Below, piece after piece: positions 1 to 64,000 of a DNA stretch of 64,000 nt; within the stretch, counting starts at the first letter, position 1; the number at the start of each line of letters is the position of its first letter. The stretch spans positions 2,015,908 through 2,079,907 of the forward strand of contig NZ_KN150747.1 of NCBI RefSeq assembly GCF_000754815.1. Direction: 5' to 3'. This DNA is from Yersinia ruckeri ATCC 29473. Lineage in GTDB: Bacteria; Pseudomonadota; Gammaproteobacteria; Enterobacterales; Enterobacteriaceae. A program made the translations under genes and the position numbers. The notes beneath the pieces are model-generated. The model did not search any database. It saw nothing but the letters and a program-made list of their open reading frames with translations, and was not told the origin of the DNA.

Positions 1-955
1 TGTGGTTTTGCTCGTGCTACTGGCGATTATCATTTTCCAGGATCCGACCTTTCTCAGCTTAATGAATTTAAGTAATATTTTAACCCAATCGTCGGTGCGT
101 ATCATTATTGCATTAGGTGTGGCCGGGTTAATTGTTACTCAGGGTACTGACTTGTCAGCCGGACGTCAGGTTGGTTTGGCGGCGGTTGTTGCCGCTACCA
201 TGTTGCAGTCAATGGATAACGTCAATAAAGTTTTCCCTGATTTGCACACCGTGCCGATTCCGTTTGTTATTTTAACCGTCTGCCTGATTGGCGCGATTAT
301 CGGTTTAGTAAACGGTATTATTATCGCTTACCTTAATGTGACGCCGTTTATTACCACATTAGGCACCATGATTATCGTTTACGGTATTAACTCGCTGTAT
401 TACGACTATGTGGGGGCTTCACCGATTGCTGGTTTTGATCCTGCCTTTTCGTCTTTCGCGCAGGGATTCTTGCGATTCGGTGACTTTAAGCTGTCGTACA
501 TAACATTCTATGCTTTGATCGCCATTGGATTTGTCTGGGTACTATGGAATAAAACACGTTTCGGTAAGAATATTTTCGCCATTGGTGGCAATCCAGAAGC
601 AGCTAAAGTATCCGGTGTTAACGTTCCTCTAAACCTGATTATGATTTACGCTTTGTCTGGCGTATTTTATGCCTTCGGTGGGATGTTGGAAGCGGGTCGT
701 ATCGGCAGTGCCACCAATAACCTCGGTTTTATGTATGAGCTGGATGCTATCGCCGCCTGTGTGGTGGGCGGTGTTTCCTTTAGTGGTGGGGTAGGTACGG
801 TCTTTGGTGTGGTAACTGGTGTCATCATTTTCACCGTGATCAACTACGGTTTAACCTATATCGGCGTAAACCCTTATTGGCAGTATATTATCAAGGGTGG
901 CATTATTATCTTTGCAGTGGCACTGGATTCGTTGAAATACGCCAAGAAGAAATAA
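1..955 (+). CDS. mglC: Galactose/methyl-galactoside ABC importer permease MglC, 5'-truncated by window edge
   Basis: Inner-membrane permease of the MglABC importer, which takes up galactose and methyl-galactosides delivered by periplasmic MglB. The 317 visible residues are nearly all hydrophobic helices and align with E. coli MglC (336 aa) from about its residue 20, so roughly 19 N-terminal residues and the true start lie outside the window; the first GTG here is an internal Val codon. The loop GGNPEAAKVSGVN around residues 196-208 is the conserved cytoplasmic coupling region of sugar permeases of this class. A strong hairpin follows at 978-1013. mglB and mglA are expected upstream, outside the window. 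Confidence 0.95.
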   Translation, partial: VVLLVLLAIIIFQDPTFLSLMNLSNILTQSSVRIIIALGVAGLIVTQGTDLSAGRQVGLAAVVAATMLQSMDNVNKVFPDLHTVPIPFVILTVCLIGAIIGLVNGIIIAYLNVTPFITTLGTMIIVYGINSLYYDYVGASPIAGFDPAFSSFAQGFLRFGDFKLSYITFYALIAIGFVWVLWNKTRFGKNIFAIGGNPEAAKVSGVNVPLNLIMIYALSGVFYAFGGMLEAGRIGSATNNLGFMYELDAIAACVVGGVSFSGGVGTVFGVVTGVIIFTVINYGLTYIGVNPYWQYIIKGGIIIFAVALDSLKYAKKK

Positions 956-977
956 TATTTAATAGACGTTTACGGTA

Positions 978-1013
978 AAAAAGCCAGTTGGATTGAATGC
1001 TAACTGGCTTTTT
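978..1013. terminator. Bidirectional terminator between mglC and sanA
   Basis: A 12-bp perfect inverted repeat (978-989 with 1002-1013) closes a 12-nt loop. The stem ends in a run of A on one side and T on the other, so it can terminate both converging genes. Confidence 0.85.
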
Positions 1014-1043
1014 ACTTTATATTATTTGTCGTAGTGGCATTGG

Positions 1044-1826
<783 letters not shown>

Positions 1827-1921
1827 TTACCTGATACCACGGCGCAAGACGTGCCGGAGAGAGTTAAGCTGATTTTTATCATTAAAAAGTGAGGAAGAGG
1901 AATAACTGGATAGAGATTAAC

Positions 1922-1946
1922 CTGCCCACAGGTTTGATATGGGCAG
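1922..1946 (-). terminator. Hairpin downstream of maeA
   Basis: CTGCCCA (1922-1928) and TGGGCAG (1940-1946) form a 7-bp stem just after the maeA stop. The following tract is only weakly T-rich, so termination is plausible but not certain. Confidence 0.4.
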
Positions 1947-1959
1947 ATTATAAGCGACT

Positions 1960-3687
<1,728 letters not shown>

Positions 3688-3920
3688 TTATCGGATAGCC
3701 GTGACTGCCTCCGATCCTAAGAGATAGGGAAAATATGTACAGCTTTTGTTAGCAAATTATAACAATCGCCAACAAAAATGAGAGTTAAAAGGCAAAAATG
3801 GACGATATCCACTGAGGAAACTCATGGCTTAGCTGATACTTATTAAAGTGCTCGCTAACTTTAATGATTAATTAATGACATAACCTACAGGTTTAAATAT
3901 GGCGATTCACACGGCTTAAT

Positions 3921-4376
3921 TTATTTGTTTTGTGAATCTGTTACCGTCAATTCTATTCGCTGACCGTAAGACACTTCCAGCGTATTATCATCAGGATCGG
4001 CAAAATAAGCCCAGTAACCGACCGGTTCGCCTGAATCCGTTGGCGCGGAACGTAAACAGCCTTCTGCGGTTGCCAGGGCGACCAGTTCGTCCACGTGTGC
4101 GCGGCTGGCACAGGCAATACCAATGTGACCAAACGGGCCGAGTGGCGTGTCTTTCAGCACCGGAGACTGTACCAGCACTATCGCAAAAGGCCGACTATGG
4201 TCAGTCATCCACACCACCTCCTCGCCGGGTTTTCCCCCAGCTCGGCGATGAACCAATATCATTCCTGCATAACGTTGGTAAAATGCCAGACTAGCATCAA
4301 TGTTGTGCACCACCAGTGCAATATGACTGAGTCCAAGATCAAGAGGGCGGGTAATATCGGTTACAGTGGCATTCAT
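3921..4376 (-). CDS. VOC (glyoxalase/bleomycin-resistance) family protein, function unknown
   Basis: A 151-aa single-domain vicinal-oxygen-chelate protein. Metal ligands can be assigned by position: His18 (LSHIAL), His84 (FGHIGI) and Glu134 (LEVSYG). The ADPDDNTLE segment before the last ligand is typical of glyoxalase-like dioxygenases and lyases. The sequence does not identify the substrate; it is too divergent for GloA. It is transcribed divergently from a LysR regulator with an 89-bp gap, the usual arrangement for a LysR regulator controlling its neighbour, so the two probably form a small inducible unit. The alternatives are a thiol transferase or a ring-cleavage enzyme. Confidence 0.75.
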   Translation of the reverse strand: MNATVTDITRPLDLGLSHIALVVHNIDASLAFYQRYAGMILVHRRAGGKPGEEVVWMTDHSRPFAIVLVQSPVLKDTPLGPFGHIGIACASRAHVDELVALATAEGCLRSAPTDSGEPVGYWAYFADPDDNTLEVSYGQRIELTVTDSQNK

Positions 4377-4440
4377 TACATTTCTCCGGTTAATAACTTC
4401 AGGTTCTCTTCACCCGTCAAATGATTCATTATTCTCTGAA

Positions 4441-4453
4441 CGATTGAAAATCG
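4441..4453. promoter_or_regulatory. Candidate LysR operator in the divergent intergenic region
   Basis: A short inverted repeat CGATT-GAA-AATCG lies between the divergent VOC gene and LysR gene, 13 bp before the regulator start. Position fits autoregulation, but the arms are only 5 bp. Confidence 0.3.
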
Positions 4454-4465
4454 ATATTTTATCTA

Positions 4466-5380
4466 ATGAGTATTCTTCTGATGAATAGTTTGCGTGCCAT
4501 CGATCTTAACCTCTTGGTGATACTGGACGTTTTGCTAAGTGAGCGGCATGTTTCTCGCGCAGCGAAACGGCTGTATATGAGTCAGCCTGCGGTTAGCCAT
4601 GCGCTGAACCGTCTGCGATATTTACTGGATGATGAATTGTTGGTGCGCGTGGCGGGCGGTTTTCAATTGACTCGTCGGGCAGCAGCGCTGATCGAACCGT
4701 TGAAAGAGGTATTAGAAAAAGTTCGCTATATTATCGGAACCGGCAATTTTGAACCGGCACTGGCTACACAACGCTTTCGTATTGCACTTTCTGATTATGG
4801 TGCTGCCATGGTACTACCCGGGTTGTTACAGCGCTTGCGCCAGCAGGCTCCGGGGATTGATTTAGTGGTGGAACAGGCCAGTCGTGAGCAGATGATTGAG
4901 CAGGTAATGGCTGGGCAGTTGGATTTGGCTTTGGGGGTATTCCCGGATCTTCCTGCCGATATGACTGCCAGTCGATTGTTTGAGGAACACTTTGTTTGCG
5001 TTATCGATCAGGCTAATCCGTTGGCGCGAAAAAAATATTTTACGTTAGATGATTATCTGGTTCAGCCGCATTTACTGGTTTCCATGCGTGGAGAAAGCGT
5101 GGGCGAAGTGGAAACCGCGTTAGCTGAATTAGGTGTAAGGCGGCGGGTGGCCGCAATTATGCCGCATTTTCTGCTGGCACCACAGGCACTGGCCGGAACT
5201 GACCTGCTGCTGACGGTTGCCAGTCGGGTCGTGACTATCCAGCAAGAATCAATGAATCTACAAAGGCTTACATTGCCATTTACCGTACCGAATTTTGATT
5301 TCGTACAAATCTGGCATAACCGGAATCACGGTAAAGAGGATCACCGCTGGTTACGGCAACAGGTAGCGGAAAGTTGTTAA
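4466..5380 (+). CDS. LysR-type transcriptional regulator
   Basis: A 304-aa regulator. The N-terminal winged helix-turn-helix covers about residues 12-70 (LLSERHVSRAAKRLYMSQPA is the recognition core), followed by a periplasmic-binding-protein-like effector domain. The start is uncertain: ATG at 4466 and at 4481 are both possible and neither has a strong ribosome site. It is divergent from the VOC gene, which is its likely target. The effector is unknown. The sequence resembles regulators of aromatic or small-molecule catabolism, but that is family-level only. Confidence 0.85.
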   Translation: MSILLMNSLRAIDLNLLVILDVLLSERHVSRAAKRLYMSQPAVSHALNRLRYLLDDELLVRVAGGFQLTRRAAALIEPLKEVLEKVRYIIGTGNFEPALATQRFRIALSDYGAAMVLPGLLQRLRQQAPGIDLVVEQASREQMIEQVMAGQLDLALGVFPDLPADMTASRLFEEHFVCVIDQANPLARKKYFTLDDYLVQPHLLVSMRGESVGEVETALAELGVRRRVAAIMPHFLLAPQALAGTDLLLTVASRVVTIQQESMNLQRLTLPFTVPNFDFVQIWHNRNHGKEDHRWLRQQVAESC

Positions 5381-5388
5381 TTTAACCG

Positions 5389-5420
5389 CCGGATCACAAA
5401 GTTCATGCTCCGGGGTTTTT
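5389..5420 (+). terminator. Weak terminator after the LysR gene
   Basis: CCGGA (5389-5393) pairs with TCCGG (5409-5413), followed by a GGTTTTTATT tail. It sits between the converging LysR and cdd genes. Confidence 0.5.
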
Positions 5421-5437
5421 ATTCTGACATCCTGAGC

Positions 5438-6322
5438 TTAAAAGGTCATACGGCGAACGTCCTGACAACCCATGGCTGCCAGTGTAGAACGGGTGGCATC
5501 CCATTGGCTCAAAATCGGCGTGGTTGGCTCCGCCAGCACTGCTCGACGGATCTGCAAACAATCGCTGCCGGACATATTCATTAGAATCAGTGCAGCTTGC
5601 AGCGGCGGCAAACTGGGGTTGAATGCGGCATTTTCCGCGTAGCGACCCGCATAAACTACGCCATTAGCATCTTCGAGGGCGACGCCGCTGTGGGCTTTGC
5701 TATAAGGTGCGTGGCTGTGGTTGGCCGCGTCGAGCGCCGCCTGAATCAAGTTATCGCTATTGTTGAGACAGTAGCCGTGATCGACGTCATCCATTAACAA
5801 ACTGCTGATAGCCAAATCTTTCGGACCAAAAGCGTCAGGCAGATAGTCAGCTAACGTTGCAACCGGACGTCCAGGCAAATGAATATGCAGGCCAGTCCCG
5901 CTATTTAGTTCATTCATAAATTGGCGACAATGCCCGCAAGGCGTGTAATTCACGGTAATGGCTACCAGAGCTGTTTCACCCCGCAGCCAGGCGTGAGTTA
6001 CAGCACATTGTTCGGCGTGAATGGTCTGTTGCAATGGCGTGCCACTGAACTCCATATTGGCACCAAAATACAGATTGCCACTTTCCCCGCGAGCAATGGC
6101 TCCGACCTTAAAATGAGAAATCGGTGTCAGTGAACAGGCGGCGGCCAAAGGCAGCAGGGCAAAGGCCAACTCATCGTCATTCAGGCCACTGATGTGTTTA
6201 ACCATTTCTACTTGTGCAGCGCTAAGCATTGCAGGGAAGCGATCGTTGCTCAGCAGAGGTTCCAGGGCAGATTGTAATGCTGATGGCAGTTCGGCCAGCG
6301 GCGCGTGAAAACGTGCTTGCAT
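5438..6322 (-). CDS. cdd: Cytidine deaminase
   Basis: Deaminates cytidine and deoxycytidine to uridine and deoxyuridine in pyrimidine salvage. The ATG at 6322 is chosen over an upstream ATG at 6340 because GGAGAGA lies 7 nt before it and the product is then 294 aa, equal to E. coli. With that start the zinc ligands fall at His102, Cys129 and Cys132 and the proton shuttle at Glu104, the E. coli numbering. The non-catalytic C-terminal half of the duplicated fold is also present. Two TGTGA half-sites in the 168 bp upstream (near 6380 and 6401) recall the CRP control of E. coli cdd, but they are imperfect. Confidence 0.96.
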
Positions 6323-6490
6323 AGAGATTCTCTCCAACATTAACGGGAAACTATTTTAGATAGCTTGCTTGGGTAGTATTGTGATGTGAATCTCGTTATT
6401 TGTGAAATCCATGCAATAAAAAACATTAAATGAGAGATATATCTCAAACTTATGCCATCTTAACCATCCATTCCTCTTCGGAATTTCAAT

Positions 6491-7183
6491 TTAGCCGAAC
6501 AAATGCAGCAAAATTGGGAATAAAAAAGGTGCGAGCAATGAAGTCATGATCCCGCAAATAACGAGTGCAAGTGAACTGAATGCCCCTTCCTGAAAATCCA
6601 CTTCGGCACAACGTGCGGTACCCAAGGCATGAGAAGCGGTGCCCATCGCCAAGCCTCTGGAGGCTTTGGTGGTAATTCTCAGCCGATTAAGCAGGGTATG
6701 GCCGAAAACGGCACCGAGGATCCCGACGAAGATAACGCAAACAGCGCTGATTGCCGGAATGCCGTTAATGGAACCGGCGACGGCCATGGCAATCGGGGTG
6801 GTCACGGATTTGGGTAATATCGACGCGGCAATTTCTGGGGTTGCTCCCATCCACAGTGCGATCGCAGTACCGCTGACCATCGCCGTTATGCTGCCAATAA
6901 AACAGATACTGATAATCGATTTCCAGCGCGCCCGAATCTGGTGTAACTGCTCATATAGCGGGAATGCCAGCGCGACGACCGCCGGCTGCAACAGGTCATT
7001 CAGAATTTTACTGCCTTTAAAATAATTGGCGTACGGCATATGGGTGAGCAGGAGCAGGGGAATAATCACCAGCATAGAGACCAGCAAAGGATTCAGCAGC
7101 GGCATTTTCAAGCTAACAGCCAGCTTGCGTGCGCCAAAGAAGACCAGCAGAGTTAACGGCAGCGACCACCAAATATGCTCCAT
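6491..7183 (-). CDS. yohK: LrgB/YohK family inner-membrane protein
   Basis: A 230-aa polytopic protein of the LrgB/CidB family. With its partner YohJ it resembles the antiholin-type pairs LrgAB and CidAB; recent work on relatives links such pairs to transport of small metabolites, so a holin role should not be assumed. The conserved GAVFGHTLLNRLRI and GLAMGTASHALGT segments near the C-terminal half are visible. Its ATG overlaps the yohJ stop by one base (TAATG), indicating translational coupling. It lies upstream of cdd, the same relative order as in E. coli. Confidence 0.92.
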   Translation of the reverse strand: MEHIWWSLPLTLLVFFGARKLAVSLKMPLLNPLLVSMLVIIPLLLLTHMPYANYFKGSKILNDLLQPAVVALAFPLYEQLHQIRARWKSIISICFIGSITAMVSGTAIALWMGATPEIAASILPKSVTTPIAMAVAGSINGIPAISAVCVIFVGILGAVFGHTLLNRLRITTKASRGLAMGTASHALGTARCAEVDFQEGAFSSLALVICGIMTSLLAPFLFPILLHLFG

Positions 7184-7590
7184 TATTTGTCCTCCGATGA
7201 TTCATCGACTGAACCGATAATTTTACGTTCGCGATGAATGAAATGCGAACTGTAGCCGACCACGATCATAACAATCAGCGTGCTGATAAAACAGGACACC
7301 ACGATAGGACCGAACTGTTTGCTGAGTTGGTCATAATACTGCATAACACCGACACCGATTGGCACGAACAGCAGCGCCATGTAGCGAATCAAAATATGGC
7401 AACCGGATTTAACCCAGCGCGCTGGCAGGATTTGTGATGACAGCAAGGCAAATAAGATCAACATGCCAATAATGCTGCCTGGAATGGTCAGGGGTAGCAG
7501 CGCGGACAGGCCATTACCCGCCCATAAACAGAGGTAAATAAATACAAAGGCTCGCAGGTATTGCCAGCAAAGTGTAATCACATTGCGCAT
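7183..7590 (-). CDS. yohJ: LrgA/YohJ family inner-membrane protein
   Basis: A small four-helix membrane protein of the LrgA/CidA family. The ATG at 7590 gives 135 aa, close to E. coli YohJ (132 aa), and is preceded by an AGGACA ribosome site; an upstream in-frame ATG at 7629 lacks one and adds non-conserved residues. Key conserved stretches are [16 protein letters not shown] and the [17 protein letters not shown] loop. It is the first gene of the coupled yohJ-yohK unit. Confidence 0.92.
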
Positions 7591-7743
7591 AATAAGTGTC
7601 CTAAGTAACGGAATGTAATCATCATACAATTATGACGAAAAATGTGCTACTGATCACAGCATGAATTATATCTATGGTTGTATTCCATTAGCGACATATG
7701 ACTACTCGCTGGCTATTATCCCACTTATTTTATTGAACTAACC

Positions 7744-8194
7744 TTATCTCTGACGCTGGGTCAAACTCGTTCCCCTGCATTTTTTCCAACCGATAATCGC
7801 GATAGATAAAGCCCTGCCCGAGCCATGCATAATCATTAACATAAAAACGGGGTTTCTGGTACAGAATCGACCATTAAGAAACCACTCATCACGGGGGGGC
7901 TGTATTACCTGGATTAGCCAGATTTTGCACAAGGTAACAGCATAATGGCAAAGATAGTACGGTTGTTGCCGTTGCGAATACATCCACTTATTCACTAATG
8001 TTATTAAATTACTGGCTTAATAAGTCACTATTAATAGTAACCATCTTTTCTATTTTTGAATCATCTGGAGTATTATTGGTCAGATAGCGGTAGTCATTTC
8101 CTGCTATAGCGAGTAAGTGAGTTAACCCAATAAAAAACGAAAGATAAACACTTATTAAACGGATACGGGGCATCGTTAGGCTAATGTTATTCAA
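7744..8194 (-). pseudogene. Probably decayed small gene spread over several frames
   Basis: I do not recognise this. A 61-codon frame (8194 to 8009) starts with a signal-peptide-like stretch and a peptide NDYRYLTNNTPDDSKIE. After its stop the protein-like coding moves between frames: one carries a hydrophobic stretch, and the last part (about 7876 to 7741) reads RFYVNDYAWLGQGFIYRDYR in a frame with several stops just upstream. A run of seven C at about 7894-7900 lies at the breakpoint. The simplest reading is a small secreted or membrane protein gene broken by frameshifts; spurious short frames are the alternative. Confidence 0.35.
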
Positions 8195-8226
8195 TTTGAA
8201 ACAGAATCAAAGGACCCGATCTCGCC

Positions 8227-9054
8227 ATGAGTAAAGTTAGTCAGCTATTTAGTTTTTCGGATGTATTTAAAATGACTGAAATGGGATATCGCTACTCAGA
8301 TATCAGTAACAACCCGGCCTTCTATTTTATGTCACGAGGCGAGTTTTTGATTGTTTTAATGCGTTATTTATTGGTATTGCCATTACTGCTTATTTTGATG
8401 GATGTACTGTGGCCTGATTTGTTTGATGAACTGGTGATAGTTGCACTTCAATCCTGGCCGGCGGTATTTTCTTTGGTGCTGTTGATACCTTGTTATTATC
8501 GATTAAAATCACAAGGCCTGAGTCATTACCTGCTCTTGATTAACTTATTTCCATTGATTAATTATTTGCCGCTAAATATCCTGACACTTCCATTATGTGG
8601 CGCATTTTTACTTTATCTTATCTTTATCAATATTTATCCCGGAGAAAGGCACCGTTGTGAGCGTAAAATAGAAATAAATCATGAAATACCGGGGGAATAT
8701 CCCTTGAAGCCGACGATTGGCTACTTTTTTGCGTTGAATTTACTCGGTTTTTTATTTTTCGAATTAGATGATGCAGCAATACTGCTCATTATGATTTCGT
8801 GGATTTCCTTTCTTCTCACCAAATTTCATTGGCCTATTGTGATAATAAATATCATTGGTGCTATTGGTATTTTTATTTTCTTGAGTTCTGATTTCTCCGA
8901 TCTCAAACACCATCAGAATATTTTTATCGATGCGTTGATAAAGATATCGCTACTGGACTCGGTACTATTTTTGATGTTCTCACTGAGTCTATTTCTGAAT
9001 ATGCTATTTTGGCTGGAAGAGCGTGATCGCAACAAAACAGCGCCGGAAGCTTAA
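8227..9054 (+). CDS. Hypothetical multi-pass membrane protein
   Basis: 275 aa, not recognised. About seven to eight hydrophobic helices are visible, starting near residue 38 (FLIVLMRYLLVLPLLLILM), with a charged cytoplasmic-type loop around residues 138-160 (PGERHRCERKIEINHEIPGE) and a charged C-terminus. AAAGGA lies about 12 nt before the ATG. No catalytic motif is evident. It is isolated between a decayed gene and the converging metG, and is AT-rich with many Ile and Phe codons compared with neighbours, which may mean accessory origin. YegH- or acyltransferase-like assignments are not supported. Confidence 0.7.
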   Translation: MSKVSQLFSFSDVFKMTEMGYRYSDISNNPAFYFMSRGEFLIVLMRYLLVLPLLLILMDVLWPDLFDELVIVALQSWPAVFSLVLLIPCYYRLKSQGLSHYLLLINLFPLINYLPLNILTLPLCGAFLLYLIFINIYPGERHRCERKIEINHEIPGEYPLKPTIGYFFALNLLGFLFFELDDAAILLIMISWISFLLTKFHWPIVIINIIGAIGIFIFLSSDFSDLKHHQNIFIDALIKISLLDSVLFLMFSLSLFLNMLFWLEERDRNKTAPEA

Positions 9055-9145
9055 AAGAGAACGGATAGATTGAGGGCGTTGAGCTTGATATTCTTTGGGA
9101 TACAAAACGCGGGAAGTTGAATTCGTCAGTGCTAAATCCAGATCA

Positions 9146-9176
9146 TGCCGGTAAGGTTTTCCCTACCGGCAAGCGA
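9146..9176. terminator. Hairpin between the unknown membrane protein gene and metG
   Basis: TGCCGGTA (9146-9153) pairs with TACCGGCA, followed on the + strand by AGCGATTTTTATTT. It separates two converging genes. Confidence 0.65.
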
Positions 9177-9179
9177 TTT

Positions 9180-11207
9180 TTATTTGACCTGCATACCTGG
9201 TTGAGCACCGCTGTCCGGACTAAGTAGGAAGATCTCTTTCCCGCCAGGACCGGCAGCCATGACCATACCTTCTGAGAGACCAAAACGCATTTTGCGCGGT
9301 GCCAGATTGGCGACCATCACGGTCAAACGGCCTTCCAGTGCTTTCGGGTCGGGGTAAGCGGAACGAATACCGGAGAATACCTGACGAGTTTCACCGCCTA
9401 GATCCAAGGTCAGTTTCAGTAATTTATCGGAACCGTCAACGAAATCTGCCTGTTTAATCAGAGCGATTCGCATATCCACTTTGGCGAAGTCATCAAAGTT
9501 GATGGTGTCCTGAATGGGATCATCAGCCAACGGGCCAGTCACCGCAACCGTCGGCTCCAGGTTCTGCTTGGAATCGCTGACCATCTCGCTCACTTTATCC
9601 AGATCAATGCGGTTAAACAGTGCCTTGAACGCACTGATTTGATGATCCAACAGAGGCTGTTCAATGCTATCCCAGGCCAGTTCTGTATTGAGGAACGTCT
9701 CGGTTCGCTCTGTCAGCGCTGGCAATACCGGTTTCAGGTAAGTCATCAACACGCGGAACAGGTTAATGCCCATGGAGCAGATAGCCTGGAGATCGGCCTC
9801 GCGGCCTTCCTGTTTCGCCACCACCCACGGAGCCTGTTCATCCACATAACGGTTGGCCACGTCCGCCAGTGCCATGATTTCACGGATAGCCCGGCCACTT
9901 TCACGACTGTTATAAGCTTCAGCAATGGATGTGGCTGCATCGGTAAAGGTTTTATATAACGCGGGATCGGCCAATTTGTCAGCCAGTTTGCCGTCAAAGC
10001 GTTTATTAATAAAACCGGCGTTACGCGAAGCCAGATTAACCACTTTATTGACGATATCAGCGTTAACGCGCTGTACGAAATCTTCCAGATTCAGATCGAT
10101 ATCATCAATGCGCGAGGATAGTTTAGCCGCATAATAGTAACGCAGGCAGTCGGCATCCAAGTGTTGTAAATAGGTGCTCGCCTTGATAAATGTGCCGCGA
10201 GACTTCGACATTTTTGCACCGTTAACCGTTACATAACCATGTACAAACAGGTTGGTCGGTTTACGGAAATGGCTGCCTTCCAGCATGGCTGGCCAGAACA
10301 AACTGTGGAAATAGACGATATCTTTACCGATGAAGTGGTATAGCTCAGTGGTGGAATCTTCACGCCAGAATTCGTCGAAATCCAGATCGCCGCGTTTGTC
10401 ACACAGGTTTTTAAATGACCCCATATAACCGATAGGTGCATCCAACCATACGTAGAAATATTTACCCGGCGCATCAGGCACTTCAAAACCGAAGTAAGGC
10501 GCATCGCGGGAAATGTCCCATTGTTGCAGACCGGAGTCGAACCATTCTTGCATTTTGTTCGCAACCTGCTCTTGCAGTGCGCCAGAACGGGTCCAGGCCT
10601 GAAGCATTTCGCTGAACGCCGGCAGATCAAAAAAGAAATGCTCGGATTCACGCATCACAGGCGTCGCGCCGGAAACGGCAGATTTCGGATCGATCAATTC
10701 AGTCGGGCTATAGGTTGCGCCGCAGACTTCACAGTTATCGCCGTACTGATCCGCTGCTTTACACTTGGGACAGGTACCTTTTACAAAGCGATCCGGTAGG
10801 AACATACCTTTCTCAGGATCGTACAACTGAGAGATGGTGCGGTTTTTGATAAAACCATTTTCTTTTAAACGGGTATAAATCAGGCTCGATAGCTCACGGT
10901 TTTCATCACTGTGAGTCGAATGATAATTGTCGTAGCTGATACCAAAACCGGCGAAATCCTGTTGGTGTTCCTGGCTCATTTCAGCAATCATTTGCTCAGG
11001 TTCAACGCCCAATTGCTGTGCTTTCAGCATGATTGGCGTGCCGTGAGCATCATCCGCACAGATGAAATGAACTTCATTGCCGCGCATTCGCTGGAAACGG
11101 ACCCAGATATCTGCCTGGATGTGCTCGAGCATATGACCGAGATGAATAGAACCGTTAGCGTATGGTAGCGCGCACGTCACCAATAATTTTTTCGCGACTT
11201 GAGCCAT
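9180..11207 (-). CDS. metG: Methionyl-tRNA synthetase
   Basis: Charges initiator and elongator tRNA-Met with methionine. 675 aa against 677 in E. coli. Class I signatures HLGH (22-25) and KMSKS (332-336) sit at the E. coli positions. The zinc knuckle is formed by Cys146, Cys149, Cys159 and Cys162. The anticodon-binding helical domain is followed by the C-terminal EMAP/Trbp111-like tRNA-binding dimerisation domain from about residue 573 ([13 protein letters not shown]). It is divergent from mrp across a 216-bp gap, the conserved enterobacterial arrangement. Confidence 0.98.
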
Positions 11208-11423
11208 AGTAGGAAATTGCTTTCTGTAATAGGAATAAGGGGTCTTTGATGTTAACCGATCCCGTCGATTGCCGCTAGGGTCAGGGAACGACTGGTGGTG
11301 CTTGAGGCAAATTGCGGTGATTTAAATGTGCTTTTTCGTAACGATTGGCACTCCGTCAGCGGAGTTCTGGTATGCTAAAGCGTATTGTCTTTAGGTTAAT
11401 AACGATAAAATCAAGGAGCCGGG

Positions 11424-12536
11424 ATGAGCAAAAAATCCCCCGAGCAGACCACCCCTGACCTGCTGCAATCTCAAGTATCAAAGGTGTTGGCTGCCTTTAC
11501 CCATCCTACGTTGCAAAAAGATCTGACCGCATTACGCGCGGTTCACCACTGTGCATTGCTGGATAATGTTCTGCATATCGAATTGATCATGCCGTTTGCC
11601 TGGCAGTATGGCTTTGAATGCCTAAAAGAAGCCGTTACCGTCGAGCTGCAACAACTGACCGGTGCCAAAGCCATTGATTGGAAACTCAGCCACAACATTA
11701 CCACGTTGCGTCGTGCCAACGATCAGCCTGGCGTGAAAGGGGTGCGTAATATAGTGGCCGTCAGCTCTGGCAAAGGTGGGGTCGGTAAATCCAGTACGGC
11801 GGTGAATCTGGCGTTGGCATTGATCAGTGAAGGTGCCAAAGTGGGGATTCTGGATGCGGACATTTATGGGCCATCAATTCCCAGTATGCTCGGTACCACC
11901 CATGAGCGACCAACCTCGCCGGATGGCAAACATATGGCACCGATTCTGGCTCATGGATTGGCGACCAATTCCATCGGTTATTTGGTCACTGATGACAATG
12001 CCATGGTGTGGCGTGGCCCGATGGCCAGTAAAGCCCTGATGCAGATGTTGCAGGACACGTTGTGGCCGGATCTGGATTATTTGGTGATCGATATGCCGCC
12101 AGGTACCGGTGATATCCAATTAACCTTATCGCAGAATATTCCGGTCACTGGTGCACTGGTGGTGACTACGCCACAGGATATTGCGCTGATCGATGCGATG
12201 AAAGGGATTGTGATGTTTGAAAAAGTGCATGTGCCAGTATTGGGTATTATCGAAAATATGAGCATGCATATTTGCAGTAACTGCGGTCATCTGGAACCGA
12301 TATTCGGCACTGGCGGCGCAGAGAAACTGGCAGAGAAATACCATTGCAAACTGTTAGGACAAATTCCGTTGCATATTTGCCTACGTGAAGATCTGGATCG
12401 TGGTGAACCGACGGTGGTCAGTCGTCCAGATAGCGAGTTTGCGGATATTTACCGTCAGTTGGCCTCCACGGTTGCGGCTGAAATGTATTGGCAGGGGGAG
12501 GCGATCCCGACGGAAATTTCTTTCCGCGCGCTATAA
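11424..12536 (+). CDS. mrp: Iron-sulfur cluster carrier Mrp/ApbC
   Basis: A P-loop ATPase that holds and transfers 4Fe-4S clusters to apoproteins; apbC mutants in Salmonella are impaired in thiamine synthesis. 370 aa, with an N-terminal MIP18/DUF59-like domain (about 12-95), the deviant Walker A motif GKGGVGKS (116-123) and the cluster-bridging CSNC (Cys284, Cys287). AAGGAGCC precedes the ATG by a few bases. It is divergent from metG and followed by udk after about 217 bp, so probably monocistronic. Confidence 0.96.
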   Translation: MSKKSPEQTTPDLLQSQVSKVLAAFTHPTLQKDLTALRAVHHCALLDNVLHIELIMPFAWQYGFECLKEAVTVELQQLTGAKAIDWKLSHNITTLRRANDQPGVKGVRNIVAVSSGKGGVGKSSTAVNLALALISEGAKVGILDADIYGPSIPSMLGTTHERPTSPDGKHMAPILAHGLATNSIGYLVTDDNAMVWRGPMASKALMQMLQDTLWPDLDYLVIDMPPGTGDIQLTLSQNIPVTGALVVTTPQDIALIDAMKGIVMFEKVHVPVLGIIENMSMHICSNCGHLEPIFGTGGAEKLAEKYHCKLLGQIPLHICLREDLDRGEPTVVSRPDSEFADIYRQLASTVAAEMYWQGEAIPTEISFRAL

Positions 12537-12753
12537 CCCAAAACGATTAGGCTTTGATGGTTCGCTGTGTTTAATCTGAGCGGACCATCCTTTCAGACCC
12601 GATTATTTGACTGTCAGCCCAATAATTCGCTCATCTATCCTGCATTGCTGTGCCTTAGCACTGGCGTGATGCCAGCTAACTCCTTATAATTGGCGCGTTC
12701 TTAGCACCCGCGTGCTTTGCCCCTCCACACTACGTAATCAGGTCTTTAATTTT

Positions 12754-13395
12754 ATGACTGACAAGGCACATCAGTGCGTCATTATCGGGATTGCCGGCGC
12801 ATCTGCCTCCGGAAAGAGTCTTATCGCCAGTACGCTGTATCGTGAATTGCGTGAGCAGGTAGGCGATCAACATATTGGTGTTATTCCAGAAGATAGCTAC
12901 TACAAAGATCAAAGCCACCTGTCGATGGAAGAGCGTGTAAAAACCAATTATGACCATCCTAATGCAATGGATCACAATCTGCTCTTGCAGCACCTGCAAT
13001 CGTTAAAGGCGGGCACGGCGATTGAATTACCGCTGTATAGCTATACCGAGCATACACGCAAGCAGGAAACCATCCATCTTGAGCCGAAGAAAGTGATTAT
13101 TCTGGAAGGCATTTTATTGCTGACGGATCTTCGTCTGCGGCAGGAAATGAATTTCTCCATCTTCGTCGATACTCCGTTGGATATCTGCCTGATGCGACGG
13201 ATGAAGCGTGATGTTAATGAACGCGGCCGTTCAATGGAGTCGGTGATGGCGCAGTACCAGAAAACCGTGCGTCCAATGTTCCTGCAGTTTATCGATCCCT
13301 CTAAGCAGTACGCTGATATTATCGTGCCGCGCGGTGGCAAAAATCGCATTGCCATTGATATTCTGAAAGCCAAACTTAGCCAGTTCTTCGAGTAA
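12754..13395 (+). CDS. udk: Uridine kinase
   Basis: Phosphorylates uridine and cytidine to UMP and CMP in pyrimidine salvage. The ATG at 12754 gives 213 aa, equal to E. coli Udk, whose N-terminus it matches; the longer frame from 12712 adds 14 non-conserved residues. The P-loop GASASGKS is at 15-22. The conserved YYKDQSHL and NYDHPNAMD stretches and the lid region [13 protein letters not shown] are present. It is followed by dcd after 71 bp and asmA after that, the udk-dcd-asmA order of enterobacteria. Confidence 0.97.
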
Positions 13396-13466
13396 TATCC
13401 GTCTGGATCTTTGCTCTTTTCTATGGCAGTTTTTGTAACATACGAATTTAAATGGAGATTTCATCG

Positions 13467-14048
13467 ATGAGACTGTGCGATCGTGATATAGAAGCATGGT
13501 TGGACAATGGCAAGCTGGTTATCACCCCACGTCCACCGGTTGAACGGATCAATGGCGCCACGGTCGATGTTCGTTTGGGTAATCAATTCCGTGTATTTCG
13601 TGGCCATACGGCAGCGTTTATCGATCTGAGTGGTCCGAAAGACGAAGTCAGCGAAGCACTCGAACGGGTCATGAGCGATGAAATCATCTTGCCGAAAGGT
13701 GAGGCTTTCTTCCTGCATCCCGGTGAATTGGCGTTGGCGGTGACACTAGAGTCTGTCACCATTCCTGATGATTTGGTGGGCTGGCTGGATGGTCGTTCTT
13801 CTCTGGCTCGTTTAGGACTGATGGTGCATGTTACCGCGCATCGAATTGATCCCGGCTGGCAAGGCTGTATTGTGCTGGAATTCTATAATTCGGGTAAGTT
13901 GCCGTTGGCGCTACGTCCGGGAATGTTGATCGGTGCTCTCAGCTTCGAACCGCTGTCTGGGCCGGCAGCTCGTCCTTATAATCGTCGTGAAGATGCCAAG
14001 TACCGCGATCAGAAAGGGGCGGTTGCCAGTCGAATTGATAAAGACTGA
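13467..14048 (+). CDS. dcd: dCTP deaminase
   Basis: Deaminates dCTP to dUTP, the main source of dUMP for thymidylate synthesis in enterobacteria. The ATG at 13467 yields 193 aa as in E. coli and has GGAG about 11 nt upstream; the frame extends five codons further upstream without conservation. The active-site segment GRSSLARLG (109-117), HRIDPGWQG (125-133) and the catalytic Glu138 are all present. It is co-directional with udk and asmA, 40 bp before asmA. Confidence 0.97.
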
Positions 14049-14088
14049 TTCGTGCCAGTCTGCTCTCCTGTTTAGCTAAGAGGATGTC

Positions 14089-15942
14089 ATGAAAAGATTA
14101 CTGACAACGTTAGCCATTTTGCTAGTGGTATTGATCGCCGGAATGAGCGCGTTGGTTCTGCTGGTTAATCCCAATGACTTTCGTGCCTATATGGTTAAAC
14201 AGGTCGAGAAAAAATACAGCTATCAGCTCTCGCTGGAGGGGGATATGCGTTGGCACGTCTGGCCCCGGCTCAGTATTATTTCTGGCAGAATGTCACTGAT
14301 TGCACCCGGCGCTACCACACCGGTGGTCAGTGCGGAAAATATGCGCCTAGATGTCAAACTCTGGCCGTTATTGTCTCATCAGCTAGCGGTTAAACAGGTA
14401 ATGCTGAAAGGGGCGGTGGTTCGTCTGACACCCGACAGCGAAGCCCAAGCGCTGGCCGATGCCCCGGTGGCGCCCGCGGGAAACACGCCGTCATCAGAAC
14501 GCGCGTCGTGGAGTTTGGATATCGGCAAAGTGCAGGTTGTCGATAGTCTGCTGATTTGGCAGCGTGCCAATGACGATCAAATCAATGTTCGCGATATCAA
14601 TCTGTTAATGGAACAAGGCCCACAGCATCAGGTGAGTGTTTCTCTGAGTAGCCGGGTAAACCGCGATCAGCGGGATCTGACCTTGTCCCTTGCTGCTGAC
14701 GTTGATATGCAGCGCTACCCGCAGCAAATAATGGCCAATATCAGCCAGTTTAGCTACAAGCTGGAAGGTGCCGATGTGCCGGTTGGTGGCATTGTTGGGC
14801 AAGGTGCGTTGACCGCATCCTATCAAAAAGAGGATGCTCGGATTTCCATTGATAAAATCAATATCAGTGCGAATGATAACGTCCTGACCGGCAGTTTACA
14901 GGCCAGCTTAGGTGATCTGCCAGACTATCGTGTTGATCTGCAAAGCGATAACCTTAATCTGGACAAACTATTTGGCTGGCAGGCTAAAATGGGTAATACC
15001 GACAGTTCCTCGCCGCCTTCATCTAGACAACAGGTTGTTGCCGCACCGGTGATTGCCAACCAAGATGTGGATGTCGGCCGGGATCTGCAAAGCCTGCGAG
15101 ATTTCACTGGTCATTTAGCCTTAACAGCGACAAATCTGGTCTATCGTGGTATCAGCGTCAATAAGTTTACTGTGCTGGTGGATAATCAGCAGGGAAAACT
15201 GACCGTTAGCCGTTTATCCGGCCAGGCGTTGAATGGTGAGTTTTCATTCCCTGGTACTTTGAATATCACGAATAAGCGCCTACTACTTTCGGTTGAGCCA
15301 GTGATTCAGCATATGGATCTTGGCCCGTTATTAAAAGCGGCAGATTTGCCACTGATATTGACTGGGCAATTCTCAATGACGGGGCAACTTTCTGGTGTTG
15401 GCTTCGATATTGCGGCGTTGAGTCGCCGCTGGAATGGTAATGTGCGGTTGGAGATGAAAAGTGCCCAGTTACATGGCATGAATATTCAACAGCTTATCCA
15501 GCAGGCAGTGACCCGCAGCACGAGTGACGTGACTGGCCCTGACCGCTTTGAACGTTATACTGAAGTGAGTCGATTACAGGCTAATCTGGTGCTCAATAAG
15601 GGACTGTTAAGCGTTAACGAACTGAATGCTGATTCTGCGCTACTGTTGCTGAAAGGGAGCGGAACCCTGAATTTACCTGCTCAACAGGCTGATATGAACT
15701 TGATTGTGCGCATAGTGAAAGGTTGGCGTGGGCAGGATAAACTGGTGAGCTTATTGCAAACAACCGATATTCCTTTGCGTATTTATGGCCCGTGGTCTCA
15801 ATTAAAGTATCAATTGGAAGTGGAAAAATTGTTGCGTAAGGAATTACAGCAGCGGGCGAAAAGTGCGCTTAACGAATGGGTCGAGCGTAATAAAAATAAG
15901 GGTTCAGATCAGGAACTGAAGAAGCTGTTGGATAAATTATAA
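14089..15942 (+). CDS. asmA: AsmA, outer-membrane assembly/lipid-transport related protein
   Basis: Inner-membrane-anchored periplasmic protein of the AsmA family; mutants in E. coli suppress OmpF assembly defects and lower LPS levels, and the family is now linked to bridge-like lipid transport. 617 aa, equal to E. coli. One N-terminal membrane helix (about residues 5-26) is followed by a long beta-rich periplasmic region and a C-terminal AsmA domain (about 400-570). The end is lysine- and arginine-rich. A GC-rich hairpin follows the stop. Confidence 0.95.
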   Translation: MKRLLTTLAILLVVLIAGMSALVLLVNPNDFRAYMVKQVEKKYSYQLSLEGDMRWHVWPRLSIISGRMSLIAPGATTPVVSAENMRLDVKLWPLLSHQLAVKQVMLKGAVVRLTPDSEAQALADAPVAPAGNTPSSERASWSLDIGKVQVVDSLLIWQRANDDQINVRDINLLMEQGPQHQVSVSLSSRVNRDQRDLTLSLAADVDMQRYPQQIMANISQFSYKLEGADVPVGGIVGQGALTASYQKEDARISIDKINISANDNVLTGSLQASLGDLPDYRVDLQSDNLNLDKLFGWQAKMGNTDSSSPPSSRQQVVAAPVIANQDVDVGRDLQSLRDFTGHLALTATNLVYRGISVNKFTVLVDNQQGKLTVSRLSGQALNGEFSFPGTLNITNKRLLLSVEPVIQHMDLGPLLKAADLPLILTGQFSMTGQLSGVGFDIAALSRRWNGNVRLEMKSAQLHGMNIQQLIQQAVTRSTSDVTGPDRFERYTEVSRLQANLVLNKGLLSVNELNADSALLLLKGSGTLNLPAQQADMNLIVRIVKGWRGQDKLVSLLQTTDIPLRIYGPWSQLKYQLEVEKLLRKELQQRAKSALNEWVERNKNKGSDQELKKLLDKL

Positions 15943-15949
15943 TATTACG

Positions 15950-15982
15950 TCAGGCTGGCGGGAGTGAGTTCTGCCAGCCTGA
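15950..15982 (+). terminator. Hairpin after asmA
   Basis: A perfect 10-bp stem, TCAGGCTGGC (15950-15959) with GCCAGCCTGA (15973-15982). There is no T-tract, so it may protect the 3' end or act with Rho rather than being a classical terminator. Confidence 0.45.
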
Positions 15983-16215
15983 TCGAGTTATTGAATTGTG
16001 TCATCTTTGTTTTATTTTCTAATATATTTTCTCCCTAAAGCCAAACATCTCGTCACATATTTTTCCTTCTGTATAAAATCCCTGCTTATCCTTGATAGAT
16101 GTCATAAAATCGCGGGCTGACTTTAGGCAGAGTGCAGAACGTATTATTGTCCAATCCATGAAAAATAATATCCAAATGCGCTGAAACCTGGCCAGTACTG
16201 GATAAGAGAGGGTAA

Positions 16216-17571
16216 ATGTTGGATCTGTTGATCGGGGTAGTGGTGGCTATAGCAGTAGGTCGCTATATCATCAAAGGCTATTCAGCAACTGGAGTGCTGA
16301 TGGTCGGTGGTTTACTGTTGCTGGTAATCAGCGCATTGATGGGAAAAAACGTATTACCGGCCAGCGCGACATCGACTGGCTGGCGGGCAACCGATATTGT
16401 TGAGTATGTCAAAATCCTGCTGATGAGTCGTGGTGGCGATCTCGGCATGATGATTATGATGTTATGTGGTTTTGCCGCCTATATGACCCACATTGGCGCA
16501 AATGATGTGGTCGTGAAAATAGCCTCTAAACCGCTGCAAATGATCAACTCGCCATATTTGCTGATGGTGGCAGCCTATATCGTCGCTTGCCTGATGTCGC
16601 TGGCGGTCTCTTCTGCGACGGGGTTGGGGGTGTTATTGATGGCAACCCTGTTCCCTGTGATGGTCAACGTCGGTATCAGCCGTGGAGCTGCAGCCGCAAT
16701 CTGTGCCTCTCCTGCGGCGATTATTTTGGCTCCGACTTCTGGTGATGTGGTCTTGGCGGCTAAAGCATCGGAAATGCCATTGGTAGACTTCGCATTTAAA
16801 ACAACATTGCCAATTTCCATCGCCGCTATTGTCTGTATGGCTATTGCGCACTTTTTCTGGCAGCGCTATCTGGACAATAAAAGCCACGAAAAGCATGAAA
16901 TGATGGATGTGAACGAAATCACCACTAATGCGCCAAGCTTTTACGCAATTTTACCTTTTACGCCGATTATTGGGGTGCTGATTTTTGACGGAAAATGGGG
17001 CCCAGAACTGCATATTATTACCGTGTTGGTTATTTGTATGCTGTCGGCGGCCATTATTGAGTTTGTCCGTAGTTTTAGCGCCAAGGTTGTATTTGCCGGT
17101 CTTGAGGTTGCTTACCGTGGTATGGCTGATGCTTTTGCTACCGTCGTGATGCTATTGGTTGCTGCAGGGGTTTTTGCTCAAGGCCTAAGTACCATTGGCT
17201 TTATCAGCGGGTTGATCGGATTGGCTCAATCCTTTGGTACTGGCGGTATTATCATGATGCTGGTTTTAGTCACCATTACCATGCTGGCGGCGATGACAAC
17301 CGGCTCGGGTAATGCGCCTTTCTACGCATTTGTTGAATTGATTCCTAAACTGGCGAGCCAGATGGGAATTAATCCAGCATATTTAGTGATTCCAATGCTA
17401 CAGGCATCGAATCTGGGTCGGACATTGTCACCGGTTTCAGGTGTGGTTGTCGCCGTTGCCGGGATGGCAAAAATATCGCCGTTTGAAGTGGTGAAACGGA
17501 CGTCAGTTCCGGTTCTGGTCGGATTGGTGGTGGTTATTGTGGCGACAGAAATTCTGGTTCCACTGCGTTAA
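16216..17571 (+). CDS. dcuC: Anaerobic C4-dicarboxylate transporter DcuC
   Basis: Inner-membrane carrier that exports succinate and exchanges C4-dicarboxylates in anaerobic growth. 451 aa (461 in E. coli), with closely matching helices and the conserved SGRGGDLGMMIMMLCGFAAY-like and SSATGLGVLLMATLFPVMVN segments. An AGAGGG ribosome site precedes the ATG. In the 270 bp upstream a TTGAT-N4-GTCAT element (16092-16105) partly matches an FNR box (TTGAT-N4-ATCAA), consistent with anaerobic control but not convincing alone. E. coli dcuC lies at a different locus, so this position is lineage-specific. Confidence 0.93.
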   Translation: MLDLLIGVVVAIAVGRYIIKGYSATGVLMVGGLLLLVISALMGKNVLPASATSTGWRATDIVEYVKILLMSRGGDLGMMIMMLCGFAAYMTHIGANDVVVKIASKPLQMINSPYLLMVAAYIVACLMSLAVSSATGLGVLLMATLFPVMVNVGISRGAAAAICASPAAIILAPTSGDVVLAAKASEMPLVDFAFKTTLPISIAAIVCMAIAHFFWQRYLDNKSHEKHEMMDVNEITTNAPSFYAILPFTPIIGVLIFDGKWGPELHIITVLVICMLSAAIIEFVRSFSAKVVFAGLEVAYRGMADAFATVVMLLVAAGVFAQGLSTIGFISGLIGLAQSFGTGGIIMMLVLVTITMLAAMTTGSGNAPFYAFVELIPKLASQMGINPAYLVIPMLQASNLGRTLSPVSGVVVAVAGMAKISPFEVVKRTSVPVLVGLVVVIVATEILVPLR

Positions 17572-17580
17572 AAATGCATT

Positions 17581-17608
17581 GCCGTCAGGTGCGATAATAC
17601 CTGACGGC
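17581..17608. terminator. Hairpin between dcuC and yegH
   Basis: A 10-bp perfect inverted repeat (GCCGTCAGGT / ACCTGACGGC) lies between converging genes. On the minus strand it is followed shortly by a T-run, so it is a better terminator for yegH than for dcuC. Confidence 0.6.
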
Positions 17609-17620
17609 AACAATGGCAGT

Positions 17621-19207
17621 TTACACTTCGTAGTCCGGTTCCGGCACGGTCAATGGCGTGATTTTCACCTTTAGAATACGGTGGCTACTGACTTCCAGTG
17701 GCTCGAACAGATAGTCTCCGATCTGCAATTGTTCTCCCACCTTGGGAATTCGCTGGGTGTGTTCCATCAACAATCCGGCCAAGGTGTGATATTCCCGTTT
17801 TTCATCAATCGTTAACGGGAGATACATCACCAAATCTTCCAGTGGCATATAACCATTGGCAATCCAACATCCGTCTTCAGTTTGTTGAATATCATGACGA
17901 GCATCGGGGACTTCACCGGCCTCCGGTAGATTACCGGCAATGGTTTCCATTACGTCAGTCAATGTCACCACGCCTTCAATTGAACCGAACTCATCTACCA
18001 CAAAGGCAAAATGAGTTTGCGCCTGGCGGAACTGTTCCAGTGCCATCAATAACGATACCTGTTCAGGAAAGATCAACGGTTGACGAATCAGAGCGCGCAG
18101 ATCCAGATATTCTTGTTCAAGTTGCTGTTTTAATAAATCAATGACGTGAATCACACCCACAGGTTCATCCGTTGCGCTGTCTTCTGTTACAACGATACGG
18201 GTGTGCAGATTTTTGCTCAGCAGAGCCGTTAATTTCTCTGGCGGATCATTCAAATCAAGATATTCCACATCGTGGCGTGACGTCATAATGCTGCTTACGC
18301 TACGTTGTGCCAGACCCAGAACCCGCTCAATCATTCGTCGTTCTTGCAGATTGAAGATTTCCTGACTATTTCCACCATGGTCAGCAATCAGGCCTGCGGT
18401 ATGATTATCCAGTTCGGCTTCTTCATGTTTACCGCTGAGCATACGTAGCACCGCTTCTGCGGTACGTTCACGTAGCGGCCGTGCCGATGACAGAAAACGG
18501 CGGCGGTTGAATTGCGCAAACTGATTCAGCGATTCGATAGTGACCGAGAAACCAATAGCTGCATAGAGATAACCCTTTGGAATGTGGTAGCCAAAGCCTT
18601 CAGCCACTAGGCTGAAACCGATCATCAGCAAAAAGCTGAGACATAAAATCACGATGGTCGGGTGTTCATTGACAAAATGTGTCAATGGCTTGCTGGCCAG
18701 CAACATCAAGCCGATTGCGATAATGACGGCGATCATCATCACGGCCAAATGATCGACCATGCCAACGGCGGTGATAACTGAATCCAGTGAGAAAATGGCA
18801 TCAAGTACCACGATCTGCGCCACAACCGGCCAAAAACGGGCCGCTTTCCGTTGGGTGTTTTGTTGATGATCTTTACCTTCCAGCCGTTCATTAAGCTCCA
18901 TGGTGGCTTTAAACAGCAGGAAAATCCCCCCGATCAGCATAATCAGATCTCTGGCGCTGAACGGGTGTTCGGCGATGGTAATCAACGGCGCGGTGAGCGT
19001 CGCTAGCCATGAAATGCAGGCCAGCAGTATCAGGCGCATGCCCAAAGCACAAAGCAGTCCGGTTACCCGAGCTTTATCGCGAAGATGGCGAGGAAGTTTA
19101 TCTGCCAGAATGGCAATAAATATCAGATTATCAATACCTAATACAATTTCGAGTACGACCAGCGTGGCTAATCCAGCCCAAATTGTTGGATCCGCGATCC
19201 ATTCCAT
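17621..19207 (-). CDS. yegH: YegH, TerC-type membrane protein with CBS and CorC/HlyC domains
   Basis: 528 aa (527 in E. coli YegH), matching it closely throughout. An N-terminal TerC-like membrane domain (about residues 1-230, starting [12 protein letters not shown], with [15 protein letters not shown] around 135-149) is followed by a pair of CBS domains (about 300-425) and a C-terminal CorC_HlyC domain (about 440-520). TerC relatives are implicated in metal-ion export, often manganese, but the substrate of YegH is not established. It converges on dcuC; downstream on the other side is the galU region. Confidence 0.93.
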
Positions 19208-19538
19208 ATGCCCAATTTCACCTTCTATTCCTACGGCTTATGCCGCAGGCTGAATAATGGGCGCTGATCGGGCAAAATTCAACTCTCAATCGGCTGATAG
19301 CAAGGGATTGCGGGAGAAATAACCTGATCGCTGAGTGATTATCTTAAAAATCCGCAGTGATATCGTATTGATGGCAGGGTTGCCGTAAGCTATCTCCTGT
19401 CATTAATCCATTTGATGACTAATAGATGTGGAATATACTGCGCAAGCTATTTTCGTTAAAACGTCGAAAGAATAGCAGGCTAATATTATTGTTGTCATGT
19501 ACGTGATTAAGCTGAGTACAATATAATAGTTCAATTAA

Positions 19539-19655
19539 CTTCTTGATGAAGATAACGGTTATTTTTTAGATTACAGCAAGTATCCAGATGTAAATGAATA
19601 TGATTTGGCAAAAGGTTTAACCTCTGGGTTAGATAAATTACCAAATCATACTTGA
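19539..19655 (+). pseudogene. 38-codon coding remnant, possibly of an ADP-ribosyltransferase-like gene
   Basis: Within the 499-bp gap between yegH and galU, one frame stays open from a stop at 19536-19538 to TGA at 19653-19655 and reads like real protein: a GYFLDYSKYPDVNEYDLAKG core followed by LTSGLDKLP. No ATG or ribosome site opens it. The spacing of a leucine-rich helix followed by LDKLP resembles the stretch just before the YRG motif in ADP-ribosyltransferase toxins, and GYRIG appears shortly after the stop in the same frame. This resemblance is from memory and weak. The rest of the gap shows no gene. Confidence 0.25.
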
Positions 19656-19706
19656 TTTTTATTTGCAGGTTATCGCATTGGGTAATTGGAAAAGAAGGAA
19701 AGGCAG

Positions 19707-20603
19707 ATGATTAAAAATTTGAAGGCCGTGATCCCGGTGGCTGGTTTGGGTACGCGTATGTTGCCGGCGACTAAGGCGATTCCCAAGGAGATGCTACCTG
19801 TCGTAGATAAGCCATTGATTCAATATATTGTTAATGAGTGTATTGCCGCAGGCATAAAAGATATCGTGCTGGTTAGCCATTCGTCAAAAAATGCCATTGA
19901 AAACCATTTTGATACCTCATTTGAATTGGAAGCCACGCTGGAGTCTCGGGTTAAGCGCCAATTACTGAGTGAAGTCCAAAACATTTGCCCACCAGACGTG
20001 ACTATTATGCAAGTTCGCCAGGGGCACGCTAAAGGCTTGGGTCACGCCGTACTTTGTGCCCAACCGATGGTTGGTGATTCTCCTTTTATCGTCTTATTAC
20101 CCGATGTGTTATTGGATGAGGCGACCGCTGATTTATCGCGAGAGAATCTGGCCAGTATGATTAAGCGTTTTGAAGAAACCGGGTACAGCCAGGTTATGGT
20201 GGAACCGGTGCCGAAACAGGACGTATCCAAATACGGCATTGCCGATTGTGGCAATGTAAAACTGCAACCAGGCGAAAGCACCCAGATGACTGCCGTAGTA
20301 GAAAAACCCAGTGTTGCAGATGCGCCATCTAATCTGGCCGTCGTCGGCCGTTATGTATTATCTGCGGATATTTGGCCATTATTGAAAAAAACACCACGCG
20401 GTGCCGGTGATGAAATTCAGCTTACCGATGCTATTGCGATGCTTATGGAACAACAACCGGTAGAGGCTTTCCATATGACCGGAAAATCACATGACTGCGG
20501 TGATAAGCTCGGTTATATGAAAGCTTTTGTGACTTATGGCGTTCGTCATCATACCGAAGGTGCAAAATTTGCAGCTTGGTTAAAACAGCAAATAGACGAG
20601 TAA
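19707..20603 (+). CDS. galU: UTP-glucose-1-phosphate uridylyltransferase
   Basis: Makes UDP-glucose from UTP and glucose-1-phosphate for LPS, trehalose and galactose metabolism. ATG at 19707 is preceded by AAGGAAAGG and gives 298 aa (302 in E. coli GalU); the frame runs seven codons further upstream. It keeps the catalytic-type signature [19 protein letters not shown] (13-31), and [12 protein letters not shown] and [12 protein letters not shown] nearer the C-terminus, which mark it as GalU rather than GalF. It lies 46 bp upstream of its paralogue galF in the same direction, whereas E. coli keeps the two far apart. Confidence 0.92.
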
Positions 20604-20649
20604 GTCGTGCCATATTTTTTTGTTCGTTTCTAAAATCACCAGGTTAATT

Positions 20650-21543
20650 ATGACTAAATTAAAAGCAGTCATCCCGGTCGCCGGTCTGGGCATGAGAATG
20701 TTGCCAGCAACCAAGGCTATTCCGAAAGAAATGTTGCCAATTGTCGATAAGCCATTGATTCAACATATTGTTAATGAGTGTGTTGCGGCAGGTATTACGG
20801 ATATTATTCTGGTGACCCATTCGTCCAAGAATGCGGTCGAAAACCATTTTGATACGTCTTATGAATTGGAAGCCATGCTGGAGGCACGGGTAAAACGTCA
20901 ATTACTGGACGAAGTGCAATCGATTTGTCCTCCGGGTGTGACCATTATGCATATTCGACAGGGGCATCCCGAAGGTTTGGGCCACGCGGTGCTCTGTGCC
21001 AAGCCGTTGGTCGGCGGGTTACCCTTTGTCGTTATGCTGCCGGATATATTGATCGATGATGCGCAATCCGATCTGATGAAGGATAATCTGGCTCAAATGG
21101 TGGAGCGCTTTGAAGAAAGCGGTATTAGCCAGGTATTGGTTCAGCCAATGGCCATTGAAGACCTGCCTAATTACTCTGTCATTAGCTGTGAAACACCGAC
21201 GCTAGCACCGGGAGAAAGCAGCCCGATTGTTGACATGATGGAAAAACCGCAAAACCTGAGTAGCCTGAACTCTAATTTATCGGCAGTAGGGCGTTATGTT
21301 CTTTCCGCTGATATCTGGCCATTGCTGGAGAGAACTCAGCCGGGAGCCTGGGGTCGGATTCAGTTAACCGATGCAATTGCCGCGTTGAAAGAGCTGCAAC
21401 CTGTCGATGCGGTAGCGTTGACCGGAACATCTTATAACTGTGGTGAAAAACTGGGTTATATGCAGGCTTACGTTGCTTACGGTTTACGCCATCCGATTCA
21501 GGGGACTGAATTCAGGTGCTGGCTAAAGGATTTTGTTGCCTAA
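20650..21543 (+). CDS. galF: GalF, GalU paralogue that modulates UDP-glucose synthesis
   Basis: 297 aa, the exact length of E. coli GalF. It has the GalF-type substitutions: Met15 in GLGMRMLP where GalU has Thr, and [15 protein letters not shown] where GalU has GAGDEIQ. In E. coli GalF has little activity and stabilises GalU. ATG at 20650 follows AGGTTAATT; the frame also runs upstream to 20620. It closely follows galU and both precede gnd, so they are likely co-transcribed. In E. coli the O-antigen cluster sits between galF and gnd; here only 436 bp separate them. Confidence 0.92.
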
Positions 21544-21979
21544 AACAGCCCATATTTACTGCTACCTGACCGATAGTCACCTGACTGATAACCCGGTCTT
21601 CCAGTTAGGAGATTAATGACAAAGTACTTGCGGCGGTGAGAACCGGCAGATCGCCAAGACGTCGTTAATACCTTCTTATCGGCTCGTTTTGCGCCACCCC
21701 AGGCGCGGACACCTGACCCGTTTAACTGACTTGCCCACCAGAGGCCGCAGGATCGAGGTTTGTCATCAGTCTTAGGCAACTTTTGGGTTGCCTTTTCTTT
21801 TTGGCAGAATGACTTTTACCGTAGGCAAACGACTGCGTACAGCAACTGGTCGGTTGTGCTGTCTATCGCACCAATCACTACCCACCTGACATAATCCTGA
21901 GTTAACATGTTTCCCACTGCAAAAACCTGTTGGTCTTCTGGCCATTAACAGGTGTCATCTTTCAGACAGGAGTTTTTTA
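21544..21979. other. Gene-free galF-gnd interval where E. coli carries its O-antigen cluster
   Basis: No supported gene lies here and no clear JUMPstart element was seen. It holds a good terminator (21774-21802) and four scattered copies of ACCTGAC, near 21562, 21578, 21710 and 21885. The interval also holds the gnd promoter region. Confidence 0.6.
21774..21802 (+). terminator. Rho-independent terminator after galU-galF
   Basis: AGGCAAC (21774-21780) pairs with GTTGCCT (21787-21793) over a 6-nt loop and is followed by TTTCTTTTT. Confidence 0.85.
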
Positions 21980-23389
21980 ATGTCCAAACAACAGATCGGT
22001 GTTGTCGGTATGGCGGTAATGGGCCGTAACTTGGCGCTTAACATCGAAAGTCGTGGCTATTCCGTTTCCATCTTTAACCGTTCAGCAGACAAAACCGACG
22101 AAGTGGTTGCTGAGAATCCAGGTAAGAATCTGGTGCCGAGTTATACCGTTGAAGAGTTCGTTGATTCATTGGAAAAACCACGCCGTATCTTGCTGATGGT
22201 TAAAGCAGGAGAAGCAACGGACAAAACAATTGCTTCATTAACACCGCACCTTGATAAAGGTGACATTCTGATTGATGGTGGTAATACCTATTACAAAGAC
22301 ACCATTCGCCGTAACCGCGAGCTGTCTGAGCAAGGTTTTAACTTCATCGGGACTGGTGTATCCGGCGGTGAAGAGGGCGCATTGAAAGGTCCTTCTATCA
22401 TGCCCGGTGGCCAGAAAGAAGCTTACGAACTGGTTGCTCCTATTCTTGAGAAAATTGCTGCCCGTGCTGACGATGGTGAAGCATGCGTCGCTTACATTGG
22501 TGCCGATGGTGCGGGTCATTACGTTAAAATGGTTCACAACGGCATCGAATATGGTGACATGCAGCTGATCGCTGAAGCTTATTCTTTACTGAAACAAGCC
22601 TTGGGTCTAAATAACGAAGAACTGGCTGCGACCTTTACCGAATGGAATAAAGGTGAGTTAAATAGCTACCTGATTGATATTACTAAAGATATATTCACCA
22701 AAAAAGACGAAGAAGGTAAATATTTAGTTGATGTGATTCTGGATGAAGCGGCGAACAAAGGTACCGGTAAATGGACTAGCCAAAGTTCTTTGGATCTGGG
22801 TGAACCACTGACGCTGATTACCGAGTCTGTATTTGCACGTTATTTATCTTCATTGAAAGACCAGCGTGTTGCCGCATCCAAAGTATTGAGCGGTCCAACA
22901 GTTAAGCCTTTCAACGGTGATAAAGCCGAATTTATCGAAAAAATTCGTCGCGCGTTGTACTTGGGTAAAATCGTTTCTTATGCTCAGGGTTTCTCTCAGT
23001 TGAAAGCGGCATCTGATGAAAACAACTGGGATCTACATTACGGTGAGATTGCTAAAATCTTCCGCGCTGGCTGTATCATCCGCGCCCAATTCTTGCAAAA
23101 AATCACCGATGCGTATGCTGAGAATCCTAAGATTGCAAACTTGTTGTTAGCACCTTACTTCAAGCAAGTTGCAGACGAATACCAGCAAGCGCTGCGTGAT
23201 GTCGTATCCTACGCCGTGCAAAACGGTATTCCTACACCGACTTTCTCAGCAGCTATCAACTACTACGATAGTTATCGTTCCGCTGTTTTGCCCGCGAATC
23301 TGATTCAGGCGCAGCGTGATTACTTTGGTGCCCATACATACAAACGCACTGATAAAGCAGGTGTGTTCCACACTGAGTGGATGGAGTAA
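21980..23389 (+). CDS. gnd: 6-phosphogluconate dehydrogenase, NADP-dependent
   Basis: Oxidative decarboxylation of 6-phosphogluconate to ribulose-5-phosphate with NADPH, in the pentose phosphate pathway. 469 aa (468 in E. coli). The N-terminal Rossmann motif GMAVMG (10-15) with NRS (33-35) binding [23 protein letters not shown] (about 128-146) and the catalytic [17 protein letters not shown] stretch are intact, as is the C-terminal tail reaching into the partner subunit. CAGGAG lies just upstream. It converges on the histidine operon and shares a terminator with it. Confidence 0.97.
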
Positions 23390-23419
23390 TTCAGCGGCTA
23401 CTGCGCTTTGTCATTTTGG

Positions 23420-23520
23420 GATTGCGCAGTGCCCGGATTCCTCATGTACTGGGTGTACGCTCCGAGTCACTCGGTGCTGGGCGCACCCAGACTGGCTTTG
23501 CTCGCTACGTATTGAATGGA
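23420..23520. repeat. Structured palindromic element after gnd, possible dispersed repeat
   Basis: Nested inverted repeats occur here: CTGGGTG...CACCCAG encloses CCGAG-TCA-CTCGG. The stretch TGTACTGGGTGTACGCTCCG resembles intergenic repeat fragments I associate with Yersinia and relatives. Only one copy is present in this window, so its repeat nature is not shown here. Confidence 0.35.
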
Positions 23521-23583
23521 TATGCTGTTAAGACAAACTTAGCAAGAGCAGATGCTCGTGGGGTTTAAAGGTTTATCTCAATA

Positions 23584-23622
23584 AAAAACGCTCGCGATGA
23601 TCAGTCGGGGGCGTTTTTCTTT
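23584..23622. terminator. Bidirectional terminator between gnd and the his operon
   Basis: AAAAACGC (23584-23591) pairs with GCGTTTTT (23611-23618), giving a U-rich tail on either strand between the converging gnd and hisI. Confidence 0.8.
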
Positions 23623-23647
23623 TGCCAGCAATCAAGACAATTAGGTG

Positions 23648-24255
23648 TTATTTCTCATGACGTTCGCGCAAGCGCCCGATCACTTTGCTCAGGTCTAAAT
23701 CCTGATCCTGCAATAGTACCAATAAGTGATATATCAAATCTGATGCTTCGTTAGTCAGTTCTTCCCGATCATTTACTGTGGCGGCTAACGCGGTTTCTAC
23801 ACCTTCTTCACCAACTTTCTGCGCGATACGCTTAGTACCGCTGGCGTACAGGCTGGCAGTATAGGAACTGCTGGGATCAGCGTTTTTCCTTTCAGCAAGT
23901 AGTTGTTCCAACTGATACAGAAAACCCCAGTCGCTGGCTGCCGGTGAGAAGCAGCTACTGTTGCCCAAATGACAGGTAGGACCAATCGGATTCACCAAAA
24001 TTAATAGTGTATCGTTATCGCAGTCAGGGTAGATATTCACCACGTTCAGGAAGTGACCCGAACTTTCACCTTTGGTCCACAAGCGCTGTTTGGTACGAGA
24101 GAAGAAGGTCACTTTCCCCGATTTTTCAGTGGCCGCCAGGGCTTCCTGATTCATGTATCCCATCATCAGAACTTCGCCAGATACAGCATGCTGAACGATT
24201 GCGGGCATCATTTCATCGACTTTTTTCCAATCTAATTGGCTTGTTTGTAGTTCAG

Positions 24256-24262
<7 letters not shown>
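23648..24262 (-). CDS. hisI: Bifunctional phosphoribosyl-AMP cyclohydrolase / phosphoribosyl-ATP pyrophosphatase
   Basis: Catalyses steps 2 and 3 of histidine synthesis. 204 aa, the usual HisIE fusion of enterobacteria: a cyclohydrolase domain (about 1-115, with [18 protein letters not shown] at about 54-71 and DCDNDT metal ligands at about 80-85) and a pyrophosphatase domain (about 116-204, with the [11 protein letters not shown] helix). It is the last gene of the operon and overlaps hisF by 7 bp. Confidence 0.97.
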
Positions 24263-26346
<2,084 letters not shown>

Positions 26347-26347
<1 letters not shown>

Positions 26348-27414
26348 TACAGTACTCCTTTCGAGCTTGGCAAGGTGTTGCCTTCAACGCGAATAGCCTG
26401 ACGTAACGTGCGGCCAAAGACTTTAAACAGACTCTCGACTCGGTGGTGATCGTTACGGCCTTTGGTTTTCAGATGCAATGTGCAAGCCATCGCATACGAG
26501 AGGGAGCGGAAAAAATGCTCAACCATTTCTGTACTTAAATCGCCTACGCGTTGATAGTTAAATTCGGCTTTGTATTCCAAATGTGGGCGACCGGAGATAT
26601 CTAGCGCACAACGAGCCAGGCATTCGTCCATTGGCAGCACGAAGCCGAAACGGCCAATGCCGCGTTTATCACCCAAGGCGTTGTTGATCGCTTCACCGAG
26701 CGCTAGCGCAGTGTCTTCCACGGTGTGGTGATCGTCGATATAGAGATCGCCACTGACCTGAATATCCATGCGAAATCCACCGTGGGTGGCGATCTGATCC
26801 AACATATGATCGAAGAAACCGACGCCAGTCTTGATTTTGCTGCCGCCTTCACGATCCAGCCAGACATTGACGTCAATGGCGGTTTCTTTTGTCACACGGT
26901 TGACATGAGCATGGCGATCGCGTTGGGTCAACTGTCTGGCAATCTGTGCCCAGTTCAAGCCATCACGCTGATAACGTAAGCCACTGATACCCATATTTTC
27001 TGCCAGTTGCAGATCGGTTTCCCGATCGCCAATCACATAGCTGTTGGCACTATTCATGACGCCGTCGTCCAGATAACGTGCTACCAGTGCAGTTTTGGGT
27101 TTGCGGCATGTGCAGTTATCGGCTGGCAGATGTGGGCAAATCAGAACCTGTTCAAAATTGATGCCTTGTGAAGTAAAAATCTGCATCATCAGATTGTGCG
27201 GCGGATCAAACGTCGCTTGCGGGAAGCTGTCGGTACCCAGACCATCCTGATTGGTGATCATCACCAGTTTATAATTGGCTTTTTGCAGAGCCAGTAGGGC
27301 AGGGATAACCTCTGGCTCCAACGCTAATTTATCCAGCCGATCAACCTGATAGTCTTCCGGCGGCTCTGCGATCAGGGTGCCGTCGCGGTCAATAAAAAGA
27401 AATTTCTGGCTCAT
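26347..27414 (-). CDS. hisB: Bifunctional histidinol-phosphatase / imidazoleglycerol-phosphate dehydratase
   Basis: Catalyses steps 6 and 8. The ATG at 27414, preceded by AAAGGGA, gives 355 aa as in E. coli; the frame extends 14 codons further upstream without conservation. The N-terminal HAD phosphatase has nucleophile Asp9 and Asp11 (DRDGTL) and a cysteine/histidine zinc loop ([11 protein letters not shown]). The C-terminal dehydratase (about 167-355) has the duplicated metal-binding HHTVED-type motifs. It starts 10 bp after hisC. Confidence 0.98.
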
Positions 27415-27424
27415 AACGTTCCCT

Positions 27425-29862
<2,438 letters not shown>

Positions 29863-29865
29863 GGT

Positions 29866-30765
29866 TTACTCCATCATCTTTTCAATAGGCAAGACCAGAA
29901 TTGAACTGGCACCCAGTGCTTTCAGTTTTTCCATGGTTTCCCAGAATAGGGTTTCGCTACTCACCATGTGCATAGCGACGCGGCTTTTATCACCAGCCAA
30001 CGGCAGAATAGTTGGGCGTTCCGCACCCGGCAGCAGAGTGATGATTTCGTCCAGACGCTCGCTTGGTGCGTGCAGCATGATGTATTTGGATTCGCGGGCT
30101 TGAATCACGCCCTGAATACGAGTCAATAGACGATCAATCAGCTGCTGTTTAGTCTCCGGCATTTCACCATCACGCTGAATCAAACACGCTTTGGAGCGAT
30201 AAATAACTTCAACTTCACGCAGTCCGTTGGCTTCCAAGGTTGCGCCGGTAGAGACCAAATCACAGATGGCATCGGCCAGTCCAGCACGAGGTGCAACTTC
30301 TACCGAACCGTTTAACAAGCAGGATTTAAAACGGACGCCTTGTTTATCGAGGTATTGCTTTAACAGGTGTGGATAGGAGGTCGCGATGCGGGTATCTTGC
30401 AGGCACTGAGGTCCAGTGTATTCTGCATCCAGTGGCGTGGCCAGCGACAGACGACAGGTACCGAAATCTAAACGCCGCAGAGTAAAATAGCGCGGATCTT
30501 CGCCCTGAGCGCGGCGGTTCAGTAATTCTTCTTCCAGTACATTTTCGCCAATGATACCCAGGTCTACCACACCGTCCATGACCAGACCGGGGATATCGTC
30601 ATCACGGACTCGCAGGATATCGATGGGCATGTTTTCTGCGAAGGCAATCAGACGCTGTTGTTGCAAATTGATTTTGATACCACAACGAGCCAGCAACTCT
30701 CGCGAATCTTCGCTCAGGCGACCGGACTTTTGCATTGCGATGCGTAAACGTGTTTTATCTAGCAT
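29866..30765 (-). CDS. hisG: ATP phosphoribosyltransferase
   Basis: First committed and feedback-inhibited step: condenses ATP with PRPP. The ATG at 30765 gives 299 aa, identical in length to E. coli, and has GAGG immediately upstream; a second in-frame ATG four codons earlier overlaps that ribosome site. The long-form enzyme with C-terminal histidine-binding regulatory domain (about 225-299) is present. It is the first structural gene, 48 bp after the attenuator. Confidence 0.98.
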
Positions 30766-30812
30766 GGTAATCCTCATAACTTATTAATTTAAATTCGAAA
30801 AATTTGGACAAC

Positions 30813-30846
30813 AAAAAAGCCCTCGGAAGATTATCTTCCGAGGGCT
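30813..30846 (-). terminator. his operon attenuator terminator
   Basis: On the minus strand a 13-bp perfect stem (30846-30834 with 30830-30818) closes a 3-nt loop and is followed by a run of six T (30818-30813). It lies between hisL and hisG. An alternative hairpin, CTGGAAGA with TCTTCCAG around 30869-30896, lies upstream, as expected for the pause/antiterminator arrangement. Confidence 0.95.
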
Positions 30847-30914
30847 CTCTTTATGCGTTCTACGCCACCTGGAAGATTGGTTAACCGTCTTCCAGCACAC
30901 ATCGGCCTGTCAGA

Positions 30915-30962
30915 CTAGTCAGGATGATGGTGATGATGGTGATTAAATTGAACGCGGTTCAT
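30915..30962 (-). CDS. hisL: his operon leader peptide
   Basis: A 15-residue peptide, [15 protein letters not shown], too short for ordinary gene finding. Six consecutive His codons (seven in E. coli and Salmonella) make ribosome progress a sensor of charged tRNA-His. Stalling here would favour the antiterminator and let transcription enter hisG. Confidence 0.97.
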
Positions 30963-31031
30963 AATGTGTTCTCGCTTGAGGTTGACCGGCTCAGTGCCAG
31001 TCACCAGAATATGTCGTTTTCTCTGTCAATC

Positions 31032-31061
31032 AACCTAAACCATCTGGCAATGTGAAAGCAA
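31032..31061 (-). promoter_or_regulatory. his operon promoter
   Basis: Minus-strand TTGCTT (-35, 31061-31056) and TAGGTT (-10, 31037-31032) with an 18-bp spacer match the known E. coli his promoter boxes. The site is about 70 bp upstream of hisL. Confidence 0.8.
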
Positions 31062-31311
31062 CCTTTTTTTATTAAGGTGATGGTTATTCGCATGATAGCC
31101 GGTATTAATTCATCTTGTTGGTGTTATCGCGAGAATTTTGTCAGTCAATGTTTATCAGTGTGACATTTACCTTATTATACATTGGTATTATCGTGGTTAG
31201 AGGCTAGTTTGCCATAATGAATACGAGTCGGATTGAGTGCAGCGCTGAAAGTGCAGGCATCAGGTTCATAAGATTGAGCGGTATAGACTGCATAAGCAGG
31301 AGAGCGGATTG

Positions 31312-32139
31312 ATGAAAAAGGTCGCTATCATTGGTTTGGGCTGGTTGGGTATGCCGTTGGCACAAGCGTTGATCCGGCGGGGGATTCAGGTCGTGGGCAG
31401 TAAAACGACACCTGATGGTGTCGATGCTGCGAGAATGAGTGGCGTTGAGTGTTATCAGTTGGAATTGACGCCGGATCTTATGTGCGATCCGGAAGATTTA
31501 CCACGGTTATTCGATGTCGATGCATTGGTGATCACATTGCCAGCCAGCCGTACCGCAGAGGATGGCGATGGTTATTTTCTGGCGGTTCGCGAGGTGGTGG
31601 ACAGTGCGTTGGTATACGGTGTACCGCGTATTATTTTTACCAGTTCTACCTCGGTTTATGGCGATACTGTGGGGCAGGTAAAAGAAGATTCTCCTCTGCG
31701 CCCGGTATCTGGCGCGGGTAAGACGTTGGTGGCGTTGGAGCAATGGTTACATCAGTTGCCTCATACATCGGTAGATATTTTGCGTTTAGCGGGGTTGGTG
31801 GGAAATGAGCGCCATCCTGGGCGTTTTCTGGCGGGTAAAACGGCAGTGAAAGGTGCCTCTCAAGGAGTTAATCTGGTGCATCAGGATGATGTTATTGCCG
31901 CCATTGAACTATTGCTGAATTTACCTAAAGGTGGACATATTTATAATCTCTGTGCGCCTAAGCATCCGGCCAAAAAAGATTTTTACCCTGAATGTGCTCG
32001 TGCTTTGCAACTCACGCCGCCGAAATTTGCGCCTGAAGATGGAGTGCAGCCCAGCCGTCTGGTCGATGGCAGCCGGATATGCAGTGAGTTGGGTTTTGAA
32101 TATATCTATCCGGATCCAGAGAGAATGCCGGTAAGTTGA
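31312..32139 (+). CDS. yeeZ: YeeZ, NAD(P)-binding epimerase-like protein
   Basis: 275 aa (274 in E. coli YeeZ). An N-terminal Rossmann nucleotide-binding motif GLGWLGMP (about 8-15) and a short-chain-dehydrogenase-like core with TSSTSVYGDT (about 109-118) define an extended-SDR protein of unknown substrate. The ATG at 31312 is preferred over a TTG one codon earlier; CAGGAGAG lies upstream. It is divergent from the his operon, the E. coli arrangement. Confidence 0.9.
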   Translation: MKKVAIIGLGWLGMPLAQALIRRGIQVVGSKTTPDGVDAARMSGVECYQLELTPDLMCDPEDLPRLFDVDALVITLPASRTAEDGDGYFLAVREVVDSALVYGVPRIIFTSSTSVYGDTVGQVKEDSPLRPVSGAGKTLVALEQWLHQLPHTSVDILRLAGLVGNERHPGRFLAGKTAVKGASQGVNLVHQDDVIAAIELLLNLPKGGHIYNLCAPKHPAKKDFYPECARALQLTPPKFAPEDGVQPSRLVDGSRICSELGFEYIYPDPERMPVS

Positions 32140-32242
32140 TGTTTTAGTTAAGGAGATGGATCAGATTTTAGTTAATCATCGTACGATTAATGTTGCATTC
32201 CGAGATCGCTACTGAAATCTGATCCATTGAAAGGCTGTGTAC

Positions 32243-32863
32243 TTAGCTTAGCCCAATCTCTACCACTTGCTTAAACGCTGGGCGTTGGCTGATTTGTTGA
32301 TACCATCGCTCCAGGTGTGGGTAATGACTGCGTTCAATAGGTAAATTGAACCAGGCATAAGCCATGCAACCTAGCGGAATATCGCCAATACCAAAGTGTT
32401 GACCGGATAAGTAAGGCTGCTTTTCCAACGCACCGTTCGCGATACCCATCAATGCATCCCATTCTTTGAGACCCTGCTGAATCTTCGGTTTGTCTTGCTG
32501 TTCCGGTGGAGTACGCACTAAACCGATAAAGGCAGCCTTGAACGGAGCGACAAGTGCATGAGTCCAATCCATCCATTTTTCGGCGCTGGCGCGCTGTTGG
32601 ATATCAGATAGGTAAAGTGTACTTTTTTCACCGTACTTCAACGCAATATAGCGCACGATCGCGTTAGATTCCCACAAAACAAAATCATCATCTTGCAGGC
32701 AGGGAATCAGTCCGTTGGGGTTGAGCGAACGGTAGCGGGGTTCGTTCAGTTTGCCGAACTTGCCACCAGCATCAATTTGCTGATATTCAACGCTCAACTC
32801 GGTCAGGCACCACAACACTTTTTTTACGTTGGTGGAATTATTTCGACCCCATACTTTCAACAT
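32243..32863 (-). CDS. Glutathione S-transferase family protein
   Basis: 206 aa. An N-terminal thioredoxin-like domain (about 1-80) carries the glutathione-binding stretch ESNAIVRYIA (about 65-74) and an N-terminal NSTNVKKVLWCL helix with a Ser/Asn near the usual catalytic position; the C-terminal domain is all-helical with the GIGDIPLG N-capping box. Substrate unknown. It is monocistronic, between yeeZ and a HAD phosphatase of the same strand 70 bp upstream. Confidence 0.88.
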   Translation of the reverse strand: MLKVWGRNNSTNVKKVLWCLTELSVEYQQIDAGGKFGKLNEPRYRSLNPNGLIPCLQDDDFVLWESNAIVRYIALKYGEKSTLYLSDIQQRASAEKWMDWTHALVAPFKAAFIGLVRTPPEQQDKPKIQQGLKEWDALMGIANGALEKQPYLSGQHFGIGDIPLGCMAYAWFNLPIERSHYPHLERWYQQISQRPAFKQVVEIGLS

Positions 32864-32933
32864 TGATTCCTCACTTATTGACCTGAAATAACTAGGTTTA
32901 ACCGAAACGTCAGTGCCACTATAGGCCGGTTTC

Positions 32934-33623
32934 TCAGCCTAAAAAAGAGGGATTATGTCGCGGATATTCACTGCGCCAGTGAACCATATTCCAATCATGG
33001 AGAATTGCCAGATCCGCTAACTGATTGCTGGGATTGATAACCGTAGCATAATCAACAAACTCCAGCATTGCCTGGTCATTTATCGAGTCGCTATAGCCAT
33101 AAATATTGGCAAAAGAAAGATGGGGTGAATTTGTTAGCCAATGGTTGATGCGCAGCACCTTGCCTTCGCGAAACGTGAGTACGCCGTAGGTTTCACCGGT
33201 AATCCGGTTATCTTCCAGCGCGACGCCAATGGCCAGCGCCGTGTCGGCACCTAAATGGTGGGCAATTGGCGCGACCAGGTGTTCGCCACTGGCAGAGATA
33301 ATCAGAATATGGTCTCCCCGCTGTCGGTGCCAATCTAATTGCTCCCAGGCTTGTGGGTAAACTCGTGGCAGAATTTCCTGTTGAATAAAGTGTTCAATCC
33401 AAGTTGCCACTTCCTGCGTTGAATAGCCCACTAATGGAGCCAGTGTAGCGTGCATATAGCATTCCATGGAAAGTTGGCCACGGTAATAATCCTTCATCAA
33501 CGCCTGTTCTTGTTCCAATAAGGATAACGGAGCCAGGTTCTGTGTGACCAGCCAGCGCAACCATAGGCTAGCGCTGTCTTCGCTAATTAGCGTTTCATCT
33601 AAATCAAACAAGGCTAAGTCCAT
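32934..33623 (-). CDS. HAD-superfamily phosphatase, subfamily IB
   Basis: 229 aa. The HAD motifs are visible: motif I DLDETL with nucleophile Asp7 and acid Asp9, motif II ISASGEHL (Ser), a Lys in the REGKVLRI region and motif IV GYSDSINDQ. The helical cap after motif I fits the SerB/CicA-like IB subfamily, which acts on phosphoserine-like or lysophospholipid substrates. Which substrate is not evident. It precedes the GST gene by 70 bp on the same strand and may be co-transcribed with it. Confidence 0.85.
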   Translation of the reverse strand: MDLALFDLDETLISEDSASLWLRWLVTQNLAPLSLLEQEQALMKDYYRGQLSMECYMHATLAPLVGYSTQEVATWIEHFIQQEILPRVYPQAWEQLDWHRQRGDHILIISASGEHLVAPIAHHLGADTALAIGVALEDNRITGETYGVLTFREGKVLRINHWLTNSPHLSFANIYGYSDSINDQAMLEFVDYATVINPSNQLADLAILHDWNMVHWRSEYPRHNPSFLG

Positions 33624-34221
33624 CGGTTACCTCTCAAACATTCAAGATAATTAAAGCGCTGCAGTCGAGGAAATGAGCCTGAATCGGGGTGACTGCTGCG
33701 GTAAACCATTAATCGGTAGAGTCATGCTTTAAATGAAGACTGGGTGGTTAATTAACGACTCTAGCCAAGAATACGAAGTATTACGATTTTGCGGCGTAGG
33801 TCATAGCAAAAGATATTTCTGTTTTTATCCCCCAGTTTGGCAATAAATCGTGCCAAGAGATTGAGTGAGAAATATGACCGTTTCATGGCATAAGTCGGTT
33901 TTTTTACAGTTTTTTTGGATCTTCTTGCGGCTGCGGCAGATATCACTCGTTATGAAAGAAATAACATAGAACTTAAAGATATTGGTGTAGGTAAGATTTT
34001 GCGTGTTAATTATTTATATCTTTTAGGTATTGATTGTTGATTATATAGACGAAAACGCTATTAAAGATGGCGTATTTTTACACCGCCAGAATTTTGTATT
34101 CAGTCGGTTTTCTCTACTACTTAGGGGCTGATTATGTTTGTTATTCGTTTGTATTGTTGTCCGGTATTTATGGATTTTAAGCAGGATAAAAAGTCGAATA
34201 ATCATACTACTGGAGTAAAAT
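33624..34221. other. AT-rich interval without a supported gene; possible coding remnants
   Basis: No intact gene is supported. A 61-codon minus-strand frame (33946-33761) lacks a ribosome site. On the + strand, a frame ending at TGA 34038-34040 contains ADITRYERNNIELKDIGVG, which looks protein-like but has no start. These may be fragments of a lost small gene. The downstream part holds the promoter of the oxygenase gene. Confidence 0.4.
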
Positions 34222-35259
34222 ATGCGTCACCAACCCACACCCTATCGCCTGCCTCTGCTGGATCTGTCCCAGCTTAAACGCGGAGAAACCGAGCGTCAGG
34301 CGTTCTTGACTAGATTACGTCATGCTTCGCGAGATATCGGTTTCTTCTACCTCACTGGACACGGGGTGAACCCCGAGCTTTCCCGGCAAATACAGCTTCT
34401 GTCCCGACGTTTCTTTGAGCTACCTCTAGCCGATAAACTGGCGGTACAAATGGTACATTCCCCGCATTTTCGTGGCTACAACCGGGCGGCAGCGGAATTA
34501 ACCCGTGGGCAACCCGACTGGCGTGAGCAGTTCGATATTGGCGCGGAACGTCCTCCGTTGAAACTTCTTCCGAAAACCCCCGCTTGGGCACGGTTGCAGG
34601 GGCCAAATCAATGGCCGCCAGCCTTACCAGAATTAAAGCCGCTTTTGCAGCAATGGCAAGCCGAGATGACCCTGATGGCACTACGCTTATTACAGGCTTT
34701 TGCACAGGCTCTGGAGTTGGACGAACACGCCTTTGATGAGTTGTATGGCGATAATCCCAATGAACATATCAAATTGATTCGCTATCCGGGGCGTGAAAAT
34801 ACCCAAAGTGGGCAGGGTGTCGGTGCGCATAAGGATTCTGGCTTCCTGACTTTTTTGTTACAGGATGAACAAAAAGGATTACAGGTTGAGGTGAATGATG
34901 ATCAATGGATTGATGTGGAACCGTTGGAGAATACCTTTGTCGTGAATATCGGCGAATTGCTGGAGTTGGCGACCAACGGTTATCTACGCGCCACGGTACA
35001 CCGGGTTGAAACGCCGCCAGCAGGTATTGATCGTCTATCTATTGCCTTTTTCCTTGGTGCGCGTCTGGATGCGGTCGTACCTTTGTATCCGCTTCCCATG
35101 CATCTGGCGGCAGAGGCCTACGGCCCCGCCAGTGATCCTCTCAATCCCCTATTCCGCGATGTGGGCCTTAACTATTTGAAGGGACGTTTGCGTTCTCATC
35201 CTGATGTTGCACTGCGCTACTACCCCGATCTGTTGGCTACCGCAGAACGGGCATTTTGA
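34222..35259 (+). CDS. 2-oxoglutarate/Fe(II)-dependent oxygenase, isopenicillin-N-synthase-like
   Basis: 345 aa. The N-terminal DIOX_N domain (about 10-130, IGFFYLTGHGV at 39-49) and C-terminal 2OG-FeII_Oxy domain are complete. The iron triad is His203 and Asp205 (GAHKDSG) with His260 (TVHRV); Arg271 and Ser273 (RLSI) would bind the 2-oxoglutarate carboxylate. CTGGAG lies shortly upstream of the ATG. The substrate is unknown. It stands alone, convergent with the transsulfuration operon, with no biosynthetic cluster around it, so a housekeeping or detoxifying role is as likely as secondary metabolism. Confidence 0.88.
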   Translation: MRHQPTPYRLPLLDLSQLKRGETERQAFLTRLRHASRDIGFFYLTGHGVNPELSRQIQLLSRRFFELPLADKLAVQMVHSPHFRGYNRAAAELTRGQPDWREQFDIGAERPPLKLLPKTPAWARLQGPNQWPPALPELKPLLQQWQAEMTLMALRLLQAFAQALELDEHAFDELYGDNPNEHIKLIRYPGRENTQSGQGVGAHKDSGFLTFLLQDEQKGLQVEVNDDQWIDVEPLENTFVVNIGELLELATNGYLRATVHRVETPPAGIDRLSIAFFLGARLDAVVPLYPLPMHLAAEAYGPASDPLNPLFRDVGLNYLKGRLRSHPDVALRYYPDLLATAERAF

Positions 35260-35294
35260 CCCTCTTTTTGACAAGTCATCCATTACGGGTTAAT

Positions 35295-35336
35295 TCTGCC
35301 CCCGGTGAGTCATTTTTGTTACCTACCGGGGGCAGA
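35295..35336. terminator. Long hairpin between the oxygenase gene and the cystathionine lyase gene
   Basis: A perfect 12-bp stem (35295-35306 with 35325-35336) closes an 18-nt loop between converging genes. There is no clear T-tract on either side. Confidence 0.5.
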
Positions 35337-35514
35337 GAACGGCTGGGCAAGACGCCAGTGGCAGAACTCATTTGCTTCGATACATTATTGCCTTGCTATT
35401 CAATGAGTTGGTAAAATGATTCACACGATATTGGCGGACGGCAGATAAATGACGTCAAAGATCAACGACCCAATGCAGGGCCGTTGCAGGATTTCAACAT
35501 TATTCTGGCTGGGA

Positions 35515-36660
35515 TTAACTGGCCAATGCCTGTGCCAGATCGGCGATCAGATCTTCAGTGTCTTCAATTCCGATAGAAAGACGTAATAACTGCGGCGTGA
35601 TGCCGTGTTTAAGGCGGATCTCCAAGGGGATAGAAGCATGAGTCATGCTGTAGGGTTGGCTGATCAGGCTTTCTACGCCCCCCAAACTTTCCGCTAAAGT
35701 AAACAGATGGGAACCCTTGATGACCTGACGGGCATACTCCGGTTCACCTTTCAGGCGTACTGCAATCATGCCGCCAAAACCAGACATTTGTTTGCGAGCC
35801 AACTGATGTTGCGGGTGGCTTTCAAGCCCCGGATAATACACCGCTTCTACCTGCGGCTGCTGTTCCAGCCAATGGGCAATCCGCAGAGCGCTTTCATTAT
35901 GACGAGCCATTCGCAGTGCCAGTGTACGTAGGCCACGGAGAGTCAGGAAGCTGCTGAACGGATCGAGAATCCCGCCAACCGCGTTGTGTAAAAATCCTAA
36001 TTGCTCTGCCAATTCTGGATTATTTCCTACCGCAGCGACCCCAGCCACCACATCTGAATGGCCGTTGAGGTATTTAGTCGCCGAATGCACCACAATATCG
36101 AAACCTAAATCCAGTGGGCGTTGGATATAAGGCGAGGCAAAGGTGTTATCCGCCACACTGATTAATTGATATTTCTTGGCAATCCCGGCGATGGCCGCTA
36201 AATCGGCCAATTTCAGCAACGGATTGGTCGGCGTTTCCACCCAAATCATTTTGGTATCCGGCTGAATAGCTTGTTCCAGTCCGTCAGTATCTGCCGGTGA
36301 AACATAGGTAACGCGCAGGCCAGCGGTGCGATTGCGCACTTTTTCCAGCAGGCGATAGGTGCCGCCATACAGGTCGTCAACGGCCACAATATGGCTACCT
36401 TGATCCAATAATTCCAGCACTGTCGAACAGGCGGCCAGACCGGAGGCAAAAGCATAGCCACGACTGCCGTTTTCCAGCTCGGCAATCGCCTTCTCTAACG
36501 CGCTGCGGGTGGGGTTACCACTGCGGGAATATTCGTAGCCGGTGTGTTCGCCCGGTGCGGGCTGGGCGAAAGTAGAGGTGGCATAAATTGCCGGCATGAC
36601 GGCACCGGTGCTATCTGGGGTATAACCTGCATGTACAGTCAGAGTGTCAAACTTTGCCAT
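35515..36660 (-). CDS. Cystathionine gamma-lyase/synthase, Cys/Met-metabolism PLP enzyme
   Basis: The ATG at 36660, with AGGA 7 nt upstream, gives 381 aa; the frame starts 16 codons earlier without conservation. The fold-type I PLP enzyme signature is intact with the Schiff-base lysine at Lys196 (HSATKYLNGHSD). Family members split cystathionine to cysteine or make it from O-succinylhomoserine; sequence alone does not settle which. Its position 22 bp downstream of a cystathionine beta-synthase argues for gamma-lyase activity in reverse transsulfuration, similar to MccB, with homocysteine lyase activity also possible. Confidence 0.9.
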   Translation of the reverse strand: MAKFDTLTVHAGYTPDSTGAVMPAIYATSTFAQPAPGEHTGYEYSRSGNPTRSALEKAIAELENGSRGYAFASGLAACSTVLELLDQGSHIVAVDDLYGGTYRLLEKVRNRTAGLRVTYVSPADTDGLEQAIQPDTKMIWVETPTNPLLKLADLAAIAGIAKKYQLISVADNTFASPYIQRPLDLGFDIVVHSATKYLNGHSDVVAGVAAVGNNPELAEQLGFLHNAVGGILDPFSSFLTLRGLRTLALRMARHNESALRIAHWLEQQPQVEAVYYPGLESHPQHQLARKQMSGFGGMIAVRLKGEPEYARQVIKGSHLFTLAESLGGVESLISQPYSMTHASIPLEIRLKHGITPQLLRLSIGIEDTEDLIADLAQALAS

Positions 36661-36682
36661 GATTAGATCCTTGAAATATAAA

Positions 36683-38050
36683 TTAAGCCAGAGCCTGGCG
36701 GCGGACATTTAGCACATCGGTGCGGGTAATCAAGCCAAGGAATTGCTCCCCGTCCAGCACGATAGCCACATGTCCTTGATCGAAGGTTGAGAGTAAGTCA
36801 GCGTAACTTGCTTCTTTTTGTAAGGTTTTCACTTGCTGCGTCATCGCCTCGCTGGTTGGTAAATTGAAATGGCTGGCATTTTCCTGCACCTTATTGAGCA
36901 GGTCCCACTCGTCAATCAGGCCAACCACTCGTTCGTTTTCCAGCACCGGTAATTGGGAAATATCGTAAAGACGCATGCGCGCGTGTACTACTGCTAGTGA
37001 ATCATTCGGTGAAACCGAAACGGTGGCACCTGTCTGATGGCTGTAGGTAATGTAATCGCGCAGATCGCCGTGTTGAGTGCGAGCCAGCAAACCCTGTTCC
37101 AGTAACCAGTAGTCGTTAAACATTTTTGAGAGATATTTATTGCCGCTATCGCAGACGAAAGTGACCACTCGTTTAGGTTCAGTTTGTTCTTGGCAATAGC
37201 GCAGAGCCGCCGCCAGCAGCGTTCCGGTAGAAGAACCGGCCAGTACGCCTTCTTGTTGCAGTAAGCGGCGGGCAGTAGTAAAGGCTTCAGCATCATCAAT
37301 TTGATAGGATTTGGTTACCAATGAGAAATTACTGAGCGGGGGGATAAAGTCTTCGCCAATACCTTCTACCAGCCAGCTCCCAGCTTCACCGATGCGAGCT
37401 TTCATCACATAATCGGCCAGAATAGATCCAGCCGGATCGGCCAAAACAAACTCAGTGTTGGGGGAGATTTCGGTGAAATACTGGCTTAAACCGCTGAGTG
37501 TTCCACTGGAACCGACGCCAACGACGATGGCATCGACCTGACCTTCCATTTGTTCGAATAGTTCCGGGCCGGTGGTAGTGCGGTGGATCGCAGGATTGGC
37601 TGGATTATTAAATTGGTCAATATAAAACGAACCGGGTATTTCCTGAGCCAAACGCAGCGCGTAATCCTGATAATACGCCGGGTGACCTTTACCGACGTCG
37701 GAGCGGGTGAGTAGCACTTGAGCACCCAACGCCCGCAGATGGAAGATCTTTTCTTGGCTCATCTTATCCGGCACAACCAATACCAGTTTGTAACCTTTTA
37801 CTGCCGCGACCAATGCCAGACCCAAGCCGGTATTACCGGCCGTAGCCTCGATAATGGTGCCGCCTGGCTGTAGGTGACCGTCATGTTCGGCCTGCGTAAT
37901 CATAGATAACGCCACACGATCTTTAATCGAACCGCCAGGATTTTGATTTTCTAATTTAACGAACAACTGGCAAAGGCCAGTATCAAAATGCGTTAATTCC
38001 AGCAGAGGTGTGTGGCCAATAAGATCGATAACCGAACGTGGGATTGCCAT
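36683..38050 (-). CDS. Cystathionine beta-synthase with C-terminal CBS domain pair
   Basis: 455 aa. The N-terminal fold-type II PLP domain carries the lysine at Lys43 (NPGGSIKDR) and the phosphate-binding TAGNTGLGLA and GSSTGT loops; the C-terminal tandem CBS domains (about 335-450) are regulatory in eukaryotic CBS. The overall architecture matches CBS rather than cysteine synthase CysK/CysM, which lack CBS domains. It probably condenses serine or O-acetylserine with homocysteine. It is the first gene of a two-gene operon with the lyase and gives the organism a methionine-to-cysteine route that E. coli lacks. Confidence 0.9.
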   Translation of the reverse strand: MAIPRSVIDLIGHTPLLELTHFDTGLCQLFVKLENQNPGGSIKDRVALSMITQAEHDGHLQPGGTIIEATAGNTGLGLALVAAVKGYKLVLVVPDKMSQEKIFHLRALGAQVLLTRSDVGKGHPAYYQDYALRLAQEIPGSFYIDQFNNPANPAIHRTTTGPELFEQMEGQVDAIVVGVGSSGTLSGLSQYFTEISPNTEFVLADPAGSILADYVMKARIGEAGSWLVEGIGEDFIPPLSNFSLVTKSYQIDDAEAFTTARRLLQQEGVLAGSSTGTLLAAALRYCQEQTEPKRVVTFVCDSGNKYLSKMFNDYWLLEQGLLARTQHGDLRDYITYSHQTGATVSVSPNDSLAVVHARMRLYDISQLPVLENERVVGLIDEWDLLNKVQENASHFNLPTSEAMTQQVKTLQKEASYADLLSTFDQGHVAIVLDGEQFLGLITRTDVLNVRRQALA

Positions 38051-38441
38051 AATAGCTCACGAATCCAAAAGAATGAGTAAACAATGACCGAATCATAGCC
38101 CTAGTTTCTTAGTCACTAAAAATAACAAATAACCTTCTTATATTTCTTTTTGTTATATGAACGGGGGGTTTTAAGATGCTTGGGTGCTTAGATGGCTGGC
38201 GGTATAGACATTGAGATGTTTAGCTGTGTGGCCGTTAAAGTGGAGTGAAGCGTAAATAAGCGCAAAACATCACCCCATTAGTGCGGTTATCGGATAGATT
38301 TAAAGGAGGTATGAGTTTTTGACCCAGTTAAGATCTCTATCTCAGTGAAAAAGTGCGATTTTTCGCTAATTGGATAACAACTTAGTTTTGGGAATACCGC
38401 TTATTTCCGATTATTTGCAAGGATACTCTGGCGACCTCATG
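38051..38441. promoter_or_regulatory. Divergent intergenic region between the CBS gene and dacC
   Basis: 391 bp with no supported gene. It must contain the promoters for the transsulfuration operon (minus strand) and dacC (plus strand). An AAAGGAGGT at 38305-38313 abuts an ATG that opens a frame of only a few codons. I could not identify operator sequences. Confidence 0.5.
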
Positions 38442-39644
38442 ATGAAATATACAATCTCCTCCAAGCTAAAAAATGTCACTTTCAGTGCTGGTTTATTGCT
38501 ATTGACGATGCCTGCCGTCAGAGCGGCAGACGAGCAACCGGCGCCTCCTATTGATGCCAAAGCTTATGTCTTGATGGACTTTAACAGTGGCAAGATACTG
38601 ACGCAGGGTAACGCCGATCAGCGTCTGGATCCGGCGAGTCTGACAAAAATCATGTCCAGTTATGTGATTGGTCAGGCGATCAAAGCTGGCAAAGTTCATC
38701 CTGACGACATGGTGACGGTAGGTAAAGATGCCTGGGCGACCGGTAACCCGGTGCTGCGTGGTTCGTCATTAATGTTTTTGAAACCGGGTGATCAGGTAAA
38801 ACTTCTGGATCTGAATAAAGGTATTGTTATTCAGTCAGGTAATGATGCCAGCATCGCGTTGGCTGATTATATTGCCGGTAGTCAGGACAGTTTTGTCGGG
38901 CTGATGAACAACTATGCGAAAGCGCTGGGGTTGGATAATACTCACTTCCTGACGGTACATGGCCTGGATGCTGAAGGGCAATATAGCACGGCGCGTGATA
39001 TGGCGGTGCTGGCGCAGGCTTTGATTCGCGATGTGCCGGAAGAATATGCATTACATAAAGAGAAAGAGTTTACCTTTAACAATATCCGCCAGATAAACCG
39101 TAACCGCCTGTTATGGAATACTAATCTCAATGTCGATGGTGTAAAAACCGGCCATACCGCCGGAGCTGGACATAATCTGGTGGCATCGGCTACCGATGGC
39201 CCAATGCGTTTGATTTCCGTGGTTTTGGGGGCACCGAGCGATCGAGTTCGTTTTAGTGAGAGTGAGAAGCTATTGAGCTGGGGATTCCGTTTTTATGAAA
39301 CGGTTGTGCCAATTAAAACCGATAAGGCATTTGTTACGCAGAAAGTCTGGTTTGGCGATATTGGGCAGGTGGATTTAGGTGTTGCTCAGAATGCGGCTAT
39401 TACCATTCCCAAAGGGCAAATGAAAAACCTGAAAGCCAGCTACAAACTGGACTCAACCGAGTTGCGAGCACCATTAGCCAAACATCAGAAAGTGGGTGTC
39501 ATCGATTTTCAGTTGAATGGTAAAAGTATTGAACAGCGTCCGCTGGTGGTGATGAACGAAGTGAAAGAGGGCGGTTTCTTCAGCCGTATGTGGGATTTCG
39601 TGATGATAAAATTCAGTCAATGGTTTGGCGGTATTTTCGCTTAG
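38442..39644 (+). CDS. dacC: D-alanyl-D-alanine carboxypeptidase DacC (PBP6)
   Basis: Removes the terminal D-Ala from peptidoglycan pentapeptides in the periplasm. The ATG at 38442 gives 400 aa as in E. coli DacC; another ATG sits one codon earlier and the frame extends to 38370. A signal peptide (about 1-28, ending VRA-AD) precedes the penicilloyl serine transferase domain with SLTK (66-69), SGN (132-134) and KTG (235-237). The C-terminal amphipathic anchor [19 protein letters not shown] is typical of DacC rather than DacD. Synteny agrees: dacC, deoR and ybjG are neighbours in E. coli too. Confidence 0.88.
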
Positions 39645-39672
39645 TTCTCGAATAAATAGTCGTTAAATAAAC

Positions 39673-39708
39673 AACAGGGCCGTTGATAACTACGGCCCTG
39701 TTTTATTT
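39673..39708. terminator. Bidirectional terminator between dacC and sdaB
   Basis: An 11-bp stem, AACAGGGCCGT (39673-39683) with ACGGCCCTGTT (39692-39702), is followed by TTATTT. It separates converging genes. Confidence 0.85.
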
Positions 39709-39747
39709 CAGTTTGGTTGATGACCGATCAATTTATTAATAGAATCA

Positions 39748-41115
39748 TCAATCACATGGCACGATTTTAATTGCCAGACCACCGCGGGAAGTTTCACGGT
39801 ACTTGGCGTTCATGTCTTTACCCGTTTCGTACATGGTTTCGATCACTTTATCCAAACACACGGTCGGCTCGCTGGTACGGCGCAGGGCCATACGGGCTGC
39901 GTTAACTGCCTGAACGGCGGAGATAGCGTTACGTTCGATACAAGGAACCTGAACCTGTCCGGCTACGGGATCGCAGGTCAGACCCAAATTGTGTTCCATC
40001 GCAATTTCTGCGGCGATACACACCTGTGCCGGGCTGCCGCCCATCAGTTCGGCCAATCCTGCGGCTGCCATGGAACAGGCTACGCCGACTTCCCCCTGAC
40101 AACCGACTTCAGCTCCGGAAATGGAAGCGTTCATTTTATATAACGCACCAATGACGCCGGAAACCAAGAAGAAGCGACTGTAAGAGTTTTCATTCACCGG
40201 ACGGATAAACTTATCGTAATACGCCAGCACAGCCGGAATAATGCCACAGGCCCCGTTAGTGGGAGCCGTCACGACTCGGCCTCCGGCGGCATTCTCTTCG
40301 TTAACTGCCAACGCGAACATATTGATCCAGTCGACAACCATCATTGGATCGGTGTTGTTTTTATCGTTGGTCACCAACATGCGACGCAACGCTGCGGCGC
40401 GGCGCGGGATACGCATTGGGCCAGGTAATAAACCTTCGGTATTGATACCGCGTTCGATACCGTTTTTCATCACTTCCCAAATGGCGGCAAAGTGAGCGTT
40501 AAGCGCTTCTTTGGTGTGTAGTGCCAACTCATTTTGCAGCACCAGACCGGATAGCGACAGACCGGTATCTTTACAGTGTTTCTGCAAATCACGGGCATAA
40601 TTGAACGGATAAGGTACCGAAATCTCGTTGCTGTCTGCTTTACCAAAATTTTCTTCATCAACGATAAAACCACCGCCGATAGAGTAATAGGTTTTACTGA
40701 ACAACAGATTATCATTGGCAAAGGCACTGATAGTCATGCCATTTTCGTGCAGCGGCAAGTTGGTTTCGCGAAAATTCATTCCCCCTTGCAGCGGGAAATC
40801 CACTTCATGCGCGCCATTTGCCAACAGTAGACGTTCGCGGTGCTCAACATCGCGGATAAATTCCGGAATGCTATCGATATCAACACTATCCGGCAGATTT
40901 CCCGCCAAACCCATGATAATGGCGATATCGGTATGGTGACCTTTACCGGTCAAAGACAAAGAACCGTAAACATCAACGGCAATTCGGGTGATGGCAGAAA
41001 GATGCCCAAGCTTGATCAAGTCATCGGTAAACAGCTTGCCAGCCTTCATCGGGCCGACGGTGTGGGAGCTGGAAGGACCAATACCAATCTTAAAAATGTC
41101 AAAGACGCTGACCAT
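39748..41115 (-). CDS. sdaB: L-serine dehydratase (deaminase), 4Fe-4S type
   Basis: Converts L-serine to pyruvate and ammonia. 455 aa, equal to E. coli SdaB, with which it agrees over its length. The small domain starts SVFDIFKIGIGPSSSHTVGPM and the large domain holds the cysteines for the oxygen-labile cluster, including those in NGACGIIPAV and the GLTCDPVAGQVQVPC segment near the C-terminus. It is downstream of the serine transporter gene sdaC on the same strand, separated by 163 bp rich in hairpins. Confidence 0.95.
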   Translation of the reverse strand: MVSVFDIFKIGIGPSSSHTVGPMKAGKLFTDDLIKLGHLSAITRIAVDVYGSLSLTGKGHHTDIAIIMGLAGNLPDSVDIDSIPEFIRDVEHRERLLLANGAHEVDFPLQGGMNFRETNLPLHENGMTISAFANDNLLFSKTYYSIGGGFIVDEENFGKADSNEISVPYPFNYARDLQKHCKDTGLSLSGLVLQNELALHTKEALNAHFAAIWEVMKNGIERGINTEGLLPGPMRIPRRAAALRRMLVTNDKNNTDPMMVVDWINMFALAVNEENAAGGRVVTAPTNGACGIIPAVLAYYDKFIRPVNENSYSRFFLVSGVIGALYKMNASISGAEVGCQGEVGVACSMAAAGLAELMGGSPAQVCIAAEIAMEHNLGLTCDPVAGQVQVPCIERNAISAVQAVNAARMALRRTSEPTVCLDKVIETMYETGKDMNAKYRETSRGGLAIKIVPCD

Positions 41116-41178
41116 ATACTCGCCTCCTTAGTGTTAAAGGCGTTAATTATGAAAGTGCTTACATTACCGTGGTAGTAG

Positions 41179-41204
41179 AAGCCGGTACGATCGCACCGGC
41201 TTTT
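41179..41204. terminator. Hairpin between sdaC and sdaB
   Basis: AAGCCGGT pairs with ACCGGCTT over an 8-nt loop. Two more inverted repeats follow (TGTGC..GCACA near 41230 and TGGCCAG..CTGGCCA near 41250). They may terminate part of the sdaC transcripts or process the mRNA, lowering sdaB expression. Confidence 0.55.
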
Positions 41205-41278
41205 GATGCATTAATTCTGCGGCTTACTGTGCATTGGCACAGTGAGCTTGGCCAGCTTGGAACACTGGCCAGACAGGA

Positions 41279-42571
41279 TTATTTAAACAGGCTGAACAGG
41301 ATTGCAGAGATTGCAATCAGACCCATAATCACAACGAATACGTTACTGATGTGACCACTGTATTTGCGCATTGCTGGAACTTTATGAATGGCATACATCG
41401 GCATCAGGAACAGAATCATTGCGATAACCGGGCCACCCAGCGTTTCGATCATGCCCAAGATACTTGGGTTCAGAGTCGCAACAATCCAGGTAGACACTAG
41501 CATGAACAGTGCAGTCAGACGGTTCAGTTTGTCACCATTGATGGTTTTGCCACGGCTACGCAGAGACTTGATCACGATACCGTTGAAACCTTCACGCGCG
41601 CCAAGGTAGTGGCCGAGGAAAGATTTGGTAATAGCGATAAAGGCAATAACCGGTGCCATATAGGCAATCATTGGTGTATTAAAGTGGTTAGCCAGATAAG
41701 ACAGAATAGAAATGTTCTGTGCTTTGGCTTCCATCAGATCTGCCGGAGACAGGCTCAGTACGCAGCTGAATACGAAGAACATCACGGTCAGAACCATCAT
41801 GATGTGGCTGTATGCCAGAATGCGTGAGCATTTCTTCTCGGCGTCTTGGCCGTATTCTTCGCGTTTTGCTACAGCAAATGCAGAGATGATAGGGGAGTGG
41901 TTGAATGAGAACACCATCACTGGGATAACCAGCCACAGCGTCATTAACATACCATTGCCTACGCCATTACCGTCGAGAGACAGATTCTGGAAGATTGCGC
42001 TGCTCCAGTTTGGAATCAGGTACACCGCCAACAGCATCAGTACCGCAACAAACGGGAATACCAGAACGCTCATCGCCTTAACGATGAAATGTTCACCGAA
42101 ACGAACAATACCCATCAGGCCAACGATCAGAATCAGGGACAAAATTGCCCGAGGTGGTGACGGCAGGTGCATTTGGTGGGTAATAAAGCTATCAACGGTG
42201 TTAGTGATAGCAACGCTGTACACCAACAGAATAGGGTAGATAGCAAAGAAGTAAAGCAGGGTAATCAGTTTACCCGCGCCAACACCAAAGTGTTCTTCAA
42301 CAACTTCGGTGATATCTTCACCAGGATTTTTACCTGACAGCACAAAACGGCACAGGCCGCGGTGAGCAAAGAAAGTCATCGGGAAGGCGATGATAGCCAT
42401 CACGATTAATGGCAGTAGGCCACCGATACCGGCGTTGATAGGCAGGAAGAGTACACCTGCGCCGATGGCAGTGCCGTATAGACCCAGCATCCACATGGTG
42501 TCGCTTTTACGCCAGGTGCTGGTAGAGGTTTTTCCCGTGGAGGCAATGGTGCTGGTTTGAGTAGTGTCCAT
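41279..42571 (-). CDS. sdaC: Serine transporter SdaC
   Basis: Proton-coupled serine importer of the HAAAP amino acid permease family, about eleven membrane helices. The ATG at 42571 (GGAGACC upstream) gives 430 aa, close to E. coli SdaC (429), and begins METTQ-like ([11 protein letters not shown]); the frame extends seven codons upstream. [19 protein letters not shown] near residue 26 is the first helix signature. It is the first gene of the sdaC-sdaB unit, and its promoter lies in the long AT-rich region to its right. Confidence 0.95.
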
Positions 42572-43806
42572 AAAGGTCTCCGATTTGAACACGAAATTAA
42601 AATCCGAAAGTTAAATATCTGTCAGTGCGTTATTAAGTCGCCTAATCAGATGATAAATTCAGTCAAAGTGATGCGTTTTAAATCATATCTGGTTGTTATT
42701 GGGTTCCCGTGGCAGTGCAAATTACCTGAAGCCGTAAAATAAAATTTAATCCGCGTTGAGTAATGACTCTGCTCTCTGCCGATATTTTTGTGATTCTAAT
42801 GCGTACCCTAGTTTTTGCTGGCGGCAAGATAGCGATTCATAGTGAAAAGTACCGTGATCATGCTCCCAAATGCAGAATAAATGCCAATAAAGCTAGTTGT
42901 TATGTATTTATATCTAATTGTTACAATAATGTTTGGTGTTTTGTCCTGTTAATCACGTGATAAAGGATAAAAACCCATTTCCTAATTCCGGTTGGCTACA
43001 GCCAATAACTTAGTGACTACCCATTATATCTTGCGTGGCAATATATTTTAACCTGCGTTTTGAATCTAGCGAAAATCGATACTTTATTGACAAAAATCAT
43101 TATGTCAAAATAACAAAACTTAATTAACATTATGATTTATAGCTAATAATGTTGTTTTTTTATTTAAGTGTATATGTATTGATATTTATCACGGACACTA
43201 ACGAGTGTTTGTTATATAAACAAATTACTGGCTGAGTAAAAAGGTCAGAAAGATACAAGCTCTATCAATTTATCATGTTTAAAATATGGATATCAGACTT
43301 ATTTGTCATATGAAAGTTCGATAAGTTACTTTTGTCTGACAATATAAATCGACACTTTTTATCGGTGAAATGTGACGGTTAGTAATAAATGTTAAAATAA
43401 TTTACTTTTAAAATTGCTTGCCTGAACATTTAATAAGCAGTTCTAAAAAGAGAAGTGCTTTTTTTATAAGCAATAGCTATTAACCTTAAATTTAAAATGG
43501 TTATTTCATTATCGAGTTATTGTTACAAAAAACAATTCCGCTCTGAAAGATAAACTGCGTTACTACTTTTATTCTTGATGTCCATTCTACTTATGTCTGC
43601 TGGGTCAAAAAATAGACGCTTTGTTATCGATTCGGTACCCATTCCGAATAGGGCTAAAAATCTTAACGGGGTCGGTTTTGTGGTGAGAGGTAGGCTTAGA
43701 TGGCGTTACCGGTTATCCAATAAATAACCGGCAAGCAGATTTTCAGCCGAGAGCCAGCGGAAAGCCTGCCAAGGGAAACGACCGGAAAAATCGTCCGAAT
43801 ACTGTT
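42572..43806. other. 1.2-kb AT-rich non-coding region between sdaC and deoR
   Basis: I find no convincing protein gene on either strand. It contains the sdaC promoter region at its left end, a cluster of AT-rich palindromes around 43195-43222 (ACACT-AACG-AGTGT, then TTGTT-ATATA-AACAA) and a candidate + strand terminator at 43435-43465. A hairpin CCGGTTAT..ATAACCGG near 43709-43731 lies just after deoR. Such a long gap in a dense genome suggests complex regulation, an sRNA or a lost gene. Confidence 0.55.
43435..43465 (+). terminator. Orphan rho-independent terminator candidate, possible sRNA 3' end
   Basis: AAGCA (43435-43439) and TTCT pair with AGAA and TGCTT (43456-43460), with one internal G-G mismatch, and the stem runs into seven T (43459-43465). 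No gene on the + strand precedes it within the gap, so it may end an unannotated small RNA. Confidence 0.4.
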
Positions 43807-44571
43807 CTAGTAGTATGTTTTTATGCCATTTTCAGCAAAGAAGTCGCTGAACGATTTATCCGGCTGGCGGTCAGTGACCAAGGCGTCAAATAACGTCAGT
43901 GAGCCGATACTAGCGGGTTTGATTTGGCCAAATTTACTGTGATCAACGACCAGTATTTTATGTTGTGACTTCTCCAGAGCCTGTTGTTTCCAGGGGAGTT
44001 CATCGAAATTAAAGCAGGTTACGCCATAGCGGGGAGAAATCCCTGCGGTCGAAATAAAGGCCTTGTTCGGGCAGATATTGTCCAGTTCGTTGTGTTGGCC
44101 AATCGGCGTGAAGATATAGTTATTCGGCTTAAATTCTCCTCCACACAGAATCACCTTACAGTTTGGTTTATCTTGTAGTGAAAGGAAGGTGTTGAGGGAA
44201 TAGCAGATCGCGGTGAAGATCAGATCTTCCGCGATCTCATCGATGATGAGCGGAATAGTGGTTCCACAGTCAAAAAAGACCGTATCGTTTTCTTCAATCA
44301 GCTGCGCAGCCAGTTGACCAATACGTCGCTTTTCTTCCACCTGTTTTGCCTGTTGATCAGAAACAAAGTAGTTGTTGGCGTTATTAACCTTTGGATCCAT
44401 GACCACATAACCGCCAAGTAGGATAACGGCGGAAGGTTCAGCACTCAGATCTCGACGGATAGTCATTTCTGAAACTCGTAGCAAGCTGGCCGCATCTTTC
44501 AGATGGATCTTGTCAGAACGTTTTAATGCCTGAATCAGTTTATTAATACGTTCGGCGCGGCGAGTTTCCAT
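43807..44571 (-). CDS. deoR: Deoxyribose operon repressor DeoR
   Basis: Represses deoxyribonucleoside catabolism genes until deoxyribose-5-phosphate binds. 254 aa (252 in E. coli DeoR), agreeing along its length. The N-terminal HTH_DeoR domain has HLKDAASLLRVSEMTIRRDL at about 22-41; the C-terminal sugar-phosphate sensor domain carries DCGTT. It is 49 bp downstream of deoC, separated by a terminator-like hairpin, so it is probably transcribed partly by read-through from the deoC promoter. That would make the repressor subject to its own operators. Confidence 0.93.
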   Translation of the reverse strand: METRRAERINKLIQALKRSDKIHLKDAASLLRVSEMTIRRDLSAEPSAVILLGGYVVMDPKVNNANNYFVSDQQAKQVEEKRRIGQLAAQLIEENDTVFFDCGTTIPLIIDEIAEDLIFTAICYSLNTFLSLQDKPNCKVILCGGEFKPNNYIFTPIGQHNELDNICPNKAFISTAGISPRYGVTCFNFDELPWKQQALEKSQHKILVVDHSKFGQIKPASIGSLTLFDALVTDRQPDKSFSDFFAENGIKTYY

Positions 44572-44587
44572 TGACGGTTCCCAATAA

Positions 44588-44611
44588 AGTAAACCCGGCC
44601 TTAGCCGGGTT
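44588..44611 (-). terminator. Attenuating hairpin between deoC and deoR
   Basis: On the minus strand AACCCGGC, a 4-nt loop, and GCCGGGTT (44611-44592) form an 8-bp stem followed by TACTTTATT. The imperfect tail suggests partial termination before deoR. Confidence 0.65.
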
Positions 44612-44620
44612 AATAATCAT

Positions 44621-45292
44621 TTAGTAGCTGGACGCGGCCGCTTGCTGGCCAGAGACGATGGCTACACCTGAGCTGGTGCCAATTCGCGTTGCGCCAGCCA
44701 GAATCATTTTTTCAGCCGTGGCGCGGTCACGCACGGCACCCGATGCTTTCACGCCCATCTCTGGACCTACGGTGGCTCGCATCAATTTGACATGATCTTC
44801 ACGAGCACCGCCAGTGCTGAAACCAGTGGAGGTTTTCACAAACGCGACGTCAAGCTCGCGGCACATTTCGCAAACTTCAACGATTTGCTCATCGCTGAGT
44901 AGACAAGTTTCCAATATTACCTTCAATGGAATAGTGGCGCAAATACCACGCACGGCTTTGATATCCGCTTTAACTTCAGCTGATTTACCGCTTTTCAGCC
45001 AGCCGACGTTAATCACCATATCAATCTCTTGTGCACCAGCTTCAATGGCAGCTTGTGCTTCAAAGACTTTACTGGAAGTCAGGCCAGCACCCAAAGGGAA
45101 ACCGATAACCGAACAGACTTTCACCTCGCTACCCGCCAATTGGCTGGCTACCAGTGGGACATAACCGGAGTTTACACAAACGGCATAGAAGTGGTGTTGT
45201 TTGGCCTCTTCACACAGTTTGACGATCTGCGTGTCGGTTGCATCCATCGCCAACAGCGTGTGATCGATGTAATTAGCATAATTGATGGTCAT
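44621..45292 (-). CDS. deoC: Deoxyribose-phosphate aldolase, short form
   Basis: Cleaves deoxyribose-5-phosphate to glyceraldehyde-3-phosphate and acetaldehyde. At 223 aa it belongs to the shorter, widespread bacterial class rather than the 259-aa E. coli form. Catalytic residues are Asp91 (EIDMVIN), Schiff-base Lys153 (FVKTSTGF) and Lys182 (VKASGAV). It is not with deoABD here but next to the repressor gene deoR. Two DeoR-operator-like palindromes and a near-consensus promoter precede it. Confidence 0.94.
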
Positions 45293-45330
45293 AGGAAATA
45301 TCCTTGGTTTAAGTAGATGACAGTATTAAT

Positions 45331-45346
45331 TGTTATAATAGTAACA
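45331..45346. promoter_or_regulatory. DeoR-type operator overlapping the deoC -10 box
   Basis: TGTTATAATAGTAACA keeps both outer TGTTA/TAACA arms of the E. coli DeoR operator TGTTAGAATTCTAACA. It covers the -10 element of the predicted deoC promoter, the right place for repression. Confidence 0.8.
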
Positions 45347-45363
45347 TCAAGTCAGATTGACAA
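45335..45363 (-). promoter_or_regulatory. Predicted deoC promoter
   Basis: Minus-strand TTGTCA (-35, 45363-45358) and TATTAT (-10, 45340-45335) are spaced by 17 bp. The start would be about 35-40 bp upstream of the deoC ATG. Confidence 0.7.
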
Positions 45364-45401
45364 CTAAAATGTCACCTTTTAAACATGTATTGGCTGACTA
45401 A

Positions 45402-45417
45402 TGTTATTTAAATAACA
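45402..45417. promoter_or_regulatory. Second DeoR-type operator upstream of deoC
   Basis: TGTTATTTAAATAACA is a perfect 16-bp palindrome with the same TGTTA/TAACA arms, 71 bp from the first operator. Paired sites suit looping or cooperative repression, as known for the E. coli deo operon. Confidence 0.7.
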
Positions 45418-45533
45418 TTTTTACGGGGTGATATGACAAATTAAGATGAGAAGTACATATAACTTATTGATTTTTATTTTTTCGCAGGAAGCGACACCGA
45501 CAGAGAATCTGCCGGTGAGAGGATGGCCGAAAG

Positions 45534-46139
45534 TCAGCTTTTTACCCAGCCTTTACTGATTGGGAAGGAGAAACAACGGTGATAAAGATGTGTTAATCCA
45601 GTTGAAATATTTTCACCAAACAGATTCCACAGTAGTTGAGAAAAAAGACACCCAACTATTGCCACCAAAAATGCCCCAACCATATCCAGCGGCCAATGCA
45701 CACCTAGATAAACTCGTGACCAAGCGATAGCAAGCCCGATAATCAGTAGAGTGACACCAGACCAAACCCGATGCCAACATAAGAAAGCCAGGGCAAAAGT
45801 GAAAATGGCAGTACCGTGATCGCTAGGAAAAGAGCTATCAGGGGCATGCGGTAAAAAGTTATAACCAAAACCTTCAACAAACGGACGATTATGTGGGAAT
45901 AGCATGCCAATACAAGCGGCAGAAAGCATAGCGAATACCAATGCGATGGCCGTTTTGCTCACGGCTTGACGCTGTAACGTCATTTGTTCCGTTGAACCCC
46001 AAAGCCAAAGTCCGACCATCAATAATGGAATAATGTTGATCAGATCTCTGGCAACAAAAGTGGCAAAGGCGATCGCCCACTCTGGTGAATGGGGGGTGGC
46101 GTTAATCAGAGAAAATAAAAAATGATTGAATTGTTCCAT
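45534..46139 (-). CDS. ybjG: Undecaprenyl-diphosphate phosphatase YbjG, PAP2 family
   Basis: Integral membrane phosphatase that recycles undecaprenyl pyrophosphate to the monophosphate at the periplasmic face. 201 aa (198 in E. coli YbjG) with high agreement. The three PAP2 motifs are present: HNRPFVE, SFPSDHG and SRVYLGVHWPLD. It sits in the conserved dacC-deoR-ybjG neighbourhood. A second PAP2 gene lies 11 bp upstream on the same strand, so both are probably co-transcribed. Confidence 0.93.
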   Translation of the reverse strand: MEQFNHFLFSLINATPHSPEWAIAFATFVARDLINIIPLLMVGLWLWGSTEQMTLQRQAVSKTAIALVFAMLSAACIGMLFPHNRPFVEGFGYNFLPHAPDSSFPSDHGTAIFTFALAFLCWHRVWSGVTLLIIGLAIAWSRVYLGVHWPLDMVGAFLVAIVGCLFSQLLWNLFGENISTGLTHLYHRCFSFPISKGWVKS

Positions 46140-46150
46140 TACTCAGTACC

Positions 46151-46891
46151 TTAATTGCGCTTGTAATAACGACTAATTAACCCAAAAAAAAACAACTGGC
46201 TTAGCCAAACCCACCATCCAGCCCACAGGTTATGGCTGATAAAATGCGCGCCACGCATAACTTGGCCAAATCCCATCAGCATTCCCAGTGTTACGCCGCC
46301 TAACCAGCAAAAGGTTGCCAGACGAGGACGCTCTGGATAAAACAGGAAAAATAAAGCCATAACAGAAAAACCGCTAGAGGCATGCCCACCGGGAAAACAG
46401 TGCCCAGGGCCAGCGCCAACCGGAGTCGCATCCAGCAGGGCATAACTGAGCGCTTTCCCACCGTACTGGACTAAATCCCAGGGACAGGAATGGCCGCTGG
46501 TGGATTTTAATATGCCAATGATTAACGGGCCGACACCGACCAGCAGCATCGTTACCACCAAACGCCAATTGCGTCGATATATTCCCCAAAATAGCGAACA
46601 GACGGCTACGCTAATAATGGTCAGTTTCAACAGACGATGATTGAGTAAATCTAACCAGTCATTATGTTCCCAAGGGAAATTTCGCATGACGGGATCGAAC
46701 CAGTAATCACTTATCCAAAAGTCGAGTTGTTCATTCCGTGATAGCCACAGAAACAACAATCCGCTGATGACTAAACCGAAAACCTGCCAAAGGTAAAAGG
46801 ATAAAGGAAGTGAGTAAAGGGCGTTTGTCCTAATTTTGGTTTTCGTTGTGTTTTGATTTAGGCATGGCGCATCGGTTTTACGAACATTCAC
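46151..46891 (-). CDS. PAP2-family membrane phosphatase, distinct from YbjG
   Basis: 246 aa with about six membrane helices. PAP2 motifs appear as KSTSGHSCPWDL (motif I variant), CFPGGHASSG (motif II) and RGAHFISHNLWAG (motif III). The GHSCPWDL and HNLWAG wording marks the branch often found near lipid A modification genes, not the YbjG, PgpB or LpxT types of E. coli. Likely substrates are lipid A or an isoprenoid/lipid phosphate; this is inferred from family. It forms an operon with ybjG, 11 bp apart, and has no equivalent at the E. coli locus. Confidence 0.82.
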   Translation of the reverse strand: MNVRKTDAPCLNQNTTKTKIRTNALYSLPLSFYLWQVFGLVISGLLFLWLSRNEQLDFWISDYWFDPVMRNFPWEHNDWLDLLNHRLLKLTIISVAVCSLFWGIYRRNWRLVVTMLLVGVGPLIIGILKSTSGHSCPWDLVQYGGKALSYALLDATPVGAGPGHCFPGGHASSGFSVMALFFLFYPERPRLATFCWLGGVTLGMLMGFGQVMRGAHFISHNLWAGWWVWLSQLFFFGLISRYYKRN

Positions 46892-47079
46892 GGGCTAATC
46901 CACAATCGAGCTAACAATACAGCCACTGTAATAATCCTAGATTAAGAAAGCCTTAGGCCAGTTACGGTGGTGAATGGATTTATACCGATGCAGGGGATTG
47001 TCCGCCAGCTTAGTGGGGTATCAGAGTCAATAATGTTGGTGAAAAATAGGTTTTTTTTACTTTTTAGGTGAAGAACGCA

Positions 47080-47105
47080 AATTCTAGACAAGAAAAAAAC
47101 CGATA
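47080..47105. repeat. Prophage attachment site, left copy (attL)
   Basis: This 26-bp block matches 54262-54287 at 24 of 26 positions (mismatches at the 6th and 20th bases). It lies 75 bp beyond the 3' end of the integrase gene, the expected attL position in 186/P2-type prophages. The matching right copy is the terminator end of rybB. Confidence 0.85.
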
Positions 47106-47180
47106 CTCTAACAAGTCCATATAAAACAATAATATATAATGTAAACAAAGAGTTGATTGTTTAGTAAGGGTTAGCAAGGA

Positions 47181-48229
47181 CTAGGGAAGATCAACTTGCG
47201 CCGCCACTTTGTCGCCAGTGTTCATGGTAGCCAGCGGATTGAATAATACGGCGGTCTCAAGGTGTTCCGGTGCCAGGTGAGCATAGCGCATGGTCATTTG
47301 AATATCACTGTGACCGAGGATGCGTTGCAGTACCAGAATGTTACCACCGGACATCATAAAGTGTGCGGCGAAAGTATGGCGCAGAACGTGAGTTAATTGG
47401 CCTTTGGGTAACTTAATATCGGTGGAGTTAATCGCCGCCATGAAACGAAAATAGCATTCACTGAAAAGTTGGTCGCCTTTAATTTTTACAAGTTCGTCGT
47501 GCAGTGCTTTGCTGATCGGTACGCTGCGGTTCTTTTTGCCTTTGGTTCTGACAAAGGTAATTTTATGTGGGCTGATTTGCGAACGAGTCAATTTCTCCGC
47601 TTCATTCCATCGTGCGCCGGTGCTTAGGCAAACTTTGACCACCATCGGCAAATCATTACGGCCTAAACTACAGGCGGCTAATAGGGTTTCGATTTGCTCA
47701 TGAGTCAACCAGGCCTTTCCTTTTCAGCAATTGCGTACTTGCGCATATTGTCTAATGGGTTCGGTAGGTTCCATTCTCCTAGTTTTGCCAGCTCATTAAA
47801 CATCGCATTCAAATAACTTTGTTCCTGATTCACCGTCACCGGCTGCGCGCCTTTTTTCCATTTTTCGGAATAGTAGATATCCCCGGACAGGCGTTTAGAA
47901 CGATAGTGGGCAAAATCTTTCGCGTTAAAACTATGAGCGGCGGGATCACCTAGGGCATCAACAATAAGATCCAGCTTTTTATACACCTTATCGCCAGCGG
48001 CCAGCGAACGACCGTGGAGGTTATACCAAAGCTTAGCCAGTTCACCGAGAGTGCGGCGATCGGGTGCTTCCCCTAACCACGGCTTGTTGTTTACCTGTTC
48101 CATAGTGAAGCGTTCAAATGCCAGTGCTTCACCTTTGGTCGCAAACATTTTTCTAACCCGGCGACCTGTGCGGCCTGCCGGGTAGCACTCACATAGCCAT
48201 TGACCTGTTGGTTGCTTGCGTACTGACAT
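47181..48229 (-). pseudogene. int: 186/P2-type phage integrase (tyrosine recombinase), frameshifted
   Basis: Two frames together make a complete integrase of about 349 residues. The first (48229-47705, 174 codons) holds the arm- and core-binding domains and ends RKYAIAEKERPG. The second (47708-47181) holds the catalytic domain with STGARWNEAE (Arg), HVLRHTFAAHF (His-x-x-Arg) and LGHSDIQMTMRYAHL (His, Tyr nucleophile). In the other frame the junction reads AWLTHEQIE, the expected continuation, so one base has been lost at about 47714-47724. The start is preceded by a normal leader. The protein would be inactive. Confidence 0.88.
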
Positions 48230-48330
48230 TGAGAACTCCCTTGAAAGATAAGGGAGTATTTAACTGTATGAATGAACAGTGGTCAATGTGTTTTTTTTAT
48301 AAAATAAACATTTGATAATAAATTTATCTG

Positions 48331-49767
48331 TCAATCTATTGGATCACAGATATTACGACAGGGGTTATTAAGTGTATAGAAATCACAATAATTATCTGAT
48401 AAGGAGAGTATCTTTATAATTACTCTGTTGCACATGACTCTTAGAACTTTATTTTCTCTTATCAGTGAGATGTAATCTGCATTAGGCGTTTTATTGCCAT
48501 GTGCGGCATCATGTCTACGTTTATATGAATTCTTTTCAATCTCTCCTAAATTAATCCCTATAACTTCAAAAAATCTCTTTGTTTGTATGTCTTGTGGCGT
48601 GTTATTTAAATTGCTTATTTTGTTTCTCAAAATAGATAATGCACTTTCATCTATTTCATTTATGTTTTCTATAGCATTATCCAATGATAAACTTATTTCT
48701 TTCCACTTCTCGCTAGTAACTAGTTTAGTTGAAAATGAAGATTTGTGCTTTTTAATATAGGCTTTCTGTGTAAATTCTAAGACAGCACCAAAACAAACTG
48801 CCTGTAAATGGATTGGGGCAATGATTGCATGGAAATAAAGCCATAAGATATGAGGGATTTCATTTTGTTCATATTTAAAAATAAAATTAGAGATGAAGTT
48901 TTCAATTGTTTTTTTGTCGATTAACAAATATATAGCATTACTTTCGGCAAGTGAACAAGGGGGTAGTTTGGGTTCTTTAAAAAAAAGTCCATTCATTGTG
49001 TTTGGTGTAATGGCTTCTTTTGATATTATTTTATGTTCAATATCTAAAATAATATTACCTATATATATTATTTTACTGCCAACCATAAAAGAAAGGGCAT
49101 CTATAAATTTCGAGCGGAATTCATCGCTTGCTTTTCCTTTGTAAAGGATAAATCCAGGGCTAAAAGTATTATCAATATTACAGTCTAATGCTTTCCCAAA
49201 GTAAATATCTATTCCCTCAATTGTTATGTGGCAGCAACTCATCGAACTTCCACAACTAGTAGTATTAGATAAGAAAGTTAATGGTTCTTGAGAGCCTATT
49301 TTATTAATTAGTTCTTCATTGGTAAGTGTTTCTATGCTTTCTGGCCAAGGATAAGAGCCAAGTCCAATATTTAGAACCCACTCTATGAAAAATTCTGGCT
49401 CTAATGATGGATTAACTAATGCTTTAAGTTTATCTACTTTTAGTTGGGTAGTGATTTTACGGCTTCCATCATCAACTTGTTTAGCATTTAAATTTACAAT
49501 CGTCAAACCAGATAAACTAAGCTCTTGACCATCTATATTTTTGAAATTAGCTGTAGTATTATTATATTCAACAGTCCCTAATGGTTTTTTTGTTTGTTGA
49601 TATTGATGTATATCATAGTCACTATATAAACAATTCATGGTGAGTTCATAACTATCATTTCTTTTTATTTCATATGAAATGATGTTTTTATGAATGATAT
49701 CACTACATGTGAGATTTTTAAAATTCTTGCCAAAATCGTCTATATATTCCCATTGGAAGTATTTCAT
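48331..49767 (-). CDS. Prophage cargo protein with HEPN RNase-like C-terminus, candidate ApeA-type abortive infection protein
   Basis: 478 aa, very AT-rich (many Ile, Asn, Lys) against its neighbours. GGAG lies 5 nt before the ATG. The C-terminal helical region ends in RRHDAAHG, an R-x4-H motif (Arg418, His423) typical of HEPN ribonucleases; the N-terminal part is beta-rich with a cysteine cluster (Cys172, Cys178, Cys179), as in large-N-domain ApeA-like proteins. No clear membrane segment. It lies 26 bp after CI on the same strand and before int, so it would be made from the lysogenic transcript. HEPN membership is inferred from one motif and layout; the exact family is unsure. Confidence 0.6.
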   Translation of the reverse strand: MKYFQWEYIDDFGKNFKNLTCSDIIHKNIISYEIKRNDSYELTMNCLYSDYDIHQYQQTKKPLGTVEYNNTTANFKNIDGQELSLSGLTIVNLNAKQVDDGSRKITTQLKVDKLKALVNPSLEPEFFIEWVLNIGLGSYPWPESIETLTNEELINKIGSQEPLTFLSNTTSCGSSMSCCHITIEGIDIYFGKALDCNIDNTFSPGFILYKGKASDEFRSKFIDALSFMVGSKIIYIGNIILDIEHKIISKEAITPNTMNGLFFKEPKLPPCSLAESNAIYLLIDKKTIENFISNFIFKYEQNEIPHILWLYFHAIIAPIHLQAVCFGAVLEFTQKAYIKKHKSSFSTKLVTSEKWKEISLSLDNAIENINEIDESALSILRNKISNLNNTPQDIQTKRFFEVIGINLGEIEKNSYKRRHDAAHGNKTPNADYISLIRENKVLRVMCNRVIIKILSLSDNYCDFYTLNNPCRNICDPID

Positions 49768-49793
49768 TTTTACTCCAAAATAAAAGTAAGATG

Positions 49794-50360
49794 TTATTTA
49801 TTTACTATCTCTAAAGTTATTTTATATAGAAAACTGATATCACTCTCTAGACAATCGAAAGAAATATTTCCACCCTCAACTTTTATTTTCCCTCCGGGAA
49901 TGCGAGCTATTTCACGAGTACTAACTTTACCCTCTATATCAACAACCCACTTGCCATCCTGTACCTCATCGAACTTGCGATCAGCAATATAGGTGACATC
50001 ACCATCAAGGATAACAACTGGGTCTTTCAGTCCATCAGGCAAGAACGCCTTATCGAACATATAGAAATTCGAGTCGTAGAGTTTTCCATCTAATAATTTT
50101 TTGCGTGGAATTTGCACGATATCTGTCTGTTGGGCGCTTTCAAACATCACACCTTCACCCGTTGTTAACCAACGCAGCGATGCACCAGTCTCTAAAGCAC
50201 ACTGAATAACCCAATCAGATGGGAATGAATCACGCATATAACGCGTCGCAAGCGTACTTTTCGACACATTCAATTGATCGCAAAGTGCCTGACGGGTTGT
50301 AAAACCATAGGCTTCAACCATGCGCTCAATAGCGCCGCGGCCACCTTTATTTAAATCCAT
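49794..50360 (-). CDS. cI: 186-type phage repressor CI
   Basis: 188 aa (192 in phage 186). The N-terminal helix-turn-helix domain (about 8-65, FTTRQALCDQLNVSKSTLATR) contains CALETGASLRWLTTGEG, the signature of the Phage_CI_repr family, and the C-terminal oligomerisation domain has GKWVVDIEG...SIRE-like and PGGKIKVEGG segments matching 186 CI. Not the lambda type, so no RecA autocleavage is expected; 186 CI is controlled by the Tum antirepressor, which is not seen here. Intact, divergent from the Cox/Apl-like gene. Confidence 0.9.
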   Translation of the reverse strand: MDLNKGGRGAIERMVEAYGFTTRQALCDQLNVSKSTLATRYMRDSFPSDWVIQCALETGASLRWLTTGEGVMFESAQQTDIVQIPRKKLLDGKLYDSNFYMFDKAFLPDGLKDPVVILDGDVTYIADRKFDEVQDGKWVVDIEGKVSTREIARIPGGKIKVEGGNISFDCLESDISFLYKITLEIVNK

Positions 50361-50362
50361 AA

Positions 50363-50440
50363 GATTTCACCGTGTGAACTTTTTTTATTGATGTTCGTTT
50401 ATTGTGATCTTATAGTTCTCATGATTTCAAAATGTGAACT
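50363..50440. promoter_or_regulatory. CI operators in the lysogeny-lysis switch region
   Basis: Two copies of an 18-bp near-palindrome, GATTTCAnnnTGTGAACT, lie at 50363-50380 and 50423-50440, exactly 60 bp apart. The first includes TTCAC-CGT-GTGAA. They fill the CI-Cox intergenic region, where 186 has its pR and pL promoters. Confidence 0.7.
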
Positions 50441-50488
50441 ACTACTATTCGTCACTAATAAGCACTGATAAAAGAGGGATGTTGCACT

Positions 50489-50710
50489 ATGAGACCTAAC
50501 ATTTCAATCACTCTTCTGACCCCCCATGTCACAGTAGAGAAATATAGTGAATTAACGGGGTTAGATTCAGACACCATCAGAGCAATGTTGGCTGATGGCC
50601 GTTTGATTCGCCATCGTCTGCGTAAAGATATGAAACGTGAAAAAGTCATGATCAACATGGCCGCTTTGACCGTAGATGCACTCTCGAACTGTGATGTTGC
50701 AATCGCCTAG
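50489..50710 (+). CDS. Cox/Apl-like phage excisionase-regulator
   Basis: 73 aa with a small winged-helix/HTH-like core (VTVEKYSELTGLDSDTIRAM) and a basic second half (RHRLRKDMKREK). Position, size and divergence from CI fit Apl of phage 186 or Cox of P2, which bind att and switch DNA to promote excision. AGAGGG lies upstream of the ATG. With int broken its recombination role is moot, though it could still repress pL. Confidence 0.75.
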   Translation: MRPNISITLLTPHVTVEKYSELTGLDSDTIRAMLADGRLIRHRLRKDMKREKVMINMAALTVDALSNCDVAIA

Positions 50711-50743
50711 TTCGATATTGCGTTACCGAGAGGGGTATCGACC

Positions 50744-51253
50744 ATGTTTGATTTCGAAATTTCTAAACACCCGCGTTTTGATTCCTCGTGCCGGGCTTTT
50801 GCCCTTAATAACAATTTAGCCAGCGTTGCAGAGCAAATTGGTATGAGGCCGCAGATGCTACGCAACAAGCTCAACCCCGAACAGCCGCACCAACTGAGTT
50901 GCATAGAGTTGTTGGCGTTAACAGACGTCACCGAAGATCCAACCCTGTTAGATGGTTTGCTGGCTCAACTGCAATGCTTGCCCGCTGTGCCAGTGAATGA
51001 AGCCAATCCCGGCAACTTGCCGCTGCATACCCTAAGCGCTACGGCTGCTATCGGCGTGATTGCTGGTGAAACCGTTACGCCTGGTCCTATGACGCAATCC
51101 CGTAGAAACGCCATTCTTGACCGTGCGAATCAGGCCATTCGTGACCTGTCGCTGATTGTTGTATCGGTTGAAGCGCGTTTCCAATCCACGCCAGCACTGG
51201 CCGCCGCCGTTGACATGATCAGCGCCTGCGGTTTGGTGCCCGGCTTGAACTGA
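50744..51253 (+). CDS. cII: 186-type CII regulator
   Basis: 169 aa, the same size as 186 CII, with which it shares the opening MFDFxxSKHPxxDxxCRAFA and the HTH region (LASVAEQIGMRPQMLRNKLN) and NPEQPHQL. In phage 186 CII activates the pE promoter to establish CI synthesis and lysogeny. Intact, 33 bp after the Cox/Apl-like gene. Confidence 0.9.
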   Translation: MFDFEISKHPRFDSSCRAFALNNNLASVAEQIGMRPQMLRNKLNPEQPHQLSCIELLALTDVTEDPTLLDGLLAQLQCLPAVPVNEANPGNLPLHTLSATAAIGVIAGETVTPGPMTQSRRNAILDRANQAIRDLSLIVVSVEARFQSTPALAAAVDMISACGLVPGLN

Positions 51254-51260
51254 GGAATAG

Positions 51261-51482
51261 ATGAAAATTTTCGCTAGATATCTGAAACAACAATCACCCA
51301 GCCCGCAATTAGGCAGTTATGGCCACGGCTGGATTGAATTACCCAACGGTCAACGCTGGCAGCCATGTACCAGCCGAGTGGTGTTTCTAGGGGCGTTACG
51401 TAAACCCGTATTGAAAAACAAGCGTCGCCCGTGGTGGTTCCGTTTAATGGGATTGAAAAGGGGGCGCTATGTCGGGCAATAA
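51261..51482 (+). CDS. fil: Fil-like early phage protein
   Basis: 73 aa with the family pattern SPQLGSYGHGWIELPNGQRWQP followed by a basic end (KRRPWWFRLMGLKRGR). It follows CII by 7 bp as in 186-type phages, where fil causes host filamentation when expressed. Intact, slightly overlapping the next truncated frame. Confidence 0.78.
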   Translation: MKIFARYLKQQSPSPQLGSYGHGWIELPNGQRWQPCTSRVVFLGALRKPVLKNKRRPWWFRLMGLKRGRYVGQ

Positions 51483-51582
51483 CAATAAATGGTTGGCGAT
51501 CATTCGTCACAAAGTGACCGGTAGCCACAGTAAGGTGCGTTTGATATGGGAGCGTCTACCGGCAGAGCATCGGGGGCTTTGA
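51469..51582 (+). pseudogene. Early phage gene truncated by IS insertion
   Basis: A 37-codon frame overlapping the end of fil begins MSGNNNKWLAIIRHKVTGSH and ends ERLPAEHRG before running into the IS end at 51580, which supplies the stop. Such a WERLPxxHR protein follows fil in 186-type phages. Only the N-terminal third or so remains. Confidence 0.6.
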
Positions 51583-51584
51583 TC

Positions 51585-52463
51585 TTACCCACGAACAATG
51601 GACACATGGCTAGCGAGGTTCTGTTTTTCAAATTGTTCCGGGCTAAGACCACCACAGGCACTGTGGCGACGCCAGCGATTGTAATCGCACTCGATATAAT
51701 TAAACACAGTCGTTCGCATCATTTCCCGACTGGCAAAGTGCTCGCCGTGGATACATTCCACTTTCAGTGAGTGGAAGAAGCTTTCCGCACAGGCATTGTC
51801 GTAACAACAGCCTTTGGCGCTCATACTGCCACGCAGATTATGGCGTTTCAGTAAGGTCTGATAATCCACCGAACAGTACTGGCCGCCTCTGTCTGTATGA
51901 ACAATGACATTTTCCGGGCGTTTACGCCGCCACAACGCCATTTGCAGCGCATCGCAGGCCAGTTGTGCCGTCATCCGCGAAGACATCGACCAGCCGATGA
52001 CGGCCCGCGACCACAGGTCAATCACCACCGCCAGATAAAGCCAACCTTCGTCTGTACGTAAGTAGGTAATGTCACCCGACCATTTCTGATTTGGCCCACA
52101 GGCGGTAAAGTCCTGCTTCAACAGGTTTTCCGACACCGGCAGGCCATGTTCACGGTAACTGACTGGCCTGAACCGGCGTGAGGCCTTTGCGCGCAGCCCC
52201 TGACGCCTCAGGCTGGCTGCAATGGTTTTGACGTTGTACGCCGGAAGCTCATCAGCAAGACGCGGCGCACCATAGCGCTGTTTGGCGTCATTGAATGCCT
52301 GTCGAACGGCATCATCGCAGACAAGACGGAACTGCTGACGCGGGGTTATCTGATGACGACGCAGACGCCAGGCATACCAGCCACTGCGGGCGACACGGAG
52401 CACTCTGCACATGGCTTTGATGCTGAAATCAGCCTGATGTTTTTCGATAAAGACATACTTCAT
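51585..52463 (-). CDS. IS3-family transposase OrfB, DDE integrase domain
   Basis: 292 aa. HTH_21-like N-terminal part followed by the rve integrase core with the DDE triad in [12 protein letters not shown] (Asp), [10 protein letters not shown] (Asp) and NACAESFF (Glu). Its ATG overlaps the orfA stop (ATGA), so it may be produced by coupling or as an OrfAB fusion by programmed -1 frameshifting, as usual in the family. The stop lies inside the left terminal repeat. No disabling mutation seen. Confidence 0.93.
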
Positions 52464-52759
52464 TTCAGGCGCTTCGCAAAGTATGTCGCGGCCTTTTGGA
52501 GAATAGCCAACTCTTCCTCCCGTTCTGCCAACTGACGTTTGAGCCGGGCATTTTCGGCAGCCAGTTCGCTTTCACGCTCGGATGATGTCAGTTGCTGTTG
52601 TTGTTTGCTTCGCCAGGTATAAAGTTGCGATTCGTAGAGACCGAGTTCGCGCGCGGCTGCGGCCACGCCAATACGTTGAGCGAGCTTAAGCGCTTCGTCC
52701 CGAAAGGCAGGCGTGTGTTGTTTGCGGGGCTTGTTTTTCGTTGCTGATGGTTTAGTCAT
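52460..52759 (-). CDS. IS3-family transposase OrfA, helix-turn-helix protein
   Basis: 99 aa. HTH_Tnp_1 domain ([20 protein letters not shown], then [12 protein letters not shown]) followed by a leucine-zipper-like coiled coil ([20 protein letters not shown]). Binds the IS ends and pairs with OrfB. It overlaps orfB by 4 bp. Confidence 0.93.
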
Positions 52760-52826
52760 GAGTCACCTCTGGGTTAAGAGTTTACTCACTTAGTGCCGTG
52801 TCCACTATTGCTGGGTAAGATCATTA

Positions 52827-52994
52827 GACCGTTTCTCTTGGTTTAAGGACAGAGATTTAAATTCACATGCTCCTTCACTAGCCACATATGCACGGATGTA
52901 CAAGGTTTTTGAACCAATCTTTAAAGATTTGGATGGGCGCGATTTAGATGTTGATGAGTTAGCCGCTATATTAAATGCCAAAAGATACTCTTGA
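52827..52994 (+). pseudogene. C-terminal fragment of an unrecognised prophage gene
   Basis: A frame open from the IS edge to TGA at 52992-52994 encodes 55 residues including ATYARMYKVFEPIFKDLDGR and ending ELAAILNAKRYS. It looks like a genuine protein end: charged and helical, with a rho-independent terminator right after it. In P2-type genomes the gene before cos is a variable slot (old/tin/fun in P2), so this may be the stump of a lost accessory or defence gene. Its family is not recognised. Confidence 0.5.
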
Positions 52995-53005
52995 TCCGAG
53001 AGCTT

Positions 53006-53030
53006 AAGCCCGCCGCGCGCGGGCTTTTTT
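53006..53030 (+). terminator. Strong terminator after the truncated prophage gene
   Basis: AAGCCCGC (53006-53013) pairs with GCGGGCTT (53019-53026) over a 5-nt loop, running into six T. It supports the upstream fragment as a real gene end. Confidence 0.88.
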
Positions 53031-53040
53031 ACGCCTATCA

Positions 53041-53400
53041 CAAATCACCGCCAGCCGCCTGATACACCACGCAATACCCATGCCACCACACCGCAATAGT
53101 CTAAATGGATCGCGCTCGCCTCGTCCCGCCAGCGCCGCAGAATCCCCACGAAAGAAACGTAATCCCCACGGAAACGGCACTACACCGCACCCGCCTGCAC
53201 ACTTTGCGTTATAAAGTTTTTTCAGTTTTAAATTCCTACAAAACACCCCACCAGCCCGCGCCGTGGCTGGGGCTTTGCAGCGTTTCGCCAACTGAAAAGA
53301 TTGAAAAGAATTTCAGTGAATTTCAGTTTTTGGATCTCGGATTGGATCGCGGGGAAATATTAGTGCGTTGAATTTAAAGGGGATTGTGTAAATCACGTGG
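53041..53400. other. Probable prophage cos region, no gene
   Basis: GC-rich DNA with C-rich segments, unlike the AT-rich flanks. AATCCCCACG occurs at 53141-53150 and 53161-53170, a 20-bp period; CTCGCCTCGTCCCGCC at about 53115-53130 loosely recalls the GC-rich cos end of P2. Its position after the early region and before the missing Q gene is where cos belongs in P2-type phages. A 95-codon minus-strand frame (53291-53004) is of the kind often over-called at such sites and is not counted as a gene. Confidence 0.4.
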
Positions 53401-53523
53401 AATCTCTAAAAACTTTAACAATCTTATTATTGCTATTTGTTCACATTTATAAATGTATTTTTACAGTTGTAAATGTAAAGGCTATATTGATAGCACAAAT
53501 ACAATTAGTTATAGGTGATTCTT

Positions 53524-54186
53524 ATGCAACCTGTTGATGATAATGTTTTTTTGGGTTTGCAGTATAAAGATTTTATTATGACCGTAGCTGTTATTTTAGG
53601 ACCAATTTTGGCTGTTCAAGTGCAAAAATACCTTGAACAATTTAGAGAAAAGAAGAAACGGCGTCTTGAAATATTCAGAACTCTAATGTCAACAAGAGCA
53701 GAAATTCTGAATCGAAACCATGTACAAGCCTTGAATATGATCGACATCGAATTTTATGGTTGGATGATTCCTATCATTAAAACGAGATATCAGAGTCGTG
53801 CTGAACAAGCAGTTACACATGCTTGGAAGATTTATAACGGTCATTTAAACAAATTCATTGAATACGGTGATGCAATCTCTTGGGGTAATAAAAGACAAGA
53901 GTTGCTAACAGATGTTCTCTATGCGATGGCTACTGCACTAGATTATGATTTCGATAAGGTTCAGCTCCAGAGAGACTGCTATAGACCTATGGCTTATGGT
54001 GATCTTGATAACCTTCAGGCTGGTATTGTTACTAGTTTAGGAGAGGTTCTGAAGGGTGAAAGGCCAATTCCGATGAAAATAGTAGAATGGCCCTCGGCTT
54101 CTGAAAGTACGGCTGAAACTAAATACTCAGACCCCAAGCAAGAAAGCCAGCCGACAGACCAAGAAAATAAGAATACTAGTAGCTAA
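53524..54186 (+). CDS. Membrane-anchored unknown protein (DUF6680-like), prophage cargo beside attR
   Basis: The ATG at 53524 with AGGTGA 5 nt upstream gives 220 aa; an in-frame GTG at 53515 overlaps that ribosome site. One membrane helix near the N-terminus (about residues 14-33, FIMTVAVILGPILAVQVQKY) is followed by a basic stretch (REKKKRR) and a helical cytoplasmic region with LMSTRAEILNRNHVQALNMI and IEFYGW, then a hydrophilic tail rich in Glu, Ser and Lys. I associate the STRA...HVxALNxID pattern with DUF6680; function unknown. AT-rich, isolated, last gene before attR; a superinfection-exclusion or defence role is a guess from position. Confidence 0.6.
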   Translation: MQPVDDNVFLGLQYKDFIMTVAVILGPILAVQVQKYLEQFREKKKRRLEIFRTLMSTRAEILNRNHVQALNMIDIEFYGWMIPIIKTRYQSRAEQAVTHAWKIYNGHLNKFIEYGDAISWGNKRQELLTDVLYAMATALDYDFDKVQLQRDCYRPMAYGDLDNLQAGIVTSLGEVLKGERPIPMKIVEWPSASESTAETKYSDPKQESQPTDQENKNTSS

Positions 54187-54261
54187 TTCTTTGTTGCTGC
54201 CGCCATTCCATCGCCAATGGCAATGCAAAGTGCTCGTAACGTATTGATAGATAAGAGATTG

Positions 54262-54287
54262 AATTCCAGACAAGAAAAAACCCGATA
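54262..54287. repeat. Prophage attachment site, right copy (attR), within the rybB terminator
   Basis: The 26-bp partner of 47080-47105. It covers the T-tract and the base of the 3' stem arm of the rybB terminator, so integration leaves the sRNA with a working terminator. This parallels phages that integrate in the 3' ends of tRNA or ssrA genes. Confidence 0.85.
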
Positions 54288-54355
54288 AGTCTTGAACCTA
54301 AGAAGGCGGGACTATCGGGCTCCTCAATATGGGGACATCAAAGAAAAGCAGTGGC
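54272..54355 (-). ncRNA. rybB: RybB small RNA
   Basis: Hfq-dependent sRNA of the sigma-E envelope stress response that represses outer-membrane porin mRNAs using its 5' end. The first 26 or so bases (GCCACTGCTTTTCTTTGATG, then TCCCC) equal the E. coli seed region. The 3' half is divergent but forms the same terminator: CCCGATA-GTC pairs with GAC-T-TATCGGG, followed by six T. It lies immediately upstream of ybjL as in E. coli, on the same strand. Its terminator is the prophage attachment site. Confidence 0.95.
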
Positions 54356-54360
54356 ATTAA

Positions 54361-54388
54361 TTCAGACTACAACCTATCGAGAAAGTTC
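54361..54388 (-). promoter_or_regulatory. Sigma-E promoter of rybB
   Basis: Minus-strand GAACTT (-35, 54388-54383) and TCTGAA (-10, 54366-54361) with a 16-bp spacer match the sigma-E consensus. The predicted start at 54355 is the first base of RybB. Confidence 0.93.
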
Positions 54389-54444
54389 TTACCCGAGAGA
54401 TAAAAATATAAAAATTACTGTAGTTTTCGCGAAATAAATTAGGG

Positions 54445-56133
54445 TTATCCTAAAATCCCCGGCCAGATGATCACGATAAGTGAGCCTGCGAGGGTGAGTA
54501 GCACGTTGGCGATAGCATAAGTACCGGCATAACCCAACGCGGGAATGTTGCTGCGAGCCGCATCACTGATGATATCCATCGCGGGCGCACAGGTTCTTGC
54601 TCCCATAATTGCACCGAATAGTAGTGCGCGGTTCATCCGTAGAATGTAGGCACCAAACAGGAAGCAGATGATGACAGGCACCAGACTGACAATTAACCCG
54701 GAAATCAGCATTTGCCCACCAACGGCACCTAAACTGGAGTTAATGCCGCCGCCAGCGCTCAAGCCGACACCGGCCATAAATACCATCAGGCCGAATTCTT
54801 TCACCATATTCAGCGCACCCTGCGGGATATAACCGAAAGTAGGATGATTGGCACGCAGGAAGCCCAGCATGATACCGGCCATGAGTAAACCGGCCGCATT
54901 GCCAATGCCAAAGCTGAAGCTGCTGAATTGGAAAGTGATCAGACCAATCATCAGGCCAATAATGAAGAACGCGCAGAAAGCCAACAGGTCGGTCACCTGA
55001 CTGTGAATGGAGATAAAACCAATTTTCTCCGCCACACTTTTTACCCGGCGGGCATCACCGCTGACCTGCAACACATCGCCTTTATTCAATACGACACTGT
55101 CATCGATCGGCATTTCAATCTGGCTACGAATAACTCGGTTCAGAAAGCAGCCGTGATCGGTCAGTTTTAAATGGCTGAGACGTTTGCCGACTGCATTGCT
55201 ATTTTTCACCACGATTTCTTCAGTCACGATACGCATATCCAGCAAATCGCGATCAAACACTTCTTTACCGTTGCGAAAACTGGGATCCAGCCGGGAATGG
55301 GCATCTGGGTAGCCAACCAGTGAGATCTCATCGCCGACCTGCAAAACAGCGTCGCCATCCGGGTTTGCCAAAATGCCGTTGCGGCGAATTCGTTCTATAT
55401 AGCAGCCTGTCTGACGATAAATCCCCAGTTCACGCAGATTTTTTCCGTCAGCCCAAGCGACCAATTCCGGTCCGACGCGATAGGCGCGAATCACCGGTAG
55501 GTAGACTTTTCGTTGGCTGTCGGCATCCAGGCCGCGCTCACGCGCTATTTGCTGGGCGCTGGTTGGCAAATCCTGATGCTGCAACTTGGGTAAATAGCGG
55601 GCACCAAAAATCAGACTGACCAATCCAATCAGGTAGGTCAGGGCATAGCCGAGGCTCAGGTTATCCTGCGCATGCTGTAGAGCTGGATTATTGGCAATCG
55701 TGTGGCGTAGCGTATCGCCAGCGCCGACCAGAACGGGCGTGGAAGTCATCGAGCCTGCCAGCATACCGGCGGTGAGTCCGATATCCCAACCAAATAGTTT
55801 GCCTAATCCGATCGCCAGAATCATGGCACTACCCACCATCACCAATGCCAGCATGAGGTAGTTTTTGCCATCGCGGAAGAAGATAGAGAAGAAATTGGGG
55901 CCGGCTTCGACACCGACACAAAAGATAAACAGCATAAAACCAAGATTGAGGGCTTCGGTATTAATGGCGAAATGTTGTTGCCCAAGTAACAGAGACACGA
56001 CCAAGACACCAATAGAGTTGCCTAACTGAACGGAGCCAAGGCGAACTTTACCAAGACATAGCCCTAACGCGAGGACCACGAATAACAGCAGGATGTAGTT
56101 GCCGTTTAACAGATTTGCGACGTTTATATTCAC
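54445..56133 (-). CDS. ybjL: Putative transporter YbjL, AspT/YidE family
   Basis: 562 aa (561 in E. coli YbjL). Two membrane blocks of about five to six helices (residues 1-185 and 385-562) flank two cytoplasmic RCK_C/TrkA-C domains (about 205-375), the layout of the aspartate:alanine exchanger family. E. coli YbjL has been linked to glutamate/succinate export, but its physiological substrate is not settled. Convergent to nothing close: grxA lies 375 bp upstream on the same strand, with its own terminator. Confidence 0.93.
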
Positions 56134-56436
56134 AGAGAATAACTTATTGTTTAACCTGAAGTAGATAACGCTAATAAGGGCTGATATGCCCAGTAATATC
56201 CTAATTTTCCGCTACAAAAATACGTTAGATGCGCTTTGACATCTTCAGTGTTGATAGCGGGGCTATTCTAGTCTGTCCGAGGGATTACAGCCAGTGGTTA
56301 GCGGGGAAATCACTGTTAGCGGATAAATATGCTTGTGAAGGGGGAATAAAGAGTAAAGTCAGCCAGATAATCTCGATTTCCGGATAAAATCTTTCCCTTT
56401 CAGTCGGTGTAAACAAGTCTGTTGATAGCATCGAGG

Positions 56437-56460
56437 TGAAAAAGGGTGCAGAAGCACCCT
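56437..56460 (-). terminator. grxA terminator
   Basis: On the minus strand AGGGTGC-TTCT-GCACCCT (56460-56443) is followed by TTTTT. It lies 49 bp after the grxA stop; the rest of the 375-bp grxA-ybjL gap shows no gene. Confidence 0.88.
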
Positions 56461-56508
56461 CTATTCATCTCGTCATCTCGAAAATCATGTCATCAGCAAA
56501 AAACGTGC

Positions 56509-56772
56509 TTATTTGAACAGGTTCAGATGTTCTTTGGCGTAAGCTTCAAAATCAGTAAAGCCACCAATGTGTTTTTCATCGATAAAGATTTGCGGCACGG
56601 TTTCAACCGGCTTGCCGACAGTTTTTTCCAGATCGGCTTTTGTGATGCCTTCGGCATGGATATCAATATAGTTGAAATCAAAATCGTCGCGTTCTGCTTT
56701 CAGTCTCTCAGCCAGTTCTTTAGCTCGGACGCAATAAGGGCAGCCAGGACGTCCGAAAATTACAGTAAACAT
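56509..56772 (-). CDS. grxA: Glutaredoxin 1
   Basis: Glutathione-dependent disulfide reductase that supplies ribonucleotide reductase and resets OxyR. 87 aa (85 in E. coli GrxA). The active site CPYC is Cys11-Cys14; the cis-proline segment TVPQIFIDEKHIGG binds glutathione. It is divergent from ybjC, as in E. coli. Confidence 0.96.
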   Translation of the reverse strand: MFTVIFGRPGCPYCVRAKELAERLKAERDDFDFNYIDIHAEGITKADLEKTVGKPVETVPQIFIDEKHIGGFTDFEAYAKEHLNLFK

Positions 56773-57021
56773 GCAAAACTCCTTGATTATATTGAGTTAA
56801 TCACTTCGTCTGCTCATCGGTTTAATCCGATGGTTGAATGACTTGTCGCGTATTACTCACTTTCATTGGGTGTTACTATGCCCGCTGATGTAGCGAAAAA
56901 AAAGCAGGAATTGCCTGTTAATCTAATTATTCGAACCTATCGGTGGCAGGAATCCTGTTGGAACGTTGCTGGATTTAATAGACTTGGCTAAACCTTATGG
57001 ATAAGTGGAAAGGAGAAAGAT

Positions 57022-57330
57022 ATGCGTGCACTTGGCGACATGCCGAAGAGAGTGATGCTACTTGAAGCATTAGGGATACTATTGTTGGTGCTGGCCTATT
57101 TAAGCCTTCATCAATACCTGATATTGCCCGCAGGTCTCAGCGAGCCGACGGTTGCAATCATGATGATATTTATCGGCATAGGTTTAATGATACCTGCGGC
57201 TGCCTGTATTGTGTGGCGCGTGGCTCAGGGATTCGGTCCGTTGTTGGGCATGAACGGGATTGATAAAAAAGAACCGACTGATGCGGATAAAAAAACACTA
57301 AACCCTAAAGTTAATAATGATAAAAGCTGA
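57022..57330 (+). CDS. ybjC: YbjC, small inner-membrane protein (DUF1418)
   Basis: 102 aa (95 in E. coli). Two predicted membrane helices (about residues 12-30 and 46-66) and a charged C-terminal tail; MRALGDMPKRVMLLE matches the E. coli start. GGAGAAAG precedes the ATG. In E. coli it leads an operon with nfsA and rimK; here those two genes are missing and ybjN follows directly. Function unknown. Confidence 0.85.
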   Translation: MRALGDMPKRVMLLEALGILLLVLAYLSLHQYLILPAGLSEPTVAIMMIFIGIGLMIPAAACIVWRVAQGFGPLLGMNGIDKKEPTDADKKTLNPKVNNDKS

Positions 57331-57479
57331 TTTTGACGACCGTTTGCTTATCTCACTGTCTATCAAGTGGATCGTGTTGGTCGTTGCTATCAATTAGTCA
57401 GGATTGGTCATGGCGCTAACGGCGAATATTCCGTAAGCTATGCCACTTTTCTTGTTGCGAGAATCGTGAGGTGGTTGCT

Positions 57480-57965
57480 ATGGATTCACTCATCGTCCCG
57501 GATTTAGCCTTATTACGGCGCTGGCTGGATCAATTGGGGATCTCATTTTTTGAATGCGACTCGTGTCAGGCGCTTCATTTACCCCATATGCAAAATTTTG
57601 AAGGCGTTTTTGATGCCAAAGTGGATTTGGTTGATAACGTGATTCTGTTCTCTGCATTGGCTGAAATCAGACCTACGGCGCTGATTCCTCTGGTTGCCGA
57701 TTTAAGCCAGATCAACGCCAGTTCGCTGACTGCCAAAGCTTTTATCGATATTCAGGATGACAATCTACCAAAACTGATCGTCTGCCAATCAGTTTATGTC
57801 ACTCAGGGTATGACCCTGGAGCAATTTGGTTATTTTATGCAGCAGAGCGAAGAACAAGTGTCGATGATTATTCTGGAGGCTCGGGCTAACGATCTGTTGT
57901 TTATTGGTGAAACTGAAGAGGACGAAGGACCGATTGTTCCCACTTCTTTCCCGGTTATCCATTAA
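57480..57965 (+). CDS. ybjN: YbjN family sensory-transduction-like protein
   Basis: 161 aa from the ATG at 57480 (TGAGGTGG upstream), close to E. coli YbjN (158); the frame extends to a GTG three codons earlier. The conserved SFFECDSCQALHLPHMQNFE stretch and the TIR-independent, type III chaperone-like fold of the family are expected. In E. coli, altered levels affect motility, biofilm and SOS-type responses, without a defined mechanism. It precedes potF by about 390 bp of non-coding DNA. Confidence 0.9.
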   Translation: MDSLIVPDLALLRRWLDQLGISFFECDSCQALHLPHMQNFEGVFDAKVDLVDNVILFSALAEIRPTALIPLVADLSQINASSLTAKAFIDIQDDNLPKLIVCQSVYVTQGMTLEQFGYFMQQSEEQVSMIILEARANDLLFIGETEEDEGPIVPTSFPVIH

Positions 57966-58358
57966 TTTAGCTGGCCGCCACCCTTGGCGGCATGCTGTTA
58001 CTCATTTTTCTCACCACAAGATCCTCTGCTTTTTACCCTATTTTGCCAGATATTTAGCGCCGTTTATGCCGTAAGTGTCGAATGACATAGATTAACTATG
58101 CATAGAAAATCGATAAAAGGCGTTTTTTACGCTAGAGTCTAGTACCGGTATCTCACTGCGGTTATGCTTTATTTCCTGTAACGGCTAACTGATTATTCCG
58201 TGAGTTTGTGATTATTTGCTCAGGCAGGTAACGCTATCTCCAGTGCATAGACATGCATAATGAACTTTGCGGCAATAGCGCTCGATCAGGAAAGGTATTG
58301 CGTCCGAAGGACGCAAATTCAATTCGATGATTTATTCCTGTTCTGGAGGAGTTAACGG
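57966..58358 (+). promoter_or_regulatory. potF upstream region with a leader hairpin
   Basis: No gene is seen in these 393 bp. A perfect 8-bp hairpin with a GAA loop, TTGCGTCC-GAA-GGACGCAA (58298-58316), lies 42 nt before the potF ATG and is not followed by a T-tract, so it is more likely a 5' UTR structure than a terminator. Confidence 0.5.
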
Positions 58359-59468
58359 ATGTTCACCCAACATAAAAAATGGTTATCGGGTGTGACTGCT
58401 GGCCTATTCATGGCCGCGTCCGTCGCAGTATCTGCTGAGGAAAAGGTACTGCACGTCTACAACTGGTCCGATTATATTGCCCCGGACACACTGGCTAATT
58501 TCCAAAAGGAAACCGGCATTAAAGTGGTTTATGACGTATTTGACTCTAACGAGGTGTTGGAAGGGAAATTAATGGCTGGGAGTACCGGATTTGATCTGGT
58601 GGTGCCTTCGGCCAGTTTCCTTGAGCGCCAATTATCTGCCGGTGTATTTAAGCCGTTGGATAAAAGTAAATTACCGAATAACAAAAATATGGATCCAGAG
58701 TTACTTAAATTAGTGAGTCAACACGACCCACAAAATCAGTATGCCATTCCTTATCTTTGGGCGACCACCGGGATTGGTTATAACGTCGAAAAAGTCAAAG
58801 CTGCATTGGGTACCGATGCACCGATCAACAGTTGGGATTTGGTGCTCAAACCGGAAAATTTGGAAAAATTGAAAAGTTGTGGCGTTTCTTTCCTGGATGC
58901 ACCGAGCGAGATATTTGCCACGGTTTTAAATTATCAGGGGAAAGATCCCAATAGTAGCAATGCGGGTGATTACACCGGTTCGGCAACCGAACTTTTGCTA
59001 AAACTTCGGCCTAATATCCGTTATTTCCATTCCTCTCAGTACATAAACGATCTGGCTAATGGTGATATTTGCGTAGCCGTCGGTTGGGCAGGCGATGTGA
59101 TGCAGGCGTCTAATCGGGCGAAAGAAGCGAAAAATGGCGTCAATGTGGCCTACAGTATCCCGAAAGAAGGCGCGCTGGCATTCTTTGATGTATTTGCCAT
59201 GCCAACGGATGCCAAAAATCAGGATGAAGCCTATCAATTCCTGAATTACCTAATGCGGCCAGATGTGATTGCCAATATCAGTAATCACGTGTTCTATGCC
59301 AATGCTAATTTAGCGGCGACAGCGCTGGTGAATGTGGACGTCAGGGATAATCCAGGTATTTATCCACCGGCTGATGTTCGTGCCAAACTGTTTACACTAA
59401 AAGTCCAGTCGCCGAAAATCGACCGGGTGATTACGCGTGCCTGGACAAAAGTCAAAACAGGTAAATAA
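58359..59468 (+). CDS. potF: Putrescine-binding periplasmic protein PotF
   Basis: Substrate-binding protein of the PotFGHI putrescine importer. 369 aa (370 in E. coli). A signal peptide (about residues 1-26, cleavage near VSA-EE) precedes the mature spermidine/putrescine-binding fold starting KVLHVYNWSDYIAPDTL; Trp, Ser and Asp residues of this stretch (NWSDY) contact the ligand in E. coli PotF. GGAGG lies 6 nt before the ATG... It is followed by potG after 114 bp, a gap that often allows higher binding-protein expression. Confidence 0.96.
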   Translation: MFTQHKKWLSGVTAGLFMAASVAVSAEEKVLHVYNWSDYIAPDTLANFQKETGIKVVYDVFDSNEVLEGKLMAGSTGFDLVVPSASFLERQLSAGVFKPLDKSKLPNNKNMDPELLKLVSQHDPQNQYAIPYLWATTGIGYNVEKVKAALGTDAPINSWDLVLKPENLEKLKSCGVSFLDAPSEIFATVLNYQGKDPNSSNAGDYTGSATELLLKLRPNIRYFHSSQYINDLANGDICVAVGWAGDVMQASNRAKEAKNGVNVAYSIPKEGALAFFDVFAMPTDAKNQDEAYQFLNYLMRPDVIANISNHVFYANANLAATALVNVDVRDNPGIYPPADVRAKLFTLKVQSPKIDRVITRAWTKVKTGK

Positions 59469-59582
59469 CCCGCCATACCCTAAACAATCAGGGCGGAAAC
59501 AGCGTAGGGGTTGGCTGTTTCTGCTGCCTATTTTCGCCGCATATTAATGCGGTCTGTTCTGCTTTTATGGAGAGCACGCTGA

Positions 59583-60716
59583 GTGAATGACGTTATTTCC
59601 CGCCCGCAGTCGAAATCCCTGAAGGTCTTCAGCCCTTTATTGGAAATCCGTAATTTAACCAAATCTTTCGACGGTCAGGCCGCCGTAGATGATGTCAATT
59701 TAACGATCTATAAAGGCGAGATTTTTGCCTTGCTCGGTGCGTCAGGCTGCGGAAAATCAACGTTGTTACGCATGCTGGCGGGGTTTGAACAACCCACGCA
59801 GGGGCAGATTGTGCTGGATGGACAGGATTTGTCTCATGTTCCACCTTATCAGCGCCCCATCAATATGATGTTTCAATCTTACGCGCTGTTTCCTCATATG
59901 ACAGTAGAGCAAAATATTGCTTTTGGGCTCAAGCAGGACAAGTTGCCGAGTGCTGAAATTAAACACCGGGTAGAGGAAATGTTGGCTTTGGTGCATATGC
60001 AGGAATTTGCTCGACGCAAACCACACCAATTGTCCGGTGGTCAGCGACAAAGGGTCGCGCTGGCACGCAGCTTGGCCAAACGGCCCAAGTTATTGTTGCT
60101 GGACGAACCTATGGGTGCGCTGGATAAAAAACTGCGTGACCGGATGCAACTGGAAGTCGTAGATATTCTGGAGCGCGTTGGTGCGACCTGCGTGATGGTG
60201 ACGCACGATCAGGAAGAAGCCATGACCATGGCCGGACGTATTGCCATTATGAATCGTGGTAAATTTGTGCAGATTGGTGAACCGGAAGAGATTTATGAGC
60301 ATCCTAATAGCAGATTTAGTGCTGAATTTATTGGTTCGGTAAATGTGTTCGAAGGCGTGTTAACCGAACGTCAGGAAGATGCTTTGGTGATTCATAGCCC
60401 AGTTTTACGGCATCCATTGAAAGTAGATTCAGATGCATCGGTGGTGGATGGTGTGCCGGTGCTGGTCGCGCTGCGACCGGAAAAAATCATGCTGTGTGAA
60501 AGTATACCGGAAGAAGGCTATAACTTCGCCGTGGGCGAAGTGGTGCATATTGCTTATCTGGGGGATTTGTCGATTTATCACGTCAAGCTCCACAGTGGGC
60601 AAATTATCAGTGCTCAGTTGCAGAATGGTCACCGTTATCGGAAAGGAATGCCAACTTGGGGCGACGAAATGCATCTGTGCTGGGAAACCGACAGCTGTGT
60701 CGTTTTGGGGAGCTAG
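59583..60716 (+). CDS. potG: Putrescine ABC importer ATPase PotG
   Basis: 377 aa from a GTG start, the same length as E. coli PotG. ABC motifs in order: Walker A GASGCGKST (about 52-60), signature LSGGQRQRVALA (about 149-160), Walker B LLLLDEP (about 169-175) and the H-loop VTHDQ. A C-terminal TOBE-type domain (about 285-375) follows. AGAGCACG is the only upstream ribosome-site candidate. It lies 3 bp before potH. Confidence 0.96.
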   Translation: MNDVISRPQSKSLKVFSPLLEIRNLTKSFDGQAAVDDVNLTIYKGEIFALLGASGCGKSTLLRMLAGFEQPTQGQIVLDGQDLSHVPPYQRPINMMFQSYALFPHMTVEQNIAFGLKQDKLPSAEIKHRVEEMLALVHMQEFARRKPHQLSGGQRQRVALARSLAKRPKLLLLDEPMGALDKKLRDRMQLEVVDILERVGATCVMVTHDQEEAMTMAGRIAIMNRGKFVQIGEPEEIYEHPNSRFSAEFIGSVNVFEGVLTERQEDALVIHSPVLRHPLKVDSDASVVDGVPVLVALRPEKIMLCESIPEEGYNFAVGEVVHIAYLGDLSIYHVKLHSGQIISAQLQNGHRYRKGMPTWGDEMHLCWETDSCVVLGS

Positions 60717-60719
60717 AAG

Positions 60720-61685
60720 ATGAGACCTGATTCTGTGCCGCGCCACCAAGAACCTTCGGCCGATCCAATCGGTGGGCTAAAAGCCCGTTTACAACGCTGG
60801 CAAATGGTTCATGGACGTAAATGGGTAATAGGTCTGCCTTATTTGTGGCTATTTTTACTGTTTATGCTGCCGTTCTTGATTGTGTTTAAAATCAGTTTGG
60901 CTGAAATGGCTCGTGCTGTTCCACCTTATACAAATTTGGTCACCTGGTTGGATGGTAAGTTGGATATTTCCCTTAATTTGGGAAATTACCTGCAATTACT
61001 CGATGATCCGCTGTATATCGATGCTTATCTGCAATCTTTGCAGGTAGCGGGCATTTCCACCTTATGCTGCCTGATGATTGGCTATCCACTGGCCTGGGCA
61101 ATTGCCCACAGCCGTTCTTCAACGCGTAATATTTTGTTGTTATTGGTTATTTTACCTTCATGGACCTCATTCCTGATTCGGGTTTATGCCTGGATGGGAA
61201 TCCTGAAAAACAACGGCATTTTGAATAATGCGCTGATGTGGCTTGGTGTTATTGATCATCCGTTGGTGATATTGCAAACCAATACGGCGGTTTACATTGG
61301 CGTGGTTTATGCCTATTTGCCATTCATGGTGCTGCCGATATATACCGCACTCACGCGTCTAGATTACTCGCTAGTGGAAGCGGCTTCCGATCTGGGTGCC
61401 AAGCCGTTTAAGACTTTCTTTTATATTATTGTGCCGCTGACGAAAGGCGGAATCATTGCCGGTTCGATGTTGGTTTTTATTCCTGCCGTGGGGGAGTTCG
61501 TGATTCCCGAGCTGTTGGGTGGGCCTGATACCATCATGATTGGTCGTATTCTGTGGACTGAGTTTTTCAGTAACCGCGATTGGCCGGTCGCTTCGGCGGT
61601 AGCAACAGTCATGTTACTGCTGTTGATCGCACCGATCCTCTGGTTCCATAAACATCAGAATAGAGAAATGGGAGGCCAGGGATGA
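60720..61685 (+). CDS. potH: Putrescine ABC importer permease PotH
   Basis: 321 aa. A cytoplasmic N-terminal stretch is followed by six membrane helices; the permease EAA loop is visible as EAASDLGAKPFKTFFYIIVPL (a segment around residues 220-240). Starts 3 bp after potG and overlaps potI by 4 bp (ATGA), so the three are translationally linked. Confidence 0.95.
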   Translation: MRPDSVPRHQEPSADPIGGLKARLQRWQMVHGRKWVIGLPYLWLFLLFMLPFLIVFKISLAEMARAVPPYTNLVTWLDGKLDISLNLGNYLQLLDDPLYIDAYLQSLQVAGISTLCCLMIGYPLAWAIAHSRSSTRNILLLLVILPSWTSFLIRVYAWMGILKNNGILNNALMWLGVIDHPLVILQTNTAVYIGVVYAYLPFMVLPIYTALTRLDYSLVEAASDLGAKPFKTFFYIIVPLTKGGIIAGSMLVFIPAVGEFVIPELLGGPDTIMIGRILWTEFFSNRDWPVASAVATVMLLLLIAPILWFHKHQNREMGGQG

Positions 61686-62538
61686 ATAACTTGCCTGAAG
61701 TGAAGTCAGTGTGGCGGCGGGTTATTTTGCTGGTGGGATTCACTTTCCTTTATGCCCCGATGTTGATGTTGGTGATTTATTCATTTAACAGTAACAAGTT
61801 GGTGACTGTATGGGGCGGATGGTCAATCCGCTGGTACATAGAACTGTTCCATGATTCCACCATGCTCTCCGCCGTTGGGCTGAGCCTGACTATCGCTGCG
61901 GCCTCAGCCACGATGGCGGTGATCCTCGGAACGATTGCTGCGGTTGTGATGGTGCGTTTTGGCCGTTTTCGCGGTTCAACCGGGTTTGCTTTTATGCTGA
62001 CAGCACCGTTGGTTATGCCGGATGTGATTACCGGATTATCGCTGCTGCTGCTGTTTGTTGCCCTGGGGCATGCCATTGGTTGGCCAGCGGAACGCGGTAT
62101 GCTGACCATCTGGCTGGCTCATGTCACTTTCTGCACTGCGTATGTCACAGTCGTTATCGGTTCGCGTCTGCGGGAGCTGGATCGTTCCATTGAGGAAGCC
62201 GCGATGGATCTGGGAGCTACACCGTTGAAAGTGTTCTTTGTGATCACGGTTCCGATGATCGCTCCAGCGCTGATCTCTGGCTGGCTGCTGGCTGGCTGCT
62301 GGCGTTTACGCTGTCATTGGACGATCTGGTGATCGCCAGCTTCGTTGCCGGGCCAGGAGCTACAACTTTGCCTATGCTGGTGTTCTCCAGTGTACGGATG
62401 GGCGTTAATCCGGAAATCAACGCCTTGGCCACGCTGATCCTCTTGGTGGTGGGGATGGTTGGCCTGATTGCCTGGTGGGTTATGTCCCGCTCGGAAAAAC
62501 AGCGGTTGCGTGAATTGCGCCAATCCACCCATAGCTGA
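61682..62538 (+). pseudogene. potI: Putrescine ABC importer permease PotI, frameshifted by 11-bp duplication
   Basis: The first frame (61682-62332) matches PotI up to PALISGWLLA and then runs into unrelated GCWRLRCHW and a stop. The rest of PotI (SLDDLVIASFVAGPGATTLP onward) continues in another frame to 62538. The break is an exact tandem copy of TGGCTGGCTGC at 62278-62288 and 62289-62299. Removing one copy restores 281 codons, the E. coli PotI length. The EAA loop (EEAAMDLGATPLKVFF) lies before the break, but the last membrane helices are lost, so the permease pair PotH-PotI is probably non-functional unless slippage restores the frame. Confidence 0.93.
62278..62299. repeat. 11-bp tandem duplication disrupting potI
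   Basis: Two head-to-tail copies of TGGCTGGCTGC. The unit itself contains TGGC repeats, so replication slippage is a likely origin and reversion is possible. Confidence 0.95.
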
Positions 62539-62631
62539 AACCGCCCAAAGCTGCTAGGCTTTCTTTCGCTCACATACTACCGGTTGGCGGCGTTAATGTG
62601 AAAGATAACATCGGGTTGTGGGAGAGGGTTG

Positions 62632-63114
62632 ATGAGTGTCAGTCAGGGTGTCGGACAAACTAAAATGAACGGTTCCACAGCCACACCGGTCGCCGTGTTA
62701 ATTGGTGGAACCGCCATTATTGCCACTCGAATTTTAGGTTTGCTACTGCTGATTGCCGAACTGGGAATGGGGGAGATGCAGGCTTTTATCGCGGAAAATT
62801 TGCAAGGTTGGGATTCTGCACTGATTCTGTTGGCCAGTCTCGGGCTACTGTCATTGGAAATTGCCTGTGGCCGAGCGGTTATCCGGCGTAAAAATTGGGG
62901 GCGTTGGTGCTATCTGCTGTGCCAGTTTCTGGTGATCGTTTATATGTTGTTGGTTTCATTGGATTGGTTATATGTGGATGTTTTTCGTATTGAAGGTGAA
63001 ACCAGTATTGATGTGTTACGCAGCCTACTGATGCAGAAAGTTCCAGATCTGGTCATTATTGGCCTATTGTTTATTCCCTTTCACTCTCAACGTTTTTTCC
63101 GCCAGTCAAAATGA
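62632..63114 (+). CDS. ybjO: YbjO family inner-membrane protein
   Basis: 160 aa from the ATG at 62632 (GGAGAGGG upstream; a TTG one codon earlier is also in frame); 162 in E. coli YbjO. Four hydrophobic helices with AIIATRILGLLLLIAELG in the first and GRWCYLLCQFLVIVY in the third. Function unknown. It follows potI by 93 bp and precedes rlmC, the E. coli order, and may be co-transcribed with the pot genes. Confidence 0.88.
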   Translation: MSVSQGVGQTKMNGSTATPVAVLIGGTAIIATRILGLLLLIAELGMGEMQAFIAENLQGWDSALILLASLGLLSLEIACGRAVIRRKNWGRWCYLLCQFLVIVYMLLVSLDWLYVDVFRIEGETSIDVLRSLLMQKVPDLVIIGLLFIPFHSQRFFRQSK

Positions 63115-63207
63115 GTGTTTAGTCGTTGGGGGTGTTACAATTCGCCGCCATCGGCAGCCGATGGCGCTGCAAACCTTAACCAATCAAAAAAGTAACGGTC
63201 AATATTC

Positions 63208-64000
63208 ATGCATTGCGCACAGTATACGGCGGGTCGCTGCCGTTCCTGTCAGTGGTTGGAGAAAAGTTACTCCCAACAACTGGCGGATAAACAACATCAT
63301 CTGGAAAGTTTGCTCGCCGGGCAGCCGGTTGCTGAATGGCTAACGCCAGTTTTCGGTCGTGAAAGCGCGTTTCGTAATAAAGCGAAAATGGTGGTCAACG
63401 GCAGCGTAGAACGGCCATTATTAGGCCTATTACAGCGTGATGGCACGGCGGTAGATCTCAGTGATTGCCCGTTGTATCCCGCCAGTTTTGCGCCAGTATT
63501 TGCTATCCTTAAACTGTTTATCGCCCGAGCAGGCCTGACACCCTACAACGTAGCGCGCAAACGTGGGGAATTAAAGTTTCTACTGCTGACAGAGAGCACT
63601 GTCAGTGGTGATATGATGCTGCGTTTTGTGCTGCGGTCAGAAAGTAAACTGGCTCAGATTCGCCATGCATTATCCTGGTTACAGCAGAAATTACCGCAAC
63701 TGCGGGTTATCTCTGTCAATATTCAGCCGGTGCATATGGCGATTCTGGAAGGGGATCAGGAAATCCTATTGACAGAACAACATACGCTGGAGGAACAGTT
63801 TAATCAGGTTCCGTTGTATATCCGGCCACAAAGTTTCTTCCAGACCAATCCACAGGTTGCGGCGGCGTTATATGCGACCGCACGAGATTGGGTACGTGGA
63901 TTGAACATTGGCAGTATGTGGGATCTGTTTTGCGGTGTCGGCGGGTTTGGCTTACATTGCGCGACAACAGAAACCCGTCTGACCGGCATCGAAATCAGCG
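63208..64000 (+). CDS. rlmC: 23S rRNA m5U747 methyltransferase RlmC, 3'-truncated by window edge
   Basis: SAM-dependent enzyme (formerly RumB) that methylates U747 of 23S rRNA. 264 codons are visible of about 375; no stop is reached, so the gene runs off the window. The N-terminal 4Fe-4S cysteines are Cys3, Cys11 and Cys14 ([16 protein letters not shown]), with a fourth in SDCPLYP. Further on come FRNKAKMVV, the [10 protein letters not shown] segment and the SAM-binding [14 protein letters not shown]. The catalytic cysteine near the C-terminus lies outside the window. Confidence 0.94.

What the first reader, a model, noticed from the sequence alone, without database searches (positions are those of the whole stretch)
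48331..49767. AT-rich HEPN-motif protein placed in the lysogenic operon of a dead prophage: candidate anti-phage system
Seen: a 478-residue intact gene between CI and the broken int, co-directional with CI, with a terminal R-x4-H (Arg418, His423) and a Cys172/Cys178/Cys179 cluster. Known: HEPN RNases with this motif (ApeA, RnlA, PrrC-type, toxins) kill or arrest infected cells, P2-like prophages carry defence genes in fixed slots, and in phage 186 CI and int share the lysogenic transcript. Inference: it would be expressed in the lysogen and could protect it. The N-terminal part matches no family I recognise, so this may be an undescribed branch. Its intactness next to a decayed int suggests selection.
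Basis: partly seen in the sequence, partly recalled or inferred. Interest (0 to 1): 0.85.

Follow-up and report, generated by a model that had tools for sequence, protein, structure and literature searches.

The report
Prophage-borne HEPN-type anti-phage gene candidate
A remnant of a virus in this bacterial chromosome carries an intact gene whose relatives share an invariant RNA-cutting signature and in several cases sit beside known anti-virus systems, so it is probably an undescribed relative of a known defence protein (ApeA) that shuts infected cells down.

Summary
An intact 478-codon ORF (30% G+C) lies 26 bp after CI and before a split integrase gene, in a 186/P2-like prophage reduced to about 7 kb between matching att repeats. 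One RxxxxH in one sequence is weak evidence (2,081 of 10,000 permutations have one), but Arg418 and His423 are invariant in 15 of 15 full-length family members, with Glu331 in 14 of 15. The cysteine cluster is not conserved. No Pfam, PHROG, NCBIfam or PADLOC model matches the protein at E below 0.1. Two of eight homologues scanned against Pfam hit HEPN_Apea just below its cut-off.

Homologues lie directly after Kiwa, QatABC or a CBASS cyclase, beside a retron (a split copy), in other prophages and on plasmids; 5 of 16 loci showed no such sign. The int-CI slot is variable: two congeners carry other cargo there (one PADLOC candidate HEC-01), and phage KP12 carries PD-Lambda-1.

Best reading: a single-protein HEPN RNase, ApeA-like in layout, that arrests infected cells. 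The family is new to the libraries searched; the kind is known.

The parts
48331..49767 (-). Candidate HEPN anti-phage protein, 478 aa (the finding)
   Evidence: ORF; homologues; conservation
48334..48915 (-). Predicted C-terminal HEPN domain, about residues 285-478, with Glu331, Asn388 and Glu411
   Evidence: Conserved columns; collinear profile match to the ApeA HEPN domain, P 0.0086, 0 of 200 column shuffles reach it, HH-suite probability only 4.7%
48499..48516 (-). Codons of Arg418 to His423, the R-x4-H motif
   Evidence: R and H invariant in 15 of 15 full-length family members
48916..49767 (-). N-terminal region, about residues 1-284, no recognised domain; presumed sensor
   Evidence: No Pfam match; R36, N133, Y209, G230 invariant in 15 of 15, W130 in 14 of 15; only a 17-column match to the ApeA N-terminal part
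49794..50360 (-). CI repressor, 26 bp upstream and co-directional
   Evidence: PF07022 5e-31, PF16452 3e-34
47705..48229 (-). Integrase, N-terminal ORF of the split gene
   Evidence: PF24624 1e-32
47181..47708 (-). Integrase, C-terminal ORF of the split gene
   Evidence: PF00589 1e-21
50489..50710 (+). Small regulator in the Cox/Apl position
   Evidence: Position; HTH_17 match only at E 0.15; a gene at the same place is annotated Cox in phage 813R9
50744..51253 (+). CII
   Evidence: PF06892 3e-44
51261..51482 (+). Fil-like
   Evidence: PF10893 6e-21
51585..52759 (-). IS3-type transposase pair inside the remnant
   Evidence: ORFs, recognised by eye, not scanned
53515..54186 (+). DUF6680 protein just inside the right att site
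   Evidence: PF20385 3e-51
47080..47105 (.). att repeat, left end of the remnant
   Evidence: 24 of 26 identical to 54262-54287; a single core in four congeners without the element
54262..54287 (.). att repeat, right end of the remnant

Best explanation
It is cargo of a 186/P2-like prophage: a one-protein anti-phage gene placed in the int-CI slot so that it is made in the lysogen with CI (inferred from spacing and strand). The C-terminal third is a HEPN ribonuclease (inferred from the invariant R-x4-H, the upstream acidic residue, and similarity to ApeA's HEPN domain). The roughly 284-residue N-terminal part keeps it off and senses something produced by phage infection (inferred by analogy with ApeA). 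Once released, a dimer cleaves RNA, probably host tRNA or mRNA, and stops the infected cell before phage is released (inferred). Shown here: the gene, its place, the family, the invariant motif, and the association with defence genes and mobile elements.
For: R418, H423, A421, G424, N388, E411, R448 invariant in 15 of 15 full-length family members, E331 in 14 of 15, residue 419 N, D or H in all 15; these are the HEPN active-site marks described in PMC3710099 (passages). HEPN_Apea is hit by 2 of the 8 full-length homologues scanned against Pfam, at E 9e-4 and 3e-4, 20.1 and 21.5 bits against a cut-off of 24.4. HEPN-part profile comparison with 7 ApeA proteins: P 0.0086, 0 of 200 column shuffles reach the score. 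Neighbours: KwaA-KwaB, QatA-QatB-QatC, CD-NTase plus a PtuA-like/PDC-M01 pair, retron RT-Toprim. Slot: HEC-01 candidate in a congener at the same att site, PD-Lambda-1 in phage KP12.
Against: The window protein itself matches no HEPN model (Pfam, E up to 1) and no solved structure above chance; 6 of the 8 homologues scanned do not hit HEPN_Apea either. The profile comparison is weak by HH-suite's own probability (0.6% full length, P 0.091; 4.7% HEPN part). No structure could be predicted. 5 of 16 homologue loci showed no defence or mobile sign in what was looked at. No background rate for defence neighbours was measured. Within the genus only the window's own genome of 25 has the gene. No phage record of 50,697 holds a match to the window protein.
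Confidence: 0.8

Rival explanations
1. It is a toxin of a toxin-antitoxin pair that stabilises the prophage rather than a phage sensor. The HEPN part is the toxin and a neighbouring gene the antitoxin.
For: Many HEPN proteins are toxins of TA pairs (PMC3710099, abstract and passages). A 95-codon ORF abuts the gene in the Komagataeibacter plasmid, with a VapC toxin gene just before it.
Against: No small partner gene is seen repeatedly: the upstream neighbour is CI, KwaB, QatC, a CD-NTase or something unrelated in the loci listed. The protein carries a long N-terminal part, as sensor-effector proteins do.
Confidence: 0.1
2. It is a detachable helper or extra effector that works with whichever defence operon it follows (Kiwa, Qat, CBASS cyclase), and alone in the prophage it works with a host factor. 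This overlaps with the best explanation rather than excluding it.
For: It follows KwaB by 55 bp, QatC by 36 bp and a CD-NTase by 77 bp, on the same strand.
Against: Only 3 of 16 loci have such an operon directly upstream; the window copy follows CI. Defence genes cluster anyway, so adjacency need not mean joint action.
Confidence: 0.2
3. It is a phage regulatory or exclusion protein of the lysogeny module with no RNase activity.
For: Position between CI and int.
Against: The CI-int slot is empty in 5 of 9 related phages looked at and holds unrelated genes in the other 4, so no fixed regulatory role. Homologues occur on plasmids and beside defence operons.
Confidence: 0.05

Closest known systems
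ApeA (Pfam ApeA_NTD1 PF18862 + HEPN_Apea PF18739)
   Same: One protein of similar length (444-480 aa for the 7 ApeA proteins aligned), long N-terminal part plus C-terminal HEPN with R-x4-H; an Asn upstream of the motif that is invariant in both alignments and pairs up in the profile comparison; collinear HEPN profile match.
   Different: The window protein hits neither Pfam model; none of the 8 full-length homologues scanned hits ApeA_NTD1, while the one ApeA scanned as a control hits both models at E 6e-36 and 2e-32. N-terminal homology is not shown (17-column match only).
cI-int defence hotspot of P2-related phages (K139, PhiO18P group; PMC9122126, passages)
   Same: Defence cargo between CI and int of a P2-related prophage.
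   Different: Described there for Vibrionaceae; here a 186-like group in Enterobacterales. The passages seen do not tell whether this family is among the cargo listed in the paper's tables; supplements were not readable.
PD-Lambda-1 (PADLOC)
   Same: The KP12 protein in the CI-int slot hits PD-Lambda-1 and carries DUF4041 and T5orf172; a DUF4041 protein with a DNA binding/cleavage domain is among the systems of PMC9519451 (passages). That these are the same system is my inference.
   Different: Unrelated protein.
HEPN RNases RnlA, PrrC, RloC
   Same: R-x4-6-H HEPN RNase logic (PMC3710099, passages).
   Different: No match found to the window protein in the libraries searched; unlike PrrC and RloC it hits no ATPase domain.

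Membership tests
HEPN ribonuclease superfamily | Conserved R-x4-6-H with a polar residue after R | tested here: met
   R418 and H423 in 15 of 15 full-length members; residue 419 is N in 13, D in 1, H in the window protein
HEPN ribonuclease superfamily | Upstream acidic residue, typically Ex3[KR] | tested here: met
   E331 in 14 of 15, D in the Leptospira protein; the K four residues on is present in the window protein but not in all
HEPN ribonuclease superfamily | Four-helix HEPN fold | not testable with these tools
   Structure prediction switched off
HEPN ribonuclease superfamily | RNA cleavage | not testable with these tools
   Needs an experiment
ApeA | Match to HEPN_Apea PF18739 above its cut-off | tested here: not met
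   Window protein: none. Best of 8 homologues scanned: 21.5 and 20.1 bits against 24.4
ApeA | ApeA_NTD1 PF18862 N-terminal domain | tested here: not met
   No hit in the window protein or the 8 full-length homologues scanned; the control ApeA hits it
ApeA | HEPN domain related beyond chance | tested here: inconclusive
   P 0.0086 and 0 of 200 shuffles, but HH-suite probability only 4.7%, and P 0.091 for the full length
P2-like prophage defence cargo | Variable gene between two conserved phage genes, other defence cargo at the same place in relatives | tested here: met
   Int-CI slot: HEC-01 candidate (G016), two other genes (G004), PD-Lambda-1 (KP12); empty in 5 of 9 phages
Known PADLOC-DB 2.0.0 system | Match to any of its 5027 models | tested here: not met
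   No match for the window protein (E up to 10) or for the homologues P0002, P0003, G704, Leptospira and L033

The most novel reading that the evidence does not exclude
An unnamed HEPN family that acts both as a stand-alone phage-triggered RNase and as a plug-in effector of other systems: third gene of a Kiwa operon, following QatABC at the place where I recall QatD usually lies, and the effector of a two-gene CD-NTase (CBASS) operon, with an N-terminal part that reads a nucleotide signal.
Probability: 0.2. Interest if true: 0.85.

Novelty: new variant of a known kind. Interest (0 to 1): 0.62.

Why it matters
It would add an anti-phage family that the Pfam, NCBIfam, PHROG and PADLOC copies searched here do not detect, with members in alpha-, beta- and gammaproteobacteria and on Leptospira plasmids. 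Its position directly behind Kiwa, Qat and CBASS genes in three genomes makes it testable whether HEPN RNases serve as shared back-up effectors. The int-CI slot of 186-like prophages in Enterobacterales becomes a place to look for more.

Tried and rejected
Peptide-pattern scans of the genome and viral collections with the window protein alone found only an identical copy in an IMG/VR contig. No phage record matched the window protein or two homologues. Solved-structure searches gave nothing above chance; the antibody hits around residues 112-206 have E-values of 0.07 and worse. A solved ApeA relative was sought with the ApeA profile: only chance hits. The cysteine cluster as a metal site was rejected because it is not conserved. 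The finding's argument 'intact therefore selected' was not used: the CI, CII and Fil ORFs are intact too, and the only second copy seen is identical, so no dN/dS can be made. The promoter and terminator scan gave counts at the shuffled level (12 against 11.8, 2 against 1.3; neither terminator-like site is on the minus strand), so co-transcription with CI rests on gene spacing. N-terminal homology with ApeA was not accepted: the match is 17 columns long, although its score was not reached in 60 column shuffles. Other weak Pfam hits of homologues (PPE at 0.0073 for P0003, GASH at 0.063 for P0002, HEPN_RiboL-PSP at 0.0068 and HEPN_MAE_28990 at 0.066 for G704) are below their cut-offs and were not built on. 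That ApeA is activated by deoxydinucleotides is known to me only from a preprint title in the reference list of PMC13405049; the preprint is not held.

The context tally counts 16 distinct loci: Cupriavidus L004, L006, L007 as one; Phenylobacterium L008 and L012 as one; Caulobacter L009, L014, L016, L020 as one; L005 and L021 as one; L002 with the window; one of six Leptospira records. A weak fragment with stops in G1231 was left out. Not every neighbour was scanned.

Full report
What is there. The ORF at 48331-49767 (-) is real: 478 codons, 30.2% G+C in a chromosome of 47.6% to the left and 47.9% to the right, a GGAG ribosome-binding site, and no ORF longer than 146 codons in 1,000 shuffles. 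CI ends 26 bp before it and the integrase begins 101 bp after it, all on the minus strand. CI, CII and Fil match their phage families; int is split into two ORFs. Against Pfam (E up to 1), PADLOC and NCBIfam (E up to 10) the 478-aa protein has no match; PHROGs gives one at E 0.12.

The element. A 26-nt repeat, 24 of 26 identical, lies at 47080-47105 and 54262-54287. The left flank matched in 25 of 25 genomes of the genus, own included; I examined this place in 6 of the 24 others. In four (L063, L064, L067, L068) the core occurs once in the 3.5 kb fetched, is followed at once by the right flank, and the element does not match; in two of these (L063, L064) about 700 bp of other sequence lies between the end of the left-flank match and the core. 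In the other two (L065, L066) a prophage with an int about 80% identical in DNA sits there. So the window holds a prophage remnant of about 7.2 kb between att sites: int (split), the candidate gene, CI, a Cox-like gene, CII, Fil, an IS3-type element (by eye) and a DUF6680 gene. An IMG/VR contig carries an identical copy of window 46900-52759, split int included.

The slot. In the prophage at the same att site of G016 the int-CI slot holds an ATPase plus DUF4276 pair, PADLOC candidate HEC-01 (E 2e-208 and 7e-74). In G004 it holds two other proteins (one with only a weak LeoBC match, one with none). Of 130 phage records with a related CI I looked at 9: the slot is occupied in 4 (KP12 and 813R9, a 558-aa protein of the same name; YenM_324; 4LV2017) and empty in 5. 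The KP12 protein hits PD-Lambda-1 (E 7e-120); the YenM_324 and 4LV2017 proteins hit nothing in PADLOC; the 813R9 protein was not scanned. A defence hotspot between cI and int in P2-related phages of Vibrionaceae is in print (PMC9122126, passages). In PMC9519451 (passages) 7 of 21 newly selected defence systems lay in P2-like prophages, and remote HEPN similarity was seen in 6 of the 21.

The family. tblastn found full-length homologues at 25-26% identity on plasmids of Komagataeibacter nataicola and Cupriavidus pauculus, then more by profile: Pseudomonas, Phenylobacterium, Caulobacter. It is rare and patchy: 1 of 60 relatives (own only); 1 of 369 in the class (own only); 3 of 398 in the phylum, own included; 2 of 249 in the family of G712, neither new; 1 of 29 in the family of G704, G704 itself; 6 of 348 in the genus of L005, including L005's own genome, a split gene and a weak fragment; 5 of 249 in the family of the Cupriavidus loci, including their two genomes.

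The motif. In 15 full-length proteins R36, N133, Y209, G230, W309, N388, E411, R418, A421, H423, G424, R448 and Y460 are invariant; E331 is kept in 14. For the 11 homologues aligned the identity to the window protein is 15-28%; it was not computed for the three added. A split 16th copy (G1102) keeps R418 and H423 in its C-terminal ORF. These are the marks of HEPN RNases in PMC3710099 (passages): R-x4-6-H, a polar residue after the R, and an upstream acidic residue. By itself the motif would be no evidence: 2,081 of 10,000 permutations contain it.

Relation to ApeA. Of 8 full-length homologues scanned against Pfam (P0002, P0003, L013, L010, L029, L030, L031, L033), two hit HEPN_Apea at E 9e-4 and 3e-4, below its cut-off; six full-length members were not scanned. 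Seven plasmid proteins found with an ApeA query were aligned; one was checked and hits both ApeA models strongly. The full-length profile comparison gives P 0.091 and a probability of 0.6%. With the HEPN parts alone P is 0.0086 and the probability 4.7%; the motif falls in register, an Asn that is invariant in both alignments pairs up, 0 of 200 column shuffles reach the score (23.6; best shuffle 21.7), and the reversed alignment scores 14.7. The N-terminal parts share only a 17-column match (score 22.2, not reached in 60 shuffles). So the HEPN part is probably ApeA-related; membership in ApeA is not met.

Neighbours. Of 16 distinct loci, 4 have a named defence system next door. In L029 KwaA-KwaB lie upstream, 55 bp away. 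In L031 QatA-QatB-QatC lie upstream, 36 bp away. In L013/L015 a CD-NTase lies upstream, 77 bp away, with a PtuA-like ATPase and its partner (PADLOC PDC-M01A and PDC-M01B) beyond the gene, and a second CD-NTase with a 2TM-SAVED effector near by. In L032 a retron RT-Toprim lies beside the split copy. Two more have PADLOC candidate genes beside them on the other strand: L030 (FRG, PDC-S15) and L005 (DUF2971, PDC-S31). Four lie in phage remnants or prophages: the window; L033, with P2-type GpU/GpD and GpA genes; L032, whose int fragment is 49% identical to the window's int over 133 residues; and L030, with tail and capsid genes by eye. Three are on plasmids. Together 11 of 16; the other 5 (L008, L009, L074, L075, L076) showed nothing in what was looked at, and not every neighbour was scanned. 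No background rate was measured.

Mechanism. Most likely a one-protein abortive-infection gene: N-terminal sensor, C-terminal HEPN RNase, made with CI in the lysogen. The sensor role, the RNase activity, the RNA target and the phage trigger are inferred. A preprint title (seen only in the reference list of PMC13405049) says ApeA is activated by deoxydinucleotides; a like signal is possible here but untested. PMC13405049 (passages) also reports tRNA degradation by a retron HEPN effector, its exact tRNA target still open.

Print. Searches for HEPN/CBASS/effector/CD-NTase (10 of 12 listed), ApeA/HEPN/anti-phage, ApeA/abortive infection/Pfam/defence (10 of 130 listed), HEPN/Qat/Kiwa/retron, the Pfam names (none) and HEPN/integrase/repressor/phage defense/P2-like showed no paper whose listing describes this family. 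The library holds open-licence papers only, and supplements could not be read. PMC9122126 mentions uncharacterised HEPN systems in P4 satellites (passages); whether they are related is not known. The Y. ruckeri pan-genome paper (PMC10174560, passages) mentions prophages and restriction systems in them; it does not contain the words HEPN or ybjL in its main text. That the host is Y. ruckeri is my inference from genome size (3.77 Mb) and G+C, close to the 3.83 Mb and 46.88% given for one strain in the abstract start of PMC5137405 (search listing).

Noticed in passing
window 53515-54186 (+): A DUF6680 protein (PF20385) sits just inside the right att site of the prophage remnant; a second cargo gene of unknown function.
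   Followed up: no
L069 76-5502 (congener G016) and window 47080-54287: Two species carry deletion-reduced prophages at the same att site that keep the int-cargo-CI module plus a shared right-end stretch of about 270 bp; they may be defence mini-islands rather than random decay.
   Followed up: partly
L070 6655-8670 (congener G004): The int-CI slot holds a 313-aa (weak LeoBC/LeoC match) and a 347-aa protein (no PADLOC match): a candidate unknown two-gene defence system.
   Followed up: partly
L031 8117-13624: QatA-QatB-QatC is followed by the HEPN gene where I recall QatD usually lies; whether QatD is truly absent was not tested.
   Followed up: partly
L047 4576-5274 and L049 4567-5616: CI-int slot genes of Yersinia phage vB_YenM_324 and Klebsiella phage 4LV2017, annotated hypothetical, without any PADLOC match.
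   Followed up: partly
L033 3899-7069: A P2-like prophage carries a 1056-aa autotransporter-like ORF (by eye) between its GpU/GpD-type gene and the HEPN gene.
   Followed up: no
L004 8793-9767: The gene before the Cupriavidus homologue has a weak, sub-cut-off Mrr restriction-endonuclease match (E 0.0056) and no PADLOC match.
   Followed up: partly
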